Part shown: piece by piece, positions 1-64,000 of the stretch
Layout: every line of letters starts with the position of its first letter
Numbering within the stretch: the stretch's first letter is position 1
Source of the DNA: Thalassospiraceae bacterium LMO-JJ14
GTDB taxonomy: Bacteria > Pseudomonadota > Alphaproteobacteria > Rhodospirillales > Casp-alpha2
Length of the DNA: 64,000 nucleotides
Assembly: GCA_021555105.2 (NCBI GenBank)
Contig: CP134604.1
Span: 2,480,001 to 2,544,000, forward strand
Reading direction: 5' to 3'
Notes under the pieces: model-generated
What the model saw: the letters and a program-made list of their open reading frames with translations, nothing else
Databases searched by the model: none
What the model was told of the DNA's origin: nothing
Program-made: the position numbers and the translations under genes

Positions 1-17
1 ATGTTCTGTTCCGCCAT
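1..17 (-). CDS. possible 5' end of a leftward gene cut by the window edge
   Basis: On the minus strand an ATG at 17 is followed by four sense codons (Met-Ala-Glu-Gln-Asn) before the window ends. A purine-rich GAGGGGAAG lies directly upstream, close for a ribosome site. In many alphaproteobacteria a bolA-type gene is divergent from the J-domain gene that precedes cobS, so this may be its start. That is inference from gene order; five residues cannot identify a protein. Confidence 0.25.
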
Positions 18-181
18 CTTCCCCTCAACTCAATCCCACCGGTATCCACGATGCCCGGTTTTACCGTCTTTATACCCTCGAAATGCCCTGAAATCCTAGT
101 CGCACGGCCGTCGCCTGTCACGGTATCAAAATCGTTTCCGTGAAGCTTGTATCTTTATCCGAAAGAGGCACATTATCGATC

Positions 182-775
182 ATGGCAAGACGCAAACAAC
201 TTCATCCGTCCCTGGTCATGCGCGACGATGTCGCCGAGGACATTCGCTTGTGCGAATGGCCCGATTGCCAGATGAAGGCGGATCATAAAGCACCACGCTC
301 GCGCGAGCAGTTGCGCGAATACCGTTGGTTCTGTCTTGACCACGTCCGCGAATTCAACCGCCGCTGGAACTACTTCGAAGGCATGACCGATGATGAGGTC
401 GAAGCCGATCTCAGGCGCGATACCGTCTGGCAGCGCCCGAGCTGGCCGCTTGGCGACCGCGAGGAAACCGCTCGGGGACCAAAGGCGGGCATGGGACCAT
501 TCGGCATCGACCCCGATTACTTCGTCGACGATTTCGGCCTGTTCAAAGAGAAAACCGCGGAAACGGGAGGCCCGCAGGCCGATGCCCCGACCCGCGTCGC
601 ACTTGCCGTTTTCGGTATGCAGTTGCCGGTTAGCGGGGACGAGTTGAAAAGCCGCTACAAGGAGCTGGTCAAGAAACACCACCCCGACACCAACGGCGGC
701 ACAAAAGCGGCAGAAGAGAAATTCAAGGAAATCCGCGAAGCCTATGAAACGCTCCGGCATTTTCTGGTGATATAG
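182..775 (+). CDS. J-domain (DnaJ-like) protein
   Basis: A 197-residue protein whose C-terminal 55 or so residues form a J domain with the HPD tripeptide in KKHHPDTNGG and the following helix KFKEIREAYETL. J domains stimulate the ATPase of Hsp70 (DnaK). The N-terminal two thirds has CEWPDC and a conserved Cys/His/Trp-rich stretch (WFCLDHVREFN, WNYFEGM), probably a small metal-binding or structural region, and no Gly/Phe or zinc-finger region of true DnaJ. The ATG at 182 is chosen over one at 140 because MARRKQ is the usual beginning of this family. It stands just upstream of cobST, a common arrangement in alphaproteobacteria. The client protein is unknown. Confidence 0.85.
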   Translation: MARRKQLHPSLVMRDDVAEDIRLCEWPDCQMKADHKAPRSREQLREYRWFCLDHVREFNRRWNYFEGMTDDEVEADLRRDTVWQRPSWPLGDREETARGPKAGMGPFGIDPDYFVDDFGLFKEKTAETGGPQADAPTRVALAVFGMQLPVSGDELKSRYKELVKKHHPDTNGGTKAAEEKFKEIREAYETLRHFLVI

Positions 776-843
776 ATGCCAGGGCCGGGATGACGGCGGG
801 AGAGCTGTTTCGGCAATTGTTCCGGTATCAATTTTTACGCCAT

Positions 844-897
844 TTTGTGCCAAAAACGGCACAAATCCTTGACGCACCGGGGGATTGCCCCTAACAC
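844..897 (+). promoter_or_regulatory. inverted repeat and candidate promoter before cobS
   Basis: A perfect 8-base inverted repeat (TTTGTGCC, six-base loop, GGCACAAA) occupies 844-865. It is followed at 869-874 by TTGACG and, after 17 bases, by TAACAC at 892-897, a weak sigma-70-like pair about 90 bases before cobS. There is no T-run after the repeat, so an operator is more likely than a terminator. No cobalamin riboswitch box was recognised here. Confidence 0.3.
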
Positions 898-985
898 CAA
901 GCGAACAGAATCCCTATATGGATGACGTCGAGACAATAACGCCGGTCTGCGAAAGTCGGCCGGACAGATCAACGGGAATGCGCGT

Positions 986-1981
986 ATGACCACTAGTCAC
1001 CAATCTCAGCCGCTTCTGATGCAAGAACCGGATATCAAACTTTCGGTCCGTCAGGTGTTCGGCATCGACAGCGATATGGAAGTGCCGGCTTTTTCCGAAG
1101 CCGACAGCCACGTTCCCGACATCGACGATGCCTACCGTTTTGACCGCGATACGACGATGGCGATTCTCGCAGGCTTTGCCTACAACCGCCGCGTCATGAT
1201 CCAGGGCTACCACGGCACCGGGAAATCGACGCACATCGAACAGGTCGCCGCGCGCCTTAACTGGCCGTGTATCCGTATCAACCTGGACAGTCACATTTCG
1301 CGTATCGACCTTGTCGGTAAGGACGCCATCGTCCTGAAAGACGGCAAGCAGGTCACCGAGTTCCGCGAAGGCATCCTGCCGTGGGCGCTGCAGAATCCGA
1401 CCGCCGTCGTGTTCGATGAATACGATGCAGGTCGTCCGGACGTGATGTTCGTGATCCAGCGCGTGCTAGAAGTCGAAGGCAAGCTGACGTTGCTCGATCA
1501 GAACCGCGTCATGCGCCCGCACAAGTATTTCCGCCTGTTCTCGACCACCAATACCATCGGTCTCGGCGATACCACCGGCCTCTATCACGGCACCCAGCAG
1601 ATCAACCAGGGTCAGATGGACCGCTGGAACATCGTCGCCACGCTGAACTACCTGCCGCACGATTCCGAAGTCGATATCGCGCTCGCCAAGTGTGATTCCT
1701 ACAATACCAAGGAAGGCCAGGATCAGATTTCAGCCATGGTCGAACTGGCAGATATGACCCGCGCCGGCTTTATGAACGGTGACATTTCCACCGTCATGTC
1801 GCCCAGGACCGTGATTACCTGGGCGCAGAACGCCGAAATCTTCAAGGATCTCGGTTATGCCTTCCGCGTCACCTTCCTGAACAAGTGCGACGAGTTGGAA
1901 CGTCCGGTGGTCGCTGAATATTACCAGCGTGCAATGGGCGTGGAATTGCCGGAATCGGCTGCTAACGCGGTCCTGCAATAA
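986..1981 (+). CDS. cobS: aerobic cobaltochelatase subunit CobS
   Basis: A 331-residue AAA+ ATPase of the CobNST complex, which inserts cobalt into hydrogenobyrinic acid a,c-diamide in the aerobic cobalamin pathway in the cytoplasm. The Walker A is GYHGTGKST (about residues 74-82) and the Walker B is [10 protein letters not shown], with sensor region FSTTNTIG. Length matches CobS of Pseudomonas/Rhizobium type. cobT starts ten bases after its stop, so the two are co-transcribed. The large subunit CobN is not in the window. Confidence 0.95.
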
Positions 1982-1991
1982 GGTATAGACC

Positions 1992-3851
1992 TTGGGTAAC
2001 GAACACCCGGCCGAGCTTTGGAAACGTGTCACCGCATCGACCTTGCGGGCCGTCGGGCATGCCAAGGATCTTGAGGTCCAGTTCGGTCAAAGCACGCCGG
2101 GACTGACGGCTGAGGCCGCCCACCTGCCGGCCCCGCAAGCCAATATGAGCCCTGAAGCCATGTCGCGTTTTCGCGGCATGTCTGACGCGCTGTCGCTCCG
2201 GCTTCGTCACCATGACGCCGATACCCATCGCGCCAACATGCCGGAAGGCGCCGATGCCCGGCGTGTTTACGAAACCGTCGAACAGGTCCGTTGCGAGGCC
2301 CTCGGCACGCAACGCCTGACCGGCGCCGGTGACAACCTGCAGGCGCTGCTCGAGGAGCGCTGCCGCGCCAAGGGTTATAACGGCATCAAGGAACGCGATG
2401 ACGCGCTTTTGCCTGAGGTTGTTGGGCTTTTGGTGCGTGAGCATCTGTCCGGGCGCGAATTGCCGGAATCCGCCAAGGCATTCGTCAACTTGTACCGCGG
2501 CGATATCGAAAAGAAGATTTCCGGCGATCTCAACGACCTGGTGAAATCGGCGTCAAATCAGGAAGACTTCTCGAAAGCCGTCAACAAGATGCTCAAGACC
2601 CTCGATCTTCTTCGAGATGAGCCGCCCGACGATAATCCCGAAGACGACGAGCAGAGCGAGTCCGACGATAACGAACAGGGCAACCAGGACGCCGATGCGT
2701 CGGATTCCGATGTCGATTCCGACGGCTCCATGGCCGGCGAGACCGAAGACAGCGATTCCACCGAAGGCATGGACTTCGATCCGGAATTTTCCGATGACGA
2801 CCTCAATCCGGGCGAGGGCGAGGAAGAACCGGCCGGTCCAAGCGAATACGACCCGGACTGGCGCCGCAACGATAGCGGCGACAATCAGCCGTACCGCGCC
2901 TTTACCACCGAATACGACGAAGTCACCGATGCCGCCGAACTTTGCGATCACGAGGAACTGACGCGGCTGCGCCATCAGCTAGACCAGCAGCTCTCGCACC
3001 TGCAGGGTGTTGTCGGCAAGCTCGCCAACCGGCTGCAACGCCGCTTGCTGGCCCAGCAGACACGGTCATGGGAATTCGATCTGGAAGAAGGCGTGCTCGA
3101 TGCCGGCCGTCTGTCGCGTGTCGTCATCGACCCGGTGGCGCCGCTGTCGTTCAAATCTGAATCCGATACCGAATTCCGCGATACCGTGGTGACGCTGCTG
3201 ATCGATAACTCCGGCTCGATGCGTGGCCGGCCGATCACGGTTGCCGCGATGAGCGCCGATATTCTGGCGCGTACACTGGAACGCTGCGGCGTGAAGGTCG
3301 AAATCCTCGGCTTTACGACGCGGTCCTGGAAGGGCGGCACGTCACGTGAAAAGTGGGTCGAGCAGGGCAAGCCGAAGAACCCGGGCCGCCTCAACGATCT
3401 GCGCCACATCGTCTACAAGTCCGCCGACATGCCGTGGCGCCGCGCCCGGCCGAGCCTGGGGCTGATGCTGCGCGAAGGCCTGCTCAAGGAAAACATCGAC
3501 GGCGAGGCCCTGCTGTGGGCGCACAACCGTCTGCTGGGGCGCCCCGAGCAACGCCGCATCCTGATGGTGATTTCCGACGGTGCGCCGGTCGATGACGCGA
3601 CCCTGTCGGCGAACCCCGGGAATTATCTGGAACGCCACCTGCGCGAAGTGATCAACTACATCGAAACCAAATCCGAGGTGGAACTGACCGCCATCGGTAT
3701 CGGCCACGACGTGACGCGCTATTACCGCCGCGCTGTCACCATCGTCGACGCCGAGGAACTGGGCGGCACCATGATGACGCGCCTGGCCGAACTGTTCGAT
3801 GAAAACGCCGGACAGGATGTGCGCAAAGCCGGTCGCCGGGCGGTCAACTGA
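1992..3851 (+). CDS. cobT: aerobic cobaltochelatase subunit CobT
   Basis: A 619-residue partner of CobS. The N-terminal third is helical. Residues about 205-300 are extremely acidic (runs of Asp/Glu/Ser), the hallmark low-complexity linker of CobT. The C-terminal part is a von Willebrand A domain with the MIDAS motif DNSGSMRG and a second metal-site segment [10 protein letters not shown]. CobT and CobS form the ATP-driven chaperone ring that acts on CobN. The start is TTG at 1992; no ATG gives the full N terminus. It ends five bases before a convergent gene. Confidence 0.95.
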
Positions 3852-3856
3852 GGCCC

Positions 3857-4681
3857 TCAAGCAACATCATGCTTATCGAACGCCCTGTCCAATTGCGCCA
3901 ATAGCTTCTTCGTCCGCTCGTAAATTTCGTTCGAATTATAGGGCTTGTTGGACTCGTTCCCGGCTTTGAACCGCTCTATGGCGACTTGATACGAATATCC
4001 ATCCTCGGCGAAAACGTTCCGCCACCCCGGGTCTCCCGGTTCGGTCTGGGTTGCCTTGCCATTTTCGTCGACGTGCAGATTGGCAGACATAAGCGAAAGC
4101 ATGAACTTTCCTGAAAGCAGGAATTTGTCTGAATCGCTCAACCCATTGGTGGCACCGGCCCAGGCATCTTTAACATTCTGCGGCGCATTCGGGGGTGGGA
4201 ACATAAACCCTTTGCCACCGTTCGCATTGGCAATCAGCCCATCATTATTGAGATCCACCTGACCACTATGCGGCAGGATCAAATTCAGCGCTTCTTCTTT
4301 GTTCAGGGAATCGACGTTAATGCTGGCACCGGCAGGCAGTGATTGCGCCTGCTTTAATAACGCAATGCCATCCGGGCTTAATTTGTTCAAAAAAGAAACG
4401 GGGTCGTTTCGGTTCTCCGGATCAGCATAAAAAGCATTCAGAATGTCTTTGTAACCCTCGACGCCACCTTGATCGACGCCGCGAAGCATCAACAATCGCA
4501 AATCATTGCTGGCCAGCAACGGCTTACCTGAAATGGGGGGTGGTGCAACGGACGCCTGATCCTGCGCCACGTTCGCTGTAACAGGATCGGCATCCGAACC
4601 GGAAGAATCAGGTTGAGCCAGTTGGTTTTGTGAGACGTAACCTGGTATAAAATATCTGGCGCTATCAACGGACAGTGACAT
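3857..4681 (-). CDS. hypothetical protein with an EF-hand-like loop, sigma-54 promoter
   Basis: A 274-residue protein I do not recognise. There is no signal peptide or membrane segment. The first 75 residues are Ser/Pro/Gln-rich and probably disordered; the rest is mixed. A calcium-loop-like DLNNDGLI lies near residue 143, close to FMFPPPNAP. The start at 4681 is favoured over 4711 because GGGGGAG lies just upstream. A -24/-12 promoter lies at 4727-4742, placing transcription under RpoN. In many alphaproteobacteria sigma-54 serves flagellar, nitrogen or envelope genes, so a role in one of these is possible but unproven. It is convergent with cobT. Confidence 0.7.
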   Translation of the reverse strand: MSLSVDSARYFIPGYVSQNQLAQPDSSGSDADPVTANVAQDQASVAPPPISGKPLLASNDLRLLMLRGVDQGGVEGYKDILNAFYADPENRNDPVSFLNKLSPDGIALLKQAQSLPAGASINVDSLNKEEALNLILPHSGQVDLNNDGLIANANGGKGFMFPPPNAPQNVKDAWAGATNGLSDSDKFLLSGKFMLSLMSANLHVDENGKATQTEPGDPGWRNVFAEDGYSYQVAIERFKAGNESNKPYNSNEIYERTKKLLAQLDRAFDKHDVA

Positions 4682-4726
4682 AAAAACTCCCCCCCAATGG
4701 CAATCACTCACGTTTACCTTTGGCTA

Positions 4727-4742
4727 AGCAATTCCGGTGCCA
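4727..4742 (-). promoter_or_regulatory. sigma-54 (-24/-12) promoter
   Basis: Read on the minus strand the sequence is TGGCACCGGAATTGCT, against the RpoN consensus TGGCACrNNNNTTGCw. The invariant GG and GC are spaced correctly, and only the seventh base differs. The predicted start near 4716 gives a leader of about 35 bases containing the ribosome site of the gene at 3857-4681. Confidence 0.7.
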
Positions 4743-4859
4743 GATCAGAGATTGTCTATTTTCAACAACCTACACGGGACAGGCGAAATCCGGGGGGAAA
4801 GATTTTACCGACAGGATCGATTTCCAGAGAAAATTTTGCCGGGTTTTGCGGCGCTTTAT

Positions 4860-5789
4860 CTAGGATTGATACACCATCAACGCCGTGCCCAGCGCGTCTT
4901 CGGGCGCGACCACCAGCGCCGTGTCGGTTTCCGTCACCGCGACACCGGCCTCGGCCAAGAACGCCCGCGTCTTCGCCATATTCCCGCTCATGAAACCGAT
5001 CGCCGCCGTATAGGGCAGGGTGGGCGGGTCGAATCCCGGCACATATGCGCCGAGACGCCGGCGCGTCACGAACCTGAGCCCGCCACGCTCGCTCATCACG
5101 TGTACTTCATCGGCATCGACGGCATGGACGGATTTTCCCAGAAACTTGGCCATCCGGCTTGCCGATATCGCCGGGTCCTGAACGCAGACAACGGCATCGA
5201 CCAGCGCCTTAAGGGCATTATCGCGTGCGAGATAACGGTCCTGCCACATGAGGTCCGGGGTGTGGTGCGTCAAAACCTGGATGCGGCCTTCGGGAATTTC
5301 ATCGAAGCTGGCGCGGATCACGCTGAACTGCACTTCGGCGTCTGAGCCGTCGGCTGCCTCAACGTCGCGCCTGAGGTGCACCATCGGCTGCAGTCTGAAA
5401 CCGTCGGCTTTGATGCGTTCATATGCCGCGTCCGCGTCGGCATGGGAAAAAGCCAAAAGGTGCACACCGGTATAACGCCCAAGGCGCGCCCTGAGATCGT
5501 CGACAACCGGCGCATCGACGCCATCGACCTTGCACAACAGCTCGATATAACCGGTTTTCAGCATGGCGAGGCGATTGGCCGTCCCTTGTGGTATCCGCTG
5601 GCCCGTTTCCGGATCGCGATTGCCGTGCACGGAATAGTCGGTCAGACAAAAGCCGAGCTTTTCGAACACCGCGGAAGCCGCGTCCATATCCGGGACCATC
5701 CATGCCACATGATCGAAAAACACCTCGTCCGCTATGGGGCTCTGGCGGTCGTGAAAGGAATAGGGCAAATCCATCATGGTTCTGTACAT
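4860..5789 (-). CDS. VOC-family (glyoxalase-like) protein
   Basis: About 309 residues with the N-terminal pattern VFFDHVAWMVPDMDAA of a vicinal-oxygen-chelate / Glyoxalase_3 fold and a second half that repeats it (ALVDAVVCVQDP). His in FDHV and Glu in YIELL are likely metal ligands by family analogy. The family contains lyases, dioxygenases and isomerases, so the reaction cannot be fixed. It follows the DUF4387 gene by 21 bases in what looks like a three-gene operon with the AtuA-like gene. The exact start is uncertain: ATG codons at 5789, 5777 and 5774 are all possible and none has a good ribosome site. Confidence 0.75.
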   Translation of the reverse strand: MYRTMMDLPYSFHDRQSPIADEVFFDHVAWMVPDMDAASAVFEKLGFCLTDYSVHGNRDPETGQRIPQGTANRLAMLKTGYIELLCKVDGVDAPVVDDLRARLGRYTGVHLLAFSHADADAAYERIKADGFRLQPMVHLRRDVEAADGSDAEVQFSVIRASFDEIPEGRIQVLTHHTPDLMWQDRYLARDNALKALVDAVVCVQDPAISASRMAKFLGKSVHAVDADEVHVMSERGGLRFVTRRRLGAYVPGFDPPTLPYTAAIGFMSGNMAKTRAFLAEAGVAVTETDTALVVAPEDALGTALMVYQS

Positions 5790-5810
5790 CAAAAATTGAG
5801 TTGCTAGTTC

Positions 5811-6122
5811 TCAGTCGGGTATGTCGATTTTCATCAGCGGCACGTGCTGCTGTGCGCCGTAGACATCGGTATCGCCCGGAGAGCCCGAGCGGATGCGCCG
5901 CGGCACCGTGATCTTGATCGCCCGAGCCACGTCAAACGGGATGATCGCGACTTCATTGTCCGTCACGCCATAAAGCGGCGCAATCGTACGCGGCGAAAGC
6001 ACGCCGCAATCCCTGACGCGGCGATAGGTTGCATCATCTTCGAACATGACGTCCAGCGTCAGTTGCAATGCGCCTGCGTTCTTGCCGCGCACGACCTTGG
6101 CAATATCCATCAGTTTTGCCAT
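5811..6122 (-). CDS. DUF4387 family protein
   Basis: A 103-residue protein beginning MAKLMDIAKVVRGKNAGAL, with the LTLDVMFED and GVLSPRTIAPLYGV segments typical of DUF4387. This family is nearly always encoded directly after an AtuA/DUF1446 protein, as here, where the start codon shares one base with the upstream stop (TGATG). It probably is a partner subunit of that protein. No enzymatic activity is established that I can name. The start at 6122 rather than 6149 rests on this overlap and on the family N terminus. Confidence 0.85.
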   Translation of the reverse strand: MAKLMDIAKVVRGKNAGALQLTLDVMFEDDATYRRVRDCGVLSPRTIAPLYGVTDNEVAIIPFDVARAIKITVPRRIRSGSPGDTDVYGAQQHVPLMKIDIPD

Positions 6123-7498
6123 CACCGTGCCTCCTTGAAATCGTGCCATTCCATACGGACAGGTTCCATTGGGTCATCGCATTCCATGACATGCCAGATG
6201 TTGAATTCATACACAGGCCCGATGTGCATGTCTGATGGAGAAAAGGGGATCGCAAGGTTTCCGGAGATGCACATCCGCCCCGGAAAATCCGTGTGTAAAA
6301 ATGCATAGCGGGATTTTGCCAGCACGGCCCGGCTGATGTCCTCGGTCCGGCCCAGCACATCGAGCAAAAGCCCAAGTTCGTGAACCGGGCTATCGGCTTC
6401 CGGTTCCAATGCTCCCATGACTGCATTCTTGCCGTAGAGATGTATCGATAGTGTGTAGTCTGCCGCTTCAATCCCCAGCGCACCGACATCGCGCTCGATC
6501 CGCTGGCGGCAGGATTTCACGAAATCATCAATCCCGTCGATCAGGATCGGGTCACGGATTCCGGCGATGAACACTGTACGATAGCCGATCTGACGGGCAC
6601 CTTCGAGTTTCACCGTATAGGTATCCGATGGCTCGTAACGGCTGGCGGAAACTTTGACGATCCGTTCTTCCAGTTGTTCGAAACGGCATTCATCCGTAAC
6701 CAGTGTCCCGTCCGGCTCCTTGAGGCGGTAGGGTTCCGGATTTTCGTAAAGCGTATGCGCGGAAACCCGCGTCACCGTGCAGCGGCGGTCGGGGTGTCCC
6801 GGCTCGACGGTGAAATGATCGTCATAGATCGTCCCGATAACGCAATCCTGACCCTCGCGGGGTTCAACCACCTGTGCCCCGCATTCGATGATTTTCGCCA
6901 GATGCCAAGATAGCCCCGCATCGGCGCCGCGCATCAGTGGTAGGGCGGCGAATAGTGCAGCATCGGTACTGCGCCCGGCAATCACCACCTCTGCGCCATC
7001 GGACAAGGCCTGCTGATAGGCTTCTGGCCCAACCATGGCGACGATCCGCGTTGCAGCATTGATGTCTTCGCCGGTCAGATCATCGATCGGGCCGAGCGGA
7101 GCGATTTTCCCGGCCGCCAGTTTCTTGTACAGCAGGTCTTTAGTCTGCTGGGTGCGGATCACACTGACTTTGGGGGCAATATCATGTTCGCGGCATATCT
7201 CATCGAGAATATCCAGTACCCAGTCGACCTGTGCATCCGATCCGCTGCCGCCGGCAGAACCGATCATCACCGGGATTTTATGCTCAAATCCTGCCGTAAC
7301 CATCAGACCGAGATCGCGTTTTGCCGCGGCGCGTGACACAAAGGCCGTACCGCTGCCCAGATAATGCGGCCCGGGATCCGATGACCCCGCATCACAGGCT
7401 ATAATATCCGGTTTCATGGCAATACCCGCGTGGAACGCTTCCTCGGTAAATCCGTAGCCGAGAATCCCCGTGGTCGCCATCAATCTGATGGGTGACAT
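6122..7498 (-). CDS. AtuA-like acyclic terpene utilisation family protein (DUF1446)
   Basis: 458 residues with the DUF1446 signature: an N-terminal ATTGILGYGF, then DIIACDAGSSDPGPHYLGSG and MIGSAGGSGSDAQVDW. AtuA of Pseudomonas belongs to the acyclic terpene (citronellol/geraniol) catabolic cluster, but its biochemical step is unclear and homologues occur outside terpene loci. The remaining atu genes (carboxylase, acyl-CoA dehydrogenases) are absent around it, so terpene use is not implied. The start at 7498 has AGGAG six bases upstream and is preferred over 7525. It leads the operon with DUF4387 and a VOC protein. Confidence 0.85.
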   Translation of the reverse strand: MSPIRLMATTGILGYGFTEEAFHAGIAMKPDIIACDAGSSDPGPHYLGSGTAFVSRAAAKRDLGLMVTAGFEHKIPVMIGSAGGSGSDAQVDWVLDILDEICREHDIAPKVSVIRTQQTKDLLYKKLAAGKIAPLGPIDDLTGEDINAATRIVAMVGPEAYQQALSDGAEVVIAGRSTDAALFAALPLMRGADAGLSWHLAKIIECGAQVVEPREGQDCVIGTIYDDHFTVEPGHPDRRCTVTRVSAHTLYENPEPYRLKEPDGTLVTDECRFEQLEERIVKVSASRYEPSDTYTVKLEGARQIGYRTVFIAGIRDPILIDGIDDFVKSCRQRIERDVGALGIEAADYTLSIHLYGKNAVMGALEPEADSPVHELGLLLDVLGRTEDISRAVLAKSRYAFLHTDFPGRMCISGNLAIPFSPSDMHIGPVYEFNIWHVMECDDPMEPVRMEWHDFKEAR

Positions 7499-7587
7499 TG
7501 AAACTCCTGCGTCCTGCATATCCACCGAGTAACCGCCACCGGCAATCCTGAAGCGGATACCGACCTATGACAAGAACAGGGGAGGGT

Positions 7588-7860
7588 TTATTTGTCGCCG
7601 AACAGCCCGCCCAGCGGCTTTACTTTCCACATCAGGTGTTCCGGCACCAACGCCTGCTCGTGCTCCGCAAGCTTGCGGCAGGTAGCGCTTTTAATGCCGC
7701 CTGGCAGTTCGCTGCCATCCGGCAGAACCTGCATGAACGGCTTTTCGGAAAATTTCTCGATGGCGAACGTGCAATAACTCTCCTTCGAGAACCACATGCG
7801 GAATTCAACGTTGCCCGCATTCAAGGGCATGGAAAGCACGATACTCAACAGCCAGCCCAT
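7588..7860 (-). CDS. small hypothetical protein with an N-terminal hydrophobic segment
   Basis: 90 residues beginning MGWLLSIVLSMPL, which could be an export signal or a short membrane anchor. The rest is hydrophilic, with two cysteines (SYCTF, ATCRKL) that could pair outside the cytoplasm. A GAGAGGT ribosome site precedes the ATG at 7860, supporting a real gene. It sits 89 bases before the AtuA-like gene, on the same strand. No family was recognised. Confidence 0.6.
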   Translation of the reverse strand: MGWLLSIVLSMPLNAGNVEFRMWFSKESYCTFAIEKFSEKPFMQVLPDGSELPGGIKSATCRKLAEHEQALVPEHLMWKVKPLGGLFGDK

Positions 7861-7940
7861 ATCGACCTCTCGCGAATATTCAGGAGATCAAATCGCTAGC
7901 ATATTGTGATGACGCTTTGGTGACGGGGCGCAGGTCTGCC

Positions 7941-8741
7941 TCAGGTGCGCCCGCTGTCGCGGTTGTACGAGAACTCGGTTTCTTCTTCCAGATACGAGAT
8001 ATCGTGTATGGCAACCTGATCGTCGGAAATCAGGACCACCGCATAGGCCGGCAGTTCCCGGCTGGTCGTCAGCGGCGCATCGGCATCGAAGATCGGCGCG
8101 ACCTGATGCGAAGTCGCCTTGACGGTTGAAAACGGAATGCCGCGCCAACTGCCGTGAAAGGCCCGGTGCATGTGACCGAAGAACAGATGCCGCACCTTGC
8201 CGGGGTGCTTTTCCAGAACGGCGCCAAGATCGTCCGGGTTCATCAGCGGAATACGGTCCATGCCGTTGATCCCGGTTTTGACCGGCGGATGATGCATGAA
8301 CAAGAATGCATCGCCGTCGGCAGACGATAATTCTTTATCCAGCCAGCCGAGTTGGCGTTCATCCAAAAGGCCCGCATGCGTCCCGTCCGTCAGGGTATCC
8401 AGCGCGATAAACGCGCCGGCACTGGTATCAATCCTGAAACACGCCCGGCCGGCATCGGCACTTCTGGCGTTCGGCAGGCCAGCGAAAAACGCCTCGGCAA
8501 CATCATGATTGCCGATCAGCGGATACCATGGCATGGACAGGTCATTGAGGATATCGCATGCCCGCTTGTAGGCTCCAGGCTCGCCCCAGTGCGTGATGTC
8601 CCCGGTGAGCATCAGCAATTCGGCGTCGACATGGCGGCGGTTGATGGAAGCGACGGCATCGCGCAAACGCTGGTCGACGTCCAGTTCGAACAATTCGCCG
8701 CTTGCGGTCAGGTGCGGATCGGTCAGATGGATAAATTTCAT
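7941..8741 (-). CDS. calcineurin-like metallophosphoesterase (CpdA/Icc type)
   Basis: 266 residues holding every metal motif of the class III phosphodiesterases in order: LTDPHL, GDITHWGEP, GNHD, HHPP and GHMHR, with two metal ions expected at the active site. Size and the DPHL opening match CpdA/Icc 3',5'-cyclic-AMP phosphodiesterase. Related enzymes cleave glycerophosphodiesters, so the cAMP assignment is probable only. The start MKFIHLTDPH at 8741 is the usual one. The gene stands alone, divergent from the exported protein at 8859. Confidence 0.85.
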   Translation of the reverse strand: MKFIHLTDPHLTASGELFELDVDQRLRDAVASINRRHVDAELLMLTGDITHWGEPGAYKRACDILNDLSMPWYPLIGNHDVAEAFFAGLPNARSADAGRACFRIDTSAGAFIALDTLTDGTHAGLLDERQLGWLDKELSSADGDAFLFMHHPPVKTGINGMDRIPLMNPDDLGAVLEKHPGKVRHLFFGHMHRAFHGSWRGIPFSTVKATSHQVAPIFDADAPLTTSRELPAYAVVLISDDQVAIHDISYLEEETEFSYNRDSGRT

Positions 8742-8858
8742 GGCCGTCATGTTAGCTGAAAATCGACAGGCGTCACGCCCCGATCTCGCCCACCTTTATG
8801 AATTTCTTACGGCGCGGGATTACTTTCTGCCGCTACAAGGTCATGCTAAAACCAGCAC

Positions 8859-9824
8859 ATGAACAAGCTTCACATCATCATCCTAGCCGCAGCAATTTTG
8901 TTGCCTCTTGGCAACTCATACGCCGACAGCGTCGAAGTCACGGTTACGCCGATTCCGCTCGACAATGCCACGCCGCAGAAATCGAAAGCCGATACGTTGA
9001 TTTATCGCGGCGGTCTGCACTTAAGCGCCATCGACCCCCGTTTCGGCGGATTTTCCGGCCTGGGCTTAAGCGCCGACGGCCTGCGCATGATCAGTGTTTC
9101 CGACGCCGCCGTCTCGTTCTCGGCCGAGCTTACTTACGATCAGGCGGGCAATCTTTCAGGCCTGAACAATCCCGATCTCGGCACGCTGGCCGATCTGGAC
9201 GGCGCACCGCTGGCCGGCAAGCGCTGGGCCGATGCCGAAGCCATGAGCCCCGGCGTCGAGGGAGAGATCATCATCGCCTTCGAGCGTGACCACCGGCTTT
9301 GGCGCTACGATCCGGGCGCCACCGTGCCGCGTGTCCTGCGCCCGCCGCTGGAACTCGCCGACATGCCCGCCAATGACGGCATCGAAGCGCTGACGCTGTT
9401 GCATGACGGCAGGCTGCTGGCAATCTCGGAAGGCGCACCCGATGAGCGCGCCAGCGTTGCCTGGGTCAGCAATGCCGCAGGCTGGGACGTACTGACCTAT
9501 GTCGCCGACAAGGGTTTTCGGCCGACCGGGGCGGCGACGCTGCCCGACGGCGACGTCGTGGTGCTGGAACGCTTTTACACGCCACGCGCCGGCGTGCGCA
9601 TCAAGATCAAGCGCATCAGCGCGGCGGACATCGGCCCCGGTGCGGAAATCACGGGGAAACTGCTGGCCAGTCTGGCGCCGCCTATGAACGTCGACAATTT
9701 CGAAGGGATCGAAGCCGTTGCGGCGGCGGGCGGTAAGGCCCACATCTATGTTATCTCCGACGACAACTTCAACCGTGGTGAGCAGCGTACATTGCTGATG
9801 ATGTTCGAACTGACGCCACACTGA
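8859..9824 (+). CDS. exported esterase-like/phytase-like beta-propeller protein
   Basis: 321 residues with a clear signal peptide (hydrophobic core IIILAAAILLPLG, cleavage near NSYA-DS). The mature part has GGFSGLGLSADG, DAEAMSP, NDGIEALTLLHDGRLLAISEG and DNFEGIEAV, the pattern of the 'esterase-like activity of phytase' proteins, a periplasmic propeller family common in alphaproteobacteria. Substrate and activity are not known from sequence. A second exported protein starts 24 bases downstream, suggesting co-expression. Confidence 0.8.
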   Translation: MNKLHIIILAAAILLPLGNSYADSVEVTVTPIPLDNATPQKSKADTLIYRGGLHLSAIDPRFGGFSGLGLSADGLRMISVSDAAVSFSAELTYDQAGNLSGLNNPDLGTLADLDGAPLAGKRWADAEAMSPGVEGEIIIAFERDHRLWRYDPGATVPRVLRPPLELADMPANDGIEALTLLHDGRLLAISEGAPDERASVAWVSNAAGWDVLTYVADKGFRPTGAATLPDGDVVVLERFYTPRAGVRIKIKRISAADIGPGAEITGKLLASLAPPMNVDNFEGIEAVAAAGGKAHIYVISDDNFNRGEQRTLLMMFELTPH

Positions 9825-9848
9825 TCTTTTCCAGAGACCCGCGCACCG

Positions 9849-11054
9849 ATGCACTTGCCGACAGCCCCGATTATCGCCCTGACTGCCGTTGTTTTTGCTG
9901 CAGCACCGCACATGGCGATAGCGGCTGCGGAAGACGGCACCGTTCAGTTCATGCATCGTGGCGTACAGATAGCCGGCAAACCGGCACCGCCGGGAAAATA
10001 TTACGATATCGACATCGTGCCGCCGGCAATAGGGGCGGAAACCGTCAAGGCGGCGCTGGATATCCTGTATGAAGGCTCAGCCTACAACGCCAAAGCGATC
10101 GAGAAACTCAAGACAGCCGGCAATGTGGTCATCGTCTATGACCCGGCGTTTCCCGGGCGTGAACTGACCAAGGTCACCATCGCCGCGTTTCTGCCGGATT
10201 TCTATCAGGCATCGGGCAAAACCAGGGATTTCCTGACCGTCGTCGGCCGCTTCGGCGCAAAGTGGTCACCTCGCGACCTGGCACCGGTTCTGGCGCACGA
10301 GCTGACCGGACACGGCATGCAGCATCTGCGCGGGCGGCTGGAGCATGTGCGCGAGGTCGATCTGGAGTGCGAGGCGTATCTGTATCAGGAAAAAGCCTAT
10401 CAGGACCTGGGCTTCGACAAGAACGAACGCGAAATGATCAAGTTCCGCCAGGTGCTCGAACGTCACTGGTGCGCCGACTTCCGGAACTGGCAGAAGAAGA
10501 ACAGCCGAAAGGCGCTGGCGTCATGGGACAAACGGCATCCCGATATTCCGGCTATCCTTGACGATTATCTGGTCTATATCGACGCCTTGCGTGAAAGCGG
10601 GGTTGCAACCAGCGCCGTCTCCAAGGCGCGCAAGCAGCAGGGCATCGTCGCCCGCCAGCGGCTGGCGCGCCTGTCCGAAAGCACAAATCCCGAAGATCAA
10701 TTCCAGTTGGGACTGATCCATGCCCGCGGCATCGGTGTCGCGGCCAATCCGCAAACCGCGCTGCACTGGTTCGAACGCGCCGCCGAAGCCGGTCATGCAC
10801 AGGCCCAGTTCGAGCTGTCGCGGATGTATTGGCAGGGGGACGGTGTACCCGCCGACAAGGCGATTTCGGCGCAATGGGCAAAATCGGCGGCAGAAAACGG
10901 TGTCCCGGAAGCCGCTTATCTGTACGGCGCGATGCTGGTCAACGGCGACGGGGTTGCACGCGACCGCCGTCAGGGCCGCATGTGGATTGAAAAAGCCGCC
11001 GACGCCGGAGTCGATAAAGCCGTCGATGCCCTCAGGAAACTGCCGGCCAACTGA
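9849..11054 (+). CDS. exported Sel1-repeat protein with a metallopeptidase-like N-terminal domain
   Basis: 401 residues. A signal peptide (APIIALTAVVFAAAPHMAIAA) is followed by a domain of about 230 residues and by three Sel1/TPR-like repeats (FQLGLIHARGIGV, FELSRMYWQGDGV, YLYGAMLVNGDGV) near residues 280-385. The middle domain contains HELTGHGMQH and, about 25 residues on, ECEAYLYQ. This resembles a zinc-peptidase site (His-Glu...His plus a downstream Glu), but the spacing is HExxxH rather than HExxH, so activity is uncertain. Sel1 repeats mediate protein contacts, often at the envelope. It stops one base before the retropepsin-like gene. Confidence 0.75.
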   Translation: MHLPTAPIIALTAVVFAAAPHMAIAAAEDGTVQFMHRGVQIAGKPAPPGKYYDIDIVPPAIGAETVKAALDILYEGSAYNAKAIEKLKTAGNVVIVYDPAFPGRELTKVTIAAFLPDFYQASGKTRDFLTVVGRFGAKWSPRDLAPVLAHELTGHGMQHLRGRLEHVREVDLECEAYLYQEKAYQDLGFDKNEREMIKFRQVLERHWCADFRNWQKKNSRKALASWDKRHPDIPAILDDYLVYIDALRESGVATSAVSKARKQQGIVARQRLARLSESTNPEDQFQLGLIHARGIGVAANPQTALHWFERAAEAGHAQAQFELSRMYWQGDGVPADKAISAQWAKSAAENGVPEAAYLYGAMLVNGDGVARDRRQGRMWIEKAADAGVDKAVDALRKLPAN

Positions 11055-11055
11055 T

Positions 11056-11748
11056 ATGAACGCACGCGTCCTGATCCTCATTATCTGCTGCATCGGCGTC
11101 GCCGTGCTGATCTGGTTTCTGTCGAACGCGTTCCCCGGCGCGCTGGAAAGCGACGCCGAGCAGGCCAGCCTTGTCCGCGCCTTTGCCCTGATGGTGCTGA
11201 TCGGCGCCGGGCTGGTCCTGTCACCGAAGCTCAATCTCAGGGGCGCGCTGAAAGCCGTCTTTATCTGGGGCATGATCGGTCTGGTGCTGGTTGTCGGCTA
11301 TACCCTGCGCGACGATTTCAAAATCATCGCCCAGCGTCTGGGCGGTGCATTGGTGCCTTCGATCGCACAACAAACAGGGGCAGGGGAAATCACCCTGAAC
11401 CGGGGCCGGGATGGCCACTTCCATGCCAGCGCGAAGGTCAACGGGACAACCGTGCAGTTTCTCGTCGATACCGGCGCCAGCGTCGTCACGCTGAGCCGGG
11501 ATGATGCCGCGCGTGCCGGGCTGAACCCGGATGAGCTGACGTTTTCGCAAACTTTCCGTACCGCCAACGGCACAGCCTTCGGCGCACCGGTCAGGATCGC
11601 ACGGCTATCGATCGGGGATATCGAACTCGCCGACGTGCGCGCCGCGGTCATGGACAGAGGGCTGACGGGATCGCTTCTCGGCATGAGCTTCCTCGAGCGC
11701 TTGTCATCGTATTCCGTCAAGGGCGATACCCTGTCGTTGAAGCGCTAG
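11056..11748 (+). CDS. membrane-anchored retropepsin-like aspartic protease (TIGR02281 type)
   Basis: 230 residues. Two or three hydrophobic segments occupy the first 85 residues, followed by a single aspartic-protease lobe with the catalytic FLVDTGASVVTLS and the flap-side segment GLTGSLLGMSFL. Such one-lobe clan AA proteins act as dimers, probably on the periplasmic face. The frame is open upstream, but the ATG at 11056 directly follows the stop of the preceding gene and begins a hydrophobic segment, so it is taken as the start. The substrate is unknown. Confidence 0.85.
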   Translation: MNARVLILIICCIGVAVLIWFLSNAFPGALESDAEQASLVRAFALMVLIGAGLVLSPKLNLRGALKAVFIWGMIGLVLVVGYTLRDDFKIIAQRLGGALVPSIAQQTGAGEITLNRGRDGHFHASAKVNGTTVQFLVDTGASVVTLSRDDAARAGLNPDELTFSQTFRTANGTAFGAPVRIARLSIGDIELADVRAAVMDRGLTGSLLGMSFLERLSSYSVKGDTLSLKR

Positions 11749-11802
11749 ACCTCACAAAATCGTGCCCTTTCCAAGCGGGCGTTCAATCGCTACTTAATTG
11801 GT

Positions 11803-12420
11803 ATGTTCAAACGCCGCGTTCCCTTACCCGTTCACCGCAAAGCCATGGCCAGCGTCTGGCCGGAAATGGGCTGGCGGCGCGCGACGCGGTATCTGATGTA
11901 CCGTATCGGACGTTTGCCGGGCTCGGGGTATGCAATCGCCGGGGGATTTGCCTGGGGCGCGGCAATGTCGTTCACGCCGTTCATCGGTCTGCACATCGTC
12001 ATGTCCGCATTCGGCGCATGGCTGTCCAGGTGCAGTATCGTCGCCGCCGTACTGGGAACCATCATCGGCAATCCGTGGACGTTCCCGTTCATCTGGATCT
12101 GGCTCTATAAATCCGGTGTCGCCATGGGCTTCGGACAGCGCGGCGTCAACGCCGAAGCCATGGATTTTTCCGCCCTGTTCGGATCGATCACCGAAGCCAC
12201 GCTCAGGGGCGAGTGGTCCTTCATCGCCGAGCATGCCATGCCGGTCCTGACACCGATGCTGGCGTCAGCAATCCCGACGTCCGTAATTGTATGGGTAATA
12301 TTCTTCCTGTTGCTGAAACCGGTTATCGAGCGTTACAAAAGTGCAGCACTGAAAAGACGTGCAGCACGCGCCGCCGAACTTATCGACGGCCTGGCGGGAG
12401 AACAGGGAGAGGTAGCATGA
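11803..12420 (+). CDS. DUF2062 membrane protein
   Basis: 205 residues with the DUF2062 core: FAWGAAMSFTPFIGLH, then GTIIGNPWTFPFIWIWLYKSG, and a further membrane segment VIVWVIFFLLL. Three to four transmembrane helices are expected in the inner membrane. The family is widespread in proteobacteria and has no established function. The stop overlaps the start of pdxJ in an ATGA, so the two are translationally coupled. This pairing, ahead of pdxJ-acpS, is common in Rhodospirillales. Confidence 0.85.
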   Translation: MFKRRVPLPVHRKAMASVWPEMGWRRATRYLMYRIGRLPGSGYAIAGGFAWGAAMSFTPFIGLHIVMSAFGAWLSRCSIVAAVLGTIIGNPWTFPFIWIWLYKSGVAMGFGQRGVNAEAMDFSALFGSITEATLRGEWSFIAEHAMPVLTPMLASAIPTSVIVWVIFFLLLKPVIERYKSAALKRRAARAAELIDGLAGEQGEVA

Positions 12421-13172
12421 GCAAAGCACTTCGTCTTGGCGTCAACATCGATCACGTAGCAACCATTCGCAACGCCCGGGGCGGTGTACACCCCGATCCG
12501 GTTCATGCCGCCAAACTGGCGGAAAAAGCCGGCGCCGACGGCATCACCGCACACCTTCGCGAAGACCGCCGCCACATTTCCGACAGCGATATCGCACGGC
12601 TGATGGACGCCATCATCCTGCCGCTCAATCTTGAAATGGCGGCGACGGACGAGATGCTGCAGATTGCGCTCCGTCACGAACCGCACGCAGCGTGTATCGT
12701 CCCTGAAAAGCGCGAAGAACGGACCACCGAAGGCGGCCTTGACGTTGCCGGTGGCTTCAAGACGCTGGAGCCTGTAGTCGGCGCACTCCGCGATAAGGGT
12801 ATCCGCGTTTCGCTGTTCATCGAACCAGATCCGAAGCAACTCGAAGCGGCGTCGAAACTGGGCGCGGACATCATCGAACTGCACACCGGCCGTTATTGCG
12901 AAGTCGAGGGCGAGGCCCGCGCACAGGAACTTCAGCGCATCGTCGATGCCGCGGCGGCGAGCGAGGACCTCGGCCTTGAATGCCATGCCGGACATGGGCT
13001 GACGTTCGATACCGTCGCCCCGATTGCCGCCATCGCGCAGGTCGTCGAACTGAACATCGGGCATTTCCTGATCGGCGAAGCGATCTTCTCCGGCCTCGAC
13101 AGCGCCATTCGCCGCATGCGTTCGCTGATGGACAAGGCCCGCGCCGATATGCGGGGCGAACGCACGGCGTGA
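12417..13172 (+). CDS. pdxJ: pyridoxine 5'-phosphate synthase PdxJ
   Basis: 251 residues. PdxJ condenses 1-deoxy-xylulose 5-phosphate with 3-amino-2-oxopropyl phosphate to give pyridoxine 5'-phosphate, the last ring-forming step of the DXP-dependent vitamin B6 route. The sequence shows LGVNIDHVATIRNARGG, HLREDRRHI and VPEKREERTTEGG, all family signatures, and HAGHGL near the C terminus. It overlaps DUF2062 upstream (ATGA) and acpS downstream. DXP also feeds IspDF, encoded at 59704-60885. Confidence 0.97.
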   Translation: MSKALRLGVNIDHVATIRNARGGVHPDPVHAAKLAEKAGADGITAHLREDRRHISDSDIARLMDAIILPLNLEMAATDEMLQIALRHEPHAACIVPEKREERTTEGGLDVAGGFKTLEPVVGALRDKGIRVSLFIEPDPKQLEAASKLGADIIELHTGRYCEVEGEARAQELQRIVDAAAASEDLGLECHAGHGLTFDTVAPIAAIAQVVELNIGHFLIGEAIFSGLDSAIRRMRSLMDKARADMRGERTA

Positions 13173-13570
13173 TTATCGGCATCGGCACGGATTTATGTGA
13201 CATCCGCCGTATCGAACGGACGCTCGGGCGTTTCGGTGACCGCTTTATCGCGCGGCTGTATGACGACTATGAAATCAAGAAAGCCATGCGCCGGGAAAAT
13301 CCGGCGTCGAGCTTTGCACAAAGTTTCGCCGCCAAGGAAGCCTGCGCCAAGGCGCTCGGCACCGGCTTCCGCAAGGGTGTTTTCTGGCGCGACATGGTGG
13401 TGCAGAACCTGCCGACGGGGCAGCCGGTCATGCTGTTGAAGGGCGGGGCCAAGGCACGCCTGGACGAACTGACCCCTGCGGGCATGACGGCAAAAGTCGA
13501 CGTCTCGCAGACCGACGAATACCCGATGGCGCATGCCATGGTGATCATTTCCGCGGACCCGCCATTATGA
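13169..13570 (+). CDS. acpS: holo-[acyl-carrier-protein] synthase AcpS
   Basis: 133 residues. AcpS transfers 4'-phosphopantetheine from CoA to acyl carrier protein, making fatty-acid synthesis possible. Seen are IIGIGTDLCDIRRIE with the Mg-binding Asp, and SFAAKEACAKALG with the catalytic Glu/Lys helix. The start is GTG at 13169, overlapping the pdxJ stop by four bases; the next ATG would be inside the fold. The pdxJ-acpS pairing is conserved, but lepB, which usually follows, lies 8 kb away here. Confidence 0.95.
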   Translation: MIIGIGTDLCDIRRIERTLGRFGDRFIARLYDDYEIKKAMRRENPASSFAQSFAAKEACAKALGTGFRKGVFWRDMVVQNLPTGQPVMLLKGGAKARLDELTPAGMTAKVDVSQTDEYPMAHAMVIISADPPL

Positions 13571-13953
13571 CAGGCGCATCCGGCTTCGGCTCATTTCCCA
13601 AGCAACATCGCGAATTCTTCAACGCCCTGGACGAAGACGGCTGGGAAACAGTCGATGGTTTTGACGGCATCGAGAGCAAGGTGCTTTCCGGCCGCTTTGA
13701 CGATGCATCGGGGGCCGTCACCCGCATCACACGCTGGGCCGCCGGCACGGTATCGCCGGATCTGTCGGTTCATGACTGGTGCGAGGAAGTCTTTATCGTT
13801 TCCGGCACGTTGATCATCGGCACGCCGGAAAATGAGGAAACGGTCCTGGCACCCGGCACTTACGCCGTGCGTCCACCGCACGTGCCGCACGGCCCGTTTT
13901 TCACGCGGGACGGCTGCGTCATGCTGGAATTTCTGTACTACCCGCCAGCGTAA
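13567..13953 (+). CDS. cupin-domain protein
   Basis: 128 residues forming a single small beta-barrel: HDWCEEVFIVSGTLIIG, then PGTYAVRPPHVPHGPFF and MLEFLYYPP. The His/Glu pattern of the two cupin motifs is largely kept (H-x3-E and PHVPHG), so one metal ion is likely. It resembles ChrR-type cupin_7 proteins without the anti-sigma part. The function could be enzymatic or sensory. Its start overlaps acpS by ATGA, and it runs into a convergent PLP-enzyme gene. Confidence 0.75.
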   Translation: MTGASGFGSFPKQHREFFNALDEDGWETVDGFDGIESKVLSGRFDDASGAVTRITRWAAGTVSPDLSVHDWCEEVFIVSGTLIIGTPENEETVLAPGTYAVRPPHVPHGPFFTRDGCVMLEFLYYPPA

Positions 13954-13966
13954 CCAAACCAGCGCC

Positions 13967-15091
13967 TTACTGCCCGATGGCCTGTTCCAGGTCGGCGATC
14001 AGATCGTCGGCGCTTTCCAGCCCCACCGACAGCCTGAGCAGGTCCTGCGGCGTCGGACTGTCCGGGCCTTCGACCGGACCGCGATGTTCGATCAGGCTTT
14101 CGGTCCCGCCGAGCGAGGTTGCGTTCGTGAACAGCTTCGTGCGCGTGACGGCACGAGCCGCCGCTTCTTCGCCGCCGTTCAGGCGGATCGACATCATGCC
14201 ACCGAAGCCGCGCATCTGTTTCGCCGCGATTTCATGCCCCGGATGATCCGGCAATCCCGGATATAAAACGTGCGATATGGCGGGATTGGCCTGCATCGCC
14301 TGGGCGACCCTGAGCGCGTTCTCCGAATGCCGTTGCATGCGCACGTCGAGCGTCCTGAGACCGCGCAGCAACAACCACGATTCGAAAGCCCCGAGCGTCG
14401 AGCCGAAGCCGGCACGCGCGCTGTGTATCCTCTCCCATAGACCGTCCTTGCTGTTCGTGATCAGCGCGCCTGCCAGCACATCGGAATGACCGTTCAGGTA
14501 CTTGGTCGCGGAATGCATGACGACATCCGCGCCGAAATCGAGCGAGCGGGTGATGCACGGTGGCGCCGCCGTGGAATCGATGAACAGTTTGGCATCAGCC
14601 TTGTGCGCGATGTAAGCGGCGGCGGCGATGTCGGTGATCGACCAGTCCGGATTGGCCGGGGTTTCGATCCACACGGCTTTCGTCGCGCCCGGCTCGATGG
14701 CGGCCTGCATCGCTGCCAGATCGCCGTTCGGATACAGCGTGACGCGCAGCCCGAACGCGGGCGCTTCCTTGAGCATCCAACTGCGCAGATACCAGTACAT
14801 GGTCTCCGGCGCGATGACGTGCGCCCCGGGACCGAGCGCCGTCAGAAGACACGTTGCCGCCGCCATCCCGGATGCAAATACCATTGCCCCCTGACCGCCT
14901 TCGAGCCGCATCAGCACCTGCTCGACATCGACCATGCCGGGGCCGTCATCGCGATAGTACGCATAGCCGTATCCCTTGGCGTAGGTCGTTGCCGGTTTTA
15001 TCTGCGGCGCAACATCGCCTGTGCCGGCATCGGATTTGCCGATCATTGCGGCGGCGATGGTCGCCGGATTTGTATAGTTATCGTCCGTCAT
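13967..15091 (-). CDS. Cys/Met-metabolism PLP-dependent enzyme (cystathionine gamma-synthase family)
   Basis: 374 residues with the family order: PATTYAKGYGYAYYRD, GGQGAMVFASGMAAA, WIETPANPDWSITDI, and the PLP lysine in HSATKYLNGHSDV. Members perform gamma- or beta-elimination/replacement on cysteine, cystathionine, methionine or O-acyl homoserine, and specificity cannot be read safely from the sequence. It is clearly distinct from MetY at 24089-25378, lacking the long insert. AAGGGAGA precedes the ATG. It is encoded alone, facing the cupin gene. Confidence 0.85.
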   Translation of the reverse strand: MTDDNYTNPATIAAAMIGKSDAGTGDVAPQIKPATTYAKGYGYAYYRDDGPGMVDVEQVLMRLEGGQGAMVFASGMAAATCLLTALGPGAHVIAPETMYWYLRSWMLKEAPAFGLRVTLYPNGDLAAMQAAIEPGATKAVWIETPANPDWSITDIAAAAYIAHKADAKLFIDSTAAPPCITRSLDFGADVVMHSATKYLNGHSDVLAGALITNSKDGLWERIHSARAGFGSTLGAFESWLLLRGLRTLDVRMQRHSENALRVAQAMQANPAISHVLYPGLPDHPGHEIAAKQMRGFGGMMSIRLNGGEEAAARAVTRTKLFTNATSLGGTESLIEHRGPVEGPDSPTPQDLLRLSVGLESADDLIADLEQAIGQ

Positions 15092-15228
15092 ATCGGTTCT
15101 CCCTTGCCTTCAGAGTGTGACCTGACGCCGGTTGCTTCAACGCGAAAATTGATTCGGTTACATTCAGGCCGGGTGCGGGGCCTTAATGATGTTTGCCGTG
15201 TTCATGGCTGTATCCACCGCATAAACTC

Positions 15229-15945
15229 ATGTCCATGGACTGGCAGGACGACGGCATCATACTCAGCGTGCGCAAGCATGGCGAAAGCTCGGCCATCGTG
15301 AACGTTCTGACACGCGGACACGGGCGCCATGCCGGGCTTGTCCGCGGCGGCAGCGGCAAACGCCTGAACGGCATCCTGCAGCCGGGGAACAAGGTGCAAG
15401 CCAGATGGCATGCGCGTCTGCCTGAACACCTCGGCAACTACACCGTCGAGCCGATGAAAGCCTATGCGGCTGCCGCGCTTTCGGATGCCAGAAGACTGGC
15501 TGCGCTGACGTCGGCCTGTGCCCTGATCGAAGCGTCGCTGCCGGAGCGCGAACCGCATCCGGCGATTCTTGACGGCTTCGAGATTCTCCTGGGGGCACTC
15601 GAAGACGACAGTGTATGGCCGGTGATCTATGTGAAGTGGGAAATCGGCTTGCTGGCGGAACTGGGCTTCGGCCTCGATCTTGCGCATTGCGCCGCGACCG
15701 GCACCACCGAGGACCTGACCTATGTCTCGCCCCGCACAGGCCGCGCGGTTTCGACCGCTGCCGCCATGCCCTACAAGGAGCGGCTTCTGCCGTTGCCGGC
15801 GTTTCTGATCGACCGCAATGCCGAAGCAGACATCGCAAGCGGCCTGCAACTGACCGGATATTTCCTCGAAAATCATGTGTTTCAGCACCGCGATACAGAG
15901 TTACCGGCGGCGCGGCGACGTTTGGCTGAGCGTTTCCGCAAGTGA
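15229..15945 (+). CDS. recO: DNA repair protein RecO
   Basis: 238 residues. RecO anneals single strands and, with RecR, loads RecA at gaps (RecFOR pathway). The start MDWQDDGIILSVRKHGESSAIV is the OB-fold N terminus typical of alphaproteobacterial RecO, followed by GHGRHAGLVRGG. The helical C-terminal part contains LTYVSPRTGRAVS. The cysteines of the zinc finger seen in some RecO are not all present. The start could be 15229 or the second ATG at 15235; neither has a strong ribosome site. recO usually follows era but is separate from it here. Confidence 0.9.
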   Translation: MSMDWQDDGIILSVRKHGESSAIVNVLTRGHGRHAGLVRGGSGKRLNGILQPGNKVQARWHARLPEHLGNYTVEPMKAYAAAALSDARRLAALTSACALIEASLPEREPHPAILDGFEILLGALEDDSVWPVIYVKWEIGLLAELGFGLDLAHCAATGTTEDLTYVSPRTGRAVSTAAAMPYKERLLPLPAFLIDRNAEADIASGLQLTGYFLENHVFQHRDTELPAARRRLAERFRK

Positions 15946-16022
15946 TCTTGCGGCCGTGAGCCTTGATCGTCGCACCCTGCGTGCTAAGAACGTTGCGGCT
16001 AAAAACTAAGGAGACATCATTC

Positions 16023-17237
16023 ATGCCCGGTCCGTTACAAGGTATCCGCGTTTTCGATCTGACCCGTATTCTCGCAGGGCCGAGCTGCACCCAGATGCTC
16101 GGTGACCTCGGTGCCGACGTCATCAAGATCGAGCGCGCCGGTGAAGGCGACGACACGCGCAAATTCGCACCGCCCTACATCAAAGGCGAAGACGGCGAGG
16201 ATACCTCGGAAGCCGCATATTTCTGCGCCGCCAACCGCAACAAGCGTTCGGTCACACTGGACATCGCCAAGCCCGAAGGACAGGCGCTGGCGAAAAAGCT
16301 GATCGCTCAGTCGCATGTGCTGGTGGAAAACTTCAAGACCGGCGGGCTGGCGAAATACGGTCTCGGCTATGACGACCTGAAGGATGAATTCCCGGGCCTG
16401 ATCTATTGCTCGATCACCGGTTTCGGTAACTCCGGCCCGTATGCGAAACGTCCGGGCTATGACGTACTGATCCAGGGCATGAGCGGCTTCATGAGCCTGA
16501 CCGGCGAGCCCGATGGTGAGCCGATGAAAGCCGCCGTTCCCGTCGCCGACCTGATGGCCGGGATGTACGCCGCGGTGTCGATCAATGCCGCGCTGCGCCA
16601 CCGTGAAGTGACGGGCGAAGGGCAGCACATCGACATCGGCATGCTCGACGTGATGGTCGCGTTTTCCACCATCATGGGCATGAACTACCTGGCGACCGGC
16701 AACAATCCGCCGCGCCTAGGCAACGCGCACCCGAACATCGTGCCGTATCAGGCGTTCGAAACATCGGACGGGGCGATCATTCTCGCGGTCGGCAACGACG
16801 GCCAGTTCCAGCGCTTCTGCAAGGTTGCCGAGTGCACGGAGCTTTGCGACGACCCGGCCTATGCGACCAACGGCGCGCGGCTCAAGAACCGCGACGCGCT
16901 GATCCCGGTGCTGCGCGACATCATCGCCAAAAAGCCGATGGATTTCTGGCTCAAGGAACTGGAAGCGAACTCGGTCAGTTGCGGGCCGATCTGGAAACTC
17001 GATCAGGTCTTCAACGACGAACATGTACTGGCCCGCAACATGCGGATCGAAATGGACCAGCCGGCGACCGGCGCCAAGGTGCCGCTGATCAACAGCCCGA
17101 TCAAGATGTCCGGCACGCCGGTCAGCGCACGCCTCGCGCCGCCGACCATCGGCGAGCATACCGACAGCGTGCTGCACGATCTGCTCGGCATGGACGATGC
17201 CGAGATTGCCAAGTTGCGTGACGAGGGGATTGTCTGA
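16023..17237 (+). CDS. family III CoA transferase (CaiB/BaiF)
   Basis: 404 residues. These enzymes swap CoA between carboxylic acids via an aspartyl-CoA intermediate. Seen are PLQGIRVFDLTRILAGPSC, LGADVIKIER, NRNKRSVTLDI, and HIDIGMLDVMV, whose Asp is the likely nucleophile. AAGGAGACA lies ahead of the ATG at 16023. The next gene, an alpha/beta hydrolase, starts two bases after the stop, suggesting a small catabolic operon. Substrates (possibly short dicarboxylic or aromatic acids) cannot be named. Confidence 0.9.
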   Translation: MPGPLQGIRVFDLTRILAGPSCTQMLGDLGADVIKIERAGEGDDTRKFAPPYIKGEDGEDTSEAAYFCAANRNKRSVTLDIAKPEGQALAKKLIAQSHVLVENFKTGGLAKYGLGYDDLKDEFPGLIYCSITGFGNSGPYAKRPGYDVLIQGMSGFMSLTGEPDGEPMKAAVPVADLMAGMYAAVSINAALRHREVTGEGQHIDIGMLDVMVAFSTIMGMNYLATGNNPPRLGNAHPNIVPYQAFETSDGAIILAVGNDGQFQRFCKVAECTELCDDPAYATNGARLKNRDALIPVLRDIIAKKPMDFWLKELEANSVSCGPIWKLDQVFNDEHVLARNMRIEMDQPATGAKVPLINSPIKMSGTPVSARLAPPTIGEHTDSVLHDLLGMDDAEIAKLRDEGIV

Positions 17238-17239
17238 TC

Positions 17240-18097
17240 ATGATCCCCGAACCACCCCGGGCCGGCAGCTTTCTCTCTCTCGCACCAAGTGGTTTTCACC
17301 GCATCGCCTTTACCGACTGGGGTGAACAAAGGGGCCGCAAAGCCACCGTCTGCGTGCATGGACTGACACGGTCCAGCCGTGACTTCGACGTGATCGCTTC
17401 GGCATTGTCGGAAACCGGAAGGGTTGTTTGCGCGGACGTCGCCGGGCGCGGCGCCAGCGACTGGCTTGTCAATCCGAAAGACTACTCGTACCCCAATTAC
17501 ATGAACGACATGTCGGGGCTGATGGCGCATATCGGCGCCGAGCGCGTCGACTGGATCGGCACGTCGATGGGCGGTCTGATCGGCATGATGCTGGCGGCAA
17601 CGTCCGGCACACCGATCCGCAAGCTGGTCATCAACGATATCGGGCCGCTGCTGGCCAAGGAAGCGCTTGTGCGCATCTGCCACTATGTCGGCGCGGCGCC
17701 GTCGTTTCAGGACGTGGAGGCCATAGAGTCCTATCTGCGCGAAGTACACGCGCCGTTCGGCGACTTGAACGACGAGCAATGGCGGCACTTGGCCGTGACC
17801 TCATCGATCCCGGACGGGGAAGGGGGCATGCGTCTGCATTACGACCCGAACATCGCCAGCGCCTTCTGCGCCGGTCCGATCGAGGATGTCGAGCTGTGGT
17901 CCGTCTGGGACCGGATCACCTGTCCGGTGCTGGTGCTGCGCGGTGAAAATTCCGACCTGCTGAGCGTGGCGACGGCGGACGAAATGACGAAACGCGGTCC
18001 CAAGGCCGAGGTCGTCACCATCAAGGGCTGCGGCCATGCCCCGGCATTGATGGACCCGGATCAGATCGAAATTGTGAAAACCTGGCTGGCGTCGTAG
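17240..18097 (+). CDS. alpha/beta hydrolase
   Basis: 285 residues with the oxyanion segment VCVHGLTRSSRD, the nucleophile elbow GTSMGGLIGM, a late Asp in LRGENSDLL and the catalytic His in GCGHAPALMD, giving a complete Ser-Asp-His triad. A cap region sits near residues 135-190. No signal peptide is present, so it is cytoplasmic. Its tight spacing to the CoA-transferase gene suggests action on a related ester or thioester. The neighbouring MFS gene is convergent and ends 16 bases away. Confidence 0.85.
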   Translation: MIPEPPRAGSFLSLAPSGFHRIAFTDWGEQRGRKATVCVHGLTRSSRDFDVIASALSETGRVVCADVAGRGASDWLVNPKDYSYPNYMNDMSGLMAHIGAERVDWIGTSMGGLIGMMLAATSGTPIRKLVINDIGPLLAKEALVRICHYVGAAPSFQDVEAIESYLREVHAPFGDLNDEQWRHLAVTSSIPDGEGGMRLHYDPNIASAFCAGPIEDVELWSVWDRITCPVLVLRGENSDLLSVATADEMTKRGPKAEVVTIKGCGHAPALMDPDQIEIVKTWLAS

Positions 18098-18112
18098 CGC
18101 GTCGCAATCCGC

Positions 18113-19357
18113 TCAGGCCGGCGCGAGCAGGGTGCGCGGGGCTTCCTTGACCGGCAGGTGAATGATCGCTGAAAACGCCCCGGCGCCGACACCGACCCAC
18201 CAGACCACGTTGTACGATCCGTACAGGTCATACATGTACCCGCCCAGCCATACGCCCATGAACGAACCCAGCTGATGCGAAAAGAACACGATACCGTACA
18301 GCGTTCCCATGAACCGGAGCCCGAAGATCTGCGCAACCAGCCCTGACGTCAGCGGCACCGTGGCCAGCCACAAGCCGCCCATGACTATCGAGAAAAGCAC
18401 GACCGTCGCAGGTGTCATCGGCACCATGATGAAAGCAGCCGCGGCGATCGTTCGCCCGACATAGATCATCGAAAGCAAATACTTCTTCGACACGGAGCTA
18501 CCAAGCGCGCCCGCCGTGATGGTGCCGACTATATTCATCATCCCGATCAGGGCCAATGAAAGCGCCCCCAGGCCCGTCGTCGAATTAACGCCCAGTGAAC
18601 GGACCAGGCTGTCAGCCGGAATGGCCGAGCAGACCTCGGTTATGAACGCAGGAAAGTGCGCGGTGACGAAGGCAAGCTGAAAGCCGCAGGAAAAGAAGCC
18701 AAGGAAGATCATCGCGAACGACGGGTCGCGCATCGCGCGGCTGACAACCTCGCTCATCGTTTCATCGAGCTGGGCGGCATTCGTGACCTGTTTTGGCGAG
18801 CGTAGAAACGGCAGCGCGAACAGCGTCAGCAGGATAATCGCTGCGAATACGACGAAAACAGACGACCACGGCATGTGCTGAAGAAGCGCATTGGCGAGCG
18901 GCGGGCCGACGATCTGACCGGCGGAACCGGCCGCCGTGACGAGGCCAAGGGTCAGCGAGCGATTCTTGTCCGATGCGGCTCGACCGACGACAGCCAGAAT
19001 CACACCGAAGCCGGTTCCGGCGATGCCGAAACCGACGAGGATTTCCAGAAACTGGTGTGCCTCCGGTGTTACCGCCTGACTGGAAAGCACGAGACCGAGG
19101 GAATAAGTGATCGCACCCAGCGCAATTGCCTTGCGATCGCCGAATTTCTCTCCCAAAGCTGCAAACAACGGCTGGCCGACACCCCACGCGAGATTCTGGA
19201 TGGCGATCGCCAGCGAAAATTCCGAGCGCAACCAGTTGAATTCCTCGGCAATCGGTATCTGAAACAGTCCGAAACTTGCCCGCAGTGCGAAGCTGGTCAG
19301 AAGGATGAAGCCGCCGGCAATCAGAACCGGGGTAAAAAGGCGGGGTGATCCGGTCAC
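18113..19357 (-). CDS. MFS transporter
   Basis: 414 residues with about twelve hydrophobic helices and the loop 2-3 motif ALGEKFGDRKAIALG, which is the MFS motif A region. It also has GFGIAGTGFGVILAVVGRAASDKNR, like members of the monocarboxylate/oxalate-formate-antiporter-like group. Substrate is not predictable, though organic acids fit the CoA-transferase gene next door. The start is GTG at 19357, with AAGGA upstream. Confidence 0.85.
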   Translation of the reverse strand: MTGSPRLFTPVLIAGGFILLTSFALRASFGLFQIPIAEEFNWLRSEFSLAIAIQNLAWGVGQPLFAALGEKFGDRKAIALGAITYSLGLVLSSQAVTPEAHQFLEILVGFGIAGTGFGVILAVVGRAASDKNRSLTLGLVTAAGSAGQIVGPPLANALLQHMPWSSVFVVFAAIILLTLFALPFLRSPKQVTNAAQLDETMSEVVSRAMRDPSFAMIFLGFFSCGFQLAFVTAHFPAFITEVCSAIPADSLVRSLGVNSTTGLGALSLALIGMMNIVGTITAGALGSSVSKKYLLSMIYVGRTIAAAAFIMVPMTPATVVLFSIVMGGLWLATVPLTSGLVAQIFGLRFMGTLYGIVFFSHQLGSFMGVWLGGYMYDLYGSYNVVWWVGVGAGAFSAIIHLPVKEAPRTLLAPA

Positions 19358-19460
19358 ACGAAAAATCCTTGCTCAATGACGGCGAAGGTAAAATCGGCAC
19401 GAAATCGGATGAATTGTCAATTCACCCGAATGCAACTCAGATATGAAACCCCGGCATCAA

Positions 19461-20453
19461 TCAACCGTTCAGGATTTTCGCCGCGTCGATGGCATGATAG
19501 GTCAGCACACCATCGGCGCCGGCGCGCTTGAAGCCGGTCAGCATTTCCATCATCACCGTTTCATAGTCGAGCCAGCCGGCATCGCCTGCGCCGCGCAGCA
19601 TCGCGTACTCGCCGGAAACGTTGTAGGCGAAGGTCGGCATGCCGAAGGTCTGTTTAACGCGCTGCACGACATCCAGATACGGCAGGCCCGGCTTGACCAT
19701 GACCATGTCGGCGCCTTCGGAAATATCCATTCTGACTTCGCGCATCGCCTCGTCGGTGTTGGCGGGGTCCATCTGATAGGTTTTCTTGTCGCCCTTGAGC
19801 GCACCGCCTGAGCCGACCGCATCGCGGAACGGGCCGTAAAAACCGGATGCATACTTGGCCGCGTAGGACATGATGGCGACGTGATCGAGACCGCTTTCAT
19901 CGAGCCCGGCGCGGATCGCCGCAATGCGCCCGTCCATCATGTCGCTGGGCGCAATGACGTCACAACCGGCTTCGGCCTGGCAGATGCTTTGTTTAACCAG
20001 GGATTCAACTGTCTCGTCGTTGAGGATCACGTCGCCTTTGACGATGCCGTCGTGACCGTCGGAATTGAAAGGGTCGAGCGCAACGTCGCACATCACGCCG
20101 ATGTCCGGGACCGTGTCCTTGATCGACTTGACGGCGCGGCAGACCAGATTGTCCGGGTTCCACGCTTCGCATGCATCCGGAGTTTTCAGCGACGGGTCGA
20201 TATAGGGAAAAATCGCTACCATGGGGATGCCGAGCGATTTCGCATCCTTCACCGCACCGGCCAGCAGATCGCATGAAAGCCGTTCGACACCGGGCATCGA
20301 TGTGACCTGCTCGCGCCGGCCTTCGCCTTCGATGACGAACACCGGCCAGATCAGATCGCCCGGCGTCAGCACGTTTTCGCGCACGAGATCGCGCAGCCAC
20401 GGTGTCCGCCGGTTGCGGCGCATGCGGGTCGATGGAAAACGCGGTGTCGGCAT
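19461..20453 (-). CDS. hemB: delta-aminolevulinic acid dehydratase (porphobilinogen synthase)
   Basis: 330 residues. HemB joins two 5-aminolevulinate molecules into porphobilinogen, the common pyrrole of haem and cobalamin. The Schiff-base lysines are in MSYAAKYASGFYGPF and VMVKPGLPY. The metal region reads CDVALDPFNSDGHDG: the three zinc cysteines of the zinc-type enzymes are replaced, so this is the magnesium-type form. The start MPTPRFPSTR at 20453 has GGGAG upstream; an earlier in-frame ATG at 20501 is possible. Confidence 0.95.
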   Translation of the reverse strand: MPTPRFPSTRMRRNRRTPWLRDLVRENVLTPGDLIWPVFVIEGEGRREQVTSMPGVERLSCDLLAGAVKDAKSLGIPMVAIFPYIDPSLKTPDACEAWNPDNLVCRAVKSIKDTVPDIGVMCDVALDPFNSDGHDGIVKGDVILNDETVESLVKQSICQAEAGCDVIAPSDMMDGRIAAIRAGLDESGLDHVAIMSYAAKYASGFYGPFRDAVGSGGALKGDKKTYQMDPANTDEAMREVRMDISEGADMVMVKPGLPYLDVVQRVKQTFGMPTFAYNVSGEYAMLRGAGDAGWLDYETVMMEMLTGFKRAGADGVLTYHAIDAAKILNG

Positions 20454-20564
20454 CGTTTGGCTCACTCCCAGGGTAATTTCGGCGTAGTTTCGCGATGCCA
20501 CCGCCCGAGGGCAAGGGTTTCATGCGTCCGGTATCGTACCTATCTTGGAATAAAGGAGCGCAAA

Positions 20565-21191
20565 ATGGAAAGAACCCTGCTGTATTTCGCCGACCCGATG
20601 TGTTCGTGGTGCTGGGGTTTCGCCCCGGTGATGGAGAAGATTTGTGCAAAATCGGAAGGGCAGGCGGAACTGGTCGTCATGCTCGGCGGTCTTCGCCCGT
20701 TTACCGATCATGCCATGACCGACAAGGACAAGGCGTATGTCCGCAACCACTGGGAACACGTGGCGGAAGCGTCCGGACAATCGTTCGATTTCAGCTTTTT
20801 CGAGCGCCCCGATTTCACCTACGACACCGAACCCGCCTGCCGTGCGGTGGTTTCGGCACGGCGGCTCGGCCCGCAATTCGCCTATCCGATGCTGAACAGG
20901 CTGCACCGGGCATTCTATGCCGAAGGCCAGGACACCACCGATCCCGACACACTGGCCGATCTTGCCGCCGAGACCGGCATGCAACGCAATGATTTTCAGG
21001 CCGAATTCGAGAACGAGGACACCAGACAGGAGACCCTCGCCGATTTTCATTATGCACAACGCTCGCAGATCAGCGGGTTCCCGACCCTTGTCGGCATTGC
21101 CGAAGGTCAAACCCCGGCCGCACTGACGATCGGGTTCCGCCCCTGGAAAGATATGGAACCGGCAATCGCGCAGTGGCTTTCCGCCCAGTAA
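20565..21191 (+). CDS. DsbA-family (thioredoxin-fold) protein
   Basis: 208 residues with no signal peptide and the active-site CSWCWGF near residue 13, embedded in LLYFADPMCSWC. SQISGFPTLVG supplies the cis-proline. It belongs to the cytoplasmic DsbA/FrnE-like branch, whose members are oxidoreductases or isomerases acting on small thiol adducts. AAGGAGC precedes the ATG at 20565. It is divergent from hemB and lies 105 bases ahead of lepB. Confidence 0.85.
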   Translation: MERTLLYFADPMCSWCWGFAPVMEKICAKSEGQAELVVMLGGLRPFTDHAMTDKDKAYVRNHWEHVAEASGQSFDFSFFERPDFTYDTEPACRAVVSARRLGPQFAYPMLNRLHRAFYAEGQDTTDPDTLADLAAETGMQRNDFQAEFENEDTRQETLADFHYAQRSQISGFPTLVGIAEGQTPAALTIGFRPWKDMEPAIAQWLSAQ

Positions 21192-21296
21192 TAGCCCTCA
21201 TCCCTTGACAGCCGGGGCATCGGCGGGCCATATCCGGTCGCTGCACCGGTCCTGACGATTTACGCCAACTCTTGCCATCCCAATGGGGAGCGACAA

Positions 21297-22010
21297 ATGA
21301 AAGAGACCTTACGCACGGTCATCTATGCTGTTCTGATTGCGCTCTCCATCCGTGTGATGGCGTTCGAGCCGTTTTCGATCCCGTCAGGCTCCATGATACC
21401 GACCCTGCTGGTCGGCGATTATCTGTTCGTGTCGAAATACGCCTACGGCTACAGCCGTTATTCACTGCCGTTCGGCCTGCCGTTGCTGCCCGCCGAGCGC
21501 GTGATGTTTACCGAGCCCGAGCGCGGCGACGTCGCCGTCTTCAAGCTGCCGCGCGACAATTCGACGGACTTCATCAAGCGCGTCATCGGCCTGCCGGGGG
21601 ACCGCATTCAGGTGCGCGGCGGTATCCTGCACATCAACGGCCAGCCGGTTGAGCGCAAGAAGATCGCCGATCACATCTTTGAAGCCGCACCCGGGCAGTT
21701 TTCGCGGATTACGCAGTTCATCGAGACCTTGCCGAACGGGGTCGAACATCTGATCGTCGAAAAAAGCGACGACAACCTTGGCAGCGACAACACTTCCGTC
21801 TATACGGTGCCGGCCGATCATTACTTCATGATGGGCGACAACCGCGACAATTCGAACGACTCGCGTTTTTCCAGCGTCGGTTTCGTGCCGCGTGAAAACT
21901 TCGTCGGCCGTGCCGAATTCATCTTCTTCTCCATCGACGGATCGGCCTGGAAAATCTGGACCTGGCTCGACAAGCTCAGACCTTCACGGTTCTTCACGAG
22001 CATCGAATGA
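21297..22010 (+). CDS. lepB: signal peptidase I LepB
   Basis: 237 residues. LepB removes signal peptides from exported proteins at the outer face of the inner membrane. One N-terminal membrane helix is followed by the catalytic Ser in SGSMIPTLLVGDYL, the catalytic Lys in DFIKRVIGLPGD and the box MMGDNRDNSNDSRF. The C-terminal stop overlaps the rnc start (ATGA). lepB, rnc and era form a coupled operon. Confidence 0.96.
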   Translation: MKETLRTVIYAVLIALSIRVMAFEPFSIPSGSMIPTLLVGDYLFVSKYAYGYSRYSLPFGLPLLPAERVMFTEPERGDVAVFKLPRDNSTDFIKRVIGLPGDRIQVRGGILHINGQPVERKKIADHIFEAAPGQFSRITQFIETLPNGVEHLIVEKSDDNLGSDNTSVYTVPADHYFMMGDNRDNSNDSRFSSVGFVPRENFVGRAEFIFFSIDGSAWKIWTWLDKLRPSRFFTSIE

Positions 22011-22690
22011 GCGCTGCGCTGGACACGCTGCAGGCCGCCATCGGCTATACATTCAGGGACATCGGCCTGTTGCGCCATGCGCTGGTTCATTCCAGCGCCG
22101 CGTCGGTGCGCCTGAAATCGAATGAGCGTATGGAATTCCTGGGCGACCGGGTGCTCGGTCTGGTGCTGGCGGATATGCTGCTCGATGCCTATCCCGACGA
22201 GGAAGAGGGCGAGATCAGCTATCGCTTCACGGCGCTGGCACAGCGTGACGCGTTGGCCAACGTTGCCGCCGAAATCGGCATCGCCGATCATCTTTCATTG
22301 TCGAACGGCGAGCACCTGACCGGCGGACGCGAAAACCCCGGCATGCTGGCCGATGCCACCGAAGCCGTGATCTGTGCGATCTATCAGGACGGCGGGCTGG
22401 AAGCGGCGCGCAAATTCATCCTCACGTTCTGGGCGCCGATGATGCGCGAAAACCGCCGTCCCCCGAAGGACCCGAAGACGACGCTGCAGGAATGGGCGCA
22501 GGGCCGGGGGCTCGGCCTGCCCACATATCGCATTACCGCACAGGAAGGCCCCGACCATCAGCCGGTGTTCACTGTGGAAGTCTCGCTGCAGGGACAGAAA
22601 TCCGCCAATGGCGAGGGCGCCAACAAACGCGCCGCCGAACAGGCTGCCGCCGAAGCAATGCTGGCGGCCATTGAAAAGGACAATTCATGA
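22007..22690 (+). CDS. rnc: ribonuclease III
   Basis: 227 residues. RNase III cuts double-stranded RNA, maturing rRNA and regulating mRNAs. The catalytic signature ERMEFLGDRVLGLVLAD and the second acidic site ADATEAVICAIYQDGG form the endonuclease domain. The last 70 residues are a double-stranded-RNA-binding domain (TLQEWAQGRGLGLPTY ... ANKRAAEQAAAEAML). It overlaps lepB and era by ATGA at both ends. Confidence 0.97.
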   Translation: MSAALDTLQAAIGYTFRDIGLLRHALVHSSAASVRLKSNERMEFLGDRVLGLVLADMLLDAYPDEEEGEISYRFTALAQRDALANVAAEIGIADHLSLSNGEHLTGGRENPGMLADATEAVICAIYQDGGLEAARKFILTFWAPMMRENRRPPKDPKTTLQEWAQGRGLGLPTYRITAQEGPDHQPVFTVEVSLQGQKSANGEGANKRAAEQAAAEAMLAAIEKDNS

Positions 22691-23616
22691 GCGACGACAG
22701 CCAGCAACAGACCAGCGCCGGTTTCGTCGCCGTTCTGGGCGCACCGAACGCCGGCAAATCGACCTTCGTCAATCGGGCGGTCGGCGCCAAAGTCTCTATC
22801 GTCTCGCCGAAGGTGCAGACGACACGGACCCGCGTGCTCGGCATCGCCATAAAGGACGGGGCGCAGATCCTGTTCGTCGACACGCCCGGTATCTTTCAGC
22901 CGCGCCGCCGGCTCGACCGCGCCATGGTCGCCAGTGCCTGGGGCTCGGCCGGCGATGCCGACGTCATCATTTTGATGATCGACGCGGAACGTGGGCTGGA
23001 CGCCAATTCGCGCGGCATTATCGAGGGCCTGCAGAAACGCAAGGCCGACAAGCCAAAGGCGCCGGCGCCGGTGCTGGTGCTGAACAAGGTCGATATCGCC
23101 AAAAAGCAGAACCTTCTGGTGCTGACGAAGGAACTGAACGATCTCGATCTGTTTTCCGATGTCTTCATGATCTCGGCATTAAGCGGGGACGGGGTCGATG
23201 ACCTTGTCGGCTACTGCGCCGAACGCATGACGCCGGGGCCGTGGCTATTCCCCGAAGACCAGATTTCCGACATGCCGGCGCGCCTGTTGGCGGCCGAAGT
23301 GACGCGTGAAAAACTGTATCTGCAATTGCAGCAGGAACTGCCCTATGCGGCGACGGTGGAAACCGAAACGTGGACCGAACTCAAAGACGGTTCGATCCGG
23401 ATCGAGCAGGTGATCTTCGTCGAACGCGACAGCCAGAAAGCCATTGTGCTCGGGAAAAAGGGCTCAAGGATCAAAGAGATCGGCGCCGCGTCCAGGAAGG
23501 AACTGGAAGAGATGTTCGGCGGCCGCGTGCACCTGTTCCTGTTCGTCAAGGTGCGCGAGAAATGGGGCGACGACCCCGAGCGCTACCGCGACTGGGGTCT
23601 CGACTTCAACGCTTAA
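22687..23616 (+). CDS. era: GTPase Era
   Basis: 309 residues. Era binds 16S rRNA and helps assemble the 30S subunit. G1 is GAPNAGKST, G3 is DTPGIF and G4 is NKVD. A C-terminal KH domain includes VLGKKGSRIKEIGAASRKELE. In many alphaproteobacteria recO follows, but here the gene ends next to an unrelated leftward membrane protein. Confidence 0.97.
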   Translation: MSDDSQQQTSAGFVAVLGAPNAGKSTFVNRAVGAKVSIVSPKVQTTRTRVLGIAIKDGAQILFVDTPGIFQPRRRLDRAMVASAWGSAGDADVIILMIDAERGLDANSRGIIEGLQKRKADKPKAPAPVLVLNKVDIAKKQNLLVLTKELNDLDLFSDVFMISALSGDGVDDLVGYCAERMTPGPWLFPEDQISDMPARLLAAEVTREKLYLQLQQELPYAATVETETWTELKDGSIRIEQVIFVERDSQKAIVLGKKGSRIKEIGAASRKELEEMFGGRVHLFLFVKVREKWGDDPERYRDWGLDFNA

Positions 23617-23646
23617 TAAAGCCGTCATCCCGGACGCGACGATTTT

Positions 23647-23928
23647 CTACTGAACACCAGCATTGTTAAGAATGAGGGTGAGAAATCCATACAAAATAAA
23701 CAGCATCCCTGAATTGGCCAAAAACTTCGCCAGTCGGGCGAGAGAAACACCTTTCGGATTATAGTACGTTTCCGGGTCACGGAGACTTCGCCAAGAATAA
23801 CCGACGACATCAAATACGCTGTACCCGGGTTTTCGGAAAAACACCGCGATGCCTACAAGTGCGATTGCAACCACATACTGCAAGAACACAAAAGCACCAA
23901 TTCCCCCGCAAGCGCACCAATCGAACAT
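23647..23928 (-). CDS. small hypothetical membrane protein
   Basis: 93 residues with two hydrophobic segments: FLQYVVAIALVGIAVFF near residues 15-31 and MLFILYGFLTLIL near 75-87. They flank a polar stretch with YSWRSLRDPETYY. A GGGGTGAG purine tract lies ahead of the ATG at 23928. The base composition is lower in GC than the neighbours. The family is not recognised. It lies in the gap between era and the repeat at 23975-24079, so the gene is plausible rather than certain. Confidence 0.5.
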   Translation of the reverse strand: MFDWCACGGIGAFVFLQYVVAIALVGIAVFFRKPGYSVFDVVGYSWRSLRDPETYYNPKGVSLARLAKFLANSGMLFILYGFLTLILNNAGVQ

Positions 23929-23974
23929 CGTTTCTCACCCCGCCATCATCATCAAAAGTCTCAACATAGTTGCC

Positions 23975-24079
23975 CCCTCACTAGTTCTCTCCCCCATACA
24001 TGGGGGAGAGAGACTCACGGACGACCACTACGCTTACCTTATCCCTCTCCCCCTTATAAGGGGGAGAGGTTAGGTGAGG
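23975..24079. repeat. palindromic intergenic repeat element (CTCTCCCCC type)
   Basis: Two perfect hairpins lie side by side: 23987-24010 (arms CTCTCCCCCAT / ATGGGGGAGAG) and 24044-24069 (a 26-base palindrome centred on TTATAA). They are enclosed by outer arms CCCTCAC (23975-23981) and GTGAGGG (24073-24079). A related shorter copy occurs at 37097-37141. It looks like a dispersed REP/MITE-like element between era's neighbour and metY. Confidence 0.75.
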
Positions 24080-24088
24080 GGAGCTTCC

Positions 24089-25378
24089 TCAGACCTTATC
24101 CAGCGCTTGGGCAATATCGGCGATGATGTCGTCGATGTGCTCGAGGCCGATAGACAGCCGCACGTAGCCCGGTGTGACACCTGCGCGCGCCTGATCTTCA
24201 GCGGATAGCTGCGAGTGCGTGGTCGAGGCCGGGTGAATGGCCAAAGAGCGCGCATCGCCGATGTTGGCGACGTGATACAGCAGCTCCAAGCTGTCGATGA
24301 ACTTGCGCCCGGCATCCTTGCCGCTTTTCAGCTCGAACCCGACGAGCGCGCCATGCCCGCCGCTCAAGTACGCATCGCGGCGCTTCGCCGCTTCGCCTGT
24401 CTGCAGGGACGGATGAATGACGCTTTCAACCTTGTCATGGCCGTTCAGGAACGCCGCGACCTTGGCCGCGTTGTCACAGTGGCGCTGAATGCGTAGCGGC
24501 AGGGTTTCGATCCCCTGAATGAACTGGAAGGCGTTGAACGGGCTCATCGCCGAGCCCATGTCGCGGAGCAGGATGACCCGCGCACGGATGATGTAGGCAA
24601 TCGGCCCCAGCGGCTTGACGGCTTCGGTCCAGACCGCGCCGTGATAGCTCGGATCCGGCTCATTCAGCGTCGGGAAGCGCGCACCGCCGGCTTCCCAGTC
24701 GAAGTTGCCGCCGTCGACCAGCATGCCGCCGATCGAGGTGCCGTGACCGCCCATGTACTTGGTCGTCGAATACAGCACCACCGCCGCGCCGTGCTGCAAT
24801 GGTTTGCAGAGAATCGGCGCCGCCGTGTTGTCCATGATCAGCGGCACGCCCATCTCCCGGCCGATGTCGGCGACGTCCTTGATCGGGAACACCTCCAGCT
24901 TCGGGTTCGGCAGGGTTTCGGCGTAATAGCAGCGGGTCTTGTCATCGGTCGCGGCGCGGAAGTTTTCAGGATCGGACGGATCGACGAAGCGGCATTCGAT
25001 GCCCAGGTCCTTCAGCGTGTTCGCAAACAGGTTCCACGTCCCGCCGTAGATATTCGTCGAGCAGACGAAGTTATCGCCGGCCTTGCAGAGGTTCAGAACC
25101 GCGAACGTCGATGCCGCCTGACCCGATGCCAGCGCCAGCCCGGCGACACCGCCCTCGAGCGCGGCAACGCGCTTTTCCATAACGTCGCAGGTCGGGTTCA
25201 TGATGCGCGAATAGATGTTGCCCAGTTCCTTCAGCGCGAACAGGTTTTCCGCATGCTCTGTGCTGTCGAACTGATACGACGTGGTCATATGGATCGGCAC
25301 GGCAACGGCGTTGGTGTCGTCCTTGCGATAACCGGCGTGCAGCGCCAGCGTTTCGGGATGCATCTTGCTTTCGTCCAT
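24089..25378 (-). CDS. metY: O-acetylhomoserine sulfhydrylase / aminocarboxypropyltransferase MetY
   Basis: 429 residues. MetY makes homocysteine from O-acetylhomoserine and sulfide with PLP. Seen are ETLALHAGYRKDDTNAVAVPIHMTTSY, YSRIMNPTCDVMEKRVAALEGG, ASGQAASTFA, and the PLP lysine in YSTTKYMGGHGTSIGG. The length and the central insert distinguish it from cystathionine gamma-synthase. GGAGG lies upstream of the ATG. A promoter candidate at 25414-25442 gives it its own transcript apart from the desulfhydrase-like gene. Confidence 0.93.
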   Translation of the reverse strand: MDESKMHPETLALHAGYRKDDTNAVAVPIHMTTSYQFDSTEHAENLFALKELGNIYSRIMNPTCDVMEKRVAALEGGVAGLALASGQAASTFAVLNLCKAGDNFVCSTNIYGGTWNLFANTLKDLGIECRFVDPSDPENFRAATDDKTRCYYAETLPNPKLEVFPIKDVADIGREMGVPLIMDNTAAPILCKPLQHGAAVVLYSTTKYMGGHGTSIGGMLVDGGNFDWEAGGARFPTLNEPDPSYHGAVWTEAVKPLGPIAYIIRARVILLRDMGSAMSPFNAFQFIQGIETLPLRIQRHCDNAAKVAAFLNGHDKVESVIHPSLQTGEAAKRRDAYLSGGHGALVGFELKSGKDAGRKFIDSLELLYHVANIGDARSLAIHPASTTHSQLSAEDQARAGVTPGYVRLSIGLEHIDDIIADIAQALDKV

Positions 25379-25413
25379 GAGATTTCCTCCGCTCTGGGTT
25401 ATGATTTGCGCGG

Positions 25414-25442
25414 ATCATTCTCGGCAGGGACAGAGATGTCAA
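25414..25442 (-). promoter_or_regulatory. candidate sigma-70 promoter of metY
   Basis: On the minus strand, TTGACA (25442-25437) is followed after 17 bases by AATGAT (25419-25414). Transcription would start near 25407, about 29 bases before the metY ATG. The -35 is perfect; the -10 is partial. A SAM-II riboswitch, known ahead of met genes in alphaproteobacteria, was looked for and not seen. Confidence 0.45.
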
Positions 25443-25477
25443 TGTCAGGTATCCGGCAGCCCGCGCCGGGTGACGTA

Positions 25478-26545
25478 TCAAGTGAAATATGAGCGATAGG
25501 CGAAAAGGGCGGGCACGCCGCCGGTGTGTACGAAGACCACATTGTCGGCAGGATCAAAAGTCCCGTCGCGTGCCATGGACATCAGACCCGCCATGGCCTT
25601 GCCGCTGTAAACCGGATCGAGCACGATCCCCTCGGTCGTAGCCAGAGCCGATACGGCTTCCTTCATGCCGTCGGTTGCCTGACCGTAACCGCCTCCGAGA
25701 AATTCATCGCGAATATACACATCCGCTTGGCTAACTGCCCCATCCGCGCCGATCAGCCGGGCCGTTTCCCGGGCTCTTTGCAAGACCCGTTCTTCCTGCG
25801 CAGCGCGGTGGCGTCGGACACAGATACCAATTACGCGCGCCGGATGGCCCAGCGCCTTCAATCCGGCCAGCATGCCGGCGTGGGTCGCGGCGCTACCACT
25901 CGGTAACACCACCGTATCGATGTCGAGACCGCTTGCGTCCGCCTGAGCGAGCAGTTCGTGCGCCGCGTCTACATACCCCAGCGCGCCAAGGTGCGGATTC
26001 TTCGGCCCCATACCAAGGACATAGGGTCGTTGCCCCGCAGCGCGGAATTCCGCGGCGCGAACTTCCAGCGCGGCATCAGCAGCTTCTTCATCTTCGCCGA
26101 CCGGAAATTCGTGCACGCTGGCGCCGAACAGTTTCTGCAGAAACGCATTGCCGGTTTCGGCATAGCCGGGATCCGACGTTTGGACCCGGTTTTCGCGCTG
26201 GATATCGCACCTCAGCCCGAACTTCGCACAGGCTGCCGCAACGACGCGAAGGTGGTTCGATTGGACGGCGCTCGTGGTCAGGACCGTATCCACATCCTTA
26301 CCCAGAATATCGCCGAAAACGTACTCCATCTGGCGGACCTTGTTGCCGCCAAGCGCAAAGCCTGTGTTGTCGTCGCGCTTGATGTAAATGTTGGGGCCGC
26401 CGATGTGCGCCGTCAGTCTCGGCAGATACTGGAGAGGTGTCGGCGTTTCGGCAAGTACGGCGCGTGCGAAACCGGCGGTCAGCGGACAGGCCCCTTCGCT
26501 CAGGCGGCGCGCTTGCGCGGTGGCGCTTATGACGTTGTCGTTCAT
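25478..26545 (-). CDS. D-cysteine desulfhydrase-like PLP enzyme (ACC deaminase family)
   Basis: 355 residues of the fold-II ACC deaminase/D-cysteine desulfhydrase family. Shown by PLQYLPRLTAHIGG, IKRDDNTGFALGGNKVRQMEY (PLP lysine in GGNKVRQ), TTSAVQSNHLRVVAAA and VLPSGSAATHAGM. Candidate reactions are D-cysteine to pyruvate, sulfide and ammonia, or L-cysteate to pyruvate, sulfite and ammonia (CuyA type); sequence alone does not separate them. The neighbours MetY (uses sulfide) and a TAXI solute-binding protein are compatible with either. Confidence 0.85.
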   Translation of the reverse strand: MNDNVISATAQARRLSEGACPLTAGFARAVLAETPTPLQYLPRLTAHIGGPNIYIKRDDNTGFALGGNKVRQMEYVFGDILGKDVDTVLTTSAVQSNHLRVVAAACAKFGLRCDIQRENRVQTSDPGYAETGNAFLQKLFGASVHEFPVGEDEEAADAALEVRAAEFRAAGQRPYVLGMGPKNPHLGALGYVDAAHELLAQADASGLDIDTVVLPSGSAATHAGMLAGLKALGHPARVIGICVRRHRAAQEERVLQRARETARLIGADGAVSQADVYIRDEFLGGGYGQATDGMKEAVSALATTEGIVLDPVYSGKAMAGLMSMARDGTFDPADNVVFVHTGGVPALFAYRSYFT

Positions 26546-26654
26546 CGTCGTCCAATCAGATAAGTAGAGAGTTGAAACCAGAAATTCGCGGCGATTGCCG
26601 CCGCCGCGCCGGAAGCCGGGAGTGGGGCGCAGGCACGGCGACGGCGGGTATCCC

Positions 26655-27632
26655 TTACATCAAGCCGTTTTCCTTGAAGTAACGAACAGCACCTTCGTGG
26701 AAAGGCGTCGCCTTGGCGTTTTCGATCATTTCTTCCTTTTTCAGCGTCGCCAGAGCAGGGTGCAGGCCTTTGAACGCATCGAAGTTTTCGAAAACTGCCT
26801 TGACCAGTTGATACACCGTGTCGGGCGACGATTTCGTCGAAGATATGAAGACAGCGCCGACGCCGAAGGATTTGACGTCGTTCGGCGTTCCCTTGTAGAG
26901 CCCGCCCGGAATCGTCGCATATCGGAAATAGGGTTTGCTTGCTACGAGTGCGTCAATCTTGGGACCACTCACTTCGGCCAGTACTGCACCACAGTTTGAC
27001 GACGCTTCGATCATGCCCGCGAAAGGATGACCGGCGACCCAGTTGATGGCGTCGATCTTGTCGTCACACAGCGCGGCCGGGGTTTCCGCCGACTTCAGCT
27101 GCGCAGCCATTTTCAGATCGTCGTTGGAATGGCCGAGGGCCGGCCACATGGTTTCCCAAACGGCAAGGGTACCGGAACCGGGATCGCCGATATTGACGCG
27201 TTTTCCCACCAAATCGTCGACATGTTTAATATTGGCTTCTTTGCGCGCGATTATGGTCACTGCCTCCGGATGGACCGCGAAAATAGAGCGCAATTCCTTG
27301 AAAGGGCCGCTTTCCTTGAACTTGCCGACACCCTTGTAGGCGAGCCATTGAACGTCGGACTGGGCGATCGCCACGTCCATTTCGCCCGCGCGGATCGTAT
27401 TCACGTTATATACCGAGCCGCCCGTGGACTCGACGGAGCAGCGAACGCCGTGAGTCTTGCGGTCTTTGTTGACCAGGCGGCAGATCGCGCCACCCACGCC
27501 ATAATAGGCACCCGTGACACCACCAGTCCCCAACGTGATGAATTCGGCAGCCTTCACCGGCGACACGGCCGCAGCCGATGATATCGCCAGGAACATCGCT
27601 GCCCCCACAAAACTGAACTTCCTGAGTTGCAT
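26655..27632 (-). CDS. TAXI-family TRAP transporter solute-binding protein
   Basis: 325 residues. A signal peptide (FSFVGAAMFLAISSAAAVSPVKA) is followed by FITLGTGGVTGAYYGVGGAICRLVN, the TAXI signature, and SGTLAVWETMWPALG. Such proteins deliver ligands to a DctM-type permease. No TRAP permease gene is in the window, so this receptor is an orphan or its partner lies elsewhere. AAGGATTTT precedes the ATG at 27632; an upstream in-frame ATG (27692) would hide the signal peptide. It is divergent from a LysR regulator, which probably controls it. Confidence 0.9.
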   Translation of the reverse strand: MQLRKFSFVGAAMFLAISSAAAVSPVKAAEFITLGTGGVTGAYYGVGGAICRLVNKDRKTHGVRCSVESTGGSVYNVNTIRAGEMDVAIAQSDVQWLAYKGVGKFKESGPFKELRSIFAVHPEAVTIIARKEANIKHVDDLVGKRVNIGDPGSGTLAVWETMWPALGHSNDDLKMAAQLKSAETPAALCDDKIDAINWVAGHPFAGMIEASSNCGAVLAEVSGPKIDALVASKPYFRYATIPGGLYKGTPNDVKSFGVGAVFISSTKSSPDTVYQLVKAVFENFDAFKGLHPALATLKKEEMIENAKATPFHEGAVRYFKENGLM

Positions 27633-27767
27633 TTCAAAATCCTTTTTGCATGAGTTGCCAAAACACATTGCCAGATGTTCAGGACGTTTCATTCGCCCCC
27701 CTGATTCTTAATCTGTTGTTTGTTCTGTTACTTAACGGCAGTCTTTGAAATGCAATCAAATTATTTG

Positions 27768-27800
27768 TTAGCATAAGATTATAACTGAAACTTATGCTAA
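27768..27800. promoter_or_regulatory. perfect inverted repeat, candidate LysR operator
   Basis: TTAGCATAAG (27768-27777) and CTTATGCTAA (27791-27800) form a perfect ten-base inverted repeat separated by 13 bases. The surrounding 140 bases between the divergent TAXI and LysR genes are AT-rich. The inner ATAAG/CTTAT is compatible with the T-N11-A rule for LysR operators. It is the natural binding site for the regulator encoded at 27837. Confidence 0.6.
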
Positions 27801-27836
27801 TATTTGCCACGGGGTCGACTGGATCAGGATAAGCCG

Positions 27837-28748
27837 TTGAATTTCAGACAAATAGAGGCATTCCGCGCCGTCATGTTGAGCGGTACCGTCACCGGTGCCG
27901 GAAACGTCCTTTGCGTGACGCAACCGGCGGTATCGCGGCTTATCGCGGGGCTGGAAAGCGATGTCGGCTTCAAACTGTTCGAACGAAAACACAACAGGCT
28001 GGTCCCGACGGTCGAAGGCCGGCAGCTTTATCTCGAAGTCGAACGCTCGTTCACGGGTCTGGGTCAGATCGCGGACGCCGCAGACAGCATCCGCAATATG
28101 GAAAAGGGGCGGATCAATATCTTTGCCACGCCGATCATGACATACGGCACGCTGCCGCGGATCATCAAGACCTTCAAGGCCGACTATCCGGATATCTATA
28201 TCGAACTTCTGTCCGGACCGCGTGACATCGTCACCGACCGCATCGCCTCGCAGCGCTACGATATGGCGATCGAAACACCGCCCATCAACGACCCGGCGAT
28301 CGACGAACGGCCGTTATCGAGCATGGATGCAGTGTGCGTGCTGCACAAGGATCACCCGTTGGCGCAGGCTTCTGAAATTCATGCCCGGGATCTCGAAAAC
28401 GAAATGTTCATATCGCTGCCGCTGGGCGCCGAGTTCCGCACCAACACAGACGACGTATTCCGGCGGCTCGATATCCAGCGCAACGTTACCGCCGAAACGG
28501 ATACACAGCAGTCGATCTGTCAGCTTGTCGCCGCCGGGGTCGGTGTCGCCGTCGTCAGCCCCTATGTCGTAAAGGACATGACGTCACTGCCGCTGGTCTT
28601 CCTGCCGTTCCGACCCGCCATCAAGGTATCGTACGCGCTTCTGTTCCCGGCATTGCGGCCGATTTCTTCCGCCGTCGGCACCTTCACCCGCTATGTGGTC
28701 GAACATTTCGCACGGGAATTCGGCAGTACGGATCCGGGGGCTGTGTAG
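27837..28748 (+). CDS. LysR-family transcriptional regulator
   Basis: 303 residues. The N-terminal helix-turn-helix reads LNFRQIEAFRAVMLSGTVTGAGNVLCVTQPAVSRLIAGLE, and the C-terminal two thirds is a periplasmic-binding-like effector domain (GRINIFATPIMTYGTLPRI, GVGVAVVSPYVV). It resembles the NocR/OccR-like branch. The start is TTG at 27837, with AGGAT upstream and the family N terminus; an earlier TTG at 27804 would add eleven atypical residues and run into the inverted repeat. The likely targets are its own gene and the divergent TAXI gene. The inducer is unknown. Confidence 0.88.
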   Translation: MNFRQIEAFRAVMLSGTVTGAGNVLCVTQPAVSRLIAGLESDVGFKLFERKHNRLVPTVEGRQLYLEVERSFTGLGQIADAADSIRNMEKGRINIFATPIMTYGTLPRIIKTFKADYPDIYIELLSGPRDIVTDRIASQRYDMAIETPPINDPAIDERPLSSMDAVCVLHKDHPLAQASEIHARDLENEMFISLPLGAEFRTNTDDVFRRLDIQRNVTAETDTQQSICQLVAAGVGVAVVSPYVVKDMTSLPLVFLPFRPAIKVSYALLFPALRPISSAVGTFTRYVVEHFAREFGSTDPGAV

Positions 28749-28830
28749 CTTACCTTTGGCGTTCGCTCGCCGCGTTCTGGTTACGCGGTTAAAACGCGCG
28801 CGGGGAAACATTATCAATATCAGCAAATAA

Positions 28831-30738
28831 TTACCGATAAATGCCATATCGCTCGCACGCCGCGATCAGGATCCGCGACAAAAGCTGCGTGTAGGAATTC
28901 CCCTCGAAACCCGCCATCAGGTTGAACTTGCCGTCCCAGCACCAGCCCGGGTTCGGGTTCGCTTCCAGCAACTTGATGGTGCCGTCGGCGGCGGCACGGA
29001 AGTCGAAGCGTGCGTAATCACGACACCCCAGACGCTCGAACAACTTGAACGAGTAGCTGACGATTTCCTGTTCCGATGCCTCGTCCATGCTGGCCTGACG
29101 ATACTGAATCTGCGTCCAGTAAGGGCTGTCCGGTAGCCACTTGGATTCGTAGCCGAGGATTTTCGGCAATTTCGGATCAAGGCGGGAGTAGTCGACTTCC
29201 AGCACCGGCAGCGCGCGCAGGCCCTGTTTCGGGTTACCGATGACGCCGACGCTGTATTCCGCGCCGGTCAGGTATTCCTGCACCAGAAGCGGCTTGCCGG
29301 CGAATTCCACCTGTAATCTTTCCAGATAGTCGAACAAAGCCATCTTGTCGTGCACGACCGCGTCCGCCGTGATGCCGATGCTGGAGTCGCCGAAGTTCGG
29401 CTTCAGCATCGCCGGGAACACGGCCGGCAGGGTCGCCGACTGATCACCCGCACGAATAAAGGTTTCCAGCGGCACCGGAATGTCGATGGACTGGGCGACG
29501 GCGCGCACCAGTGCCTTGTCGTAGCACATGGCAAGGCAGCCTGGCCCGGCACCGGTGTAGGGCAGGTCGTGCATTTCCAGCAACGCCGGCACGTGCAATT
29601 CCTTGAACGCATCATTGCGGTAGCCTTCGTCACACAGGTTGAAGACCAGTTGGCTCTCGCAGACCTCCAGATCGCGTTCCAGCGACTTGTGATTGTCCAG
29701 ATAGGTGAACCGGAAACCTTCGGTATCGCTGAGCGCATCCTTCAGTTCGTTGATGGTCTCGAAGTCTTCCTCGTTGAACTGGCCGCCACGCTTGACCGTA
29801 TCGGGCAGGCGCGGATCACCCATGACGACGGAGATATCGACAATCTTCCGGCCGCGCTTGACGGGACGATCGCGACGCGGCGCCTCGGCGGTCAGCAGCA
29901 TGCGCTGCGCCATCATGCCCAGATCCTGATTGCGGTCGGACTTGGTCTCGACGGTTTCATGGCGCGCCACGTCGCGGAACCCGGCTTCGCGCAGGCTTTG
30001 GGAAATACGCTCGAAGCTGTACAGCCTTTCGGCATAGAACTGGTCGGCGATGACGCCGCTTTCATCGTTGCAGATGACCTCGCGCGAGATCAGCCGGTCA
30101 CCATTGGACGACAGTGCACGTTCGCGGCAGACGAAATGGTGCTTGTCGACCCATTCCCATGATCGGGCTTCAAAATGCGTGCGGATCCACTCGCCGTCGG
30201 TGATGTCGAGCAAAAGGGTGCCGCCCGAACGCAGCGCCCGCGCGCAGGATTTCAGCACGCGCTGGTCGTCCTGATCGGACGAGAAATACCCAAACGCATT
30301 GCCCATGATCAGGATCGCGTCCTGACTGGCTTCGCTCAGGCGCGGCGTGCGCGCATCGCCCTCGCGGAACGCAGCCTTGCTGGCAAGTCCTGCCTGCTGG
30401 GTACGGCGACGGGCGAGGCGGATCAGGTAGCGCGAACGGTCGATGCCGGTCAGGTTGCTGTAGCCACGCGATGCCAGCTCGATCACGTGGCGGCCCTGAC
30501 CGCAGCACAGATCTGTGATCGCATCACCCGGACGCAGGCCGGTGGCGGCAATGGCCGCGTCGATCTCGGCACGTGTGTTGTCCGCGTTCTCGACCACGTC
30601 ACCGTCGGTTAGCAGATAAAGACCGTCGAAAAGGGTACTCCACCAGTCTTCGGGAAGGTGGGCTTCAAGATCGGAAATAGGGCCGAGCCGTGTCCCCACC
30701 TGGGCCCGCTTGATCCGTGCCGGCGCAGCAGTGTTCAT
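28831..30738 (-). CDS. fusion of a SAM methyltransferase and a D-Ala-D-Ala-ligase-like ATP-grasp enzyme
   Basis: 635 residues in one uninterrupted frame. Residues about 20-285 are a class I methyltransferase: motif I ITDLCCGQGRH, then LTGIDRSRYLI, FREGDAR and LILMGNAFGYF-like motifs. Residues about 300-635 are ATP-grasp, like Ddl: LPYTGAGPGCLAMCYDKALVR, PAMLKPNFGDSSIG, VQEYLTGAEYSVGVIG and the metal segment KLLEANPNPGW. The last differs from the ENTLPG-type loop of true Ddl, so the acceptor is probably not D-alanine. The start at 30738 has GGAAAA upstream. It is monocistronic. Likely it ligates and methylates a small amino acid or peptide, but the product is unknown. The two halves might have separate substrates. 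Confidence 0.85.
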   Translation of the reverse strand: MNTAAPARIKRAQVGTRLGPISDLEAHLPEDWWSTLFDGLYLLTDGDVVENADNTRAEIDAAIAATGLRPGDAITDLCCGQGRHVIELASRGYSNLTGIDRSRYLIRLARRRTQQAGLASKAAFREGDARTPRLSEASQDAILIMGNAFGYFSSDQDDQRVLKSCARALRSGGTLLLDITDGEWIRTHFEARSWEWVDKHHFVCRERALSSNGDRLISREVICNDESGVIADQFYAERLYSFERISQSLREAGFRDVARHETVETKSDRNQDLGMMAQRMLLTAEAPRRDRPVKRGRKIVDISVVMGDPRLPDTVKRGGQFNEEDFETINELKDALSDTEGFRFTYLDNHKSLERDLEVCESQLVFNLCDEGYRNDAFKELHVPALLEMHDLPYTGAGPGCLAMCYDKALVRAVAQSIDIPVPLETFIRAGDQSATLPAVFPAMLKPNFGDSSIGITADAVVHDKMALFDYLERLQVEFAGKPLLVQEYLTGAEYSVGVIGNPKQGLRALPVLEVDYSRLDPKLPKILGYESKWLPDSPYWTQIQYRQASMDEASEQEIVSYSFKLFERLGCRDYARFDFRAAADGTIKLLEANPNPGWCWDGKFNLMAGFEGNSYTQLLSRILIAACERYGIYR

Positions 30739-30888
30739 TCTGTTTTCCAGTAGAAAGATCAACGGCTTCACCCGGTACTCGGTCGCCGTATCAAATTCGC
30801 TATTGCGCCCATTCCTAAAAAAAATCAATTGATATTTTTAGCACGGAAGGGGTGCGGTTTTTGCAACCTTTTGCATATCCGCTTCGCC

Positions 30889-30968
30889 GTCATCCTGAAC
30901 TTGATTCAGGATCCATGGAGGTCCTTGAGTCACAAAAAAACATGGGCCCTGAATCAAGTTCAGGGCGC
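30889..30968. repeat. REP-like inverted repeat (CCTGAACTTGATTCAGG type)
   Basis: CCTGAACTTGATTCAGG at 30894-30910 is exactly complementary to 30948-30964, allowing a long hairpin with a 37-base loop. Each 17-base arm is itself nearly palindromic. It begins with the GTCATCCTGAA motif seen in many alphaproteobacterial dispersed repeats. It sits in the 413-base gap 30739-31151, the longest non-coding stretch here, whose other recognisable content is the LiuR-like box at 31051-31066. Confidence 0.75.
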
Positions 30969-31050
30969 CGAATTGTATTGCGTGCACCAGACGCCTCATG
31001 CGGTAGCGCGTGAACAACACCCTTTGACCAAAACTATCCCCCGTGATAAG

Positions 31051-31066
31051 TTGACGTTAACGTAAA
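31051..31066. promoter_or_regulatory. LiuR-like operator before icmF
   Basis: TTGACGTTAACGTAAA is a 16-base palindrome with one mismatched pair. It closely resembles the binding sites described for LiuR, the MerR-family regulator of branched-chain amino acid and acyl-CoA degradation in proteobacteria. It lies 86 bases before the icmF start. Its match to a mutase gene of this pathway supports the call, but no regulator gene is nearby. Confidence 0.5.
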
Positions 31067-31151
31067 GGGAAAGCTAGGTAAGCGAGGAGAATCTCGTCTC
31101 GCCAACGATTTCCGGTTACAATCATACGGCAGTTTCTTGGGAGAGAACATC

Positions 31152-34100
31152 ATGCCAGACGACGGCAAACAGACCGCCGGGCAGACATCGCCGGCGACAG
31201 CCGCAGACAAGCCTTATACGCCGAAAAATCCGGTCCGTTTCGTGACCGCGGCGAGCCTGTTCGACGGCCACGATGCCTCGATCAACATCATGCGCCGGAT
31301 TTTGCAGGCGGGCGGGGCCGAGGTCATCCACCTGGGCCACAACCGCTCCGTCGCCGAAGTCGTCAACGCCGCCATCCAGGAAGACGCGCAGGGCATCGCG
31401 CTGTCGTCGTATCAGGGCGGGCATGTGGAATACTTCAAGTACATGGTCGACCTGCTGAAGGAAGCGGGCCGCGACGACATCAGGATCTTCGGCGGTGGCG
31501 GCGGCGTCATCGTGCCTGAGGAAATCCGTGACCTGCACAGCTATGGCGTGACGCGCATCTTCTCGCCCGAGGACGGCCAGCAGATGGGTCTGCAGGGCAT
31601 GATCCGCTCGATGATCGAGACCGCCGATTTCGATCCGACCGACGATCTGCCGAAGGACCTGGGCAATCTCGCCAAGGCCGATCACAAGGATCTGGCGCGC
31701 GTGATCTCGGCGATCGAACTCGGCAAGCTGCCCGAAGCCGACCTTGAAAAGCTCAAGGAACTGGCGGCCAAAAACGACAAGGCCCCTGTGCTCGGCATCA
31801 CCGGTACCGGCGGCGCCGGCAAGTCGTCGCTGACCGACGAGCTGATCCGCCGCTTCAGGCTGTATTCCGAAGAGCCAAACATCGCCGTCATCGCCATCGA
31901 CCCGACGCGCCGCAAAACCAAGGGTGCGCTTCTGGGCGACCGCATCCGCATGAACGCCATCGACACGCCGAATGTGTATTTCCGTTCCGTCGCCACGCGC
32001 GGCTCCAAGACCGAAGTGCCGGACTACCTGCCGGACATCATCACCGCCGCCAAGGCCGCCGGTTTCGACATGGTCGTTGTCGAGACGCCGGGCATCGGAC
32101 AGGGCGATGGTGCGATTGTCGATCTCGCCGACGTGTCGCTGTACGTCATGACACCGGAGTTCGGCGCGCAGAGCCAGCTCGAAAAAATCGACATGCTCGA
32201 CTACGCCGATTGTGTCGCCATCAACAAGATGGACCGCAAGGGTGCGCTGGACGCGGTGCGCGATGTGCGCAAGCAGGTGCAGCGCAACCGCGAGGCCTTC
32301 GGCACGTCGCCCGAAGACATGCCGGTGTTCGGCTGCATGGCGTCCAAGTTCGCCGATCCGGGCGTCACAGCGCTTTATCAGGAATTGCTGACGGTCTTTG
32401 CCGACAAAGGTTTCAACGCGCCACCGTGCATCATCGAGCCGGTGACGACCAAAGTCTCCGAACCGGGTCAGACCATCGTCCCACCGGAGCGCGCGCGGTA
32501 TCTGTCGGAAATCTCGGAAACCGTCCGCGGCTATCACAAGATCATCGACACGCAATCAAAGCTCGCGCGTGAACGCCAACAACTGCGCGAGACCAAGCGC
32601 ATGCTGACGGATGCCGGCGCGTCCTCGCCGGACGACCTCGACCGCCTGATCAATGCCCGCGACGACGAAATGGACCCGCGCGCCAAGAAGCTGATCGAAA
32701 TCTGGCCGACCGTGGTCGAGAGTTATTCCGGCGACGAGTACGTGGTGAAGATCCGCGACAAGGAAGTGCGCTACAACCTGAAGCGCTCGACACTTTCGGG
32801 CAACCGCATCTCGCGGGTCGCACTGCCGAAGTACGCCGACGAGGGCGAACTTTTGAAATTCCTGCTTAAGGAAAACCTGCCCGGCAGCTTCCCGTATACT
32901 GCAGGCGTATTCGCGTTCAAGCGCGAGGGCGAGGACCCGACCCGCATGTTCGCGGGCGAGGGCGATCCGTTCCGCACCAACGCCAGATTCAAGTTTCTGT
33001 CCAAGGATTCAGACGCCAAGCGCCTGTCGACCGCGTTCGACAGTGTGACGCTGTACGGCTTCGATCCCGACGAGCGCCCGGACATCTACGGCAAGGTCGG
33101 CAACTCGGGCGTGTCCATCGCCACGCTCGACGACATGAAAGCGCTGTATGACGGCTTCGATCTGTGCAACCCGGCGACGTCCGTATCGATGACCATCAAT
33201 GGCCCGGCGCCGACCATCCTGGCGATGTTCATGAACACCGCCATCGATCAGCAGGTCGCCAAGTTCGAAGAAGACAACGGCCGCGCGCCGACCGACGAGG
33301 AAATCGAAAAGATCAAGGCGTGGACGCTGGAAACCGTGCGCGGCACCGTGCAGGCCGACATCCTGAAAGAAGATCAGGGACAGAACACCTGCATCTTCTC
33401 GACCGAGTTCGCGCTGAAACTGATGGCCGATATCCAGTCGTACTTCGTGCACCACAAGGTGCGGAATTTCTATTCCGTGTCGATCTCCGGCTACCACATC
33501 GCCGAGGCGGGCGCGAACCCGATTTCGCAATTGGCCTTTACGCTCGCCAACGGCTTTACGTTCGTCGAGGCGTATCTGGCGCGCGGCATGGACATAAATG
33601 ACTTCGCGCCGAACCTCAGCTTCTTCTTCTCCAACGGCATGGACCCGGAATACACCGTCATGGGCCGGGTCGCCCGGCGCATCTGGGCCAGCGCCATGCG
33701 CTTCAAGTACGGTGCCAACGAGCGTTCGCAAAAGCTCAAGTACCACATTCAGACGTCGGGCCGTTCGCTGCACGCGCAGGAAATGGACTTCAACGATATC
33801 CGCACGACGCTGCAGGCGCTGATCGCGGTTTACGACAACTGCAACTCTTTGCACACCAATGCCTATGACGAGGCGATCACGACGCCGACCGAAGACTCAC
33901 TCCGTCGCGCCATCGCCATTCAGATGATCATCAACAAGGAATGGGGCCTGTCGAAAAACGAAAACCCGACGCAGGGCGCATTCATCACCGACGAGCTGAC
34001 CGACCTGGTCGAGGAAGCGGTGCTGATGGAGTTCGACCGCATCACCGAACGCGGCGGTGTGCTGGGCGCGATGGAAACCGGCTATCAGCGCGGCAAGATC

Positions 34101-34436
34101 CAGGAAGAGAGCATTCACTACGAAACGCTCAAACACACCGGCGAACTGCCGATCATCGGCGTGAATACGTACCGCAATCCAAACCCTGTCGAGGATCGCG
34201 AGATTGAATTGCGCCGCTCGACCGAGGAAGAAAAGCAGAGCCAGATCACGCGGCTCCGCGATTTCCAGAAACGCAACGAGGCGGCATGCGCCGACATGAT
34301 CAAGCGCCTGCAACACGCAGCGATCAACGACGACAACGTGTTCGCCGTGCTGATGGACGCGGTCCGGGTGTGCTCACTCGGCCAGATCACCGACGCGCTG
34401 TTCGAAGCGGGCGGCAAATACCGGCGGAATATGTGA
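31152..34436 (+). CDS. icmF: fused isobutyryl-CoA mutase IcmF
   Basis: 1094 residues. IcmF carries a coenzyme-B12-binding domain, a G-protein chaperone domain and an acyl-CoA mutase barrel in one chain, and interconverts isobutyryl-CoA and n-butyryl-CoA (some also pivalyl-CoA). The B12 domain has [14 protein letters not shown] and [11 protein letters not shown]. The GTPase has [17 protein letters not shown] (P-loop) and NKMD. The C-terminal barrel has [15 protein letters not shown] and [18 protein letters not shown]. The ATG at 31152 is preferred to TTG at 31137, with GGGAGA upstream. It is next to no other mutase gene. Cobalamin could come from the CobST pathway at the left end. Confidence 0.93.
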
Positions 34437-34443
34437 ATCGAGT

Positions 34444-35496
34444 TTAATCGCCCAACAACTCTGCGAGATATTCGTTGGAAAAGTCTGTCTTCAGTTCCAC
34501 CCACATTGGAAGATGATCGGACATCTGAAAAGTACGCCAAGTATTGGTATAGTATTTCTTCAAGCGCTTCGTGTCCTCATCGCTGCCATCTTGGGGCCAA
34601 TCGATATTTTCAGCATTTATCAAAGAGCGATAAACCGGTGCATCGGCAGGTCTATATACGGACTTGAAAAAATCAAACACACCGCTTTTTCCAGGCCGTA
34701 ACTCGCCTTCACGAATCTTGAAGGCAATTTGATCGTAATGTTTGTCCCGCCGCATATTGGCGGGAATGTCGGCAAGGCTGTCGATTACCTTGAAGCCGTT
34801 GTCCGTCAGGGCTTTCATCGTCTCGTGTTCCGGGCTGATGATGTTGAAATCACCAAGCAGGATGTAATTGCTGTCCTTGGAATCAGCACGCTTCGAAAGG
34901 AACTTTGCGACCCTTCGGATTTCAGCTTTCCGCCGTTCCAGCTTTTCACCGGAGTCCGCGCCGTAATAGATGTGGACGGTGCATAATTGGAACTTGAACC
35001 AGCCGCTTTGGAAAGCCACAAGTGACGGCGTACGTGCAAATTGCAGTGTGTCGAGAACCAGCCGGCTTTTGGGTAATACGATCTGTCCGGCAATGTTTCT
35101 GAAGATGACCTTTCTTTTATCGTACACGAAAGCCATTCGTTCCTTGTTTCCACCTGGCCCCTCGGTGACATCGGTAACAATATGATCCCATTGCGGCCCG
35201 AGAAGGCGCATAACGCGATCCAGCGCCTTGAGGTCATCGTTAACTTCCTGAAGTGCGACAACATCAAAAGATGAAATGACTTCGGCAATATAGTGGAATG
35301 ATTCAGTAAGGCGCGGCCCATGTCCGAATTTATTAGAATCAAAGTCGCGGATATTCCATGTCGCGATCAGTACGGTGTCATTGACTGTCCTTGGCGGAAT
35401 TTCATTACGCAACTGTTTGCGTAATCGCTGCAGTCCATCAACCGTTCGATGTCGTAGTTCTTTTTTGTAGCGTTTAATCCCGTAATACATGGCCAT
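34444..35496 (-). CDS. endonuclease/exonuclease/phosphatase (EEP) family protein
   Basis: 350 residues with the EEP order: IATWNIRDFDSNKF, VVALQEVNDD, a middle LCTVHIYYGAD, ILLGDFNI and the C-terminal SDHLPMWVEL, providing the metal and catalytic residues of DNase I/exonuclease III-like hydrolases. There is no signal peptide; the basic N terminus (GIKRYKKELRHR) may bind nucleic acid. The substrate could be DNA, RNA or a phosphoester. GAGGAGAAT precedes the ATG at 35496. Codon usage is less GC-rich than its neighbours, hinting at later acquisition. Confidence 0.85.
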   Translation of the reverse strand: MAMYYGIKRYKKELRHRTVDGLQRLRKQLRNEIPPRTVNDTVLIATWNIRDFDSNKFGHGPRLTESFHYIAEVISSFDVVALQEVNDDLKALDRVMRLLGPQWDHIVTDVTEGPGGNKERMAFVYDKRKVIFRNIAGQIVLPKSRLVLDTLQFARTPSLVAFQSGWFKFQLCTVHIYYGADSGEKLERRKAEIRRVAKFLSKRADSKDSNYILLGDFNIISPEHETMKALTDNGFKVIDSLADIPANMRRDKHYDQIAFKIREGELRPGKSGVFDFFKSVYRPADAPVYRSLINAENIDWPQDGSDEDTKRLKKYYTNTWRTFQMSDHLPMWVELKTDFSNEYLAELLGD

Positions 35497-35697
35497 GGCA
35501 TATTCTCCTCGGAAAACATCCAGTCTTGATACACACATATCAGACTATCACAGCATTATTACACTTTTAACGCGTTTTTTTATTGCGCCTGTATGCCCCG
35601 CAAATACACCCGCTGAAATTTTGAAATACGTGCGATAGAATCCTGTGTCGGAGATTGCGTTATTTCAAAGCCGGTATTTCCCCATATACTTGGGCAC

Positions 35698-35922
35698 ATG
35701 AATCCCGATGACGTTCAGCTGCACGAAGTGCTTTTCGAGTTCCACCGTGTGGGCAGTTACATACGTGTCGTTGCCGTCGATCCCCGCAGCAATGTCGAGA
35801 TCACCATGGTCGGCGACCCGCAAGTCGGCGAGGCGGCCTTGAAAAGGGCGGCGATCCGCAAGCTGAAATACGTGATCGCCAAGAAATTCAACGAACGCGG
35901 CGACGGTTCCATCGTCGTCTGA
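35698..35922 (+). CDS. small conserved protein, DUF6898-like
   Basis: 74 residues: VLFEFHRVGSYIRVVAVDP followed by EITMVGDPQVGEAALKRAAIRKLKYVIAK. The pattern of strands followed by a helix resembles small alphaproteobacterial proteins now placed in DUF6898; this is from memory and not checked. It lacks membrane segments and cysteines. It is 29 bases ahead of the alcohol dehydrogenase gene and probably shares its transcript. Confidence 0.65.
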   Translation: MNPDDVQLHEVLFEFHRVGSYIRVVAVDPRSNVEITMVGDPQVGEAALKRAAIRKLKYVIAKKFNERGDGSIVV

Positions 35923-35951
35923 ACCACCCAGGATAAATAGGAAACGACCGA

Positions 35952-37088
35952 ATGAAGATGCGCGGCGCCGTACTGTACGAACAGGGCCTTCCCAGGCCCT
36001 ACAACCAGTCCAACCCGCTGAAGATCGAAATGCTCGATCTGGACGGTCCGCAGCAGAACGAGGTTCTGGTCGAAATCCGCGCCGCCGGCCTGTGTCATTC
36101 CGACATGTCGACGATCGAGGGGATCCGCGCACGGCCGATCCCGACAGTGCTCGGCCACGAAGCTGCCGGGATCGTCCGCGAGGTCGGCCCCGGCGTCACC
36201 GACCTGAAAGAGGGCGACCACGTGGTTTGTGTCTTCGTCATGAGCTGCGGTGCGTGCTACGAGTGCACGCACGGGATGCCGCATCTCTGCGGCGCCAGCT
36301 TCGACAGCAAGATGAAGGGCGAACTGGTCGGCGGCGGCAGGCGTCTCAGCCTCAACGGCAAGCCGATCAACCATGCCGCCGGCATTTCATGCTTTGCCGA
36401 ATACGCGGTTCTCGATCGCGCCTCATTGGTGAAACTACCGGACGACATCACGTTCGAGGACGCGGCCCTGTTCGGGTGCGCGGTGATCACCGGCGTCGGC
36501 GCCGTCACCAACACGGCCAAGGCGCAACCGGGCCAGCCGGTCGCCGTGTTCGGCCTTGGCGGGGTCGGCCTTTCAGCCGTCATGGGCGCGGTGCTGGCGG
36601 GGGCGGAGCCGATTGTCGCCGTCGATCTGAACGAAGAGAAAATGGCGCTGGCCAAGACCTTGGGCGCACATTTCACCGTCAATGCCGGCGAAGGAACGGA
36701 ACGCACGGCGCAGGCGATCAAGGACGTGACTGGCGGCGGCGTGATGCACGCCATCGAGCTTTCCGGCACCATCAAGGGCATGGAAGCCGCTTATGCATCG
36801 TTGCGGTCCGGCGGCACCGTTACCGTTGCCGGCCTGACCCCGGCGGATGCCGTGTTCGAGCTGAAGCCCTACATGCTGACGGCCAAGGAATTCAAGATAC
36901 AAGGCTGCTATATGGGGTCGTGTTCGCCGCCCGTCGACATGCCGCGCTTCGTCGACTACTACCGCGACGGCAAATTGCCGGTCGACAAACTCAGAACCGG
37001 CGAACTGGGCCTGGAAGGAATCAACGAAGGGTTCGAGAACCTCGCCGCCGGCACGGCGATCCGACAAATCCTCAAACCGCACGGGTAG
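35952..37088 (+). CDS. zinc-dependent alcohol dehydrogenase
   Basis: 378 residues of the medium-chain dehydrogenase family. Catalytic zinc ligands are in AAGLCHSDMS and LGHEAAGIV. The structural zinc lobe is CGACYECTHGMPHLC. The Rossmann motif is VFGLGGVGLSAVMGA, and the acidic VDLNEEK after it points to NAD+. Class III (formaldehyde) or acyclic alcohol specificity cannot be decided. It is followed by a repeat hairpin at 37097-37141 and the convergent eipB-like gene. Confidence 0.9.
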   Translation: MKMRGAVLYEQGLPRPYNQSNPLKIEMLDLDGPQQNEVLVEIRAAGLCHSDMSTIEGIRARPIPTVLGHEAAGIVREVGPGVTDLKEGDHVVCVFVMSCGACYECTHGMPHLCGASFDSKMKGELVGGGRRLSLNGKPINHAAGISCFAEYAVLDRASLVKLPDDITFEDAALFGCAVITGVGAVTNTAKAQPGQPVAVFGLGGVGLSAVMGAVLAGAEPIVAVDLNEEKMALAKTLGAHFTVNAGEGTERTAQAIKDVTGGGVMHAIELSGTIKGMEAAYASLRSGGTVTVAGLTPADAVFELKPYMLTAKEFKIQGCYMGSCSPPVDMPRFVDYYRDGKLPVDKLRTGELGLEGINEGFENLAAGTAIRQILKPHG

Positions 37089-37096
37089 GGGACGGC

Positions 37097-37141
37097 CCCT
37101 CACCCGGCGCTGCGCATCTCCCTCTCCCCTGGGAGAGGGGC
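37097..37141. repeat. short copy of the CTCTCCCC palindromic element
   Basis: CCCCTCAC, a variable spacer and CCTCTCCCCTGGGAGAGGGG form a hairpin between two convergent genes. It shares its CCCTCAC end and CTCTCCCC stem with the element at 23975-24079. It could also serve as a bidirectional stem for transcript ends, though no T-run follows. Confidence 0.65.
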
Positions 37142-37142
37142 T

Positions 37143-38087
37143 TTAATTGCATTCCGCGCGCGGCAGAACTTCGATCCGGCTGGGGGTGAGGGTGAGCGTG
37201 AAATCGCCGAAATCCTGTATCATGCGCTCGGCGATGCCGTCTTCGCGGTAATCGACTTCCAGCTCGAACTCCGGAATATCGCTGTGTCCGTGAAACGGGA
37301 AATAGGCCATGCGCACACGCCAGATATTTTTGCTGGTATTTGTGCCGGCAGCGCCGGGCAGGGCTGACGAAGCCCCGACCAGAAGAGGGTTGTGTGGTTT
37401 TTTCGCCGTCTGCCGGTTATTGGCGACGGCAACCTGACCGTCCGTCACCGGACCGATGACGATGGCATTAACTTCATATGGGTTATCTGTATTCGCGCCA
37501 TCGAACACAACCTGCCTGAAGGGACCGTCACCCAACCGTGCATGTTTCAGCAGACGAATCAAATGTTCGGCCGGGAACAGCGTGCCGGGCGGCAGATCGA
37601 CGGCGGTGAATTCTTCGTCGCTGAAGGATGCCCCGCCGCCTGCACTGTCCTTGCCGGCTTCACCGGCAAAGACTTCTTCGATCAGGCCGTTGCGTTTGTG
37701 ATCCACGGCATACGTAAAATCCATGCCGTCGTAACTTTCAAAGCTGGAAAACGTCCACGCGGTCTCGACCACTTCGGGGGCAGCGCCAATCATTCCGTAA
37801 TGAAGGCTGAGGGCAACGCGGGATTCAACATCCCAGCCATCGCACTGCGGCTCGAAGCGATAATACATGGTGCCGCGGGCATCCACCACATCGGACCCCT
37901 GTGACGTTGAGCCCAATTCCATCTGATACAGCGCGCGGTGCGGTGTGAAGGCCATTTTCGAGGCCTGCAGGACCGTTGTCGCCATGCCGTCACCGGGACA
38001 TACGAAAAAGGCCAGCGCCGCTGACAACAACAGCGCGGCGCCCGGATACCCCTTTGACAAATACAGCGGTACGTTATTTGCGGCCAT
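37143..38087 (-). CDS. EipB-like periplasmic envelope protein (DUF1849)
   Basis: 314 residues. EipB is a periplasmic beta-barrel protein needed for envelope integrity in Brucella. The N-terminal hydrophobic segment GAALLLSAALAFFVCPG is a signal peptide. The mature part shows APHRALYQMELG-like strands and PQCDGWDVESRV, whose Cys likely pairs with the Cys three residues from the C terminus (RAECN), as in EipB. The start at 38087 has GGGAGG upstream. It is convergent with the alcohol dehydrogenase gene. Confidence 0.85.
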   Translation of the reverse strand: MAANNVPLYLSKGYPGAALLLSAALAFFVCPGDGMATTVLQASKMAFTPHRALYQMELGSTSQGSDVVDARGTMYYRFEPQCDGWDVESRVALSLHYGMIGAAPEVVETAWTFSSFESYDGMDFTYAVDHKRNGLIEEVFAGEAGKDSAGGGASFSDEEFTAVDLPPGTLFPAEHLIRLLKHARLGDGPFRQVVFDGANTDNPYEVNAIVIGPVTDGQVAVANNRQTAKKPHNPLLVGASSALPGAAGTNTSKNIWRVRMAYFPFHGHSDIPEFELEVDYREDGIAERMIQDFGDFTLTLTPSRIEVLPRAECN

Positions 38088-38341
38088 ATTCACGGCCTCC
38101 CAGGTGTCGATGCGGTCGTTGCCGCATCATTGCCGTCAAGCTTAGCGTGGTTTTCGGGGAACTGTCCATTCTGACCAGGATAAGCCCGCGACCCTTCACC
38201 GTGGGGGGCCCCGCTTTTCCGAGCATTTATCCGGACATTTACCCGGCAATCCGCGCCAGACCGGCAATTTTTGCCGGGTCGGAAACGGCCTGGAAAGCCG
38301 TTAACGTTTGATAAACCATTGATTTGGATAGCGCCTTAAAG

Positions 38342-38357
38342 TGGCACGGCGCTTGCT
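38342..38357 (+). promoter_or_regulatory. sigma-54 (-24/-12) promoter
   Basis: TGGCACGGCGCTTGCT matches the RpoN consensus TGGCACrNNNNTTGCw at every defined base. The predicted start near 38368 is 19 bases before the ATG at 38387, leaving just room for the AAGGGAG ribosome site. It lies in a 299-base gap between eipB and this gene. Confidence 0.8.
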
Positions 38358-38386
38358 CCCATAAAACCAAACAAGGGAGCCCGTTC

Positions 38387-38956
38387 ATGCGGATTGATCA
38401 GCCGCCGCTGCCACTTGATATCGCCCGTCTCAATGTCGGGCCGTCTCTGCGTGAGAAGAGCGCAGGTGAAAGCGCAGAGAAAAGCACTGCCGAAGGCCGG
38501 GGCAGGGCGCTCGTCGCCTATCGCGATCCGCCGGGCAGGGACCTTGTCGCGGACCGCAAACGCACGGACGCCATTGAAGATATCGTCGATACCGAACCGG
38601 CCAAAGAACTGCCGCCGCCCAAAGACGGCTATAAGGTACCGGATGTGCGCCACATGACGCCGCGCGAGATGCAGGACTACAGCCAGAACCTCTATGCGGC
38701 GGGAGTGATCACCTTCGAAGATTACGAGGCCCTGGCGTTTCAACCCGAACTTCACCCTGATTTTGCGCGCACCATCGGCGCACTTACCGGCGAAAAGGCG
38801 CAGCCGGACCGGCCGCGCGACTATATCCGGCAATGGAACGATCGCGTTGACTACACGCAACGCTACTATCCGCAGAATTCCGAGGAAGTGCGTCAGGCAC
38901 ACCGAATTCACGAAGCGCTCATGGCCTTTCCCAGACGCACCGATATTTTCGTCTAA
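38387..38956 (+). CDS. hypothetical soluble protein behind a sigma-54 promoter
   Basis: 189 residues with no signal or membrane segment and no family I can name. The first 65 residues are charged and probably flexible. The centre reads MTPREMQDYSQNLYAAGVITFEDYEAL, a helical pair reminiscent of small proteins encoded with flagellar genes; this is an impression, not a match. The C-terminal part is Arg/Tyr-rich (NDRVDYTQRYYPQ). AAGGGAG precedes the ATG. Control by sigma-54 is strongly indicated by the promoter at 38342-38357. Confidence 0.75.
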   Translation: MRIDQPPLPLDIARLNVGPSLREKSAGESAEKSTAEGRGRALVAYRDPPGRDLVADRKRTDAIEDIVDTEPAKELPPPKDGYKVPDVRHMTPREMQDYSQNLYAAGVITFEDYEALAFQPELHPDFARTIGALTGEKAQPDRPRDYIRQWNDRVDYTQRYYPQNSEEVRQAHRIHEALMAFPRRTDIFV

Positions 38957-39112
38957 ACCTGCGCCTCCGCCGGCATATAAAAACACCGCACCGAAACGTA
39001 GCGAGAAGTTGGCACGCGCGCGCTAGATATGGTATGAACCCCTAGCTTCTGATGGACATCCGCCCGGATGTTACAGAATGGATGAATTTATTAGACTTGG
39101 AATGGCAAGCAG

Positions 39113-39559
39113 ATGGCTGGACAAACAGTAGCAATTGCCTGTGATCACGCCGGATTCACGCTGAAATCTCTGCTCAAGGCCGACCTCGAAGCCGATGGCT
39201 ATACGGTGCTGGATCTCGGCACCAATGGCCCGGAAAGTGTCGATTACCCTGATTTCGGGTTTGCCCTGGCCGATGCCATCGCAGCGGGCAAAGCGGAAAA
39301 AGGCGTCCTCGTCTGCGGTTCGGGGATCGGCATATCCATCGCCGCCAACCGCAATCCGGCCGTTCGCGCCGCCGTCGTGACCAATTCACTGACAGCCAGG
39401 CTGGCGCGCCAGCACAACGATGCCAACGTCGTCTGTTTCGGAGAACGATTGGTCGGTTCCGAAGTGGCGCGCGACGCGATGAGAGTATTTCTTGAAACCG
39501 AATTCGAGGGGGGACGTCACGCCAGACGCGTCGACAAGCTCGCCTCGCCGCAAACCTGA
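39113..39559 (+). CDS. rpiB: ribose-5-phosphate isomerase B
   Basis: 148 residues. RpiB interconverts ribose 5-phosphate and ribulose 5-phosphate in the pentose phosphate pathway. Seen are AIACDHAGFTLK, LGTNGPESVDYPDFG and the active-site cysteine in VLVCGSGIGISIAANR, followed by TNSLTARLARQHNDANVVCFG. It begins the conserved run rpiB-glyA-nrdR-rib. glyA starts 27 bases later. Confidence 0.95.
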   Translation: MAGQTVAIACDHAGFTLKSLLKADLEADGYTVLDLGTNGPESVDYPDFGFALADAIAAGKAEKGVLVCGSGIGISIAANRNPAVRAAVVTNSLTARLARQHNDANVVCFGERLVGSEVARDAMRVFLETEFEGGRHARRVDKLASPQT

Positions 39560-39586
39560 CCCCATATCAAGAGAAAGCCGTTCCAT

Positions 39587-40900
39587 ATGAGCAATAACGC
39601 CGACGCCGACTATCCCAGCGATTTCCACCAGCGCTTTTTTAATCAGCCGCTTTCCGAGCGCGACCCGGACCTTTTCGCCTCGATCACCGACGAACTGGCG
39701 CGCCAGCAGGACCAGATCGAGCTGATCGCATCCGAAAACATCGTGTCCCGTGCCGTCATGGAAGCGCAGGGCAGCATCATGACCAACAAGTACGCCGAGG
39801 GTTATCCCGGACGGCGCTACTACGGCGGTTGTGAATTCGTCGATGTTGCCGAGAGCCTGGCCATCGAACGCGCCAAGAAGCTGTTCGGCTGCTCGTTTGT
39901 GAACGTTCAGCCGCATTCCGGCGCACAGGCCAACGGCGCCGTGTTCATGGCGCTGCTCAAGCCGGGCGACACCATCCTCGGCATGTCGCTGGCCGCCGGT
40001 GGACACCTGACGCACGGCGCACCGCCGGCGCAGTCGGGCAAGTGGTTTAACGCCATCCAGTACGGCGTGCGCCCCGACGATCATCTGGTCGACTTCGATC
40101 AGGTCGAAAAACTGGCCAAGGAACACAAGCCGAAACTGATCATCTGCGGCGGCTCGGCGTATCCGCGGACCCTTGATTTCAAGCGCTTCCGTGAGATCGC
40201 GGACAGCGTCGGCGCGCTTTTGATGGTCGATATGGCGCACTTCGCCGGCCTGGTCGCCGCTGGCGTTCATCCGTCGCCGCTGCCGATCGCCGACATCGTC
40301 ACGACGACGACGCACAAGACGCTGCGCGGACCGCGTGGCGGCATGATCCTGAGCAACAACGAAGACATCGGCAAAAAGATCAATTCCGCCGTGTTCCCGG
40401 GGCTGCAGGGCGGGCCGCTGATGCATGTCATCGCTGCCAAGGCGGTGGCCTTCGGCGAAGCGCTGACGCCGGAATTCGTCAGCTATTCCAAATCGGTCGC
40501 CGAGAACGCCAAGGTATTGGCGGCGACACTGCTGGAACGCGGGTTCGATATCGTATCGGGCGGCACCGACACGCACCTGATGCTGGTCGATCTTCGGCCC
40601 AAGGGCGTGAAGGGCAACGAAGCGGAAGTCAGCCTCGAACACGCCACCATGACCTGCAACAAGAACGGCATCCCGTTCGATCCGGAAAAACCGATGGTGA
40701 CGTCGGGCATTCGGCTCGGCACGCCGGCGGCAACGACGCGCGGCTTCGGTCCTGAGGAATTCCGCCAGGTCGGCAATCTGATCGGCGACGTGCTTGAGGC
40801 GCTGGCCAAATCCAATGGAGACAATTCAGCAGCGGAAGCTGTGGCGCGAGAGGAAGTGAAGGCACTGTGCCAGCGCTTCCCTATTTATACGGACGTCTGA
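39587..40900 (+). CDS. glyA: serine hydroxymethyltransferase
   Basis: 437 residues. GlyA converts serine and tetrahydrofolate to glycine and 5,10-methylene-THF with PLP. Conserved segments are [36 protein letters not shown] (split by the usual spacing) and the PLP lysine in [15 protein letters not shown]. Length matches the bacterial enzyme. No glycine riboswitch was seen upstream. Confidence 0.97.
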
Positions 40901-40930
40901 TCGACGGTTCATTAAGGGGGGTTAAAAATT

Positions 40931-41392
40931 ATGCGGTGCCCGTTTTGCGGAAATGACGACTCTCAGGTCAAGGATTCACGCCCGACCGACGATAATGCGG
41001 CGATCCGCCGCCGGCGTTTCTGTCCCGCCTGCGGGGCGCGCTGGACGACGTTCGAGCGGGTGCAGCTCCGCGAATTGACCGTGGTCAAGAAAGACGGCGA
41101 GAAGTCGCCGTTCGACCGGGACAAACTGGCGCGCTCGCTGTCGATCGCACTGCGCAAGCGCCCGGTGCCGGAAGACCGCATCGATCGCATCGTCAACTCG
41201 ATTCAGCGCCGTCTTGAGACTCTGGGCGAGTCCGAAATTCCGACCAAGGTGGTCGGCGAAATGGTCATGGAAAACCTGCGCGAGCTAGATCAGGTCGCCT
41301 ATGTCCGCTTTGCTTCCGTTTACAGAAACTTCCGCGAAGCCAAGGACTTCGAGGAATTTGTTGAACAAATCGGTGACGGAAACGACGACTAA
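40931..41392 (+). CDS. nrdR: transcriptional repressor NrdR
   Basis: 153 residues. NrdR represses ribonucleotide reductase genes in response to ATP/dATP. The N-terminal zinc ribbon has [11 protein letters not shown] and [10 protein letters not shown]; the ATP-cone follows ([20 protein letters not shown]). It sits between glyA and ribD, its common position in alphaproteobacteria. ribD begins inside its 3' end. Confidence 0.96.
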
Positions 41393-42533
41393 ACCAGGCT
41401 TCTCTCTGATCGACCGGGGGCATATGCGCCGGGCGCTCGGGCTGGCGCGCCGGGGGCTGGGCCGTGTCGCACCGAACCCGGCGGTGGGGTGCGTCCTTGT
41501 ACGCCCGGATCTCGGATCATCAAAAGACGGTCGCATTGTCGGCGTCGGCTGGACCCAACCCGGCGGGCGGCCGCATGCGGAAACCGAGGCCATTCAACAA
41601 GCCGGTGATCTTGGAAATGGCGCGCATGCCTATGTGACGCTGGAACCGTGCAACCATCAGGGACAGACCGGCCCCTGCAGCGAAGCGCTCATTGATGCAG
41701 GTGTTGCGGCTGTTACCATCGCCGTCGAGGATCCGGACCCGCGCGTCTCGGGCAGCGGTATTCAGCGTCTACAGGATGCCGGGATCGATGTGCGGACAGG
41801 GCTTTGCGCCGACGAGGCCCACCGCCTCAACGCCGGCTTTATCAGCCGCGTGACGCAAAATCGCCCCTGGGTCACGATGAAGACCGCGACCACGCTGGAT
41901 GGCGCCATCGCGTCGCGAACCGGTAAAAGCCAATGGATCACGGGCCCCGAAGCCCGGGCGCGCGGACATCTGCTACGCGCCGAAAACGATGCCATCCTGA
42001 GCGGGATCGGTACGGTGCGCGAGGACGATCCCGAGCTGACCTGCCGCTTACCCGGCATGCTCAATCGCTCGCCGGTCCGCGTCATCGTCGATCCGCGTCT
42101 TGAAATCGATATCGCGGCAAAGCTGTTCGACAGCATTGAAACGGCGCCCCTGTGGCTGCTTGCCGGGACCGGCGCCGATCCTGAACGCGCAACGCTGCTC
42201 AGGGGGGCGGGGGCCAGGATCATCGATTTGGCACCGCTGACGGGCGGGCGGATATCGCCGCAGGTCATTCTCGAAGCGCTGGCCGGGCACGGCATCACAC
42301 GTGTCCTGCTGGAAGCCGGGAGCGCGCTCAGTGCATCCTTCATCGACGCCGCGCTGGTCGATGAAATCGCCTGGTTCCGCGCCGCCAGCATCATGGGCGG
42401 CGACGGCATGCCGGCGATTGCGCCGATGGCCGTCAACAGCCCGGAAAGTGCACCTAAATTCCGGCACATATCGACATTGGACCTTGATGGAGACGTGCTG
42501 GAGCGCTACCTCCGCCTTGGAAAAGAGGAATAG
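41373..42533 (+). CDS. ribD: bifunctional deaminase/reductase RibD
   Basis: About 386 residues. RibD deaminates the pyrimidine from GTP cyclohydrolase II and then reduces the ribosyl side chain. The deaminase half has PHAETEAI and [17 protein letters not shown], the zinc site. The reductase half starts near [12 protein letters not shown], with [16 protein letters not shown]. The start is uncertain: GTG at 41373, overlapping nrdR by 20 bases, gives the usual short lead before [15 protein letters not shown] at 41424 is an alternative but removes part of the first helix. Confidence 0.9.
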
Positions 42534-42539
42534 GCGCAC

Positions 42540-43130
42540 ATGTTCACAGGAATCATCACCGACATCGGGACCGTAAAGGCAGTTACCCGGGCAGGCGACA
42601 CACGCTTCGACATCGCCACGCGCTATGACATGGAGAGCGTCGATATCGGTGCCTCGATCGCGTGTTCCGGCGCCTGTCTGACGGTTATCGAAAAAGGGCC
42701 GGGCTGGTTTGCCGTCCAGGCTTCGGGCGAAACCCTCGACAAGACCACCGCCGGCGACTGGCTCGAAGGTACACCGCTAAATCTGGAACGCGCACTCAAG
42801 GTCGGCGACGAGCTTGGCGGACATATCGTCAGCGGTCACGTTGACGGCGTTGCCGAAGTCACCGCCACCGAAGCCGTCGGCGACTCCCTGAAGATCGATT
42901 TCAAGGCTCCGGACAGTCTCGCCAGGTATATTGCGCAGAAAGGATCCGTTACCATCGACGGCGTGTCACTGACGGTAAATGACGTCGATGGCCCGGTCTT
43001 TTCCGTAAATATCATCGCCCACACGCAAACCGAGACAACCCTAGGGAAACTAAAAGCCGGGCATCGTGTAAATCTGGAAATAGACGTGCTCGCGCGTTAT
43101 GTTGCCCGCCTCAACGACATGAATGGATAA
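42540..43130 (+). CDS. ribE: riboflavin synthase alpha chain
   Basis: 196 residues. It dismutates two 6,7-dimethyl-8-ribityllumazine molecules into riboflavin. The protein starts MFTGIITDIGTV, the family hallmark, and has two internally repeated barrels, with GASIACSGACLTV and KGSVTIDGVSLTVN as the matching halves. It overlaps ribBA by eight bases. Gene naming (ribE/ribC) varies between species. Confidence 0.95.
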   Translation: MFTGIITDIGTVKAVTRAGDTRFDIATRYDMESVDIGASIACSGACLTVIEKGPGWFAVQASGETLDKTTAGDWLEGTPLNLERALKVGDELGGHIVSGHVDGVAEVTATEAVGDSLKIDFKAPDSLARYIAQKGSVTIDGVSLTVNDVDGPVFSVNIIAHTQTETTLGKLKAGHRVNLEIDVLARYVARLNDMNG

Positions 43131-44310
43131 CCTTTTGCCAAGCAACAGCAAACCGACGATCGTCTCGAAACAGCAGGTCGCCCGCGCCACTGCGGACCCC
43201 GAGAACTTCCTGTCACCCATCGAGGACATCATCGAAGACGCGCGGAACGGCCGCATGTTCATCATGGTCGATGACGAGGAACGTGAAAACGAAGGCGATC
43301 TGGTCATACCGGCGCAGATGGCGACACCGGACGTCATCAACTTCATGGCCAAGTACGGTCGCGGCCTGATCTGTCTGGCACTGACGCCAAATCGTGTCCG
43401 GGAACTGGAACTGCCGGCCATGTCCCGGCGCAACGGCTCGCGCCACCAGACCGCGTTCACGGTATCCATCGAAGCAAAGGAAGGGGTCACGACCGGCATT
43501 TCGGCATCGGACCGCGCGCGCACCATTGCCGTCGCCATCGACCCCACCAAGGCCGCGCAGGATATTGCATCCCCGGGGCACGTATTTCCGCTTGAAGCCC
43601 GCGACGGCGGATCATTGGTCCGTGCCGGTCATACAGAAGCAGCCGTGGATGTATCGCGGCTCGCCGGGTTGAACCCGTCGGGCGTGATCTGCGAAATCAT
43701 GAACGAAGACGGCACCATGTCCCGGCTGCCCGACCTGATCACTTTCGCGCAGTTTCACGGCCTCAAGATCGGCACCATTGCCGATCTGATTGCCTACCGG
43801 CTGCGCCACGACCGGGTCGTCGAGAAAACCGCGGAAATGGATTTCAAAAGCCGTTTCGGCGGCGAGTGGAAAATGTGCGTCTATGTCAACAAGGTCGCCT
43901 ATGCCGAGCATATCGCCCTGGTCAAAGGCGATGTCCAGACCGGCGAGCCGATCATGGTGCGTATGCATGCGCTGAATGTCCTCGACGATGTTCTTGGCGA
44001 TGCCGCCAGCGGCAAAAGCGGCGAGCTGCAGCAGTCCATGCGTATGATCGAAGCCGAAGGCCGGGGCATCGTCGTGCTGATCCGCGAGCCATATCCCCGG
44101 TCCCTGTCTGACCGTGTCCGTGCCCGCTTGGGCGAACCGGCGGAAGGGCAGAAGGAACTCCGCGATTATGGCGTCGGCGCACAAATCCTCCTCGATCTGG
44201 GGGCACAGGACCTGATCCTGCTTTCGAACACGAAGCGCACGATCGTCAGCATTGACGGTTACGACCTCAATGTTATCGAGCAAAGACCCATTCCGCCTGT
44301 CGGAGAATAA
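43123..44310 (+). CDS. ribBA: RibBA protein with a degenerate GTP cyclohydrolase II half
   Basis: 395 residues. The N-terminal half is 3,4-dihydroxy-2-butanone 4-phosphate synthase: MVDDEERENEGDLVIPA, and RAGHTEAAVDVSRLAGL. The C-terminal half has the GTP cyclohydrolase II fold (GIVVLIREPYPRSL, RDYGVGAQILLDLG). However, the zinc-binding segment that should contain three cysteines reads MHALNVLDDVLGDAA, so the cyclohydrolase is probably inactive. This is seen in other alphaproteobacteria, which need a separate RibA. It probably supplies butanone phosphate only, to RibH. Confidence 0.9.
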   Translation: MDNLLPSNSKPTIVSKQQVARATADPENFLSPIEDIIEDARNGRMFIMVDDEERENEGDLVIPAQMATPDVINFMAKYGRGLICLALTPNRVRELELPAMSRRNGSRHQTAFTVSIEAKEGVTTGISASDRARTIAVAIDPTKAAQDIASPGHVFPLEARDGGSLVRAGHTEAAVDVSRLAGLNPSGVICEIMNEDGTMSRLPDLITFAQFHGLKIGTIADLIAYRLRHDRVVEKTAEMDFKSRFGGEWKMCVYVNKVAYAEHIALVKGDVQTGEPIMVRMHALNVLDDVLGDAASGKSGELQQSMRMIEAEGRGIVVLIREPYPRSLSDRVRARLGEPAEGQKELRDYGVGAQILLDLGAQDLILLSNTKRTIVSIDGYDLNVIEQRPIPPVGE

Positions 44311-44314
44311 GGCA

Positions 44315-44788
44315 ATGACAACACACGCGAACGCGAACACGATCCTTGTGATCGAAGCCCGCTACTATGAGAAAATCACCGATGATATGGTCCTCGGTGC
44401 GGAACCTGTCTTTGCAGAAGCAGGCTTTGAGATCGAACGCATTCCCGTTACCGGGGTCTTCGAGGTCCCGGCGGCATGCGAAATGGCGATCAAGGCCGGT
44501 ATCAAGGACCCGCACCTCAAGTATGCCGGGATCATGGCCCTCGGCTGCGTCATTCGCGGCGAGACGGACCATTACGATCATATCTGCCGCGAGGCCAGCC
44601 GCGCGCTCATGGATATCACCATGAACCATCTGTTTCCGCTCGGCTTTGCGATCCTGACCTGCGAGAACATGCAGCAGGCCGAGGTCCGCGCCGACCCCGC
44701 ACAAAAGAACAAGGGCGCGGAAGCCGCCAAGGCCGTGCTGCGAATGATTGAATTGCGCCGCCATTTCCGGGGGCGCGATGATGACTAA
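44315..44788 (+). CDS. ribH: 6,7-dimethyl-8-ribityllumazine synthase
   Basis: 157 residues. RibH condenses dihydroxybutanone phosphate and the ribityl pyrimidine. ILVIEARYYEKITDDMVLGA, PVTGVFEVPAACEMA and the active region GCVIRGETDHYDHICREASR are clear. The catalytic His lies in this last segment. The start at 44315 has GGAG upstream and follows the ribBA stop by four bases. It overlaps nusB by eleven bases. Confidence 0.95.
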   Translation: MTTHANANTILVIEARYYEKITDDMVLGAEPVFAEAGFEIERIPVTGVFEVPAACEMAIKAGIKDPHLKYAGIMALGCVIRGETDHYDHICREASRALMDITMNHLFPLGFAILTCENMQQAEVRADPAQKNKGAEAAKAVLRMIELRRHFRGRDDD

Positions 44789-45272
44789 ATCCTATGACCC
44801 GCGACCGGCTGCGACCCGGCTGGCCGCGGTCCAGGCCGTATATGAACTGGACATGATCAAGGGCCCGGTGGACGAGGTTCTTGCTTCGTTCGCCGCCGAA
44901 CGCTGGAAAACGGCGGATGAGGATAACGTCGAGGAACTGGCACGACCGAAGCCGGAGTTACTTAAAGAACTGGTTCAGGGCACGATGACCCGGCTTGATG
45001 AGATCGAAACCGCCCTGCAGCCGGCCATGACCAAGAACCGGGCCGTCGACGGCATGGAAAGTGTCATGAAGGCGATCCTGCGCACCGCGACCTATGAACT
45101 TCTGGCCAGAACGAATGTACCGGCACGCACCGTCATCGGCGCCTATACAGGACTTGCTGACGCTTTCTTCGATGAAGACAGCCAACAGGTGAAACTCGTT
45201 GCCGGAATCCTCAATACCGTCGCCAGAAACCTGCGCACAGAAGAATTCACGCCTCCCGGCGAAACAGCCTGA
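44778..45272 (+). CDS. nusB: transcription antitermination factor NusB
   Basis: 164 residues. NusB with NusE (S10) binds boxA RNA for rRNA antitermination. The helical fold shows RLAAVQAVYELDM, AILRTATYELLARTNVPARTVIGAYTGLADAFFDED and VAGILNTVARNLR (conserved C-terminal segment). Two ATGs (44778 and 44781) are possible. Placement right after ribH is typical of proteobacteria. Confidence 0.93.
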   Translation: MMTKSYDPRPAATRLAAVQAVYELDMIKGPVDEVLASFAAERWKTADEDNVEELARPKPELLKELVQGTMTRLDEIETALQPAMTKNRAVDGMESVMKAILRTATYELLARTNVPARTVIGAYTGLADAFFDEDSQQVKLVAGILNTVARNLRTEEFTPPGETA

Positions 45273-45288
45273 GGCATACCGGTTCCCG

Positions 45289-45358
45289 TCACCCCGGCGA
45301 AAACCGGGGTCCAGCAAGCCTAACTCCGTTCTGGATTTCGGCCTTCACCGGAATGACA
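45289..45358. repeat. REP-like repeat between nusB and thiL
   Basis: The left half GTCACCCCGGCGAAAACCGG and the right half, ending CACCGGAATGAC, are imperfect inverted copies across about 70 bases (CCAGC ... TCTGGA in the middle). Such GTCA(T/C)CCCGG elements are dispersed widely in alphaproteobacterial genomes. It fills most of the nusB-thiL gap and might affect the shared transcript. Confidence 0.7.
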
Positions 45359-45395
45359 ATACGGGCAGTGTGAGCCAGGGAGCGAACTAACCGGC

Positions 45396-46370
45396 ATGAC
45401 TGACGAATTCGACATCATTCATCGCTTCTTTGCGCCGTTAACGCGCGGAAACGCAAACGCACTCGGCCTGACGGACGATGCCGCCCGGCTGCCGCCGCGT
45501 GCCGGTTTCGAGCACATCATCACCACGGATGCCATCGTCGCCGGGGTGCATTTTCTGGAAGACGAAACCCCCGCCAACGTTGCCGCCAGACTTTGTGCCA
45601 GCAACCTGTCCGATCTCGCCGCCATGGGAGCCGCGCCGGTCGGTTTCACACTGGCCGCCGCATGGACCAAGGGAACCGAAGAATCATATATCGAGGCATT
45701 CGCCGCCGGTATCGGTGAATGGGTCGATGAATACGATTTTCCGCTTCTTGGTGGCGATACGGTATCGACGCCTGGTCCAATGATGTTTTCACTGACGGCC
45801 ATCGGTGAAGTCGAGGCGGGCAGGGCGCTCAAACGCAGTGGCGCCAGACCCGGCGATACCGTCTATGTGAGCGGCACGATTGGCGATGGCGGCCTCGGAT
45901 TACTGGCGGCGAAAGGTGAACTCCAGGGGCTCGGCAAAGAACACAACGCGTTTCTGAGCGGGCGCTTTCGCCGACCGACGCCGCGTATATCTTTGGGGCG
46001 GTCGCTCACCGGGGTGGCCAGTGCGTGTATCGATATCTCGGACGGGCTGGTACAGGACCTGGGCCACATCTGCCAAACTTCCGGCGTGTCGATGCGGATC
46101 GAGGCGTCGGCGGTGCCGTTGTCGGACGCGGCGCTGGCGGCGCTGCAAACGGACAGCAACCTGCTGGACCTTATCCTTTCGGGCGGGGACGACTATGAAC
46201 TCGCATTCACTACCGATAAGACACCGCATCACGCAGACACGGAGCTGACGGCGATTGGCGTTGTTACGGCTGATGTTGAGTCGAAAGGCATGGATGGCGT
46301 CAGTCTCATCGATACCGACGGAAATCCGTTGGATGTGGCGCGTGGCGGGTACAATCATTTTGCGGAGTAA
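45396..46370 (+). CDS. thiL: thiamine-monophosphate kinase
   Basis: 324 residues. ThiL phosphorylates thiamine monophosphate to the diphosphate cofactor. Family segments are DDAARLPPRAGFEHIITTDAIVAGVHF, NLSDLAAMGAAPVGF, GGDTVSTPGPMMFSLTAIGE and CIDISDGLVQDLGHI, all in the AIR-synthase-like fold order. nusB precedes thiL in most proteobacteria; a repeat has been placed between them here. Confidence 0.95.
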   Translation: MTDEFDIIHRFFAPLTRGNANALGLTDDAARLPPRAGFEHIITTDAIVAGVHFLEDETPANVAARLCASNLSDLAAMGAAPVGFTLAAAWTKGTEESYIEAFAAGIGEWVDEYDFPLLGGDTVSTPGPMMFSLTAIGEVEAGRALKRSGARPGDTVYVSGTIGDGGLGLLAAKGELQGLGKEHNAFLSGRFRRPTPRISLGRSLTGVASACIDISDGLVQDLGHICQTSGVSMRIEASAVPLSDAALAALQTDSNLLDLILSGGDDYELAFTTDKTPHHADTELTAIGVVTADVESKGMDGVSLIDTDGNPLDVARGGYNHFAE

Positions 46371-46517
46371 TACTGCAAACAGCTAGCGGGCGCACCACGG
46401 GGCTTGAAGCAAGGACGGTGCGGTCTGTAGATTGTCGAGTGCACCGAAGAACCCCGGTTTTGCGAATCTGCACATGTAGCTCCGGTTAGTGCCGAGCCGT
46501 TTTCAGGGAAAGTCCGA

Positions 46518-46985
46518 ATGAAAAAACTCTTCATCATTTTCGCTCTGGTGCTACTGGTCGCAGGCATAACCATTGGCGCCATGAAGTGGTTCGGCCTTGG
46601 CCCCTTCGAAAAACCGGAGATGGCCGTTGAAATGGATAAAGCCAGGGCAATCGAAGCCCCGACGGCGTTGTTCGTCGATGTCGAGCCGCTGCTGGTCAAT
46701 GTTCTCCAGGCAGGTACTGTTGCGACTACGATTCAACTTGAAGTCAAGCTGGAGACGGCAGGGAACGAAAACATCATTAGAATCAAAAGGATGTTACCGA
46801 CATACAAGGATGCGTTCCTGAAGGATTTACATGCTTTCATCCCCCGGATGCTGAGCGAGCTTGGCCGCATCGACCTGCCGACACTGAAGCAGCGGCTGCA
46901 ACTCGTCGCCGACCGCGTTGCCGGTGAAAAGGGTATCGTCAACGGCGTGCTGATCCAGTCCGTACTCGATACGCCACAACAATAA
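46518..46985 (+). CDS. FliL-like single-pass membrane protein
   Basis: 155 residues. An N-terminal membrane helix (KLFIIFALVLLVAGITIGAMKWF) is followed by FVDVEPLLVNVLQAGTVATTIQLEVKLET and RMLPTYKDAFLKDLHAF, the pattern of the FliL C-terminal domain. FliL supports the flagellar stator and belongs with stomatin-like ring proteins. No other flagellar gene is near, so this could be a FliL paralogue with another role. The gene stands between thiL and hppA, with 148 and 232 base gaps. Confidence 0.7.
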   Translation: MKKLFIIFALVLLVAGITIGAMKWFGLGPFEKPEMAVEMDKARAIEAPTALFVDVEPLLVNVLQAGTVATTIQLEVKLETAGNENIIRIKRMLPTYKDAFLKDLHAFIPRMLSELGRIDLPTLKQRLQLVADRVAGEKGIVNGVLIQSVLDTPQQ

Positions 46986-47216
46986 TCAGCGTAATATCAA
47001 GCTCCCAAAAGAACGCTCTGGCGGTATCGGAACGGCGCAGTTTCCGGGCATTTTATGCCTGTAAAACCGCTTGTTGCTTTATCGGGGGCGTTCTGGCATT
47101 TTCCCCGCGCTTTTTGTACCGGTGCATTCTCTGATTATTTGGACCGGTAGTCCGGCGGGCCTTCGGCACGGTGTCGATGCGTCCATGTCCGGCGCTTATT
47201 TTACGAGGGGGAGGGG

Positions 47217-49310
47217 ATGTCTTCCATTTACTATCTGGTTCTCGTCTGCGGTGCGTTGGCTCTGATTTACGGTGCCTATGCAGTCCGCTCGGTACTTTCG
47301 GCACCTGCCGGTAACGAACGCATGCAGGAAATCGCCGCCGCCATTCAAGAAGGTGCGGCTGCTTATCTTAATCGCCAGTATCTGACGATCGGTATCGTCG
47401 GTGTGGTTGTCTGTGTTCTGCTTGGCATTTTGCTCGGCGTTCCGGTGGCAATCGGCTTCCTTATCGGCGCGATCCTGTCGGGTGTTGCCGGTTACATCGG
47501 CATGAACGTGTCGGTGCGCGCCAACGTGCGGACAACGGAAGCTGCCCGTACCAAGGGTCTTGAGGGCGGTCTCGACATCGCATTCAAATCCGGTGCTGTA
47601 ACGGGTATGCTGGTGGTCGGCCTGGCCCTGCTGGGCGTTGCCGGTTACTACATGGTGCTGCGCGGCATGTACGATCCGACCGATCCTACGCAGATGCGTC
47701 ACATCCTCGAAGCGCTCATCGCGCTTGGTTTCGGTGCCTCTCTGATCTCCATCTTCGCCCGTCTCGGCGGCGGTATCTTCACCAAGGGTGCGGACGTCGG
47801 TTCCGACCTTGTCGGCAAGATCGAAGCCGGCATCCCCGAAGACGATCCCCGCAACGCCGGTGTCATCGCCGATAACGTCGGCGACAACGTCGGCGACTGC
47901 GCCGGCATGGCGGCTGACTTGTTCGAAACCTATGCGGTAACGGTCGTTGCGACCATGCTGCTCGGCGCCATTTTCTTCACCGGTGCGGTGCAGGAAACCA
48001 TGATGCTGTTCCCGCTCGTCATCGGCGGTGTCTGCATCATCGGCTCTGTTGCGGCGACCTGGTTTGTCAAACTTGGTGCGAACAACTCCATCATGGGTGC
48101 GCTCTACAAAGGCTTCATCGCATCTGCGGTGATTTCCGCAATCCTCATCGGCGGCACGGTCTCCATGCTGCTCGGCTGGGACACGGAATTCGCCATGAAC
48201 GGCAAAACTATCACCGGTACCGATCTCTTCGTCTGCGCCATTGTCGGTCTTGCCGTCACTGGCCTGATCGTCTGGATCACCGAATACTACACCGGTGTCG
48301 ATTACCGTCCGGTGAAGTCGGTTGCTGCCGCGTCTGAAACCGGTCATGGCACGAACATCATTCAGGGCCTTGCCGTTTCCATGGAAGCGACGGCGCTGCC
48401 GGTGATCGTGATCTCGGCCGGCATCATCGTGTCGTTCCTGTATGCCGGTCTGTTCGGCATTTCCATCGCCGCGACGACGATGCTGGCGCTGGCCGGTATG
48501 GTTGTGGCTCTGGACGCATTCGGTCCGGTGACCGATAACGCCGGTGGTATCGCCGAAATGGCCGACCTGCCGGAAGACGTGCGTAAAACCACCGACGCAC
48601 TCGATGCTGTCGGCAACACCACGAAAGCCGTTACCAAGGGCTACGCGATCGGTTCCGCCGGTCTCGCTGCACTGGTGCTGTTCGCGGCCTTTACCTACGA
48701 TCTGAAGTACTACTTCCCGGACGTCGATGTGACTTTCAGCCTGAAAGATCCGTATGTGGTGATCGGTCTGTTCATCGGCGGCATGCTGCCGTACCTGTTC
48801 GGTTCCATGGGCATGATGGCCGTCGGCCGTGCCGGTGGCGCCGTCGTCGTCGAAGTACGCCGTCAGTTCAAGGAAATCCCGGGCATCATGGAAGGCACGG
48901 CGAAGCCGGAATACGGCAAGTGCGTCGACATTCTGACGAAAGCCGCGATCAAGGAAATGATCCTGCCGTCGCTGCTGCCGTTGCTGGCGCCGTTCGTGAT
49001 GTATTTCGTCATCAATGCCGTCGGCGGCCAGTCGTCGGCGTTCTCGGCCCTTGGCGCAATGCTTCTGGGTACCATTGTTACCGGTTTGTTCGTGGCACTG
49101 TCCATGACCGCCGGTGGTGGTGCTTGGGATAACGCCAAGAAGTATATCGAAGACGGCCACCATGGCGGTAAGGGCTCCGATGCCCACCATGCCGCGGTGA
49201 CCGGTGACACGGTCGGCGATCCGTACAAGGATACCGCCGGTCCGGCCGTCAACCCGATGATCAAGATCATCAACATCGTTGCGATCCTGCTGCTGGCCAT
49301 TCTCGCCTAA
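47217..49310 (+). CDS. hppA: proton-translocating membrane pyrophosphatase (K+-independent)
   Basis: 697 residues with about sixteen membrane helices. It couples PPi hydrolysis to H+ pumping across the inner membrane. The active-site loops include [23 protein letters not shown] and [19 protein letters not shown]. In [18 protein letters not shown] the residue after GNTT is Lys, which marks the potassium-independent subtype (Ala in the K+-dependent one). GGGGGAGGGG lies before the ATG. It ends at a strong terminator. Confidence 0.97.
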
Positions 49311-49333
49311 GCTATCGCGATCGAAATGACGAA

Positions 49334-49365
49334 GGCCCCGGGGAAACCCGGGGCCTTTTTCTTTT
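49334..49365 (+). terminator. rho-independent terminator after hppA
   Basis: GGCCCCGGG (49334-49342) pairs with CCCGGGGCC (49347-49355) over a GAAA tetraloop, followed by TTTTTCTTTT. It begins 24 bases past the hppA stop. This is the clearest terminator in the window. Confidence 0.92.
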
Positions 49366-49403
49366 GCGGATAATGCCTGAGCGGCAGCCGGGACGCTAAA
49401 GCG

Positions 49404-49865
49404 TCACTTTTCCTGGCCGATCTTGCCGAAACGGTTGATGTTCCCCATCAATTGCTCAAGCACCGTGATGCTTTTGCCGACCGTCGGCGTTGTACGCTCG
49501 ACCGGGACAATATTGCGGGATTCGTCCAAACCGTGAGATTCCACGTCTTCGACGACCCCTTTGTCATTGAAGCGAACCAGCAAAACACTGCGTTCGTTGA
49601 CCTTGTGCTCAAGGAAAGCGAGCGTTTCCGTCGTCTCACCGATATACATCCATGTTTCTTCGCCGAACATATTGATACTGGAGGGCGAGCCGAGGCTGCG
49701 CTCAACCTGTTCCTTGGTGGTCTTGTTGGGAATGATGGCAGCGATCGCATCAACGTCGGGCATGGCGCCACGCTGTGCGACCCTGGGGGAGCACGCAGAC
49801 AGGCCGGCAATGCCGACAATGGCAACAGCAGCAATAAAAGACCTTGTGATGACGGTGCCTCGCAT
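49404..49865 (-). CDS. bamE: BamE/SmpA/OmlA-like outer membrane lipoprotein
   Basis: 153 residues. The signal peptide ends in the lipobox LSAC (Cys at residue 25). The body shows IIPNKTTKEQVERSLGSPSS and ETWMYIGETTE, the repeat-like BamE fold. BamE is a lipoprotein of the outer membrane beta-barrel assembly machine. In alphaproteobacteria its gene is typically next to the cytochrome-bc1 chaperone gene, divergently, as seen here. The hppA terminator lies downstream. Confidence 0.9.
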   Translation of the reverse strand: MRGTVITRSFIAAVAIVGIAGLSACSPRVAQRGAMPDVDAIAAIIPNKTTKEQVERSLGSPSSINMFGEETWMYIGETTETLAFLEHKVNERSVLLVRFNDKGVVEDVESHGLDESRNIVPVERTTPTVGKSITVLEQLMGNINRFGKIGQEK

Positions 49866-49979
49866 CCTACATCATGCTCCCAAGGGCGTTGCGGATTAGC
49901 GCTTGGCCCGGCTGGCCGGGCGGTGGTGACAGTGCCGCCGCGACCGGAAAATGTCAATGGAAGGAAGGATTTGTAATCC

Positions 49980-50543
49980 GTGTTTTCGCTCAGATCGCTT
50001 TTCGGAACGAACCCGGATACGGAAACGGCGCGCGCTCTGTACGCCGAAACTATCGTTGCTGCGCGCCGGCCCGAATTTTACACCGCCATGGATGTGCCGG
50101 ACACGCCCGAGGGCCGTTTCGAGATTCTTGCCCTGATGGCTTTTCTTGTGCTGCGGCGCCTGAAGAACGAAGCCGACGCCAGGAAAATTTCACAGGCCTT
50201 TTTCGATGTCATGTTCGATGATATCGATTCCAACCTGCGTGAACTGGGTGTCGGCGATATCAGCGTCGGCAAGAAAGTCAAAAAACTGGCGGAAAGCTTC
50301 TACGGCCGCATAAAGGCATATGAGGAAGCGCTGGCCGACGATGACGATGCACGGTTGTGCCAGACGCTGGCCCGCCATCCGTACCGCAAAACCCACCCCG
50401 CAGAGCGTCATATCGCACGCCTGGCCAAACATGTCCGCGCCGAGGACAGGCACCTTGCCGAGCAGGATGTGGCGGATTTGCTGTCGGCACGAATCGGTTT
50501 CGCACAGATAGCTGAAAAACCCACGGGAGGGGGCGACACATGA
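49980..50543 (+). CDS. ubiquinol-cytochrome c chaperone family protein
   Basis: 187 residues. FEILALMAFLVLRRLKN, AFFDVMFDDIDSNLRELGVGDISVGKKVKKLAESFYGR is the Cbp3/UQCC1-like chaperone signature; mitochondrial homologues help cytochrome b assembly in complex III. The bacterial function is inferred. The start is GTG at 49980 with AAGGAAGG about a dozen bases upstream. Its stop overlaps the DUF177 start in ATGA. Confidence 0.88.
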   Translation: MFSLRSLFGTNPDTETARALYAETIVAARRPEFYTAMDVPDTPEGRFEILALMAFLVLRRLKNEADARKISQAFFDVMFDDIDSNLRELGVGDISVGKKVKKLAESFYGRIKAYEEALADDDDARLCQTLARHPYRKTHPAERHIARLAKHVRAEDRHLAEQDVADLLSARIGFAQIAEKPTGGGDT

Positions 50544-51094
50544 GCGATACACCGGAAATGCATCATCCTGTCAGGGTCGACGAACTGTCGTCGAAGGGGC
50601 TTGTCATCAAACTGCGGCCGACGGCGCCGGAACTCCAGGCCATTGGCGAAAGGCTGGGAGTCGTCCGGATCAACCGCTTCGAGGCGGATTTGAAGCTGCA
50701 GCCCGAGATCGGCCGGCAGATTTCGCTTCGTGGACCGATTCGCGCGGAAATCGTCCAAAACTGCGTCATTACGGGAGAACCGCTGACGCAAACCCTGGAA
50801 TTCGAAACAGATCGGTTTTTTGCCGAAGACGCCGATCCGCTACAGGGATTGACCCATGACGACGATGAAAGCCTGACCGATCCGGAAATTGACGAACCTG
50901 AGCCGATTCTCGATGGTAAAATAGACGTCGCGGAGCAGGCGATCGAAGAACTGGCGCTGAATATTCCGCCGTATCCCAGGGCGCCGGACGCTGTTTTTGA
51001 GGACATTCACGCCGATCCTGCACCCGATGAAGCGCGCCCAAACCCGTTTGCAGCTCTTGCAGCCCTGAAAGATCAAATAAATTCAAAAGATTAA
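50540..51094 (+). CDS. DUF177 (YceD-type) protein
   Basis: 184 residues. The family has LRGPIRAEIVQNCVITGEPLTQTLEFETDRFF as its core. It is usually encoded immediately before rpmF, with which it is co-transcribed and functionally linked to 23S rRNA accumulation. Here the rpmF ATG lies 121 bases after the stop, with its own promoter candidate between. It is coupled by ATGA to the chaperone gene upstream. Confidence 0.9.
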   Translation: MSDTPEMHHPVRVDELSSKGLVIKLRPTAPELQAIGERLGVVRINRFEADLKLQPEIGRQISLRGPIRAEIVQNCVITGEPLTQTLEFETDRFFAEDADPLQGLTHDDDESLTDPEIDEPEPILDGKIDVAEQAIEELALNIPPYPRAPDAVFEDIHADPAPDEARPNPFAALAALKDQINSKD

Positions 51095-51142
51095 GCCATT
51101 TTTGCGAACTTCAAAGATATAAAAGATATTTACGTCTCACGA

Positions 51143-51171
51143 CTTGCAGCGGCGGGCCAAATCCTCTAAGA
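51143..51171 (+). promoter_or_regulatory. candidate promoter of rpmF-plsX-fabH
   Basis: CTTGCA (51143-51148) and CTAAGA (51166-51171) are 17 bases apart, resembling the relaxed alphaproteobacterial housekeeping promoter (CTTGAC / CTATAA-like). It sits about 45 bases before rpmF. Only partial matches to the hexamers, hence a low score. Confidence 0.35.
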
Positions 51172-51215
51172 AAGCGCGCTCGTTCGGATACGAGTAAACA
51201 AAGAGGATTTGAGAG

Positions 51216-51401
51216 ATGGCCGTACCTAAGAAAAAGGTTTCCAAGTCGAAGCGCAACATGCGTCGTGCGCATCATGCGCTTGATGCGACCAATCTCGTCG
51301 AGTGCACGAACTGCGGCGAGCTTTCTCGCCCGCACCACGTATGCCAGTCTTGCGGCTCGTACAGCGGTCGCGAAGTTTCTGCCGTCGAAGAGCTGGCCTA
51401 A
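51216..51401 (+). CDS. rpmF: 50S ribosomal protein L32
   Basis: 61 residues: [20 protein letters not shown] is the L32 start. A four-cysteine zinc ribbon follows, ECTNCGEL and HVCQSCGSY, so this is the Zn-containing (C+) form. AGAGGATTTGAGAG lies before the ATG. It leads plsX-fabH, linking ribosome and lipid synthesis genes as in many bacteria. Confidence 0.97.
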
Positions 51402-51480
51402 CTGCCTTTTAAGCGGGCCGCTGGGCCCGTATGATGCGGTCCTGTGAGATAATCCAGGATTCCGCTTTCGGGACGAGGCA

Positions 51481-52563
51481 TTGACCACAAGCTTGACCTT
51501 ATCAATCGACGCCATGGGGGGCGACAACGCCCCTGAAATGGTTATCGACGGTGTTGAAGCAGCCGCACGGCAGAATCCGGAACTCCGGTTCTTGCTGTTC
51601 GGAGACGAAGTGCGCCTGAGCGAGATGCTCGCGAACTATCCGGCTGCCAAAAAGGCTTCCGAAGTCCGCCATGCGCCCGATGTGATCGGTAGTGGCGACA
51701 AGGTTGCCATTGCCTTGCGTGCTGGCCGGCAGTCGAGCATGCGCCTGGCGATAAATGCCGTCGGCGATGGCGAAGCGGATGCCGTCATCTCGGCGGGCAA
51801 CACCGGCGCGCTGATGGCCATGGCCAAGTTCGTGTTGAAGACGCTGCCGGGCATCGACCGCCCGGCCATCGCCACGTATTTTCCGACCATGCGCAGCCAG
51901 ACGGTGATGCTCGATCTCGGTGCCAATGTCGAATGCGATGCGGATAACCTGTTGCAGTTCGCCGTGATGGGCGAGGTTTTCGCACGTAACGTGCTTGGTT
52001 GCGAGCATCCTTCCGTCGGCATTCTCAATGTCGGCGCCGAGGATCTGAAGGGGAACCATGAAGTCCGCGGCGCCGCGGAACTGCTGCAGCAGACGCATTT
52101 GCCGATCCATTTCCACGGCTTCGTCGAAGGCGACGATATCGCCAAGGGTACGGTCGACGTCATCGTTACCGACGGTTTCACCGGGAATGTCGCATTGAAG
52201 ACCGCCGAGGGTATGGCCTCGATGTTCGGTTTTTTCCTGCGCAGCGCGCTGACGTCGTCACTACTCGGCAAACTCGGCGCCCTGATCGCCCGCCCGGCGT
52301 TGTTACAGTTCAAGAAGAAATTCGACCCCAGGCTCTATAATGGCGCGATGTTTGTCGGTCTGAACGGCATCTGCGTCAAAAGCCACGGTGGCACGGACGG
52401 CATCGGCTTCGCCAATGCCATCGGCGTTGCCGTTAATCTGGTCCGTAACAATTTCAACGAAGGCATCAAGGAAGACTGCGCCCAGCTTCTGGAAGACCGC
52501 GATGCGGCCGTTCTCAGCGACGACGCCTCCGATGTCGATAAATCAGAGGCTGCTGCAAGTTAA
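51481..52563 (+). CDS. plsX: phosphate acyltransferase PlsX
   Basis: 360 residues. PlsX makes acyl-phosphate from acyl-ACP for phospholipid synthesis. [39 protein letters not shown] and [19 protein letters not shown] are diagnostic. The start is TTG at 51481 with GAGG upstream; the first ATG in frame would cut off the first beta strand. fabH begins two bases after its stop. Confidence 0.96.
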
Positions 52564-52564
52564 T

Positions 52565-53563
52565 ATGAACATTCGATCAGAAATTCTCGGCTGCGGCTCA
52601 TACCTGCCGGAACGCTGTGTCAGCAATGATGAACTCGCAAAGACCGTCGACACTTCCGACGAGTGGATCAGGTCGCGAAGCGGAATCGGCCAGCGCTACA
52701 TTGCTGCAGAAGGTGAATTCACCTCCGATTTGGCATTCCATGCCGCCACGCGTGCCCTGGAACATGCCGGGGTAGATGCCTCGGAACTTGATCTGGTGAT
52801 CGTCGCCACGACGACGCCCGACAACACTTTCCCGTCGACGGCGGCAAAGGTGCAGCACAAGCTCGGCATGACCAACGGTGCTGCATTCGATGTACAGGCA
52901 GTGTGCTCCGGTTTCGTTTACGGCCTGGCGGTTGCCGACAACTTCATCCGTGTCGGGCAGGCCAAAACGGTACTGCTGATCGGCGCCGAGACGTTTTCAC
53001 GCATTCTCGACTGGAATGACCGCTCGACCTGCGTTTTGTTCGGCGACGGGGCAGGGGCTGTTGTCATGCGCGCGTCAGAGGAAGAAGTAACCAAGGGTGG
53101 CAACGGCAAAGGCCACAATTCGGGACGCGGCGTGTTGTCGACGCATATTCACTCCGACGGTTCTAACTATGACATTCTTTATGTCGACGGCGGTCCGTCG
53201 ACGACACAGACCGTCGGTCATGTGCGGATGAACGGCCGTGAAGTTTTCCGCCACGCGGTGACCAATCTTGCTTCGATCGTTGACGAAGCCCTCGCGGCAA
53301 ACGGACTTGACCGCTCGGACATCGATTGGCTCGTCCCACACCAGGCCAACAAGCGGATTATCGATTCGACCGCCAAGAAACTCGGCATGAGCCTCGACCA
53401 TGTTGTTCTTACGGTCGAAAAACACGCCAACACCTCGGCCGCCTCGATACCGCTGGCGCTGGATACCGCCGTCAAGGACGGGCGCATCAAACGCGGCGAT
53501 CTGATTTTGCTCGAAGCCATGGGCGGTGGACTGACCTGGGGGGCGGGTCTGGTTCGCTGGTAA
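52565..53563 (+). CDS. fabH: beta-ketoacyl-ACP synthase III
   Basis: 332 residues. FabH condenses acetyl-CoA with malonyl-ACP to begin fatty-acid synthesis. Start [21 protein letters not shown], active Cys in [13 protein letters not shown], catalytic His in VPHQANKRI and Asn in [13 protein letters not shown]. The ATG at 52565 overlaps nothing and follows the plsX stop by one base. Confidence 0.96.
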
Positions 53564-53744
53564 GCGCACGCAGCTAAATTTTTTTTACCGCGCTGGTGCT
53601 GGGATTTGGCATCCCACGCTATTTCTAGTGTCTTATTGATGCAAAAACTACTATCGCCGAAAATCGGCCATCCCTTTGATATTGACGGATTTCCCGCTCA
53701 AGGATACGCTTCCGGCAATGACAACAAGGGGGAGCTGCGTTGCT

Positions 53745-54065
53745 ATGACGGGCAAGACCGTAACGCGAGCTGATCTGGGCGAAGCCGTCTATCAGGAAAT
53801 CGGGTTATCCCGCAACGAGTCCGCCGACCTTTTGGAAAGCGTCCTGGAATATATGGCGGATGCTTTGATCAAAGGGGAGACCGTGAAGGTATCATCTTTC
53901 GGGAGTTTCTCGGTGCGTGAAAAAGGCCAGCGCATTGGCCGCAATCCGAAAACAGGCGAAGAGGTGCCGATCCTGCCCCGCAAGGTGCTGGTGTTCCGTC
54001 CCTCTCAGGTTCTCAAAAGCCGGATTAACGAAATCCGCAAGCCAAGTGAATCATCTGAAATTTAA
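53745..54065 (+). CDS. ihfA: integration host factor subunit alpha
   Basis: 106 residues of the HU/IHF family. IHF bends DNA at specific sites, including sigma-54 promoters. [27 protein letters not shown] starts the fold and [30 protein letters not shown] carries the beta arms. The start at 53745 fits the family; GGGGAG lies about 12 bases upstream. It is followed eleven bases later by a MerR-type regulator, the usual pairing. Confidence 0.95.
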
Positions 54066-54076
54066 GAAGATACTTC

Positions 54077-54559
54077 ATGAGCGACAGCTCACCTGACGAC
54101 CGCAACGCGGACAAACCGGAAAAATCGGCAAGCGCCTTTCGTACTATCAGCGAGGTGGCCGATGAGCTTGATTTGCCGCAACATGTCCTGCGGTTCTGGG
54201 AAACGAAATTCCCTCAGGTCCGGCCGATGAAGCGTGGTGGCGGGCGGCGTTATTACCGCCCCGATGATATGCAACTTCTGCGGCGCATCCGAGACCTTCT
54301 CTATGTCGATGGTTACACTATCAAGGGTGTTCAGAAACTGCTGCGTCAAAGCGGTAGTGTCAGGAATTTCGTTTCCGATACGGAAGCGAAAATTCCGTTG
54401 GGCGAGGGGGCTCAGGGTGAGCCTCAGACCTCGCTGCCGGCAAAGCACGCAGCCGGGGAAACTGCCGTTCAGGTTGAAGGCAGCCTGCAAGAGGAACTCC
54501 GCGGGATAGTTGCCGACCTCAAGGGTTTGCATGCCCAACTCCTGCAAAGCGCTTCTTGA
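54077..54559 (+). CDS. MerR-family transcriptional regulator
   Basis: 160 residues. [54 protein letters not shown] is the winged helix of the family. The rest has no metal-binding cysteines and ends in a coiled-coil-like segment. Proteins of this subtype consistently follow ihfA in alphaproteobacteria and are probably a stress or global regulator; the effector is unknown. Confidence 0.9.
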
Positions 54560-54662
54560 ATATCCTTCCGTTTTAAACGTCGCTTTTTGTTGTGCCATGC
54601 AGGGGTGGAGATTATAGTCCGCCCGCGCCGCACCCCCATTTTGACCTGTGGCGCAAACCGGT

Positions 54663-54739
54663 CGGGAAGTAGCTCAGCCTGGTAGAGCACTGTGCTGGGG
54701 GCGCAGGGGTCGCAGGTTCGAATCCTGTCTTCCCGACCA
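54663..54739 (+). tRNA. tRNA-Pro (anticodon GGG)
   Basis: 77 bases with CCA encoded. The acceptor arm CGGGAAG pairs with CTTCCCG, the D arm is GCTC ... GAGC, and the anticodon arm CTGTG / CGCAG has loop CTGGGGG with anticodon GGG (positions 34-36). The T arm GCAGG TTCGAAT CCTGT is standard. It lies between the MerR gene and the RTX gene. Confidence 0.96.
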
Positions 54740-54843
54740 TTTCCATTTCCCGAAATAGACTTTCCCGCAGAAATTGCCGTAAACAGGTTGTCGCATGCAC
54801 GGCATGAGTCACTAAATACCCCAATCGCGCGATGACACAGATC

Positions 54844-54873
54844 ATGACGCTGCCGTCTGCATTGTCATATAAT
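54844..54873 (+). promoter_or_regulatory. candidate promoter of the RTX gene
   Basis: A perfect TATAAT at 54868-54873 has ATGACG 18 bases upstream (54844-54849). Transcription would start near 54880, about 40 bases before the ATG at 54922. Confidence 0.5.
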
Positions 54874-54921
54874 AACTAATGGTGTCGTTGCAGGCATAAA
54901 TTGACAGGACTCTGGAAGGCA

Positions 54922-56661
54922 ATGGCAGACAACCGGGGTAAACCGGCAGACGATGATACGAAACGGTCTTCGCCATCGAGCGCTGCGAAAACGCTTGATG
55001 ATTTGACCGTACTGAACGATCTCGGCAAGCCTGCGGATGCGGATGCTATTCAGCAGGAACATATCGCCGAATACAATCCGGATGCCGGCAGCGAAAGCGG
55101 CTATGACAGCATTCACTTGGGCTCTTATCTGACCGACAATGATGTAAACGCAGGACTTGTTCCCGGTGATGCGCCAACTAATCCGGACGAACCCCGTACT
55201 GCCCCGGGCCATGTCCCGGAGGGCATAGCGCACAACGTTCCCAGGAATATCATCGAGAGATATCTGCCGAATGCCGATGAGGTTGCCGTCAGCAACGAAA
55301 GCGGGGGCTATGAATTGGTGGCGGATGAACAGGCCCCCAACCTTGAAGAGGCCGACGGCACTTTTGCAACACCATCATTCACCGGTAAGGCTTCGGACCT
55401 GACACCTGAGCCCGATGATCTGTCGCACCTTGCAGGATCGTTGGAGCCGTCTTCTCAGCTCGAAGCAGAAGTCGAAGAAGAGCTGCTGACCGAGCCGACG
55501 TCGCCGACATCGCCAACCGAGCCGACATCGCCGACCGAGCCGACATCGCCGACCGAGCCGACAGAACCGACATCGCCGACATCGCCGACCGAGCCGACAT
55601 CGCCGACCGAGCCGACATCGCCGACAGAACCGACATCGCCGACCGAGCCGACATCGCCGACCGAGCCGACATCGCCGACCGAGCCGACAGAACCGACAGA
55701 ACCGACATCACCGACCGAGCCGACATCGCCGACAGAACCGACATACCCGACAGAACCGAGCGCGCCGACGTCACCGGAAGAAGTTTCGCCCCCCGAACAA
55801 CCAGGCAGCACTTCCGTCTACGAAGGAAGTGACGGCGACGACCGCCTTCGCACCTCGAAAAACGATGATGTCGTGCTCGGCTATGCGGGTGATGACTCGA
55901 TCGATGCCCGCCAGGGCAGCGACTGGATCGATGCCGGCGACGGGTTTGATGACGTCACGGCCGGCAAGGGAGACGATGTAGTGATCGCTGGTGCCGGCGA
56001 TGATGTGGTCAGCGGCGACGACGGGTTCGACCAGCTTTTCGGTGGCGAAGGTGCAGACGAGATTGACGGCGGGAAAGGCGACGATCTGATCTCGGGCGGC
56101 GCCGGTGACGATTTTTTAACAGGCGGAAGCGGCGACAATACGATGTGGGGCGGGCTTGGCGACGATGTTCTGGAAGGCGGCAACGATCAGGATGTGCTGA
56201 TGGGCGGCGAAGGTGCGGACCAAATTGCAGGGGGGGGCGATAACGACTTGATCTGGGGCGATGCCGGTGCCGACAATTTGCAGGGCGATGCGGGCAACGA
56301 CGAGATTTATGGCGGCGCGGGCGATGACTTGATTTCCGGCGGCACCGGAGATGACGTACTGATGGGCGGGGCAGGGAACGACGACATATCCGGCGACGCC
56401 GGAAATGACTTGTTTATCTTCGGTTTCGATAGCGGCAGCGACACCGTATCGGGGGGAACGGGATGGTCCGATACCATTCAGCTGGAGGGCATTAATGTCG
56501 GCCCGGATGAAGGCTTGTGGACCCTTGAAGTGGAAAACGGCGTCGATTGGAATTACACCGAGGCGGGGATCGAATTCGATGGCGACGCAAGTGGACGCAT
56601 AGAACTCGCCGACGGTTCCGAATTGATCTTCGAGGACATCAACCGGATCGATTACGGCTAG
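54922..56661 (+). CDS. RTX (GGxGxD repeat) protein with a Pro-Thr repeat stalk
   Basis: 579 residues. Residues 1-190 are acidic and low in complexity. About 30 three-residue units of Glu/Ser-Pro-Thr follow (near residues 191-280). From about residue 305 to 500 there are glycine/aspartate nonapeptides such as GGAGDDFLT and GGAGNDDIS, which bind Ca2+ and fold into beta-rolls outside the cell. No signal peptide is visible, as expected for type I secretion via an uncleaved C-terminal signal; the last 70 residues are the candidate signal. No type I transporter gene is nearby. The ATG at 54922 has GGAAGG upstream. Adhesin or matrix protein is a likely role. Confidence 0.85.
   Translation: MADNRGKPADDDTKRSSPSSAAKTLDDLTVLNDLGKPADADAIQQEHIAEYNPDAGSESGYDSIHLGSYLTDNDVNAGLVPGDAPTNPDEPRTAPGHVPEGIAHNVPRNIIERYLPNADEVAVSNESGGYELVADEQAPNLEEADGTFATPSFTGKASDLTPEPDDLSHLAGSLEPSSQLEAEVEEELLTEPTSPTSPTEPTSPTEPTSPTEPTEPTSPTSPTEPTSPTEPTSPTEPTSPTEPTSPTEPTSPTEPTEPTEPTSPTEPTSPTEPTYPTEPSAPTSPEEVSPPEQPGSTSVYEGSDGDDRLRTSKNDDVVLGYAGDDSIDARQGSDWIDAGDGFDDVTAGKGDDVVIAGAGDDVVSGDDGFDQLFGGEGADEIDGGKGDDLISGGAGDDFLTGGSGDNTMWGGLGDDVLEGGNDQDVLMGGEGADQIAGGGDNDLIWGDAGADNLQGDAGNDEIYGGAGDDLISGGTGDDVLMGGAGNDDISGDAGNDLFIFGFDSGSDTVSGGTGWSDTIQLEGINVGPDEGLWTLEVENGVDWNYTEAGIEFDGDASGRIELADGSELIFEDINRIDYG
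55492..55752 (+). repeat. 9-base tandem repeat encoding (E/S)PT
   Basis: About 29 nine-base units (gag ccg aca or tcg ccg ac(a/c) type) lie in tandem, with 18-base EPTSPT super-units. Changes in copy number by multiples of nine keep the frame, so length may vary between strains. The opposite strand is also open in two frames because of the repeat; these are not genes. Confidence 0.9.
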
Positions 56662-56682
56662 GCCTCGGCCCCGTTGTCATCG

Positions 56683-57207
56683 TCATTCGGACCTGCGGTG
56701 CCACGTCAGATAATATCGCTGCAAGAACTGATATACATCATCCAGCGACAGGACGACCGTGGCCTCATAGTTCGTATCCAGAAACGGCAAGCGGATTTTA
56801 TCGACCTGTGTATTTGTCCCGTTCTCCAACACAACCTGTACGCTGGATTTAAATGGCTTTAGATGCGTCAACGCCTCGCTCAGTTCTTCGCGCACAAGAT
56901 CGTTATATATCGCCGGCTTAAGTTCGGACAGCGGCTTGCCGGTGTAGTTGTACTTCATCATTTCCGTTCTGCCGCTACCCCAAAACAAAAACCGGAAATC
57001 GTTCAAGGACGGGTCCCAGATCATGACATTGGCATAGGGAATAAGCTCGGACGGGAATTGCAGCAAATGATCGATCACCCAGACCGGCGCATCCTCATCT
57101 TGTTTTTTCAGGCGCTGCCAGACCTCGATGGATGAACGGAATATATCCGAGATCTCCGTTTCGGGAGTGATCTCTTCGCTGTGTTTGCTGGCTTCAAGAA
57201 TCCGCAT
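56683..57207 (-). CDS. PAS-domain protein (PAS_5 type)
   Basis: 174 residues. LIPYANVMIWDPSLNDFRFLFWGSGRTEMMKYNYTGKPLSEL matches the alphaproteobacterial PAS_5 pattern. The second half has a PAS-like end, KIRLPFLDTNYEATVVLSLDDVYQ. No output domain is attached, so it is a stand-alone sensor or adaptor. It is convergent with the RTX gene. The upstream region holds a terminator and a CRP-type site, described separately. Confidence 0.75.
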   Translation of the reverse strand: MRILEASKHSEEITPETEISDIFRSSIEVWQRLKKQDEDAPVWVIDHLLQFPSELIPYANVMIWDPSLNDFRFLFWGSGRTEMMKYNYTGKPLSELKPAIYNDLVREELSEALTHLKPFKSSVQVVLENGTNTQVDKIRLPFLDTNYEATVVLSLDDVYQFLQRYYLTWHRRSE

Positions 57208-57324
57208 ATCGGTTTTTCATATGCTGTTTCATCTTGGGAAGTGCAAATCACTTTCACGGGCTTGACCATGACCTGCACATGCAATCCCGGTCCGCTCTCA
57301 AACTTAATACACCTGAGATCGTTA

Positions 57325-57362
57325 CCAAAAAGAGAATGGCCGGACCTTGGGAGGTCCGGCCA
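57325..57362 (-). terminator. rho-independent terminator (minus strand)
   Basis: TGGCCGGACCT and AGGTCCGGCCA form a perfect eleven-base stem with a four-base loop (57337-57362). On the minus strand the stem is followed by TTCTCTTTTT. It may end transcripts from the operon 58184-57499 or from the CRP-type promoter at 57422-57464. Confidence 0.8.
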
Positions 57363-57415
57363 GAGTTTGTGCTCTTGAGGGAAGGGAGGATTCTGTGAAG
57401 AAATCCATCCTTACA
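57325..57415 (-). ncRNA. candidate small RNA, about 90 nt
   Basis: A predicted start at 57415 and the terminator stem at 57337-57362 would bound a transcript of about 90 bases on the minus strand with no protein-coding frame of note. It contains a small hairpin GGATT ... AATCC and the CU-rich unpaired TCCTCCCTTCCC, typical of alphaproteobacterial sRNAs that mask ribosome sites. This is inference from sequence; expression is not shown. It could instead be a terminated leader of the PAS gene. Confidence 0.4.
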
Positions 57416-57421
57416 ATCGAA

Positions 57422-57464
57422 ACTATGACAGTTCGGTAATCATGCGCCTGTGACACACATCACA
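57422..57464 (-). promoter_or_regulatory. CRP-type site and class II promoter
   Basis: TGTGACACACATCACA at 57449-57464 is a perfect TGTGA-N6-TCACA palindrome. A -10-like CATAGT on the minus strand (57427-57422) puts the start at about 57415, so the palindrome is centred at -41.5, the classical class II activator position. No sigma-70 -35 is present, consistent with activator dependence. Confidence 0.55.
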
Positions 57465-57498
57465 GCACTTTGCATTTTTTAAAATTTTTCCGATTAAT

Positions 57499-57840
57499 TT
57501 AAGAACCGAGCAGATGGACGGGCGGTCCCGTATCTTCATCCCTGAGTCCGCATTCGCGTTCAAGCTCATCCAGCAACGCCGGAATATCCTCGTGTTTAGT
57601 CCCCAGATTGAAACGCCCACCGGGTGAAAACCGTACCGTCGGCCCCTTCGTGCACTGGGCCAGGCACTTGATGCGCTCGACCTGCACGTTGATTTTTCGC
57701 GCGGCGACACCGGCTTCGATGGCATCGGCAAGCGCTATCGATCCGCGTTGTGCACATGACGGCTGATCGCCATGAAAGCGCCGGTTGATGCAGATAAGAA
57801 CGGATTTGATGACGGGCGTGTCGGTATCGTGTTCGGTCAT
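57499..57840 (-). CDS. thioredoxin-like [2Fe-2S] ferredoxin-domain protein
   Basis: 113 residues. SVLICINRRFHGDQPSCAQRG and RIKCLAQCTKGPTV give a C-x(11)-C ... C-x3-C pattern, characteristic of the thioredoxin-fold [2Fe-2S] proteins related to the NuoE family. The partner is unknown; an electron donor or sensor are possibilities. The start at 57840 follows the upstream stop by 20 bases, forming a two-gene operon. Confidence 0.75.
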   Translation of the reverse strand: MTEHDTDTPVIKSVLICINRRFHGDQPSCAQRGSIALADAIEAGVAARKINVQVERIKCLAQCTKGPTVRFSPGGRFNLGTKHEDIPALLDELERECGLRDEDTGPPVHLLGS

Positions 57841-57860
57841 GAAAAGCTGACAGCCGTTGT

Positions 57861-58184
57861 TCAGTCTTCGTCGGCCAGCATCGGCGCATCGGCGGCGACC
57901 GTTCTGCCGCTTTCCGTCAGGCGGCACACCAGCCAGTCAGGCTTGATCGGGTTGTTGAACCAGGGCTCGGCCCAGCCGTGGCGGATGCAACTGCGGACCG
58001 TCTGTTCACTGACTTTCTGGCCGATGCGGTCAAACAGCGGCAACTTGCCGCCTGGCTGCTCCAGACCGCGCTGCAACCACCTGAGCTGCGTTTCGTTCGG
58101 TTGTTGCGCACGCTTGGCATTTTCCTTACCGGCCCCCGCTTCGGGGTCGACGGAAACCGCCGCGCTGTTGTCCGCGTTACTCAT
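57861..58184 (-). CDS. hypothetical winged-helix-like protein
   Basis: 107 residues. A flexible N terminus is followed by NETQLRWLQRGLEQPGGKLPLFDRIGQKVSEQTVRSCIRHGWAEPWF and CRLTESGRTV, the pattern of a small winged helix ending in the common LTExGR strand. It might bind DNA or proteins. It is upstream of the [2Fe-2S] protein in the same operon, suggesting a redox-linked regulator pair. Family not recognised. Confidence 0.6.
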   Translation of the reverse strand: MSNADNSAAVSVDPEAGAGKENAKRAQQPNETQLRWLQRGLEQPGGKLPLFDRIGQKVSEQTVRSCIRHGWAEPWFNNPIKPDWLVCRLTESGRTVAADAPMLADED

Positions 58185-58315
58185 CTCTCCACCTCCTGGC
58201 CCAAGTGCGGCGAATTGTTAAGCTCCACCGTTCGCTTGGTCAGACCGATATGGTACGTTAGTTTTCGCTCAGGTCAAAGCTATCGTCACACATAACGTCA
58301 CACATGGAGATACAA

Positions 58316-58657
58316 ATGGCGGACCCGGTCATCCTGTACATCACCGTCCCGACGCGCGAGGAGGGCCTGGCCATCGGCCGGACACTGATCGAGGAAAACC
58401 TCTGTGCCTGCGCCAATGTCATTGACGGCCTGACATCGATTTTCCGCTGGGAAGGCAGCGTGCAGGAAGAGCGCGAGACCCTGCTGATCGTCAAGACGGA
58501 TCGGACGCTGATCGACGCCGCAACGGATATGGTGAAGATGGAGCACTCATACGACTGCCCGTGCGTGGTCGCGATACCGATCGTCGGCGGCAATCAGCAG
58601 TTTATCGACTGGATCGCGCAGGAAACATCGGAACAGGAAATATCGGAAGCGGATTGA
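58316..58657 (+). CDS. cutA: divalent-cation tolerance protein CutA
   Basis: 113 residues. ILYITVPTREEGLAIGRTLIEENLCACANVIDGLTSIFRWEG is the typical CutA1 core, followed by KMEHSYDCPCVVAIPI. CutA is a trimeric protein first linked to copper tolerance; the exact action is unclear. The ATG at 58316 has GGAG upstream and is preferred to the one at 58304. Confidence 0.93.
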   Translation: MADPVILYITVPTREEGLAIGRTLIEENLCACANVIDGLTSIFRWEGSVQEERETLLIVKTDRTLIDAATDMVKMEHSYDCPCVVAIPIVGGNQQFIDWIAQETSEQEISEAD

Positions 58658-58671
58658 TTTACACGAACGGA

Positions 58672-59601
58672 TTAATCGTATTTGACGCCGATGCGCTGAA
58701 CGATCTGCCGCGCCGCATCTCCTGAATTAATACCGCCGGCAAATCCTGCCTGAATGGCCTGTGAAAGCGGCTTCAAGAGCCGCACCTGGGTCTGATCGGG
58801 CGGTTCGGCAGCTCTTTTGCAAAGCCGTTGCGCGACGGCCACCATGGCTTTGCACAGTTCCGAGACATGATCGTACTTGCTGCCGCTGAGTCGGCCAATC
58901 AAATCGCCGTTCATTTCAATCAGCATCTGCAAACCACCCAGCGCCGTATCGCTGACCTTCGGTTTGCTGTCGAGCATCGGCACCACACGGCCGACGAGTG
59001 CGGCGATTTCCGGCCCCATGTTTTCAAGCCGGCGGTTACGGACTTCCATCAATGCATTATCGATGGCCCGCTCGACTTCGTGAAAGCGAACCTGGCCACC
59101 GGTGGCTTTTGCATGCAGGGGGTTCGGCGGATCAATGGCGCGCGAAACATCGTCACCCTTGCGCGCAGGCCCCAGATATTCCTCGTTCACGATATAGGGC
59201 TTGCGCTTGTGCACCTGCAGATAAATGCGATCGAGCAGCGCTTTCGTCGATACCGGTTTCATCACGACATCGTCGGCGCCGGCACTCATGATATCGGCCA
59301 CCAGGGCCGGGGTCGGTTCGCCCAGAAGAATAATGATCGGCATGAACGGATTGTTGCCGATGCGGTTCAGGCGGATATCTCGGATCAGGTCGGTGATCTT
59401 GCCGTCGGGGAATTCGGTGCCACACAGAAGCAGATCGGGCATGCGTGTGGTGACGGCCTCCCTGACGCGGGCCAGGTCGGTCCCCAGCGTGACGCCGGAA
59501 AATCCATTATTCGACAAGATCGTGCGCACGCCCTGACGGGCGTTGAGATCGGTATCGATCAGCAACACATCAACCTGGTCAAAAGTATTTCTTTGTATCA
59601 T
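58672..59601 (-). CDS. response-regulator-like protein with a receiver lacking the phosphoacceptor Asp
   Basis: 309 residues. Residues 5-125 are a receiver fold: DVLLIDTDLNARQGVRTIL (acidic pocket) and the Lys in VVMKPVSTKAL are present. At the phosphoacceptor position the segment PDLLLCGTEFPDG has Gly where Asp is normally found, so phosphorylation is unlikely. The C-terminal 180 residues are helical with no known effector domain. The start is ATG at 59601; GTG at 59610 is an alternative. It could be a scaffold or adaptor. Confidence 0.8.
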   Translation of the reverse strand: MIQRNTFDQVDVLLIDTDLNARQGVRTILSNNGFSGVTLGTDLARVREAVTTRMPDLLLCGTEFPDGKITDLIRDIRLNRIGNNPFMPIIILLGEPTPALVADIMSAGADDVVMKPVSTKALLDRIYLQVHKRKPYIVNEEYLGPARKGDDVSRAIDPPNPLHAKATGGQVRFHEVERAIDNALMEVRNRRLENMGPEIAALVGRVVPMLDSKPKVSDTALGGLQMLIEMNGDLIGRLSGSKYDHVSELCKAMVAVAQRLCKRAAEPPDQTQVRLLKPLSQAIQAGFAGGINSGDAARQIVQRIGVKYD

Positions 59602-59703
59602 TCGACGCACATTTCCCCAGGCGCCTTGGCCTCTAGGACTTTATTCCACCCCTGATCGTAAAAATGTAAACGATCCGGCGATAGGGTCAACGCAGCATAG
59701 GTA

Positions 59704-60885
59704 TCAATTTCCCGAAATCAACAAGACAACCGCTTCGCAGGCAATACCTTCACCCCGTCCGGTAAAGCCGAGTTTCTCGGTGGTCGTCGCCTTCACGGAA
59801 ACTCGCAATGGCTCAATCCCGGCGATTTCAGCCACCCGTGCGCGCATTTGCTCACGGTGCGGGCCGATTTTAGGGCGTTCGCAAATCACCGTCAGATCGA
59901 TATTTTCAATCTCATAGGCTTGTGCACGCATCCTTGCGCAGGCATGGGTCAGGAACTTGTCCGACGCCGCACCGCGCCACTGTTCATCGCTCGGCGGGAA
60001 ATGACTGCCGATATCGCCATCGCCGAGAGCGCCGAAAATGGCGTCACACAGGGCATGTAGCGCCACATCCGCATCGGAATGGCCGATCAGGGACTGATCG
60101 TGCGCGATCTCGACGCCGCATAACGTCACATGATCACCGGGGCCGAGCTTGTGGACGTCATACCCGCTGCCGATCCTGAATGCCGGGCGAGGGGGTATGC
60201 CCGCCCCGGAAACGTCATCCGCCATGATCCGCTCCATTCGTTCAATATCCTCAGGCGCCGTCACCTTGAGATTGCCTTCATCGCCGGGAACCACGGTTAC
60301 GGCATGTCCGGATGCTTCCATCACGGCGGCATCGTCGGTCAGTGCCTCGCCGCGCACGGCCTGATGCGCTGCCAGCAGCAGCTCGAAATCAAACCCTTGC
60401 GGGGTTTGCGCACGCCAAAGCGCATCGCGCGATACGGTGCCCACGACGACCCCGTCGGCATCCGTGCGCTTCAAGGTGTCGACGACCTGCAGGGCAGGAA
60501 TGGCGCCGGCATGCGAATTCAGCGCCGCAAGCACATCATCGATCAAGCGGTGCGTCACCCACGGCCGCGCGGCATCATGCACCAGAACCTTGTCCGGGCG
60601 CAGGGTTGCCAACGCCTCAAGGCCGTTGCGCACGGAATCCTGCCGTTCGGCGCCACCGGCAACGGCGGGCAGGACATCCAGTCCCTGCAACGCGTCTGCG
60701 ACGATTTCGGCATCGTCTGGGTGGATGACCGGCAGTACCGCGTCAATGTCCGGGTGCAACAGAAATGCCAGGGCGGCATGGCGGATCAGCGGCTTTTCGT
60801 GCACCTGCACGAACTGCTTCGGCATTTCCGTGCCGAACCTGTGACCACGTCCGGCCGCGACTATGATAACCGCCGTCCCCGGCAT
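59704..60885 (-). CDS. ispDF: bifunctional IspD/IspF of isoprenoid synthesis
   Basis: 393 residues. The first 225 are MEP cytidylyltransferase: [22 protein letters not shown] and [11 protein letters not shown]. From about 235 on is MECDP synthase: [20 protein letters not shown] and [20 protein letters not shown], the metal and active-site motifs. The fusion is usual in alphaproteobacteria and both halves look intact. It is part of the DXP/MEP pathway. Confidence 0.96.
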
Positions 60886-60968
60886 GCCGTGCTCCCCGTA
60901 ATATCAGTGTCTTTTCAGGGTGATGAGCTTTACCCGCCAAGGCCCGTATTGCCAAGCGTGGTGTTCAG

Positions 60969-61001
60969 GCTCCCCCCAAGCTCCCCCCCAAGCTCCCCCT
61001 T
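60969..61001. repeat. short tandem repeat (GCTCCCCCCAA units)
   Basis: Three consecutive units, 11, 12 and 10 bases long, differ mainly in C-run length (6, 7, 5). They lie between the divergent ispDF and the CcsA-like gene, 33 bases before the latter. Confidence 0.7.
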
Positions 61002-61033
61002 GCCAAACGCGGGGTCCGGCGCGATGGTGCAGC

Positions 61034-61834
61034 ATGCAAAACGGGATCATATTCGGACTGTCCGCAATTGCCGCGCTGGTGCCTGCCTTGGCATTGACAT
61101 GGCGCACGCAATTTCAGCGCAATGCGGCGTTCTGGTCCGTAATCGCACTGGCCTGCATCGGCCCCGCAAGTGCCGTCATCGCCCGCTCGCATGAATCCTG
61201 GCAGGCCGATTTCTCGACCTCGATATGGGTCACCATTGCCGCCACGATGGCCCTGTTCATGATTTTCTCGGCACTGGTGCGAAGCGTCTGGCGTCTGGCG
61301 CCGTTGCTGAGCGGTTACATGCTGGTGCTGTCGCTGATCGGCTTCGCCTGGCAGCACGGCCCGACCGAGCCGCTGACGCGGGCCGAAAACGAAGGACTGC
61401 TGATCCTGCACATTGCCTTCGCCGTGACGACATACGGGCTGGCGACTCTCGCCGCCGTCGCGGCATGGGCGGCTTTCCTCCAGGAACGCGCCCTGAAACG
61501 CAAGGAAAGGGCACCGCTGGGCGGCGTCCTGCCGTCAATCACCGATTGCGACCGGCTGGTGATCCGCTTCCTCGGCATCGGCGAGGCGGTGCTCGGGCTT
61601 GGTCTGCTGACGGGGATCGTCCTCAATGTCATTAACGGATCGGCAGCCCTGACCCCGGACCACAAAACCATCTTCACACTTGCCAGTTTCGTCATCATCG
61701 GCGTGCTGCTTTTCGCCCAGGCAAAACATGGCCTGCGCGGCCGCAAAGCGGCGCGTATGGTGCTTTTGGCCTATTTGCTGCTCACCCTTGGCTATCCCGG
61801 CGTAAAATTCGTCACCGATGTCCTGATCGGCTGA
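61034..61834 (+). CDS. cytochrome c assembly/CcsA-like inner membrane protein
   Basis: 266 residues with eight likely membrane helices. LILHIAFAVTTYGLATLAAVAAWAAFLQERALKRK matches the CcsA/CcmC-like YpjD (HemX) family; the histidine in LILHIAF is a likely haem ligand. The job may be haem handling in respiration, but this is unproven for this branch. The start MQNGIIFGL at 61034 begins directly before the first helix. Confidence 0.85.
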   Translation: MQNGIIFGLSAIAALVPALALTWRTQFQRNAAFWSVIALACIGPASAVIARSHESWQADFSTSIWVTIAATMALFMIFSALVRSVWRLAPLLSGYMLVLSLIGFAWQHGPTEPLTRAENEGLLILHIAFAVTTYGLATLAAVAAWAAFLQERALKRKERAPLGGVLPSITDCDRLVIRFLGIGEAVLGLGLLTGIVLNVINGSAALTPDHKTIFTLASFVIIGVLLFAQAKHGLRGRKAARMVLLAYLLLTLGYPGVKFVTDVLIG

Positions 61835-61906
61835 CGCAAACGCTTAAAAAACATTGCATCTTGAGGGATTTTGCCTAATTTGTGTGCAAATTCGGAGAGG
61901 TGCTCT

Positions 61907-62905
61907 GTGGCTCAATTAAAACCTATCGAGATCGGCCCGGTACAACTGGACGGGCAGGTCGTTCTGGCCCCCATGTCGGGTGTCACCGACATGCCGTTCC
62001 GGCGTCTGGTCAAGCGCTGGGGCGTCGGTCTGGTTGTGTCCGAGATGATCGCCTCGAAGGCGATGATCCACGCCGCCAAGAAAACCATGAAAATGGCCAC
62101 CCACTGCGCCGATGAGCATCCGATGTCGGTTCAGCTTGCGGGTTGCGAACCGGACGTAATGGCCGAAGCCGCACGCCTGAATGAAGCCCGCGGCGCGGCG
62201 CTGATCGACATCAACATGGGCTGCCCGGTCAAGAAAGTCACCAACGGCGATGCAGGCTCGGCGCTGATGCGCGATCTGGTGCATGCCGGCAGGCTTCTGG
62301 AAGCCACGGTCAAGGCCGTGGACATCCCGGTGACGCTGAAAATGCGCACCGGCTGGGACGACAATTCACGCAACGCCCCCGAGCTGGCCCGGATTGCCGA
62401 GGAAAGCGGGATCAAGGCGCTTGCCGTGCATGGCCGCACACGTTGCCAGTTTTACAAGGGACACGCCGACTGGGGCTTCATTCGCGGTGTCAAGGAAGCG
62501 GTCAGTCTGCCGGTCTTCTGCAATGGCGATATCAATACCGTAGAAGACGCCGAACAGGCGCTGGCGCAGTCCGGGGCCGACGGGGTTCTGATCGGCCGCG
62601 GCACGTACGGGCGTCCGTGGTTCCCCGCACAGGTCCAGCATTATCTGGAAAACAGGGGCGAACTGGCGGAACCGCCGCTCGACGAGCAGTTGCATACCGT
62701 TCTCACACATTATGACGATATCCTGGAACATTACGGCATCAATGCCGGGGTGCGCATCGCCAGGAAGCATATCGGCTGGTATTCCAAGGGCTTGCGGGAT
62801 TCCGCTGATTTCCGGGCGCAAATAAATCAAATGACCGAACCGGATGCCGTCCGTAGCCGTATCCGCGATTTCTATCATTCTAATCTTGACCAGCTTGCCG
62901 CGTAA
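61907..62905 (+). CDS. dusB: tRNA-dihydrouridine synthase DusB (NifR3)
   Basis: 332 residues. It reduces uridines of tRNA with [24 protein letters not shown], the active Cys in [11 protein letters not shown] and [15 protein letters not shown] are diagnostic. The start is GTG at 61907 with GGAGAGG six bases upstream; earlier TTG at 61871 is unlikely. In alphaproteobacteria nifR3/dusB precedes ntrB, as here, one base apart. Confidence 0.95.
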
Positions 62906-62906
62906 T

Positions 62907-64000
62907 ATGGCAGAACAAACTACTGCGCTTGCCAAAAAAGTACCTCGCGGCAGCATTGATGCCGATGCGGTTCTGAACTCTTTGGCGAGTACCGTCATCG
63001 TCGTCGACGCCGAGAATAACATCTGCCGCGTCAACCAGGCGGCAGAGCAGCTTTTCCGGGGCAGCGCCACGTACCTGCAGGGCCAATCCATCGATAACAT
63101 GATACCTGCTGACAGCCCGATTTTGGCGTTGGTCAATCAGGCGCGGCGGTTCCGCAGTGTCGTTGCCGAATACGACGTGACCCTGGAAAGCCCAAGGATC
63201 GGTTCGCACGCCGTCGATGTGCAGGTTTCATGCATCCTCGAAGATCCGGGCGCTGTCGCCATCGTCATTCAGCTCCGTTCCATCGCCGAAAAGATCAATC
63301 ACCAACTCAATCATATGGGGGCCGCGCGCTCCGTCACCGCCATGGCGGCCATGCTGGCGCATGAGGTAAAAAACCCGCTCAGCGGTATCCGTGGCGCCGC
63401 GCAGCTGCTTGAGCAATCCGCCGACGAGGAAGATAAAAAGCTGACGACCCTGATTTGTGACGAAGCGGACCGCATCGTCGGACTGGTCGATCGCATGGAG
63501 GTTTTCTCGGACCGCGTGCCGCTGCAACGCGAGGCCGTCAACATTCATAAGGTTCTGGACCGCGTCCAGCGCCTCGCGGAAACGGGTTTCGGCAAGCATG
63601 TGCGTTTTCACAATCAGTTCGACCCATCCCTGCCGCCGGTCTGGGGCAATCACGACCAGCTCGTGCAGGTATTCCTCAATCTCGTCAAGAATGCCGCCGA
63701 AGCCGTCGGCAGTGTCGGCGGCGAAATCACCCTCGGTTCCGCTTACAGCCAGGGCGTACGGTTTGCATTGCCGGGACTGGAAAACAGGGTACATCTGCCG
63801 CTGACGGTCTGGGTCCGCGATAACGGCCCCGGCATCCCCGATGACATGAAACGCTATATGTTCGATGCTTTTGTCACCACGAAGCCGAAAGGCAGCGGTC
63901 TGGGGCTTGCACTGGTTGCCAAGATTATTGGCGATCACGGCGGGGTAATCGAATTCGACAGCATTCCGGGGCGGACCGTTTTCAGGATCATGCTGCCGAT
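62907..64000 (+). CDS. ntrB: nitrogen regulation sensor kinase NtrB (3' end missing)
   Basis: The first 364 residues of a gene cut by the window edge. An N-terminal PAS domain (VLNSLASTVIVVDAENNICRVN) is followed by the phospho-acceptor H box AMLAHEVKNPLSGIRGAA, N box VFLNLVKNAAEAVG, and nucleotide site VRDNGPGIPDDM and GSGLGLALV. NtrB phosphorylates NtrC, which activates sigma-54 promoters under nitrogen limitation. ntrC should follow beyond the window. Only the last few residues are missing. Confidence 0.95.
   Translation, partial: MAEQTTALAKKVPRGSIDADAVLNSLASTVIVVDAENNICRVNQAAEQLFRGSATYLQGQSIDNMIPADSPILALVNQARRFRSVVAEYDVTLESPRIGSHAVDVQVSCILEDPGAVAIVIQLRSIAEKINHQLNHMGAARSVTAMAAMLAHEVKNPLSGIRGAAQLLEQSADEEDKKLTTLICDEADRIVGLVDRMEVFSDRVPLQREAVNIHKVLDRVQRLAETGFGKHVRFHNQFDPSLPPVWGNHDQLVQVFLNLVKNAAEAVGSVGGEITLGSAYSQGVRFALPGLENRVHLPLTVWVRDNGPGIPDDMKRYMFDAFVTTKPKGSGLGLALVAKIIGDHGGVIEFDSIPGRTVFRIMLP

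Follow-up and report, generated by a model that had tools for sequence, protein, structure and literature searches.

A predicted small RNA gene with a conserved CRP-type promoter in Thalassospiraceae bacterium LMO-JJ14 and other Rhodospirillales

The window, which is the whole stretch of 64,000 nt analysed here, carries on its minus strand a CRP-type operator, an extended -10 element and a predicted terminated RNA, flanked by a protein-coding gene and an ORF. The upstream neighbour, which lies outside the RNA, encodes 142 amino acids (57499..57927, minus strand) with weak similarity to 2Fe–2S ferredoxins (23.5 bits with the NCBIfam ferredoxin model, under its cut-off), and it ends 84 nt before the predicted transcription start. 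The operator TGTGATGTGTGTCACA (57449..57464, minus strand; centre 57456.5) is followed by 18 nt, by TGTCATAGT and by a further 6 nt that lead to the predicted +1 at 57415, a position inferred from that of the -10 element. The extended -10, TGtCATAGT (57422..57430, minus strand), consists of TG at 57430-57429 and CATAGT at 57427-57422, and has no accompanying -35 element. The predicted sRNA of 91 nt (57325..57415, minus strand), which is supported by the promoter register together with the terminator, the fold, the homologues and covariation, comprises a 5' hairpin, GGAUUU...GAAUCC (57388..57406), a conserved core, CUCCCUUCCCUCAAGAGCACAAACU (57364..57388), and an intrinsic terminator with an 11-bp stem-loop (57337..57362) followed by UUCUCUUUUU and a U-rich tail reaching to about 57325. 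Within the core, which is presumed to be an anti-Shine–Dalgarno seed, UUCCCUCAAGAGC is the part found order-wide. The downstream neighbour, an ORF of 174 aa (56683..57207, minus strand) for which a profile search found no family match, begins about 118 nt past the terminator. An RTX-type calcium-binding protein is encoded on the plus strand at 54901-56661, with 10 stretches matched by PF00353 and a long PTEPTSPTEP repeat tract. A preliminary description had placed the palindrome, the CATAGT -10 and the terminator on the minus strand, and a check of the sequence located all three where it had put them; its centring of the palindrome at -41.5 was reproduced with the +1 at 57415, and its terminated RNA of about 90 nt agrees with the 91 nt predicted here.

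The operator is the sole perfect palindrome of its kind in the window, where 0.08 would be expected and where 8 of 100 shuffles contain at least one. The 3.89-Mb genome holds four such palindromes, including the site studied, and a single occurrence of the reversed control pattern. A chance origin of the palindrome is excluded above all by its conservation among homologues. Among 81 unique family members with at least 170 nt of upstream sequence, which were picked by the RNA core rather than by the promoter and which are akin to each other and hence not independent, 75 match the palindrome at 9 or 10 of its 10 positions within 170 nt upstream (59 perfectly and 16 with one mismatch). About 3.6% of random 170-nt windows from the same loci reach this level, a background that is inflated because some of these windows contain the site itself.

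A logo of the 75 homologues aligned on the palindrome shows G at -14 (72%), A at -11 (85%) and T at -7 (91%), with little conservation between -30 and -17 and no -35 signal other than the operator; a sigma-70 scan found no promoter at the locus. As read from the sequence, the predicted extended -10 is exactly in the register that a class II promoter requires. Clades differ in how far the palindrome lies from the core: 64-80 nt separate the two in most, and 101-148 nt in certain genomes from families f19, f4 and f5, which may have an extended 5' part or use another promoter. At five loci (L103, L105, L108, L109 and L113), the nearest good palindrome lies 129-148 nt upstream of the core, which suggests that the 5' part is longer there or that the promoter is a different one. 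The opposite extreme is found in G107 (L118 and L119) and G055 (L121), in which the 5' hairpin is absent and the palindrome lies only 38-41 nt before the core, such that the core forms the predicted 5' end of the RNA and the -41.5 geometry is retained despite the altered RNA. This argues that the essential portion of the molecule is the core and not the 5' hairpin. G107 carries at least three copies of this minimal version of the sRNA.

The 91-nt RNA folds with a z-score of -3.6 relative to dinucleotide shuffles, and a slightly shorter form reaches -5.2. In the minimum free energy fold the presumed seed is partly paired with the 5' end of the RNA, which counts against the base-pairing model; the family consensus joins an outer GGA to UCC of the core. 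An alignment of 57 members shows compensatory double changes in all four inner pairs of the 5' hairpin and covariation in all nine counted pairs of the terminator. Overall, 92.8% of the cells of this alignment can pair and double changes occur in 14 of 16 pairs, giving a covariation score of 0.511; shuffles give 0.183 and slid partners no more than 0.109. The alignment was fitted to the structure under test, which favours that structure, but the margin is large. The CU-rich stretch, which the preliminary description had singled out as an unpaired segment, shows the highest conservation within the RNA, and 14 columns of the core are invariant among 37 sequences.

Conservation in relatives, on which the preliminary description had made its proposal depend, is extensive: the palindrome, its register, the 5' hairpin, the CU-rich core and the terminator are kept across the order. 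A BLASTN search with the 180-nt region matched 26 of 61 genomes, and nearly all of the relatives that align over the core carry an upstream TGTGA-N6-TCACA, the 5' hairpin, CTCCCTTCCCTCAAGAGCACAAACT and a GGCCGG-type terminator. An exact scan of named genomes for the core returned 34 loci, nearly all of them in Rhodospirillales MAGs, including Defluviicoccus. Applied to 317 genomes from 115 genera of the order, a covariance model built from 37 sequences matched 135 of the genomes and 70 of the genera at E ≤ 1e-3, although the weakest of the 135 genomes are partly represented by suhB-like RNAs, as in G120, where the match sits on an RF00519 match. Divergent members retain UUCCCUCAAGAGCA and the terminator. 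The corresponding class-wide search matched 19 of 385 genomes; matches outside the order do not, as a rule, contain the core and were rejected as members, being chance or suhB-like, so that the family seems confined for the most part to the order. One class-wide match, L140, has TTCCCTCAAGAGCA ahead of its terminator and no CRP site in the stretch examined. A search of plasmids for the sRNA found nothing. The family is apparently uncatalogued: comparison of the window and of 20 divergent loci with Rfam 15 at gathering thresholds gave no relevant match, and no paper with the core sequence or the RNA was found in the literature outside supplementary tables, where the RNA may stand as an unnamed RNA-seq entry. 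The sole Rfam sRNA given in the M. gryphiswaldense transcriptome paper is BjrC80.

Four proteins of the CRP/FNR type exceed the Pfam cut-off in the genome, and they appear to comprise one Fe–S FNR type, one DNR-like protein, one whose type is unassigned and one CRP-like protein (L159). The last carries the cAMP-pocket motif FGELSALDGQPRSASV (FGEL...PRSASV) and the helix TTRETVARVL, which resembles SRETVGR of E. coli CRP and agrees with the residues through which CRP reads TGTGA. Among NCBIfam models the protein scores best with the CRP model PRK11753, at 82.7 bits and thus below the equivalog cut-off of 266, and its relatives of solved structure include CRPs. With the palindrome and its register kept across the order, and with a CRP-like protein of matching recognition helix encoded in the genome, the earlier reading of the site as a class II CRP promoter is upheld. 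The genome also contains an hfq gene.

A transcribed sRNA gene under CRP-type control, real and conserved, can be regarded as nearly certain, and the full model, that of an autonomous, base-pairing sRNA gene activated by cAMP–CRP, is assigned a probability of about 0.78. According to this model, cAMP-bound CRP would bind the conserved palindrome at -41.5 and recruit RNA polymerase to the extended -10 in the manner of class II promoters without a -35 element, leading to the production of a 91-nt RNA that would end at the intrinsic terminator. The RNA would then act in trans with Hfq, and its C-rich core, CUCCCUUCCCUCAAGAGCA, may pair with G-rich ribosome-binding sites and repress their translation. 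CyaR and other CRP-activated sRNAs of enterobacteria are Hfq-type RNAs of about 90 nt that are activated by cAMP–CRP and have a C-rich anti-Shine–Dalgarno segment and a U-tailed terminator. The predicted RNA resembles CyaR in size, in its proposed activation by CRP, in its C-rich anti-Shine–Dalgarno segment and in its U-tailed terminator, but no sequence relation was detected, and it is alphaproteobacterial, with another core and another context. Membership of the Rfam CyaR family was discarded, as the Rfam search of the locus gave no CyaR match.

The core contains CUCCCUUCCC, which is complementary to a strong Shine–Dalgarno sequence, and its best-supported target in the genus would be phaR, encoding the polyhydroxybutyrate regulator (identified by TIGR01848), whose ribosome-binding site GGGAAGGGAG is a perfect 10-nt complement of the core. 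The pattern GGGARGGGAG(N3-10)ATG has one exact occurrence in the organism's own genome, at phaR, and the phaR complement is also present, with diverged flanks, in G001, G002 and G005, so that each of the four congeners with a known copy of the RNA has it; it is absent in the congeners without a detected copy (G004 and G007) and in other genera. The predicted phaR duplex (-25.7 kcal/mol) is better than that of every one of the organism's 391 sampled genes (mean -10.7, sd 3.5), which were drawn from a 400-kb sample plus the window (about 464 kb), but this rank is no independent test because phaR was chosen as the best match. Nor can phaR account for the conservation of the core, since its complement is confined to genus g1 whereas the core is nearly invariant order-wide. 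Across 30 RNA-carrying genomes, GGGARGGGAG(N3-10)ATG has 52 occurrences, of which two lie antisense to the RNA itself, compared with 7 for the reversed pattern, an enrichment that is expected for any Shine–Dalgarno-like pattern. Other matches at ribosome-binding sites (pdh, glcD and nuoN) recur only in pairs of genomes; pyruvate dehydrogenase was dismissed as a conserved target, as it is shared only by G025 and G081 and is missing from other members of the genus of G081. A search for the complement CTCTTGAGGG near start codons across the order, in which not all hits were translated, revealed no evident recurrent gene, and several of the matches are the antisense strand of the sRNA itself.

That both flanking genes lie on the same strand as the RNA, and that many loci, 25 of them in one cluster, have a homologue of the upstream gene, could suggest that the terminator and leader belong to the neighbours, either as the 3' end of the ferredoxin-like gene or as a CRP-driven leader of the downstream ORF. 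This is very improbable, as neighbouring genes differ between clades while the promoter and RNA remain, with the same promoter–RNA–terminator cassette beside other genes; in addition, five genomes of one family (L098, L099, L100, L101 and L102) carry tandem sRNA copies about 140-175 nt apart, each with its own CRP palindrome. It is less credible still that the RNA encodes a peptide. An ORF in the window does start at an ATG at +8, would specify the 28-aa peptide MDFFTESSLPSRAQTLAGPPKVRPFSFW and is kept within the genus, but it lacks a well-placed Shine–Dalgarno sequence and is interrupted by early stops in several clades. No reading frame is conserved among 64 members (an ATG is absent in 24, a stop precedes the core in 9 and the rest are in mixed phases), and the conservation of the core is of the nucleotide-level kind. 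The near invariance of UUCCCUCAAGAGC, which is longer than a usual seed, together with the failure to find a common target order-wide, would fit a core that serves as a protein-binding or sponge site, by which the RNA would titrate away a protein or a different RNA, rather than as a base-pairing seed. The complementarity of the C-rich segment to ribosome-binding sites, the presence of Hfq and the typical sRNA layout with a U-tailed terminator render this unlikely.

A further question concerns the origin of the family, and its answer is compatible with the base-pairing sRNA model. The sole Rfam near-match of interest is suhB/MmgR (RF00519), and the predicted RNA shares with the MmgR of the order, CUUGGACGUUUCCUCCCUAAACUUGAGCC, a layout of 5' hairpin, CCUCCCU, AAACU and GC-rich terminator; weak covariance-model matches in the organism's own genome also coincide with RF00519 matches. 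These layouts are similar enough for a distant paralogy to be possible. Membership of RF00519 itself was rejected, since the locus scores 16.4 bits against a gathering threshold of 41 and is missing from the genome-wide list of RF00519 matches. MmgR exceeds the threshold in 153 of 314 genomes of the order, and the two RNAs occupy separate loci in the same genomes (3452081 and 723609 in G013). UUCCCUCAAGAGC is missing from MmgR, and the promoters differ: the order's MmgR copies carry the PhaR-box-like TTGCACTGCAGCAAA, whereas the present locus lacks a PhaR-box promoter and has a CRP site instead. Descent of the sRNA from a diverged MmgR/suhB (alpha-r8) relative that exchanged its promoter is thus rather doubtful. 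Two other loci bear on the same group of RNAs. A probable MmgR/suhB orthologue at G000:C1:3475569-3475640 (L282, minus strand) has the PhaR-box-like TTGTGCATTGCAGCAACG upstream and scores 36.6 bits, just under the Rfam cut-off. A second CRP-type sRNA candidate, at G000:C1:1813398-1813472 (L283, minus strand), has a CRP-like site, AGTGACCCCCGTCACT, matching at 8 of 10 positions, with TATGTT in the class II register, followed by a 5' hairpin, UUCUCUCCCUG / CUCUCCCU and a strong terminator (fold z-score of -4.2). It is a weak RF00519 match, at 33.5 bits, and is similar to the studied sRNA in its CRP-type layout, but the CCCUCAAGAGC core is absent.

The likeness to MmgR/suhB raises a possible link to polyhydroxybutyrate control. 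MmgR is a PHB-granule sRNA of Sinorhizobium that lowers phasin levels and is repressed by PhaR/AniA (PMC8401924, PMC12542648); this makes the link of the present sRNA to phaR attractive, but speculative. MmgR is under the control of NtrC and PhaR/AniA (PMC8401924, PMC12542648), in contrast to the CRP site of the present sRNA. Direct control of phaR by the sRNA within the genus is put forward tentatively and at less than even odds, because the gene was selected for having the best match and the support for it comes from one genus. Under this hypothesis, carbon or energy limitation, signalled by cAMP, would lower PhaR and thereby alter the control of polyhydroxybutyrate granules. A wider scenario, in which the family arose beside MmgR, acquired a CRP promoter, ties cAMP signalling to carbon storage and represses phaR directly in the genus, thus forming a CRP–sRNA–PhaR–PHB circuit, is entertained only with low confidence.

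The predicted RNA places a uniform class II CRP promoter on an sRNA family of the Rhodospirillales, including marine MAGs, Defluviicoccus and others, a group in which little is known of sRNAs. The family would offer a direct handle on cAMP–CRP regulation beyond the gammaproteobacteria, and a testable link to the control of polyhydroxybutyrate.
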